DNA of 14,123 bases from Candidatus Omnitrophota bacterium (GTDB lineage: Bacteria; Omnitrophota; JACPQZ01). Every line of letters starts with the position of its first letter. Within the stretch, counting starts at the first letter, position 1. The notes below the pieces were generated by a model. It worked only from the letters and a program-made list of their open reading frames with translations. It was not told the DNA's origin and searched no databases. The stretch is taken from contig JACPQZ010000041.1 in NCBI GenBank assembly GCA_016190205.1, forward strand, positions 1 to 14,123, written 5' to 3'. Position numbers and translations under genes: made by a program. Of the stretch, positions 1 through 14,123 are shown piece by piece.

Positions 1-2
1 GA

Positions 3-227
3 GGTCCTGGTGGGGATTGGAATCCTCCCGGGCCTGTAGGCGGCGAGGGCACCGATCTTAATCCACCCGGCCCCATGGGCGGCCAGGGTAGAGGACCGGG
101 CGGCCCTGGCTACCACGGCGGACCTCCAGGTCCAGCAGGAGGTCCTGGTGGAGGGCGGCCGGCGAATCCTCCAGGTCCTCAAGGCGGAGCGGGCCGCGGT
201 CCTGGCGCCGGCGGCCGCCGCCAATAA
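3..227 (+). CDS. C-terminal tail of a Gly/Pro-rich collagen-like protein (5' end outside window)
   Basis: The frame ending at the TAA at 225-227 stays open to the left edge, so only the last 74 residues are visible. About 31 are Gly and 18 Pro, in irregular Gly-Pro-Gly and Pro-Pro-Gly-Pro steps. A few Arg, Asn and Gln residues are scattered through, and the protein ends in Gly-Gly-Arg-Arg-Gln. No domain, Cys or hydrophobic segment is present, so this should be a disordered tail or a loosely collagen-like stalk. The strict Gly-X-Y period of true collagen is not kept. The intrinsic terminator 20 bp downstream of the stop supports this frame as the real gene end. The function of the whole protein cannot be told. 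The antisense frame over the same stretch is judged a composition artefact. Confidence 0.7.
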   Translation, partial: GPGGDWNPPGPVGGEGTDLNPPGPMGGQGRGPGGPGYHGGPPGPAGGPGGGRPANPPGPQGGAGRGPGAGGRRQ

Positions 228-231
228 AGGG

Positions 232-259
232 TTTCTTTCGCAAAAATACCGGGTAAAAT
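232..259 (+). promoter_or_regulatory. Weak candidate sigma-70-type promoter nested in the terminator
   Basis: A TAAAAT hexamer at 254-259 lies in the terminator loop, 16 bp after a poor -35 match (TTTCTT, 232-237). Transcription would begin near 266, after the first stem arm. Such a transcript could not form the terminator and would carry a leader of about 28 nt to the ATG at 294. Only the -10 is convincing, and an AT-rich loop can give such a match by chance. Confidence 0.25.
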
Positions 260-277
260 AGATTGCCCGGTTTTTTT
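248..277 (+). terminator. Intrinsic terminator after the Gly/Pro-rich gene
   Basis: A perfect 6-bp stem (ACCGGG at 248-253 with CCCGGT at 266-271) encloses a 12-nt AT-rich loop and runs into a T-tract at 271-277. A run of A residues at 242-246 lies 5' of the stem and could pair with the T-tract, so termination in both directions is possible. The T-tract ends only 16 nt before the next ATG. The next gene therefore needs read-through, or a promoter inside or very near this hairpin. Confidence 0.75.
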
Positions 278-293
278 GTGCCTCGAAAGCTCT

Positions 294-1739
294 ATGGCGA
301 CTATTCGCAGGATCATTTTTTACCTGTTTGTCCTGGCCTACGCCATTGTCTGCCCGCTTACCATCCTCTACGCATTCGGCCTCATCTATAGACCTGGTGA
401 AGAGGGGGGGGTCATCCGGACCGGCCTCATCTCCATATCGACCATTCCGCCCGGAAGCGATATCTATCTGGGCAGGCTAAGGTATACCCGGAAAAGCCCC
501 GCTGTCATCAGGGATCTCCTCCCTGACGAATATTCTATCCGCCTCTCCCGAAAGGGATATCGGACATGGTCTCACCGGGTGGTGGTGAAGCCCGGCCGCG
601 CGGCGGTTGTAGAAAATGTGCTGTTCCTTCCCAACGATATACCTCTAAACCGCATCGCGGATACTTCGTTTGAAGACATTGTCCCCGTGCCAAATAGCCC
701 GGTTTTTCTTGTTCAACGTTCCCTACGGGCGGAGGACTTGTACGTTGTGGATACCACCCAGGACGCTTCCCGACCCTTAAGGGAACTTTTCCCGGCCGGG
801 GGGAGGTTGGGCAAGTCGCTGGTGCAGGATGTGCACGTTTCTCCTGCGCATGGAGGTGTCCTTTTTAAGGTTGGCCCAAAGGAAGGAGCGCGGTCGGTGT
901 GGGCGAGACCCGGGAGGGAGGCAAACGGCGAAAGTAGTTCTGTCTGGGAGGATGTGACGGATATCTTTATGGAGCCTGCCGGTGAGATCGCGTGGGCGGG
1001 CGACCATCCGGAGCAGATGTTCGTCATCGGGCCGGGCGGGATCGAGATTTTGGATGTTCGGGAGAAAAGCCGATTGACACTGTGGGAAGGAGCCCTTCTG
1101 GGTCATGGGTCTTATAAAGGAAGGCTCCTCTTTCTAGCGGATGACCACCGCCTGTACGCGGCCGATGCGGGCGGAGGCGAACCAAAGCTCATGTCCGCTT
1201 CGCTTTTGCCGCATGAAGATTATCTTAAAAGTGCCCGCGCGGTCGAGATCATCCCCTATTCGGATGAGCTTTTCCTTTTTAAGGACGAACGGGGGAGGCT
1301 TTTTGCGAACCAGGGGTCACAACTTTTGGTCCGTGAGGGGGTTGAGGGGCTCTTGCGGCATCCGAACGTCAAGGTTTTTGCCGTGTGGGGCGGCGATCGG
1401 TTAGGTATTTTGGAGCCGGTACCGGACGGGCGGGACGCGGACGGGGACGGAGACGAGCCGCTCGATGTTCGGAAACTTCAAGTCCGGTGGGTCGAGACGC
1501 ACGCCCGGGCGATTGAGCAGGTATTCTGGGCCTATGACGGCAAGTACCTCATCTACCGGGACGGCGGGTCTGTTTTTCTTCTGGAGCTGTGGAACACAGA
1601 CTTCCCGCGCCGGGAGGTTGTGGCGCACGCGCGCGGCGGGAAAAAGGTTGTGTGGATGGAGCGCGCCCGCCGCTTGTATTTCTTGGATCGTTGGGACGCT
1701 GGACTTGTGTGGATGAGCCTGGCCCCGGGGGAGTCATGA
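294..1739 (+). CDS. Membrane-anchored PEGA-domain protein with a propeller-like C-terminal region
   Basis: I start at the ATG at 294 (481 aa). An in-frame TTG at 276 would sit inside the terminator T-tract. One hydrophobic segment at about residues 9-31 should anchor the protein. Residues 43-113 match the PEGA pattern (ISTIPPGSDIYLG, then LLPDEYSIRLSRKGYRTW), a small beta domain usual in surface proteins. The rest (about 120-481) looks like repeated beta-strand pairs with motifs such as FWAYDGKYLIYRDGG, typical of WD40/TolB-like propeller blades. A DADGDGDE stretch at about 381-388 resembles a calcium-binding loop. The gene overlaps the next, a GT2 glycosyltransferase, by ATGA. The two products probably act together at the membrane, perhaps in making or anchoring a surface polysaccharide. 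PEGA assignment is confident; the propeller and the partnership are inferred. Confidence 0.8.
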   Translation: MATIRRIIFYLFVLAYAIVCPLTILYAFGLIYRPGEEGGVIRTGLISISTIPPGSDIYLGRLRYTRKSPAVIRDLLPDEYSIRLSRKGYRTWSHRVVVKPGRAAVVENVLFLPNDIPLNRIADTSFEDIVPVPNSPVFLVQRSLRAEDLYVVDTTQDASRPLRELFPAGGRLGKSLVQDVHVSPAHGGVLFKVGPKEGARSVWARPGREANGESSSVWEDVTDIFMEPAGEIAWAGDHPEQMFVIGPGGIEILDVREKSRLTLWEGALLGHGSYKGRLLFLADDHRLYAADAGGGEPKLMSASLLPHEDYLKSARAVEIIPYSDELFLFKDERGRLFANQGSQLLVREGVEGLLRHPNVKVFAVWGGDRLGILEPVPDGRDADGDGDEPLDVRKLQVRWVETHARAIEQVFWAYDGKYLIYRDGGSVFLLELWNTDFPRREVVAHARGGKKVVWMERARRLYFLDRWDAGLVWMSLAPGES

Positions 1740-3427
1740 ACGGGTTTAGGTATTCGCCGCTCGCGGAAACGAGCGCGGAACAGGCTCTCCAGAGGCGTCT
1801 TGAGATGATCCCCGGCGCCTTGAGCTGGACTTGCCTTGTGGGTCTGGCCGGGCTTTCCTTTTTCTATCCCAGGACGGCCGCGGTCATCATCATCGCCTTT
1901 TATATCTACTGGCTGTTTAAGCTTTTTTACATGACTCTTTTCTTGGTGCTATCCTACATGCGCTTGTCCGTCGAGCGCAGAACGGACTGGATGGCGCGCG
2001 TCGTCGAGCTGGATGAGTGGGGCCGGGGCGCGCGGAGCGTTCGGGAGGGAGGACACGACGCGCGCAGGGGACTTGCCGGACGCCTGTCGGCCTGGATCCA
2101 CAGGAGGGCGGCTGAAGAACTCGTTTTATCGGGCTCGCCGCCGCCGCTTTCAAGCCAGATTTATCACCTCATCATCTACCCGATTGCCAATGAGAGGCGC
2201 GGGGTGTACGAGGCGGGTATAGAGAGCCTCACGAGACAGGCCTTTCCTACCGGGCGGATGGTCGTGATACTCGCCGTGGAGGGAAGGGCCAGGGAGGAAG
2301 TGAAAAAGGATGCAGAGGAAGTGAGGGGAAGGTACGGAACGCAGTTTTTTGCGTTTAGGGTGGTTTACCACCCTCCTGATCTAGCGGGCGAGGCGCGGGT
2401 TAAGGGGGCCAATGCGACGTGGGCCGCGCGTGAGGCGGCGCGCTTTTTGGACGCGCGGGACATTCCCTACGGGCATGTCGTAGTCTCCTGTTTCGACGCC
2501 GACACCACGGTGAGCCCCGATTACTTCAGCTGCCTCACCTATCATTACGTCACGTGTCCCAACCGCACGCGCGCGAGCTTCCAGCCCATTCCGGTCTATC
2601 ACAACAATGTCTGGGACGTCCCTGCCTTCGCCCGCCTCCTCGATGTAGGCGGCTCTTTCTTTCAATTGGTAGAAGCAACTTATCCGGAGAGTCTCGTCAC
2701 CTTTTCAAGCCACAGCATGAGTTTCAAGGCCCTGGCGGAAGTAGGATACTGGCCTGTGGATATGATCTCTGATGACTCTGCGATTTTTTGGAAGGCCTAT
2801 CTTCATTACGAGGGGGATTATTACACCGTCCCTATGTACGTGACGGTCTCTATGGATGTGGCGCGCGGGCCGTCTTGGTTAAAGACCGCCGCCACCGTTT
2901 ACAAACAGAAGCGCCGGTGGGCTTGGGGAGTGGAAAATTTCCCGATCGTGGCGCGCGGGTTTCTGAAGGCTTCGCGGATACCCCTTACCCAGAGGATTCG
3001 GCATGTGCTCAAAATGCTAGAAGGGCATGTTGCCTGGGCTGCCTGGCCCTTTCTCCTGACAGTGGTCGGATGGCTTCCGGGTATTTTTGCGGGGCGGGAA
3101 TTCGCAACCTCGGTCATGTATTACACGGCCCCGCGCGTCGCGGGCATTATCTTTCGGCTTGCGACCGTCGCCCTGGGTACGACGATACTTTTGAGTCTCC
3201 TCCTTTTGCCGAGGCCAAAGCCCCCGTTCGCATCCTTAAAACGCCTGGCTCACGCGCTCGAATGGCTTTTTGTGCCGGTTGTCGTGGTGCTTTTCAGCGG
3301 GCTTCCCGCGCTGGATGCCCAGACCCGTTTGATGCTAGGGAAGCGCCTCGAGTTTTCTGTGACCGAGAAGGGCAGTCTTAGCGGCCGCGGCAGCCCCAGA
3401 GATCGAAAAACGTGCTCTGTCCCTTGA
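1736..3427 (+). CDS. Membrane GT2-family (cellulose-synthase-like) glycosyltransferase
   Basis: The start is the ATG at 1736, which overlaps the previous stop (ATGA) and has a GGGGGAG-like site just before it. The open frame continues upstream, but that part lies over the PEGA gene. The protein has 563 aa. Hydrophobic segments at about 30-78 precede a GT-A fold catalytic region beginning near residue 141. Diagnostic GT2 motifs are DAD at 254-256 (metal and nucleotide-sugar binding), ISDDSAIFWK around 344-353 (acceptor/base region) and QKRRW at 391-395 (the Q/RxxRW motif of processive enzymes). More membrane helices follow at about 430-450, 465-492 and 508-524. It likely extends or exports a polysaccharide from a nucleotide-sugar donor in the cytoplasm. 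The last roughly 17 residues lie antisense to the convergent gene and look unlike the family end, which I expect near LGKRLEFSVTEK. Confidence 0.88.
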   Translation: MNGFRYSPLAETSAEQALQRRLEMIPGALSWTCLVGLAGLSFFYPRTAAVIIIAFYIYWLFKLFYMTLFLVLSYMRLSVERRTDWMARVVELDEWGRGARSVREGGHDARRGLAGRLSAWIHRRAAEELVLSGSPPPLSSQIYHLIIYPIANERRGVYEAGIESLTRQAFPTGRMVVILAVEGRAREEVKKDAEEVRGRYGTQFFAFRVVYHPPDLAGEARVKGANATWAAREAARFLDARDIPYGHVVVSCFDADTTVSPDYFSCLTYHYVTCPNRTRASFQPIPVYHNNVWDVPAFARLLDVGGSFFQLVEATYPESLVTFSSHSMSFKALAEVGYWPVDMISDDSAIFWKAYLHYEGDYYTVPMYVTVSMDVARGPSWLKTAATVYKQKRRWAWGVENFPIVARGFLKASRIPLTQRIRHVLKMLEGHVAWAAWPFLLTVVGWLPGIFAGREFATSVMYYTAPRVAGIIFRLATVALGTTILLSLLLLPRPKPPFASLKRLAHALEWLFVPVVVVLFSGLPALDAQTRLMLGKRLEFSVTEKGSLSGRGSPRDRKTCSVP

Positions 3428-4973
3428 TCTCGTAGTGTTCCAGGAACGCGCGCCGGAAACTCTCTTCAAAAAGAGGGGGGTAGGGCTCATAAGAGCTGGC
3501 CATGGAGAAGGGCGCTGCGCCGCGCGGGATGAGCCAGACGTCGATCTCACAGTTTCGGATGGCCTCGTGGGTAGCTTCGGGAACGGCGAGGCCTCCGAGT
3601 TGCATGTCCATGAGGGCCGCACCGTCCACAAGATAGGGGTGACCGCGGTGGACCAGGGCGGCGCGGAAGAAGGTTAAAAAATAGTCCTGGTTTGTGCCGT
3701 AGCCCATGGCGATCTTAAGATCCAGAAGCTTCTCCATAATATTTTTCAAATCGTCGTGGACGGGTACCTGGCTCATCCGGAGGAGCCGCGGCACGCGGAT
3801 CGACTGGTGGGGTATGGCGATCGCGCAGGCCGACAGGAAAAGAGCAGCGAGGACCAGGCCGGCAAGTTTTTGAGGCAGGGCGTCCCATTTGAAGCGGGCG
3901 ATGGCGGGGGCGGCGGGGTACGCCACTAGGGGTATGAAGGGAATGAGGTGGTGGGGGCCGGACCCGGGTTTTGCCGCAAGTAAGGTAACCAGGGCGGTGG
4001 AAACGAGTAAGGACACTAGGTAACTTGGCCTGCGCCCGTCGCCGCCCGGTCCGGCTTCCTGGTTTTGGAAAAAAAGCGCCGTGAGCGGGAGCAGTATAAA
4101 GCCCGCAAATTCCGCCGTGTTGAGCAAGATGTCCGGCTTGAGCCCGTGGGCCTTCGCAATGCCAAGCCAAGCGAGGTAGTTGGGGAGCGACACCCCGGGC
4201 AGGGCGAAGGGTAAGAGCGCGATAAATCCAGCGGCCGCGGCCGCGAGCACAAGGGCTTTCCATCCCCACCGTGTCTTTACGAGGGTGAGGATGGGGAGAA
4301 AATAGAGAAGGGCGTGCGCCTTTAGGTTGACGGCGAGCCCCAGCGTAAGGGCCGCCGCCATGATCCCCAAGCCTCGTCGTTTGCCTAGTACCGTGAGGAG
4401 TCCCAAGCTCACGGAGAGCAGAATGAGGGGATCGGTACGGGCCCAAAAGCTCATCTCCTGAAAGAAAAGTAGAATGAGCGTGGAAAAGCCCAGGTAGACA
4501 AAGGCGACGGCAGCCGTGGCGCGCTTCTTTGCAATGAGAAAGATGCACGCGAGGCTTCCCGAGGCCGCGAGGACCCCGGCGAGCTTTGCGCTCGCGGCCG
4601 AAGGCCCCAAGACTTTCATGACCAGGCCATTCATGATATAAAGCATGGGGCCGTAGATAAAGCTCGTGCGCTCGGCAGCTTCCAGGGGATGATAGAGAGA
4701 CGCCTTGCCCGAGACCCAGAGCCAGGAAACGGATGAGACCATGGGCTCGATGTGATCGGTGAAGGCCTCTATGCTGACATACCAAAATGTGTAAACTAGG
4801 TACGCGAGGGTAAGCGCCGCGCCTGCGGCGGGAATGACGTGGGATGGTTTCTTGATGACTCGCCATCTCCCTTTGAAAGCCGGGACCAAGGCGAGGGGAC
4901 TTAGTAAAGCCAAGAATGCCAAAACGAGGAACAGGGGATGCGGGAAAGGATAATGGGGCCAGCGCGCGAGCAC
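3378..4973 (-). CDS. GT-C type polytopic membrane glycosyltransferase (ArnT/GT39-like)
   Basis: This 531-aa protein begins with GTG at 4971-4973. Eight or more hydrophobic segments span about residues 13-385, and a soluble C-terminal part covers roughly 390-531. The first extracytoplasmic loop carries DHIEP (73-77), matching the acidic catalytic motif of GT-C enzymes, followed by TSFIYGPMLYIMNG (103-116) and ARTDPLILL (178-186). GSGPHHLIPFIPL around 337-349 is also typical of the fold. Such enzymes move sugars from polyprenyl-phosphate donors onto lipids, glycans or proteins at the outer face of the inner membrane. The specific substrate cannot be read. No good ribosome binding site precedes the GTG. 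A -10-like TAAAAT sits 7 nt upstream, so a leaderless mRNA is possible. Its 3' end overlaps the GT2 gene tail to tail by 50 bp. Confidence 0.82.
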   Translation of the reverse strand: MLARWPHYPFPHPLFLVLAFLALLSPLALVPAFKGRWRVIKKPSHVIPAAGAALTLAYLVYTFWYVSIEAFTDHIEPMVSSVSWLWVSGKASLYHPLEAAERTSFIYGPMLYIMNGLVMKVLGPSAASAKLAGVLAASGSLACIFLIAKKRATAAVAFVYLGFSTLILLFFQEMSFWARTDPLILLSVSLGLLTVLGKRRGLGIMAAALTLGLAVNLKAHALLYFLPILTLVKTRWGWKALVLAAAAAGFIALLPFALPGVSLPNYLAWLGIAKAHGLKPDILLNTAEFAGFILLPLTALFFQNQEAGPGGDGRRPSYLVSLLVSTALVTLLAAKPGSGPHHLIPFIPLVAYPAAPAIARFKWDALPQKLAGLVLAALFLSACAIAIPHQSIRVPRLLRMSQVPVHDDLKNIMEKLLDLKIAMGYGTNQDYFLTFFRAALVHRGHPYLVDGAALMDMQLGGLAVPEATHEAIRNCEIDVWLIPRGAAPFSMASSYEPYPPLFEESFRRAFLEHYEIKGQSTFFDLWGCRGR

Positions 4974-4980
4974 GGGAACT

Positions 4981-5010
4981 ATTTTATGCTATTGGGTAGG
5001 TGGCCCGCAA
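4981..5010 (-). promoter_or_regulatory. Candidate promoter for the GT-C glycosyltransferase
   Basis: Read on the minus strand, TTGCGG (5010-5005) and TAAAAT (4986-4981) are 18 bp apart. Transcription would start about 7 nt downstream of the -10, practically at the GTG codon, giving a leaderless message. This would fit the absence of a Shine-Dalgarno site. The -35 is a half match only, so the call is tentative. Confidence 0.3.
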
Positions 5011-5020
5011 TGGGTATAAT
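4992..5020 (+). promoter_or_regulatory. Candidate sigma-70-type promoter, partly inside msrA
   Basis: TTGGGT (4992-4997), a 17-bp spacer and a perfect TATAAT (5015-5020) form the best promoter-like string in the window. Its start point near 5027 would fall after the chosen msrA ATG at 5010, so this transcript could only use a later start such as the ATG at 5103. It overlaps the divergent candidate for the GT-C gene. It may be chance, or it may drive a short cytoplasmic MsrA. Confidence 0.35.
4998..5003 (+). promoter_or_regulatory. Ribosome binding site that decides the msrA start
   Basis: AGGTGG lies 6 nt before the ATG at 5010. The frame is open upstream to an ATG at 4938, but only the 5010 start has both this site and an immediate signal peptide. 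The upstream starts would also overlap the divergent gene. Confidence 0.55.
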
Positions 5021-5636
5021 ATTCCGAATCTCGTGCCTTGCGGCGGTCATCATTCTGCAGTTTACTGCATCTAGTTACGGAGGGGAGGCCTCGTTTCAGG
5101 AGATGGAAGAAAAAGGATATAAGAAGGCTGTGTTTGCGGGGGGCTGCTTCTGGTGCATGCAGCCTCCCTTCGATAATCTCAAAGGGGTTATTTCCACCCG
5201 GGTGGGATACACGGGAGGGGCCCTCAAGAATCCGGATTACGAGGAGGTTTCGTCTGGTACTTCGGGCCATGCCGAGGCCATCGAGGTCGTCTACGACTCT
5301 CGCGTGGTCACTTACGAAAAGCTCCTGGACGTCTTCTGGCAGAACATCGATCCCACCACCTTGAACCAGCAGTTTGCCGACAGGGGCCATCAGTACCGCA
5401 CGGCTATCTTCTACCTGAATGAAGACGAAAAGCGGCTGGCCGAGGCCTCCAAGGAGAATCTGAAAAGGTTGGGTAAATACGATAAGCCTATCGTGACCGA
5501 GATCCTTCCTGCCTCGCAATTTTACAACGCCGAGGGTTATCACCAGGAGTATTACAAAAAGAATCCGGACCAGTATGAGCGCTACAAACTGGGTTCCGGA
5601 AGGGCGGGATACTTAAAGAAGATGTGGGGGAAATGA
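5010..5636 (+). CDS. msrA: Peptide methionine sulfoxide reductase MsrA, probably exported
   Basis: From the ATG at 5010 the protein has 208 aa. Residues 1 to about 25 form a Sec-type signal peptide (short N-region, hydrophobic core ISCLAAVIILQFTA), so the enzyme should act in the envelope. It reduces methionine-S-sulfoxide in damaged proteins. The catalytic motif GCFWC is at 45-49, with nucleophile Cys46. GYTGG, GHAEAIEVVYD and a late YHQEYY complete the family signature. No Cys follows residue 49, so the usual C-terminal resolving Cys is missing. Cys49, three residues after the nucleophile, is the only candidate for resolving the sulfenic acid. The gene stands alone, divergent from the GT-C gene, with repeat copy A behind it. 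An internal ATG at 5103 would yield a 177-aa core enzyme without the signal peptide. Confidence 0.93.
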   Translation: MGIIFRISCLAAVIILQFTASSYGGEASFQEMEEKGYKKAVFAGGCFWCMQPPFDNLKGVISTRVGYTGGALKNPDYEEVSSGTSGHAEAIEVVYDSRVVTYEKLLDVFWQNIDPTTLNQQFADRGHQYRTAIFYLNEDEKRLAEASKENLKRLGKYDKPIVTEILPASQFYNAEGYHQEYYKKNPDQYERYKLGSGRAGYLKKMWGK

Positions 5637-5918
5637 CGCACTTGATTGAAAACGCCCGGCCCGGCCCCTTTGGCCGCCGTCTGTTTTCCCCTGCTACGCT
5701 CTCAACAGGTCAAACGCACGGTAGAGCTTCGCAGGGGCCGCGCTCGAATCGGGCCTCAAACAGCAGCCGTTCTCTTTCCCTCGCCGTCTGCGGAGAACAC
5801 CTAAAACAGCCGAAGCGGCCTGCAGGGCCCGAACCGGGCGTTTTCCGTCAAGCTGCTTGGAACCTGGAGGGCCAGCGGGCCGATCGCAGCCGGGGGCGGC
5901 GCCCTTCGGAGCGAACCT

Positions 5919-5977
5919 CATTTTTTGCGCAGCAGGGTCCGCCGGCATGCCCCCAGGTGTGCGGTGCACAAAAAATG
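5919..5977. other. Long hairpin of repeat copy A
   Basis: CATTTTTTGCGCA at 5919-5931 faces TGCACAAAAAATG at 5965-5977, with 12 of 13 positions paired. Inside it CCGC (5939-5942) can pair with GCGG (5961-5964). The enclosed loop differs completely from copy B although both stems are kept, which points to selection for shape. Confidence 0.7.
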
Positions 5978-5985
5978 CAGAGTGA

Positions 5986-6002
5986 GCGCCTCGCAGGGGC
6001 GC
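5986..6002. other. Hairpin with compensatory changes, copy A
   Basis: GCGCC (5986-5990) pairs with GGCGC (5998-6002) across a 7-nt loop. In copy B the same stem is GGGCC with GGCCC: the second pair changes from C-G to G-C on both sides. A further T/A to A/T exchange occurs at loop positions 5991 and 5995. See the matching copy B feature. Confidence 0.65.
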
Positions 6003-6123
6003 GAACGTTTCGCGGAGAAGGGTGCCGGCCCCGGGTGCGGTATCATGGATGCTGGAGATCGGCCCGCATGGGGACAAAGGGGCCGAGCCGGGCCTTTGGC
6101 CTTTACTATGAAGGCGATCTGAC

Positions 6124-6855
6124 ATGGTTTCTGAACCGATAGTTATTGAGAATCTCACAGTGCGATACGGGAAGAGTGTCGCCCTGGACGGGCTGTCGCT
6201 CAAGGTGCGTGAGGGCGAGATCTTCGGCTTTTTGGGGCCAAATGGGGCCGGAAAGACGACCACCATCAAGGTGCTCCTGGGTCTTGTTTATGGTGAATCT
6301 GGCACGGTCAGGGTGCATGGACTTTCCCCTACTGATTGCGGTGCGAGGCGTCGGATCGGATACCTCCCGGAAGAGGCCGCGTATTACCGTTTTTTGACCC
6401 CACTCGAGATCCTGCGCTTTTACGGAGCGCTTTTCCGAATTCCCAGACGCGTCTTGAATGACCGTATCGCGGATCTTTTGCGACTGGTAGGTTTGGCTGA
6501 AGTCGCCCGCAGGCCTCTCGCTACGTTTTCGAAGGGGATGGTGCAGAAGGTGGGGCTTGCCCAGGCTCTGGTAAACGACCCCGATACGCTTATCCTGGAT
6601 GAGCCGACCTCCGGCCTGGACCCCCTGTCGCGCATGGAATTGAGAAGACTTCTGCTCGATCTAAAGAGCCGGGGAAAGACCCTGTTCGTTTCAAGCCATG
6701 AGCTTTCCGAGATTGAGCTCATCTGCGACGAGGTTGCCATTATCCGCTCCGGCCGGATGGTCAGGACCGGTCGGCTCAAGGACATCATGGGGAGCGCGTC
6801 AGGCGTAAGCCTGGAACGCTTCTTTATCGAGACTGTTTCCGGAGGGGCGTCATGA
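6124..6855 (+). CDS. ABC transporter ATP-binding protein
   Basis: The first ATG of the frame (6124) is used, with AAGG at 6111-6114 upstream; the protein has 243 aa. All nucleotide-binding motifs are present: Walker A GPNGAGKTTT at about 38-47, a Q-loop region replaced by YLPEEAAYY, the signature FSKGMVQKVG at about 138-147 (a SKGM variant of LSGGQ), Walker B LILDEP followed by TSGLDP, and the switch His in SSHELSE. The SKGM form and the size are typical of subunits that pair with ABC-2 or NosY-type permeases, and the next gene is exactly that (4-nt ATGA overlap). It energises export or membrane remodelling; the cargo is unknown. It is the first gene of a seven-gene coupled run, and its leader begins 30 bp after repeat copy A. 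Confidence 0.93.
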   Translation: MVSEPIVIENLTVRYGKSVALDGLSLKVREGEIFGFLGPNGAGKTTTIKVLLGLVYGESGTVRVHGLSPTDCGARRRIGYLPEEAAYYRFLTPLEILRFYGALFRIPRRVLNDRIADLLRLVGLAEVARRPLATFSKGMVQKVGLAQALVNDPDTLILDEPTSGLDPLSRMELRRLLLDLKSRGKTLFVSSHELSEIELICDEVAIIRSGRMVRTGRLKDIMGSASGVSLERFFIETVSGGAS

Positions 6856-7622
6856 GCTCGGTCCGGGCGCTCGTGGGCCTTGTCTTTCTGGAGATCTACC
6901 GCAAAAAGGATTTCTACGTGGCCTTGATTCTCATGGCGGTCATCCTGGTCTACGCCTCCCAGATAGAGGTTTACAATTTTGAGAACATCGTCCGCTATGT
7001 CCGGGAAATCGGGCTCATGCTCATTTATCTCTTTTCCATTTTTTTGGCGGTGCCGCTCGCGGCCCGTCAGCTTGCGGCGGAGCGGGACCAGAGAACGCTG
7101 GCTGTCCTTTTGGCCAAGCCGGTCACACGGGGGCAGTTTATCGTAGGGAAATCCCTAGGAGCCTTTCTAGCCTCTCTATCCGCATTCCTCATTTTTTATT
7201 CCGTGTTTATACTCGTGACCCTGGCTAAGGGGAAAATGGGCTCTCCCGTGAATCTCATTCAGGCGGGCTATCTTTTTTCGCTCTCGCTTCTCGTCGTGAC
7301 CGCCATGGCCTCCGCCCTTTCGTATTTTCTAACATCCCCGGCCGCCATGACACTCGCCTTCGTCTTTTACTTTCTCATGTCTCTTTTCGGCGCACGGTTC
7401 GATCGCTTTGCTGAAGAGTCCGTAGGGTTAGCTCGCCCCTTGGGCAAGGCGGTTTACTATCTTCTGCCGCACTTCGAGTTTTTTGATTTGAGGCAGCGCG
7501 TGATCCACGACTGGGACCCGGTTTCGTGGGGGCTCATCGCCATCATCACGGCCTACGCCGTGCTCTATACTGCTCTTTTCCTCTTCTCGGGCTGGCTGAA
7601 ATTTCGCAGGCAGCCTTTATGA
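6852..7622 (+). CDS. ABC-2/NosY-type transporter permease
   Basis: The ATG at 6852 overlaps the ATPase stop (ATGA), with a strong GGAGGGG site at 6841-6847. The protein has 256 aa and about six hydrophobic segments (near 22-40, 52-72, 103-125, 138-155, 160-180 and 228-248). The stretch AAERDQRTLAVLLAKPVTR (about 76-94), just after the second helix, is characteristic of ABC-2 permeases, where this loop contacts the ATPase. With the upstream ATPase it would form a two-plus-two exporter in the inner membrane. The next gene, a membrane-anchored TPR protein, overlaps by ATGA and may be an accessory subunit. Confidence 0.88.
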   Translation: MSSVRALVGLVFLEIYRKKDFYVALILMAVILVYASQIEVYNFENIVRYVREIGLMLIYLFSIFLAVPLAARQLAAERDQRTLAVLLAKPVTRGQFIVGKSLGAFLASLSAFLIFYSVFILVTLAKGKMGSPVNLIQAGYLFSLSLLVVTAMASALSYFLTSPAAMTLAFVFYFLMSLFGARFDRFAEESVGLARPLGKAVYYLLPHFEFFDLRQRVIHDWDPVSWGLIAIITAYAVLYTALFLFSGWLKFRRQPL

Positions 7623-8494
7623 TGCCGGCTGTTCTCCTCATCGCATTATTGAGTCTCGCGGGAGTGACCTCTTTTAAGGTGCATGAGGCCTTTAAGTATG
7701 AGCTTCCGGAAGCACAGTCTCAGGACATCATGAACCGCCTGATGGGGAGTGCCCAGGAGATGGTGGGGGACGCCATGTTTACGAAGGCGGACGCCTATTT
7801 TCATGGAGGGCTGTACAAGCAGAAAGATTTTCTGGGTGAGCCTCGTTCTGAAAAGGCGGAAGGGCATGAGGAGGAGGCGCATCATCACGATGAAGAGGGA
7901 CATGCGCCATCGGAAGAAGGAGGGGCACCCAACTGGATCCGGTGGATCGACCGCCAAATCCAGGCGACCGAGCACCGCCATCTCGAGGGCGTGGACGAGG
8001 AGGTCGAGATGCTTCCCTTCCTGGCCTTGGCCTCGCGGCTCAACCCCAATAACTTAAGCGCCATCGCGACGGAGGCCTATTGGCTGGAAGGGCGTTTAGG
8101 GCGGGTGGATGAGGGGATCGAGGTCCTCGTGCGTGGTATCCGCATGAATCCCGAGGCCTGGCAGCTGGATTACCAGCTTGGCATGATTTACTACATGCGT
8201 AAAGAGGACTATGCCCGAAGCGCCGCTGTTTTTAAAGAGTCGATTCGTAAAGCCCGCGGCCGGGAGAGGGACATGGGAGTTCAGGATAGTGGAGCTTTTG
8301 AATTGGCGCATTACCTCGCGGCTGATTCCCTGGACCGGCTGGGTCTATCGGGCGAGGCGCTTGAATTTTACAGGCAGTGCCTCGCCTTTTTCGGTCCGGG
8401 GAGCGAAGTGCCTCTTAAAGGTAAGATTGAGGCCCGCGTCCGGGAGCTTGCCTCTTCGGGCGAGGGCGCGCGTTATTTCCGCGAGGTGGAGTAG
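7619..8494 (+). CDS. Membrane-anchored TPR protein with His-rich acidic segment
   Basis: The frame is open upstream inside the permease gene. The plausible start is the ATG at 7619, overlapping the permease stop by ATGA, giving 291 aa. An N-terminal hydrophobic segment (MMPAVLLIALLSLAGV) is a signal peptide or anchor. Residues about 75-125 are low in complexity and rich in His, Glu and Asp, with EEEAHHHDEEGH at 84-95, a possible site for divalent metal. From about 128 to 260 the helical repeats look like TPRs, for example the units around WLEGRLGRVDEGIEVLVRG and YARSAAVFKESIRKA. TPR proteins assemble complexes. Its position after an ABC-2 pair suggests it works with the exporter on the outer face of the inner membrane. 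No exact family is recognised. Confidence 0.72.
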   Translation: MMPAVLLIALLSLAGVTSFKVHEAFKYELPEAQSQDIMNRLMGSAQEMVGDAMFTKADAYFHGGLYKQKDFLGEPRSEKAEGHEEEAHHHDEEGHAPSEEGGAPNWIRWIDRQIQATEHRHLEGVDEEVEMLPFLALASRLNPNNLSAIATEAYWLEGRLGRVDEGIEVLVRGIRMNPEAWQLDYQLGMIYYMRKEDYARSAAVFKESIRKARGRERDMGVQDSGAFELAHYLAADSLDRLGLSGEALEFYRQCLAFFGPGSEVPLKGKIEARVRELASSGEGARYFREVE

Positions 8495-9498
8495 TGGACG
8501 TCTATTTTTTTGAAGTTTTTGAGGAGGAGGAGAGGGCCCTGAAGCAGGTTCTTTCAAGGAGTGTCCGCGCGCGTTTTACGCCTCACACCGTTCAAAGGAC
8601 GGGTCTTAAGGAGCCCCCGGCAGGTCTCATTTCAATACGCACCCAATCCATCATCCCCCCTTACTGGGTTCCGCGGCTTAAGGGGATCTTAACGCGCAGT
8701 ACGGGGTATGACCATATCCAGGATTTCCTCAAGGGCGTCCATAAAAAAATTCCCTGTGGGTTTCTGCCGAAGTATTGCGCCCGCTCGGTGGCGGAGCAGG
8801 TTTTTTTGTCTATCCTCGCGCTCAAAAGAAGGCTCAAGCGGCAGATGTCGCAGTTCGCCACTTTTAATCGCAGCGGGCTTACGGGCGGGGAATGCGCGGG
8901 TGCGCGGCTGCTCGTGGTAGGCGTCGGGGCCATCGGAGGCGAGGTGGTGCGCCTCGGCCGGGCCATGGGGATGAGGATACGCGGGGTAGATATCGTTCGC
9001 CGTTTGCGCGGCCTCACCTATGTTTCCCTGAAGGAGGGGGTGAGGTCGTCAGACGTCATCGTCTGCACCCTTCCGCTTACGGAAAAAACCCGCGGACTCT
9101 TGTGTTTTGCACTTCTTGAAAAAGCTCCCCGCGGCGCGATCTTCGTAAATATTTCGCGCGGGGAAATCTCGCCCGTCAAGGATTTAAAGCGGCTCCTGGA
9201 TGAGGGAATCCTTTCAGGACTCGCCATGGACGTGTATGAGGATGAAAAGCGGCTCGCGGAGCACCTCCGTTTCCAAAAGCCTCCTCGCACCGAAGCAGGA
9301 AAAACTATCCTCTCCCTTAAGAAGCGGGACAATGTGCTCTTTACGCCTCACAACGCTTTTAATACGGTGGAGGCCCTTAAGCGCAAGGCCCGCCTAAGTG
9401 CCGAATCGGTTGTCCAATTCCTCCGGCGGGGGAGGTTTCCGCACCCTATCCCTGAAGATAGACCCGAAACCCGAGACCCGAGACCCGAGACTGATTGA
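8494..9498 (+). CDS. D-isomer-specific 2-hydroxyacid dehydrogenase family protein
   Basis: The GTG at 8494 shares one base with the preceding TAG, with AGGTGGA at 8484-8490 before it; 334 aa result. The NAD-binding Rossmann motif GVGAIGG is at 143-149, with Asp166 (GVDIV) as the likely ribose-binding residue. The catalytic set is present: Arg222 in NISRGE, Glu249 in DVYEDE and His286 in FTPHNAF. RSTGYDH (68-74) belongs to the substrate side. The enzyme should interconvert a 2-keto acid and a D-2-hydroxy acid with NAD(H); which acid cannot be read. The sequence between Glu249 and His286 looks somewhat long. The C-terminal residues are encoded by a heptamer repeat that runs into the sirtuin start, so the two genes are tightly coupled. 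Confidence 0.88.
9461..9488 (+). repeat. Four tandem heptamers at a gene junction
   Basis: Four consecutive copies of GACCCGA (the second reads AACCCGA) occupy 9461-9488, and a decayed fifth follows at 9489-9494. They encode the Arg/Pro/Glu/Thr-rich end of the dehydrogenase and stop just before the sirtuin start. Seven is not a multiple of three, so gain or loss of a unit changes the reading frame. Confidence 0.8.
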
Positions 9499-9499
9499 A

Positions 9500-10219
9500 T
9501 TGAAAGCTCAGAGCGCGCGCTCTATCGTCATATTGACCGGCGCCGGCATCTCGGCCGAGTCTGGGATTCAGACCTTCCGGGCCCAGGGCGGTCTCTGGGA
9601 GGATTACCGGGTGGAGGACGTAGCGAGCCCGAGGGGATTTGAGCGTGACCCGGAGCTTGTGCACCGCTTTTATAATGAAAGGCGGCGGCGTCTCTTAAAA
9701 GGGGAGGTCAAGCCCAATGCGGCACATCTTGCCCTCGCCAGACTTGAGCGCGAGTTTCCCGGCCAGGTGCTGCTCGTGACACAGAACATCGACAACCTGC
9801 ATGAAGAGGCGGGAAGCCGCGAAGTGATTCACATGCACGGGGAGATCCTTAAGTCGCGCTGTGTTTTGTCGGAAGAGGTCTTTGACTGCGAGCGCGATTT
9901 GAGTGTTCAAGACCGCTGCAGCTGCTGCGCCCCGCCCAATCCCTTAAGGCCGCATGTGGTCTGGTTCGGAGAGACCCCGCTTGGGTTGGACCGCATTTTT
10001 GGGGCCCTCCACCGCGCAGATCTATTTATCGCAGTCGGGACCTCCGGCCATGTCTATCCAGCCGCAGGTTTTGTGGAAGAGGCGAGGGCCGCCCATGCGC
10101 ACACGGTGGAGCTTAATCTCGAACCCTCAGCCGTACGGTCGAGCTTTTTAGAGCGGCTGTATGGCCCTGCAACCGAGGTGGTCCCTGGCTATGTCAAGAG
10201 CCTGCTCGAGGTAACATGA
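9500..10219 (+). CDS. cobB: CobB-type NAD-dependent protein deacylase (class III sirtuin)
   Basis: The frame is open far into the dehydrogenase gene, where an ATG at 9398 exists. I prefer the TTG at 9500, one base after the upstream stop, because it gives 239 aa and puts the NAD motif [11 protein letters not shown] at about residue 13, as in E. coli CobB. TQNIDNLH and catalytic His in HMHGE are present, as are [10 protein letters not shown] and [21 protein letters not shown] keeps the Tyr-X-X-Arg pair that class III sirtuins use to bind succinyl- or malonyl-lysine. Zinc-region cysteines are RC, FDC and CSCC; the last pair matches CHCC in E. coli, while the first half is irregular. It should remove acetyl or succinyl groups from lysines, releasing nicotinamide and O-acyl-ADP-ribose. 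The ATGA overlap with the amidoligase suggests coupled production. Confidence 0.92.
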
Positions 10220-11292
10220 AGATTACGATGGGCCTCGAGCTCGAGAGTTACTCGATTGCCCTCCCAGAAAACCGTATCTGCAGGGAACTCCATTTCCCCC
10301 GGCGCTCGAGCATTGAAAAGGGGGAAAGGTTCAAGCGCGACGCGAGCATCGGCCCCGAATACAACAGCCGCGTCTTTACTACCGTGCGGGAGGCCTTTTT
10401 CCTTCTGAAGAACGGACTTCGCAAGTACACCGTGTTCCGGCCTCCGGACCGCAAGGACGAATGGCACGCCATCTTCCCCGTGGGTGGCTGGATCGACCGG
10501 TTTGCGGGAAGCCACATCCACCTGGCCGTTACGGGGCGCCGTCTGGATTATCAGGATGCCAAACGGCTCGCCATTCAGCTCCATGACCACCTCCCATTTC
10601 TCATCGTGCTGACGGCGAGCTCTCCCGTCTGGCGCAATAAGGTCACGCAGATTTCATCCAACCGTCTTTTCCGCGGATCCAAGAAATACTGCCGGGTCAC
10701 GAGCCGCGGCGCGCTTTACAAAAACCCGTTTCGTGAGATGAGTTATAATCGCGGAGGCAAGCGCAAACCGCCCACCCTGGAGATCCGCATCTGCGACAGC
10801 TCGCTTCCGGAACACTTGGTCGCGGCCCTTTCCGTGTGCCGGGCGGTGGCTTTAAGGTGGCTCAAACGCAAGCGCCCGCATAACCGGTCCACCCATCCCA
10901 ATTATCTCAAGGCACGCGAGCGGGCCATGCGGCAGGGGGTTGGCGCCAGATTGGTCTGGACCAATCATTGGATTCGGGTCCCGCGCTACGTGGACCTTTT
11001 TTTCAGGAAGTACGAGAAGGAACTCAAGGAGATGGACATCCCGGAGGATGTGCTTCGCGTCTTTAAATACTTGAAGAAAGGTTTCAATCAGGCGGAGCTC
11101 ATCAGGAGGGCCGCCCTCTTGTGTCGCAAGAGACACCGGCCCACCTGGCAGAGGCGCTTTGCCAAGAAGTATGCGAAGGCGATCAAGGAACTCTTGGACG
11201 GCAACAGCCTGGAGCAGTTCGCGCGGGGTTTGGGGGTGCGCCTTCCGGACATCCGGCACACCTGGCTGGGGCATAAGGGGGCGCGCTGGTGA
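10216..11292 (+). CDS. GCS2-like amidoligase (carboxylate-amine ligase superfamily)
   Basis: The ATG at 10216 overlaps the sirtuin stop (ATGA) with GAGGT 3 nt upstream; 358 aa. Motifs follow the glutamine-synthetase-fold COOH-NH2 ligases: GLELE (6-10) for Mg-[13 protein letters not shown] (42-51), GSHIHLAV (98-105) with the HxH metal site, RGSKKYCRV (153-161) and [11 protein letters not shown] (185-195). Such enzymes activate a carboxylate as acyl phosphate and join it to an amine, as in gamma-glutamyl peptide synthesis. It is no canonical GshA or YbdK that I recognise. The last about 150 residues are rich in Arg/Lys and helical, perhaps binding an acidic partner. The following gene, a C26-type hydrolase, starts within its stop codon. 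A ligase with a matching hydrolase suggests a cycle of amide formation and removal. Substrate unknown. Confidence 0.8.
11275..11281 (+). promoter_or_regulatory. Ribosome binding site for the coupled C26 peptidase
   Basis: AAGGGGG lies 7 nt before the GTG at 11289. It sits within the end of the amidoligase gene and supports GTG as the real start, giving the GTGA overlap. Confidence 0.6.
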
Positions 11293-12044
11293 GGGCGCGG
11301 AGGAAGCGAGTCGGAAAGCCCGTCATAGGCATCACGTGCGAGGTGCATAAAATAGGCCCTTATTACAGCGAGTTCGACCTTTTTTGCGATTACCGTTATG
11401 TCCGCGCCATCATCCGGGCTGGCGGAAATCCCGTGCTTCTTCCCATCAATCCCTTCCGGCGCGATGTGTCCCTCCTTTTGGACGGGGTGGACGGCGTCGT
11501 CATCGTCGGCGGGATGGATATCCACCCCAGTTTCTACGGCGAGCGCTCGGGCCGCAAGGTCGAGCCCATGTACCGGGGCCGGACCTATTTCGACATGAAT
11601 CTCTACCGGCTGGCCCAGAAGAAAGAAATCCCGGTGCTTGCCATCTGCTATGGGATGCAGCTCTTGAACGTGATTTTCGGCGGGAGCCTGTTTCAGGATA
11701 TCAAATCCAGCATCCGCTGGGCCCGGCGGCATCGCTCCCGGCGTCAGGCGGTGCACCGCGTGGAGATTTTGCCGGGGTCGCACCTCCACAAGATCTTTAG
11801 AAGGACTACCCTCATGGTGCACAGCGATCATCACCAGGCCATCAAGATTCCCGGCCGTGGGATCGAGATCACGGCCTTCGCCGAGGACGGCGTCGCAGAG
11901 GCGGCAGAAGGGCCGCCGCACACCGTGGCGGTCCAATGGCACCCCGAGCGTCAGCCCAAGGATCCGGTCCAGATGCGGCTCTTTCGCCACTTTATCCGCC
12001 TGGCACGGCGCTATCGGATGGGGAGGGGCAAGCGAGAGGCGTAG
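11289..12044 (+). CDS. Class I glutamine amidotransferase-like peptidase C26 (gamma-glutamyl hydrolase type)
   Basis: GTG at 11289 overlaps the amidoligase stop by GTGA; 251 aa. The fold signature is complete: GITCE near the start, VIVGGMDIHPSFYGE (71-85), the nucleophile elbow AICYGMQLLN with Cys120, HSDHHQAIK (178-186), and AVQWHPE with His218 and Glu220 as the rest of the triad. Family members such as PuuD and gamma-glutamyl hydrolases cut gamma-glutamyl amides. The DIHPSFYGE and HHQAI motifs favour that group over amidotransferases of biosynthesis. Placed directly after an amidoligase, it may remove what the ligase adds or process its product. An Arg-rich stretch around 143-156 (RWARRHRSRRQ) is unusual and echoes the basic tail of the ligase. 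It ends the coupled gene run; 53 bp follow before the next gene. Confidence 0.9.
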   Translation: MRARRKRVGKPVIGITCEVHKIGPYYSEFDLFCDYRYVRAIIRAGGNPVLLPINPFRRDVSLLLDGVDGVVIVGGMDIHPSFYGERSGRKVEPMYRGRTYFDMNLYRLAQKKEIPVLAICYGMQLLNVIFGGSLFQDIKSSIRWARRHRSRRQAVHRVEILPGSHLHKIFRRTTLMVHSDHHQAIKIPGRGIEITAFAEDGVAEAAEGPPHTVAVQWHPERQPKDPVQMRLFRHFIRLARRYRMGRGKREA

Positions 12045-12097
12045 ATTTCTGGTTGGACTTAAGCTATCATGGTGCCAATAGAAGGGAGGGGGGGCGG

Positions 12098-12472
12098 ATG
12101 GGTAAAAAGAAGATCATGATCGTGGATGACGAGGTCGCGTTCACGAACCTCGTAAGGCTCAACCTTCAGGAGACCGGAAAGTTTGAGGTAAGGGTCGAAA
12201 ATAAAGGGACCCGTGCAGTCTTAACGGCCCAGCAATTTAAACCCGATTTGATCTTGTTGGATATCATCATGCCTGATATGGCCGGGTCTGATGTCGCGCG
12301 GCTCTTGCGCTCCGAGGAAGCCACCAAAATGATTCCCATCGCCTTCTTGACCGCCACGGTCATGAAGGAAGAAACGGGGAAACAGGGAAAGCATATCGGG
12401 GGTTACCCCTTTTTGGCCAAGCCCGTCAGCACGGAGGAACTCGTCGGCTTTATTGAGAAGCTTATCAAATGA
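12098..12472 (+). CDS. Single-domain response regulator (receiver only)
   Basis: The frame is open upstream, but the ATG at 12098 follows a strong purine site (AAGGGAGG region, 12082-12090) and begins a standard receiver domain; 124 aa. Key residues are Asp10-Asp11 in MIVDDE, phosphoacceptor Asp55 in LILLD, Thr85 in FLTAT and Lys108 in LAKPVS. No output domain follows, so it signals through protein contacts, as CheY- or Spo0F-like proteins do. No histidine kinase is in the window. The next gene, a GT9 glycosyltransferase, begins 7 nt after the stop and is likely cotranscribed. A small 53-bp gap with a weak TATCAT at 12065-12070 separates it from the C26 gene. Confidence 0.9.
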   Translation: MGKKKIMIVDDEVAFTNLVRLNLQETGKFEVRVENKGTRAVLTAQQFKPDLILLDIIMPDMAGSDVARLLRSEEATKMIPIAFLTATVMKEETGKQGKHIGGYPFLAKPVSTEELVGFIEKLIK

Positions 12473-12479
12473 CGGCCAG

Positions 12480-13697
12480 ATGTGGGCGTCCGTAGACCGA
12501 AGGGTCGCGTTATTTAAGTTTATCGATCACTGGCTCGGCGGCCTCCTCTGTTTTTTCCTGGCGTTTTTTCATCGTGCCACCCGCCCTTTCTACCGCACCT
12601 ATACCGCCGCAGCCTTCCGCCGTCCACCCCGAGCTATCTGGGTCATGAAGTTTTTTGGACTGGGGAGCATTGTGCTGGCGGCCCCCATGGTCCAGGGTAT
12701 AAGGGCCAAATATCCCGGTGCGAAGCTCACTTTTTTAACCTTTCAGGAAAACGTGGACCTGGCCAGGCGCCTCGATCTTGGAGATGAGATCCGCGCGATC
12801 GAGACCGCCAATCCCTTTAAGCTCGCCGCCTCCATCTTCTCCACCCTCATAGCTTTTTCCCTCCGCAAACCCGACGTTGTTGTGGACCTCGAGTTCTATT
12901 CCAAATTCGGTACCCTCATGTCGTATTTCTCCGGAGCCCCTTGGCGCTTAGGGTTTTATCTGCCCCTATTCTGGAGAAACTCGCTCGTCAATGTCCCCAT
13001 CTCTTTTAATCACAGCCGGCACATCCTGGACATGTACCGGATGGCGGGGGAGGCCTTGGGGGTTATAGAGGCTCCCGTCCGGCGCGTGGACATTCCCTTA
13101 GGGGAGGATGAGCGAAATGCAGTTCGGAGGATCCTGCACGAGCGGGCGGTGGGGGAAAGAGATATTCTTTTGGGCGTGAATGTAAATGCCAGCTTCGTCA
13201 TGGACTGCCGCAAGTGGCCCCTCGAAAACTTTGGCGCGCTCATCAACAGGCTTCTCAAGACCGCCGGGGGGATTAAAGTCATCCTGACGGGGACGAGGAA
13301 GGAGGCGGCGTACACCGCATCGTTGTTTCAGCATATCGATGAGTCATTGAGGCCCCGGGTCATCAACTTGGCCGGCGCGCTTTCGTTCGGAGAGTTCATT
13401 GCGCTTCTCAAGGAGCTTAAGCTCATGCTCACGAATGACAGCGGTCCCTTCCATCTCGCCAAGGCGCAGGGGACGCCTACGGTTTCCATCTGGGGGCCTG
13501 GAAACCCAGGTCTCTATGGCCCCTATGGAGATGAAGATAAAACGCACCGCGTGCTCTACAAACGCTGGCCGTGCAGCCCCTGCCTGTACCTCTACCGCAC
13601 CGACGCGGGCCGTTTCTGCGAAAAGACCGTCCCCTGCCTCAAAGCCATCGGCGTGGAGGAAGTTCTCGAAGCCGTCAGGGCGGGACTCGCGTCGTGA
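12480..13697 (+). CDS. GT9-family glycosyltransferase (heptosyltransferase-like)
   Basis: I take the ATG at 12480, 7 nt after the response-regulator stop (405 aa); a TTG at 12453 would overlap that gene. The N-terminal helix (about 12-31, DHWLGGLLCFFLAFF) may associate with the membrane. The GT-B fold of the ADP-heptose:LPS heptosyltransferase family is shown by KFFGLGSIVLAAPMVQGIR (57-75), the NVNAS region near 234-238, ILTG (268-271) and TNDSGPFHLAKAQGTPTVSIWGP (the hallmark TxDSGPxHLA...G, 318-340). Such enzymes add heptose or a related sugar to the LPS core in the cytoplasm. Near the C-terminus Cys365, Cys368, Cys380 and Cys386 form CX2C-X11-CX5C, a possible metal site. True heptose specificity cannot be claimed. 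No ribosome binding site is evident. Repeat copy B lies 41 bp beyond the stop. Confidence 0.87.
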   Translation: MWASVDRRVALFKFIDHWLGGLLCFFLAFFHRATRPFYRTYTAAAFRRPPRAIWVMKFFGLGSIVLAAPMVQGIRAKYPGAKLTFLTFQENVDLARRLDLGDEIRAIETANPFKLAASIFSTLIAFSLRKPDVVVDLEFYSKFGTLMSYFSGAPWRLGFYLPLFWRNSLVNVPISFNHSRHILDMYRMAGEALGVIEAPVRRVDIPLGEDERNAVRRILHERAVGERDILLGVNVNASFVMDCRKWPLENFGALINRLLKTAGGIKVILTGTRKEAAYTASLFQHIDESLRPRVINLAGALSFGEFIALLKELKLMLTNDSGPFHLAKAQGTPTVSIWGPGNPGLYGPYGDEDKTHRVLYKRWPCSPCLYLYRTDAGRFCEKTVPCLKAIGVEEVLEAVRAGLAS

Positions 13698-13827
13698 CTG
13701 TGGCTCATCTTGCTGCCGCACCTCTCATAATTAAAAAAGCCCGGCCCGGTCCCTTCGGCCCACACGCGGGCCGATCTCAAGCAGCCAGGATACAGCACCC
13801 GGGGCCGGCACCCTTCTTCGCGAAACG

Positions 13828-13850
13828 GCCGGTATACTACGTATACCGGC
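13828..13850. other. Perfect 10-bp hairpin unique to copy B
   Basis: GCCGGTATAC (13828-13837) and GTATACCGGC (13841-13850) are perfectly complementary around a 3-nt loop. Copy A lacks this hairpin. Confidence 0.85.
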
Positions 13851-13862
13851 ACTTCCTTCGCC

Positions 13863-13885
13863 CACCCGCGCTTTTCGCGCGGGTG
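13863..13885. other. Perfect 9-bp hairpin unique to copy B
   Basis: CACCCGCGC (13863-13871) and GCGCGGGTG (13877-13885) pair perfectly around TTTTC, which is GAAAA on the minus strand. The first arm abuts the preceding 10-bp hairpin region. Copy A lacks it. Confidence 0.85.
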
Positions 13886-13902
13886 CCCGGGCTCGGTCGC
13901 TC

Positions 13903-13919
13903 GGGCCCCAGCGTGGCCC
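13903..13919. other. Hairpin with compensatory changes, copy B
   Basis: On the minus strand GGGCC (13919-13915) pairs with GGCCC (13907-13903). This is the same stem as 5986-6002 in copy A, with both bases of one pair exchanged so that pairing is retained. Confidence 0.65.
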
Positions 13920-13927
13920 TCGCTCTG

Positions 13928-13985
13928 CATTTTTTGCGCACCGCATCAGTCAGGCAATCAGGCGGACCGTGCTGCGCAAAAAATG
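13928..13985. other. Long perfect hairpin of repeat copy B
   Basis: CATTTTTTGCGCA (13928-13940) and TGCGCAAAAAATG (13973-13985) are perfectly complementary over 13 bp around a 32-nt interior. That interior keeps an inner CCGC/GCGG pairing although its loop sequence has no resemblance to copy A. Confidence 0.8.
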
Positions 13986-14123
13986 AGGTTCGCTCCGAAG
14001 GGCGCCGCCCCCGGCTGCGATCGGCCCGAATGCTCATGTTAGAAATGCCCGGCTTGGACCCTGAAGGCCGCTTCGGCTGTTTTAGGTGTTCTCCGCAGAC
14101 GGCGAGGGAAAGAGAACGGCTGC

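Follow-up and report, generated by a model that had tools for sequence, protein, structure and literature searches.

What kind of sequence is the long repeat that occurs twice, in opposite orientations, in a 14,123-nucleotide stretch of DNA (hereafter the window) from Candidatus Omnitrophota bacterium? An earlier note, made from the sequence alone, described a unit of roughly 440 bp that looked like a structured noncoding RNA or a hairpin-rich mobile element, encoded no transposase, and was not recognised as any named family. On balance, we favor the reading that the repeat belongs to a family of palindromic mobile DNA elements that lie between genes and are non-autonomous. The family is real, large, uncatalogued, and palindromic, and it is probably mobile; the window copies come from the most elaborate form met here, which combines two modules, M1 and M2.

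Structure of the two window copies

The two 59-bp blocks reported as identical in copies A and B are exact by exact matching: 5876-5934 equals 14028-13970 (minus strand), and 5763-5821 equals 14123-14065 (minus strand). An inverted-repeat search recovered four collinear arm pairs between the copies (82-95%). Copy B is inverted and incomplete, as had been noted, and is cut by the contig end. The neighbors of copy A are a peptide methionine sulfoxide reductase gene (4938-5636) and an ABC transporter ATPase gene (6124-6855), and copy B lies past the end of a glycosyltransferase family 9 gene (12453-13697), all assigned with Pfam. The repeat has no coding sequence, in agreement with the statement that it encodes no transposase. 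The parts of the two copies are as follows, with the source of each assignment in parentheses.

5654-5668, plus strand: 5′ terminal inverted repeat (TIR) of copy A, GCCCGGCCCGGCCCC (copy alignment, TIR pattern inventory)
5669-5824, plus strand: M1 remnant of copy A, the 3′ arm and one variable hairpin (comparison with L002, L003, and L013)
5825-5839, plus strand: inner copy of the terminal repeat, GGGCCCGAACCGGGC, the end of M1 (alignment)
5877-6065, plus strand: module M2, foldback GGGCCGATC...GATCGGCCC, forked hairpin (single-stranded DNA fold, exact-match boundaries)
5890-6035, plus strand: M2 core, member of the widespread family (covariance model R2, 96.2 bits, E 8e-26)
5980-6007, plus strand: side hairpin GAGYGA-stem-CGCNGGGG-stem-CGARCG with a tandem G-A motif (C-G/T-A covariation)
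6079-6093, plus strand: 3′ terminal inverted repeat of copy A, GGGGCCGAGCCGGGC (copy alignment, TIR inventory)
13739-14123, minus strand: copy B, inverted and cut by the contig end (inverted-repeat search, exact matching)
13739-13753, minus strand: 3′ terminal repeat of copy B (TIR pattern inventory)
13768-14027, minus strand: module M2 of copy B with an interrupting insert (exact matching)
13828-13899, minus strand: 72-bp double-hairpin insert in M2 of copy B (copy comparison)
14062-14123, minus strand: 3′ part of M1 of copy B (exact matching)

Compared with complete copies, copy A is missing the 5′ arm of M1 and so is not a full element; the deletion joins two TTTTCCCC repeats. In the copy alignment, the repeat at 5654-5668 pairs with both 6079-6093 and 5825-5839. 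The M2 homology of two other loci (L013 and L014) stops just past the inner terminal repeat, at the end of M1. Folded as single-stranded DNA, the plus strand of copy A M2 reaches -62.8 kcal/mol (z -5.4) and the opposite strand -51.5 kcal/mol (z -3.8). The conserved pair 292/341 of the side hairpin is CG in 73 cases, UA in 14, and UG in 1. In copy B the R2 match spans 13873-14014 (61.1 bits). The 72-bp insert is found at the same place of M2 in L015, L020, L021, and L024, apparently marking a subfamily.

Modular organization of the host copies

The host assembly comprises 1.65 Mb in 76 contigs. A search with the 440-bp query returned 39 matches (best E 7e-231 to itself and 9e-136 to the next copy), far beyond chance. 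By hand grouping and a list of end patterns, the matches correspond to roughly 25-27 element loci, an inventory that is based on searches. About half of these loci lie at contig ends, and many breaks in the host assembly are due to the element.

Complete copies (L002, L003, L005, L006, and L007) are about 520-620 bp long. The full element combines two nested foldbacks, M1 (about 280-340 nt) and M2 (about 190 nt; 189 bp in copy A), in a mosaic bounded by GC-rich inverted ends, in the order 5′ end repeat GCCCGKCTYGKCCCC, M1, inner end repeat, variable linker, M2, and 3′ end repeat. The 440-bp unit is a genuine repeat but a mosaic one, and the widespread family described below includes its M2 half only. 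Two loci (L013 and L014) consist of M1 alone and another (L017) of M2 with the 5′ end, so the modules are separable.

Over 99 consensus pairs of M1 in ten copies there are 890 Watson-Crick, 4 G-U, 13 A-C, and 21 other cells; M1 of L007 carries compensatory swaps of several bases, and two hairpins within M1 have very different sequences among copies with their pairing retained. The outer ends are complementary on into the flank (nAAAnGCCC/GGGCnTTTn), and the L002 element folded as RNA gives z = -10. M1 was met in the host genome alone, with no match in about 1.57 Mb of other DNA searched. One host copy lies between two genes that we take, from recognition of their sequences, to be atpG and atpD. 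At L003, about 2000-2108 (C36:5922-6030), a complete element adjoins a reversed M2 fragment of another element, and at L026 a GCGGAGAAGGGTG-like fragment adjoins an element; together the two cases hint at nested insertion.

Distribution of the M2 core

A DNA search of 57 phylum relatives gave no match, and an exact 33-mer of M2 was absent from named genomes. A first covariance model of the M2 core, R1, matched 20 other genomes, and the matched sequences still have letters in common at unpaired places. The R1 counts were dropped because the model was too loose, its own reverse complement scoring 29-33 bits, and all counts given here use a second model, R2, built from 29 diverse cores that are homologues and include other copies of the host genome. 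R2 matches, with a best E of 7e-35, occur in 181 of 384 genomes of the phylum, spread over 131 of 283 genera, and five genomes with fuller R2 scoring hold 7-16 copies each.

The core also extends beyond the phylum. Among 13 named genomes, reached by way of other loci, the metagenome-assembled genome (MAG) of Actinomycetota bacterium Yes46-11 has eight strong R2 matches (E to 3.8e-19). Its elements are about 250-290 bp long and have ends of their own, AACTTTTGCGTT...AACGCAAAAGTT, which are also the TIR of G395; its AtpG groups with Actinomycetota at about 60%. A Slackia genome (L171) gave one weak R2 match of 36.8 bits, which may be an unrelated palindrome. Plasmids and phages had no match to the element; two viral pattern matches were due to chance (about 7 bits). 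No Rfam family, including HEARO and the group I and II introns, scored above its gathering threshold, which rules out a known RNA family and agrees with the earlier remark that no named family was recognised. The family was not found in Rfam or the open papers searched, an absence that is not proof of its being undescribed.

Fold and covariation of the M2 core

On one strand, the M2 core (about 150 nt) folds into a forked hairpin composed of a long outer stem, a 3x3 internal loop, an A/T-rich arm, and a side hairpin. The A/T-rich arm carries a conserved GCGGGCAYGGT / GA loop, and the side hairpin combines tandem G-A pairs with a CGCTGGGG loop. The earlier note had proposed a search of the same genome and relatives together with a covariance model; many copies were found, and the model recovers the core across the phylum with covarying stems. 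In 90 R2 matches, 40 of 43 pairs have compensatory change on both sides, and the covariation score is 0.735 versus 0.198 for shuffled and at most 0.171 for slid alignments; the alignment (A7) and R2 were fitted to the proposed structure, which biases the pair counts in its favor. The majority of rows have G-A or A-G at columns 46/273 and 47/272, and other rows have Watson-Crick pairs there. Among the unpaired columns that are conserved are GGGCAnGG, GA, and letters of the GCTGG loop. The arms covary and the unpaired bases are fixed, and these unpaired motifs mark one strand.

RNA or DNA

Strong covariation, conserved unpaired motifs, and tandem G-A pairs are features that a family of structured noncoding RNAs, trans-acting or cis-regulatory and present in several copies, would have. 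RNA under selection should favor G-U pairs on its own strand. In 88 rows (two of the 90 are opposite-strand palindrome artefacts and were left out of this count), there are 84 G-U and 56 A-C cells of 3718, in contrast to a 5S rRNA control from 30 genomes of the phylum, in which 167 of 1020 cells are G-U and only 3 are A-C. Orientation to genes is also close to random. Among 61 copies, with neighbors oriented from simple ORF calls, 22 have the same sense as their co-directional neighbors and 27 the opposite sense, 10 lie between divergent genes, and 1 lies between convergent genes; 29 of the 61 follow GC skew, and no overall replication-strand bias was found. Neutral orientation makes a cis-acting RNA or terminator unlikely and, with G-U barely above A-C, makes the constraint look DNA-level.

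Replication template switching can create and maintain compensated stems (PMC8794818), and covariation alone is, on that basis, no proof of RNA. Given also the persistence of copies without the core and the lack of an Rfam match, a noncoding RNA family is improbable, and the structure is apparently preserved at the DNA, not the RNA, level. Near-perfect covariation need not mean RNA; here the count of G-U versus A-C separated the readings. Of the original pair of alternatives, the mobile element gains support and the RNA does not.

Signs of mobility

The copies are dispersed, mostly intergenic, and found in either orientation. The clearest comparison is the cysS-tmk spacer within one genus. In G173 this is a short stop-to-start spacer with no element; G144 and G222 contain the element (the upstream gene differs in G222), and G255 has it in inverted orientation. 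The same ends enclose a short hairpin in G050 and different hairpins in G329, G250, and G134. In G395, truncated copies and copies without the core persist. A mobile element is supported by the dispersed, multicopy occurrence, by a spacer that is empty, by a copy that is inverted, and by copies in decay. Insertion and decay would best explain the spacer and G395 variants, the direction at any one site being what we infer from sequence comparison, and the empty site of G173 could be a loss. Much of the spread must be old, since some positions are common to related species. Terminal inverted repeats, a feature of MITEs, are present, and no consistent target-site duplication was seen in flanks read by eye.

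An element of DNA architecture, such as a site for gyrase, a nucleoid protein, or the replication fork, could be maintained by selection on its duplex or cruciform form and spread through recombination without a transposase. The intergenic position, neutral orientation, and moderate copy number of the repeat would fit such a site, as would the failure to find a transposase; however, the conserved loops are specific to a single strand, R2, at its present sensitivity, gave no match in roughly half of the phylum genomes sampled, and inverted and swapped versions occur at one site. We judge this explanation unlikely and retain the mobile element. In several genera of one family, the element lies upstream of tmk in both orientations (L107, L099, L150, L167, and L222), a possible recurrent insertion spot.

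Search for a partner enzyme

REPIN-like elements are moved by host-encoded RAYT (Y1) transposases, and the host genome has four Y1_Tnp genes. Like REPINs, the elements are palindromic and intergenic and sometimes form inverted pairs about 50-90 bp apart (PMC3116915). The distribution of the enzyme, however, does not follow that of the element. Of the 384 genomes, 303 have Y1 transposases, 143 of them together with R2 matches and 160 without; 38 genomes have R2 matches only and 43 have neither (odds ratio 1.01, p=1, without phylogenetic correction). Three near-complete genomes (G018, G058, and G064) have 7 scored copies and no Y1 match. None of the four host Y1_Tnp genes has element sequence within 1.5 kb, and no Y1 gene stands beside the element loci. 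The ends lack a GTAG tag, and the units are far longer than 20-40 bp (PMC3733652). A RAYT-driven REPIN was rejected on the flat co-occurrence and lack of adjacency, and movement of the element in this way is quite unlikely. At L070 (598-1845) a 415-aa Y1_Tnp protein has RLHLL at the place of the HUH motif and a long C-terminal extension, and at L067 Rhs-like repeat proteins (by eye) flank one Y1_Tnp gene.

Other candidates for a mover were sought around the elements. No adjacent protein family was shared beyond gene neighborhoods common to related species (cysS-tmk, tgt, and pyrG), and no mobility gene was recognised by eye in five spans between closely spaced copies. The host end-pattern inventory for an autonomous transposon with the same ends revealed close pairs only, and no transposon lies in any of the additional G395 loci read, but assemblies break at the repeat.

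Proposed mechanism and significance

The mobile element may work as a folded strand. The strand would fold when single-stranded, during replication or repair; a trans-acting recombinase or transposase would recognise its conserved loops; and the hairpin would be cut out and then reinserted, a scheme that we infer from sequence rather than from observed transposition. Template switching during replication might partly restore the match between the arms and would also let inner modules swap between copies. A recombinase acting on the folded strand is suggested by analogy with attC (PMC2727003) and REPIN/RAYT (PMC3116915). More tentatively, the elements could represent a new class of mobile DNA whose substrate is a forked, tandem-G-A single-strand fold of about 150 nt, recognised by a non-Y1 recombinase and shared by at least two bacterial phyla. 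If so, a large cross-phylum class of folded-DNA elements in uncultured bacteria has been missed by Rfam, and there is a clear search target: an enzyme recognising a forked hairpin whose loop letters are fixed. The novelty is in the forked core, the breadth, and the absence of a known mover.

Comparison with known repeats

REPs are 20-40 bp long, carry GTAG or CGTC tags, and lie mostly between unidirectional or convergent genes (PMC3116915, PMC3733652). The present elements resemble REPs and REPINs as intergenic palindromic repeats without coding sequence that fold as single strands and form inverted pairs (PMC3116915, PMC3733652). They differ in the forked core of about 150 nt, the lack of a GTAG tag and of RAYT co-occurrence, and the rarity of copies between convergent genes (1 of 61); M2 is 189 bp and the full element 520-620 bp long, and the host element ends are GAAAnGCCCG...CGGGCnTTTC. 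Family f16 has the 3′ end GACGC (reverse complement GCGTC) within a paired end, which may link it to the CGTC tag.

ERIC/RU-type sequences and bacterial MITEs are likewise non-coding, about 100-600 bp long, dispersed, and bounded by TIRs (PMC2229807, PMC2759123), whereas here no related autonomous transposon or target-site duplication was found (flanks by eye) and the conserved unpaired core is common to two phyla. Integron attC sites, which serve as a working analogy only, are read as folded single strands with structure kept over sequence (PMC2727003); the element copies inspected are solitary, without surrounding cassette arrays, and their core is larger, with a strongly conserved loop sequence. 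Bacterial stem-loop repeat families are also repeated, folding, and intergenic (PMC2267715). The survey that described them covered 40 genomes (PMC2267715), and, compared by description, the present element differs in coming from an uncultured phylum and an Actinomycetota MAG.

A second short repeat, TAAAATCGACATTCGCTGCGAAACTTGTCAGTGTCATTT, which contains its own hairpin, lies 20-50 bp before the core at L151, L152, L157, L161, and L166 in three genomes, and at L218, L220, and L275 a hairpin family with the same termini (GCGGGTGACTGCC...GGCAGGACCCGC) encloses a different core, CGCGCAACGNAAGTGAGCACGG.
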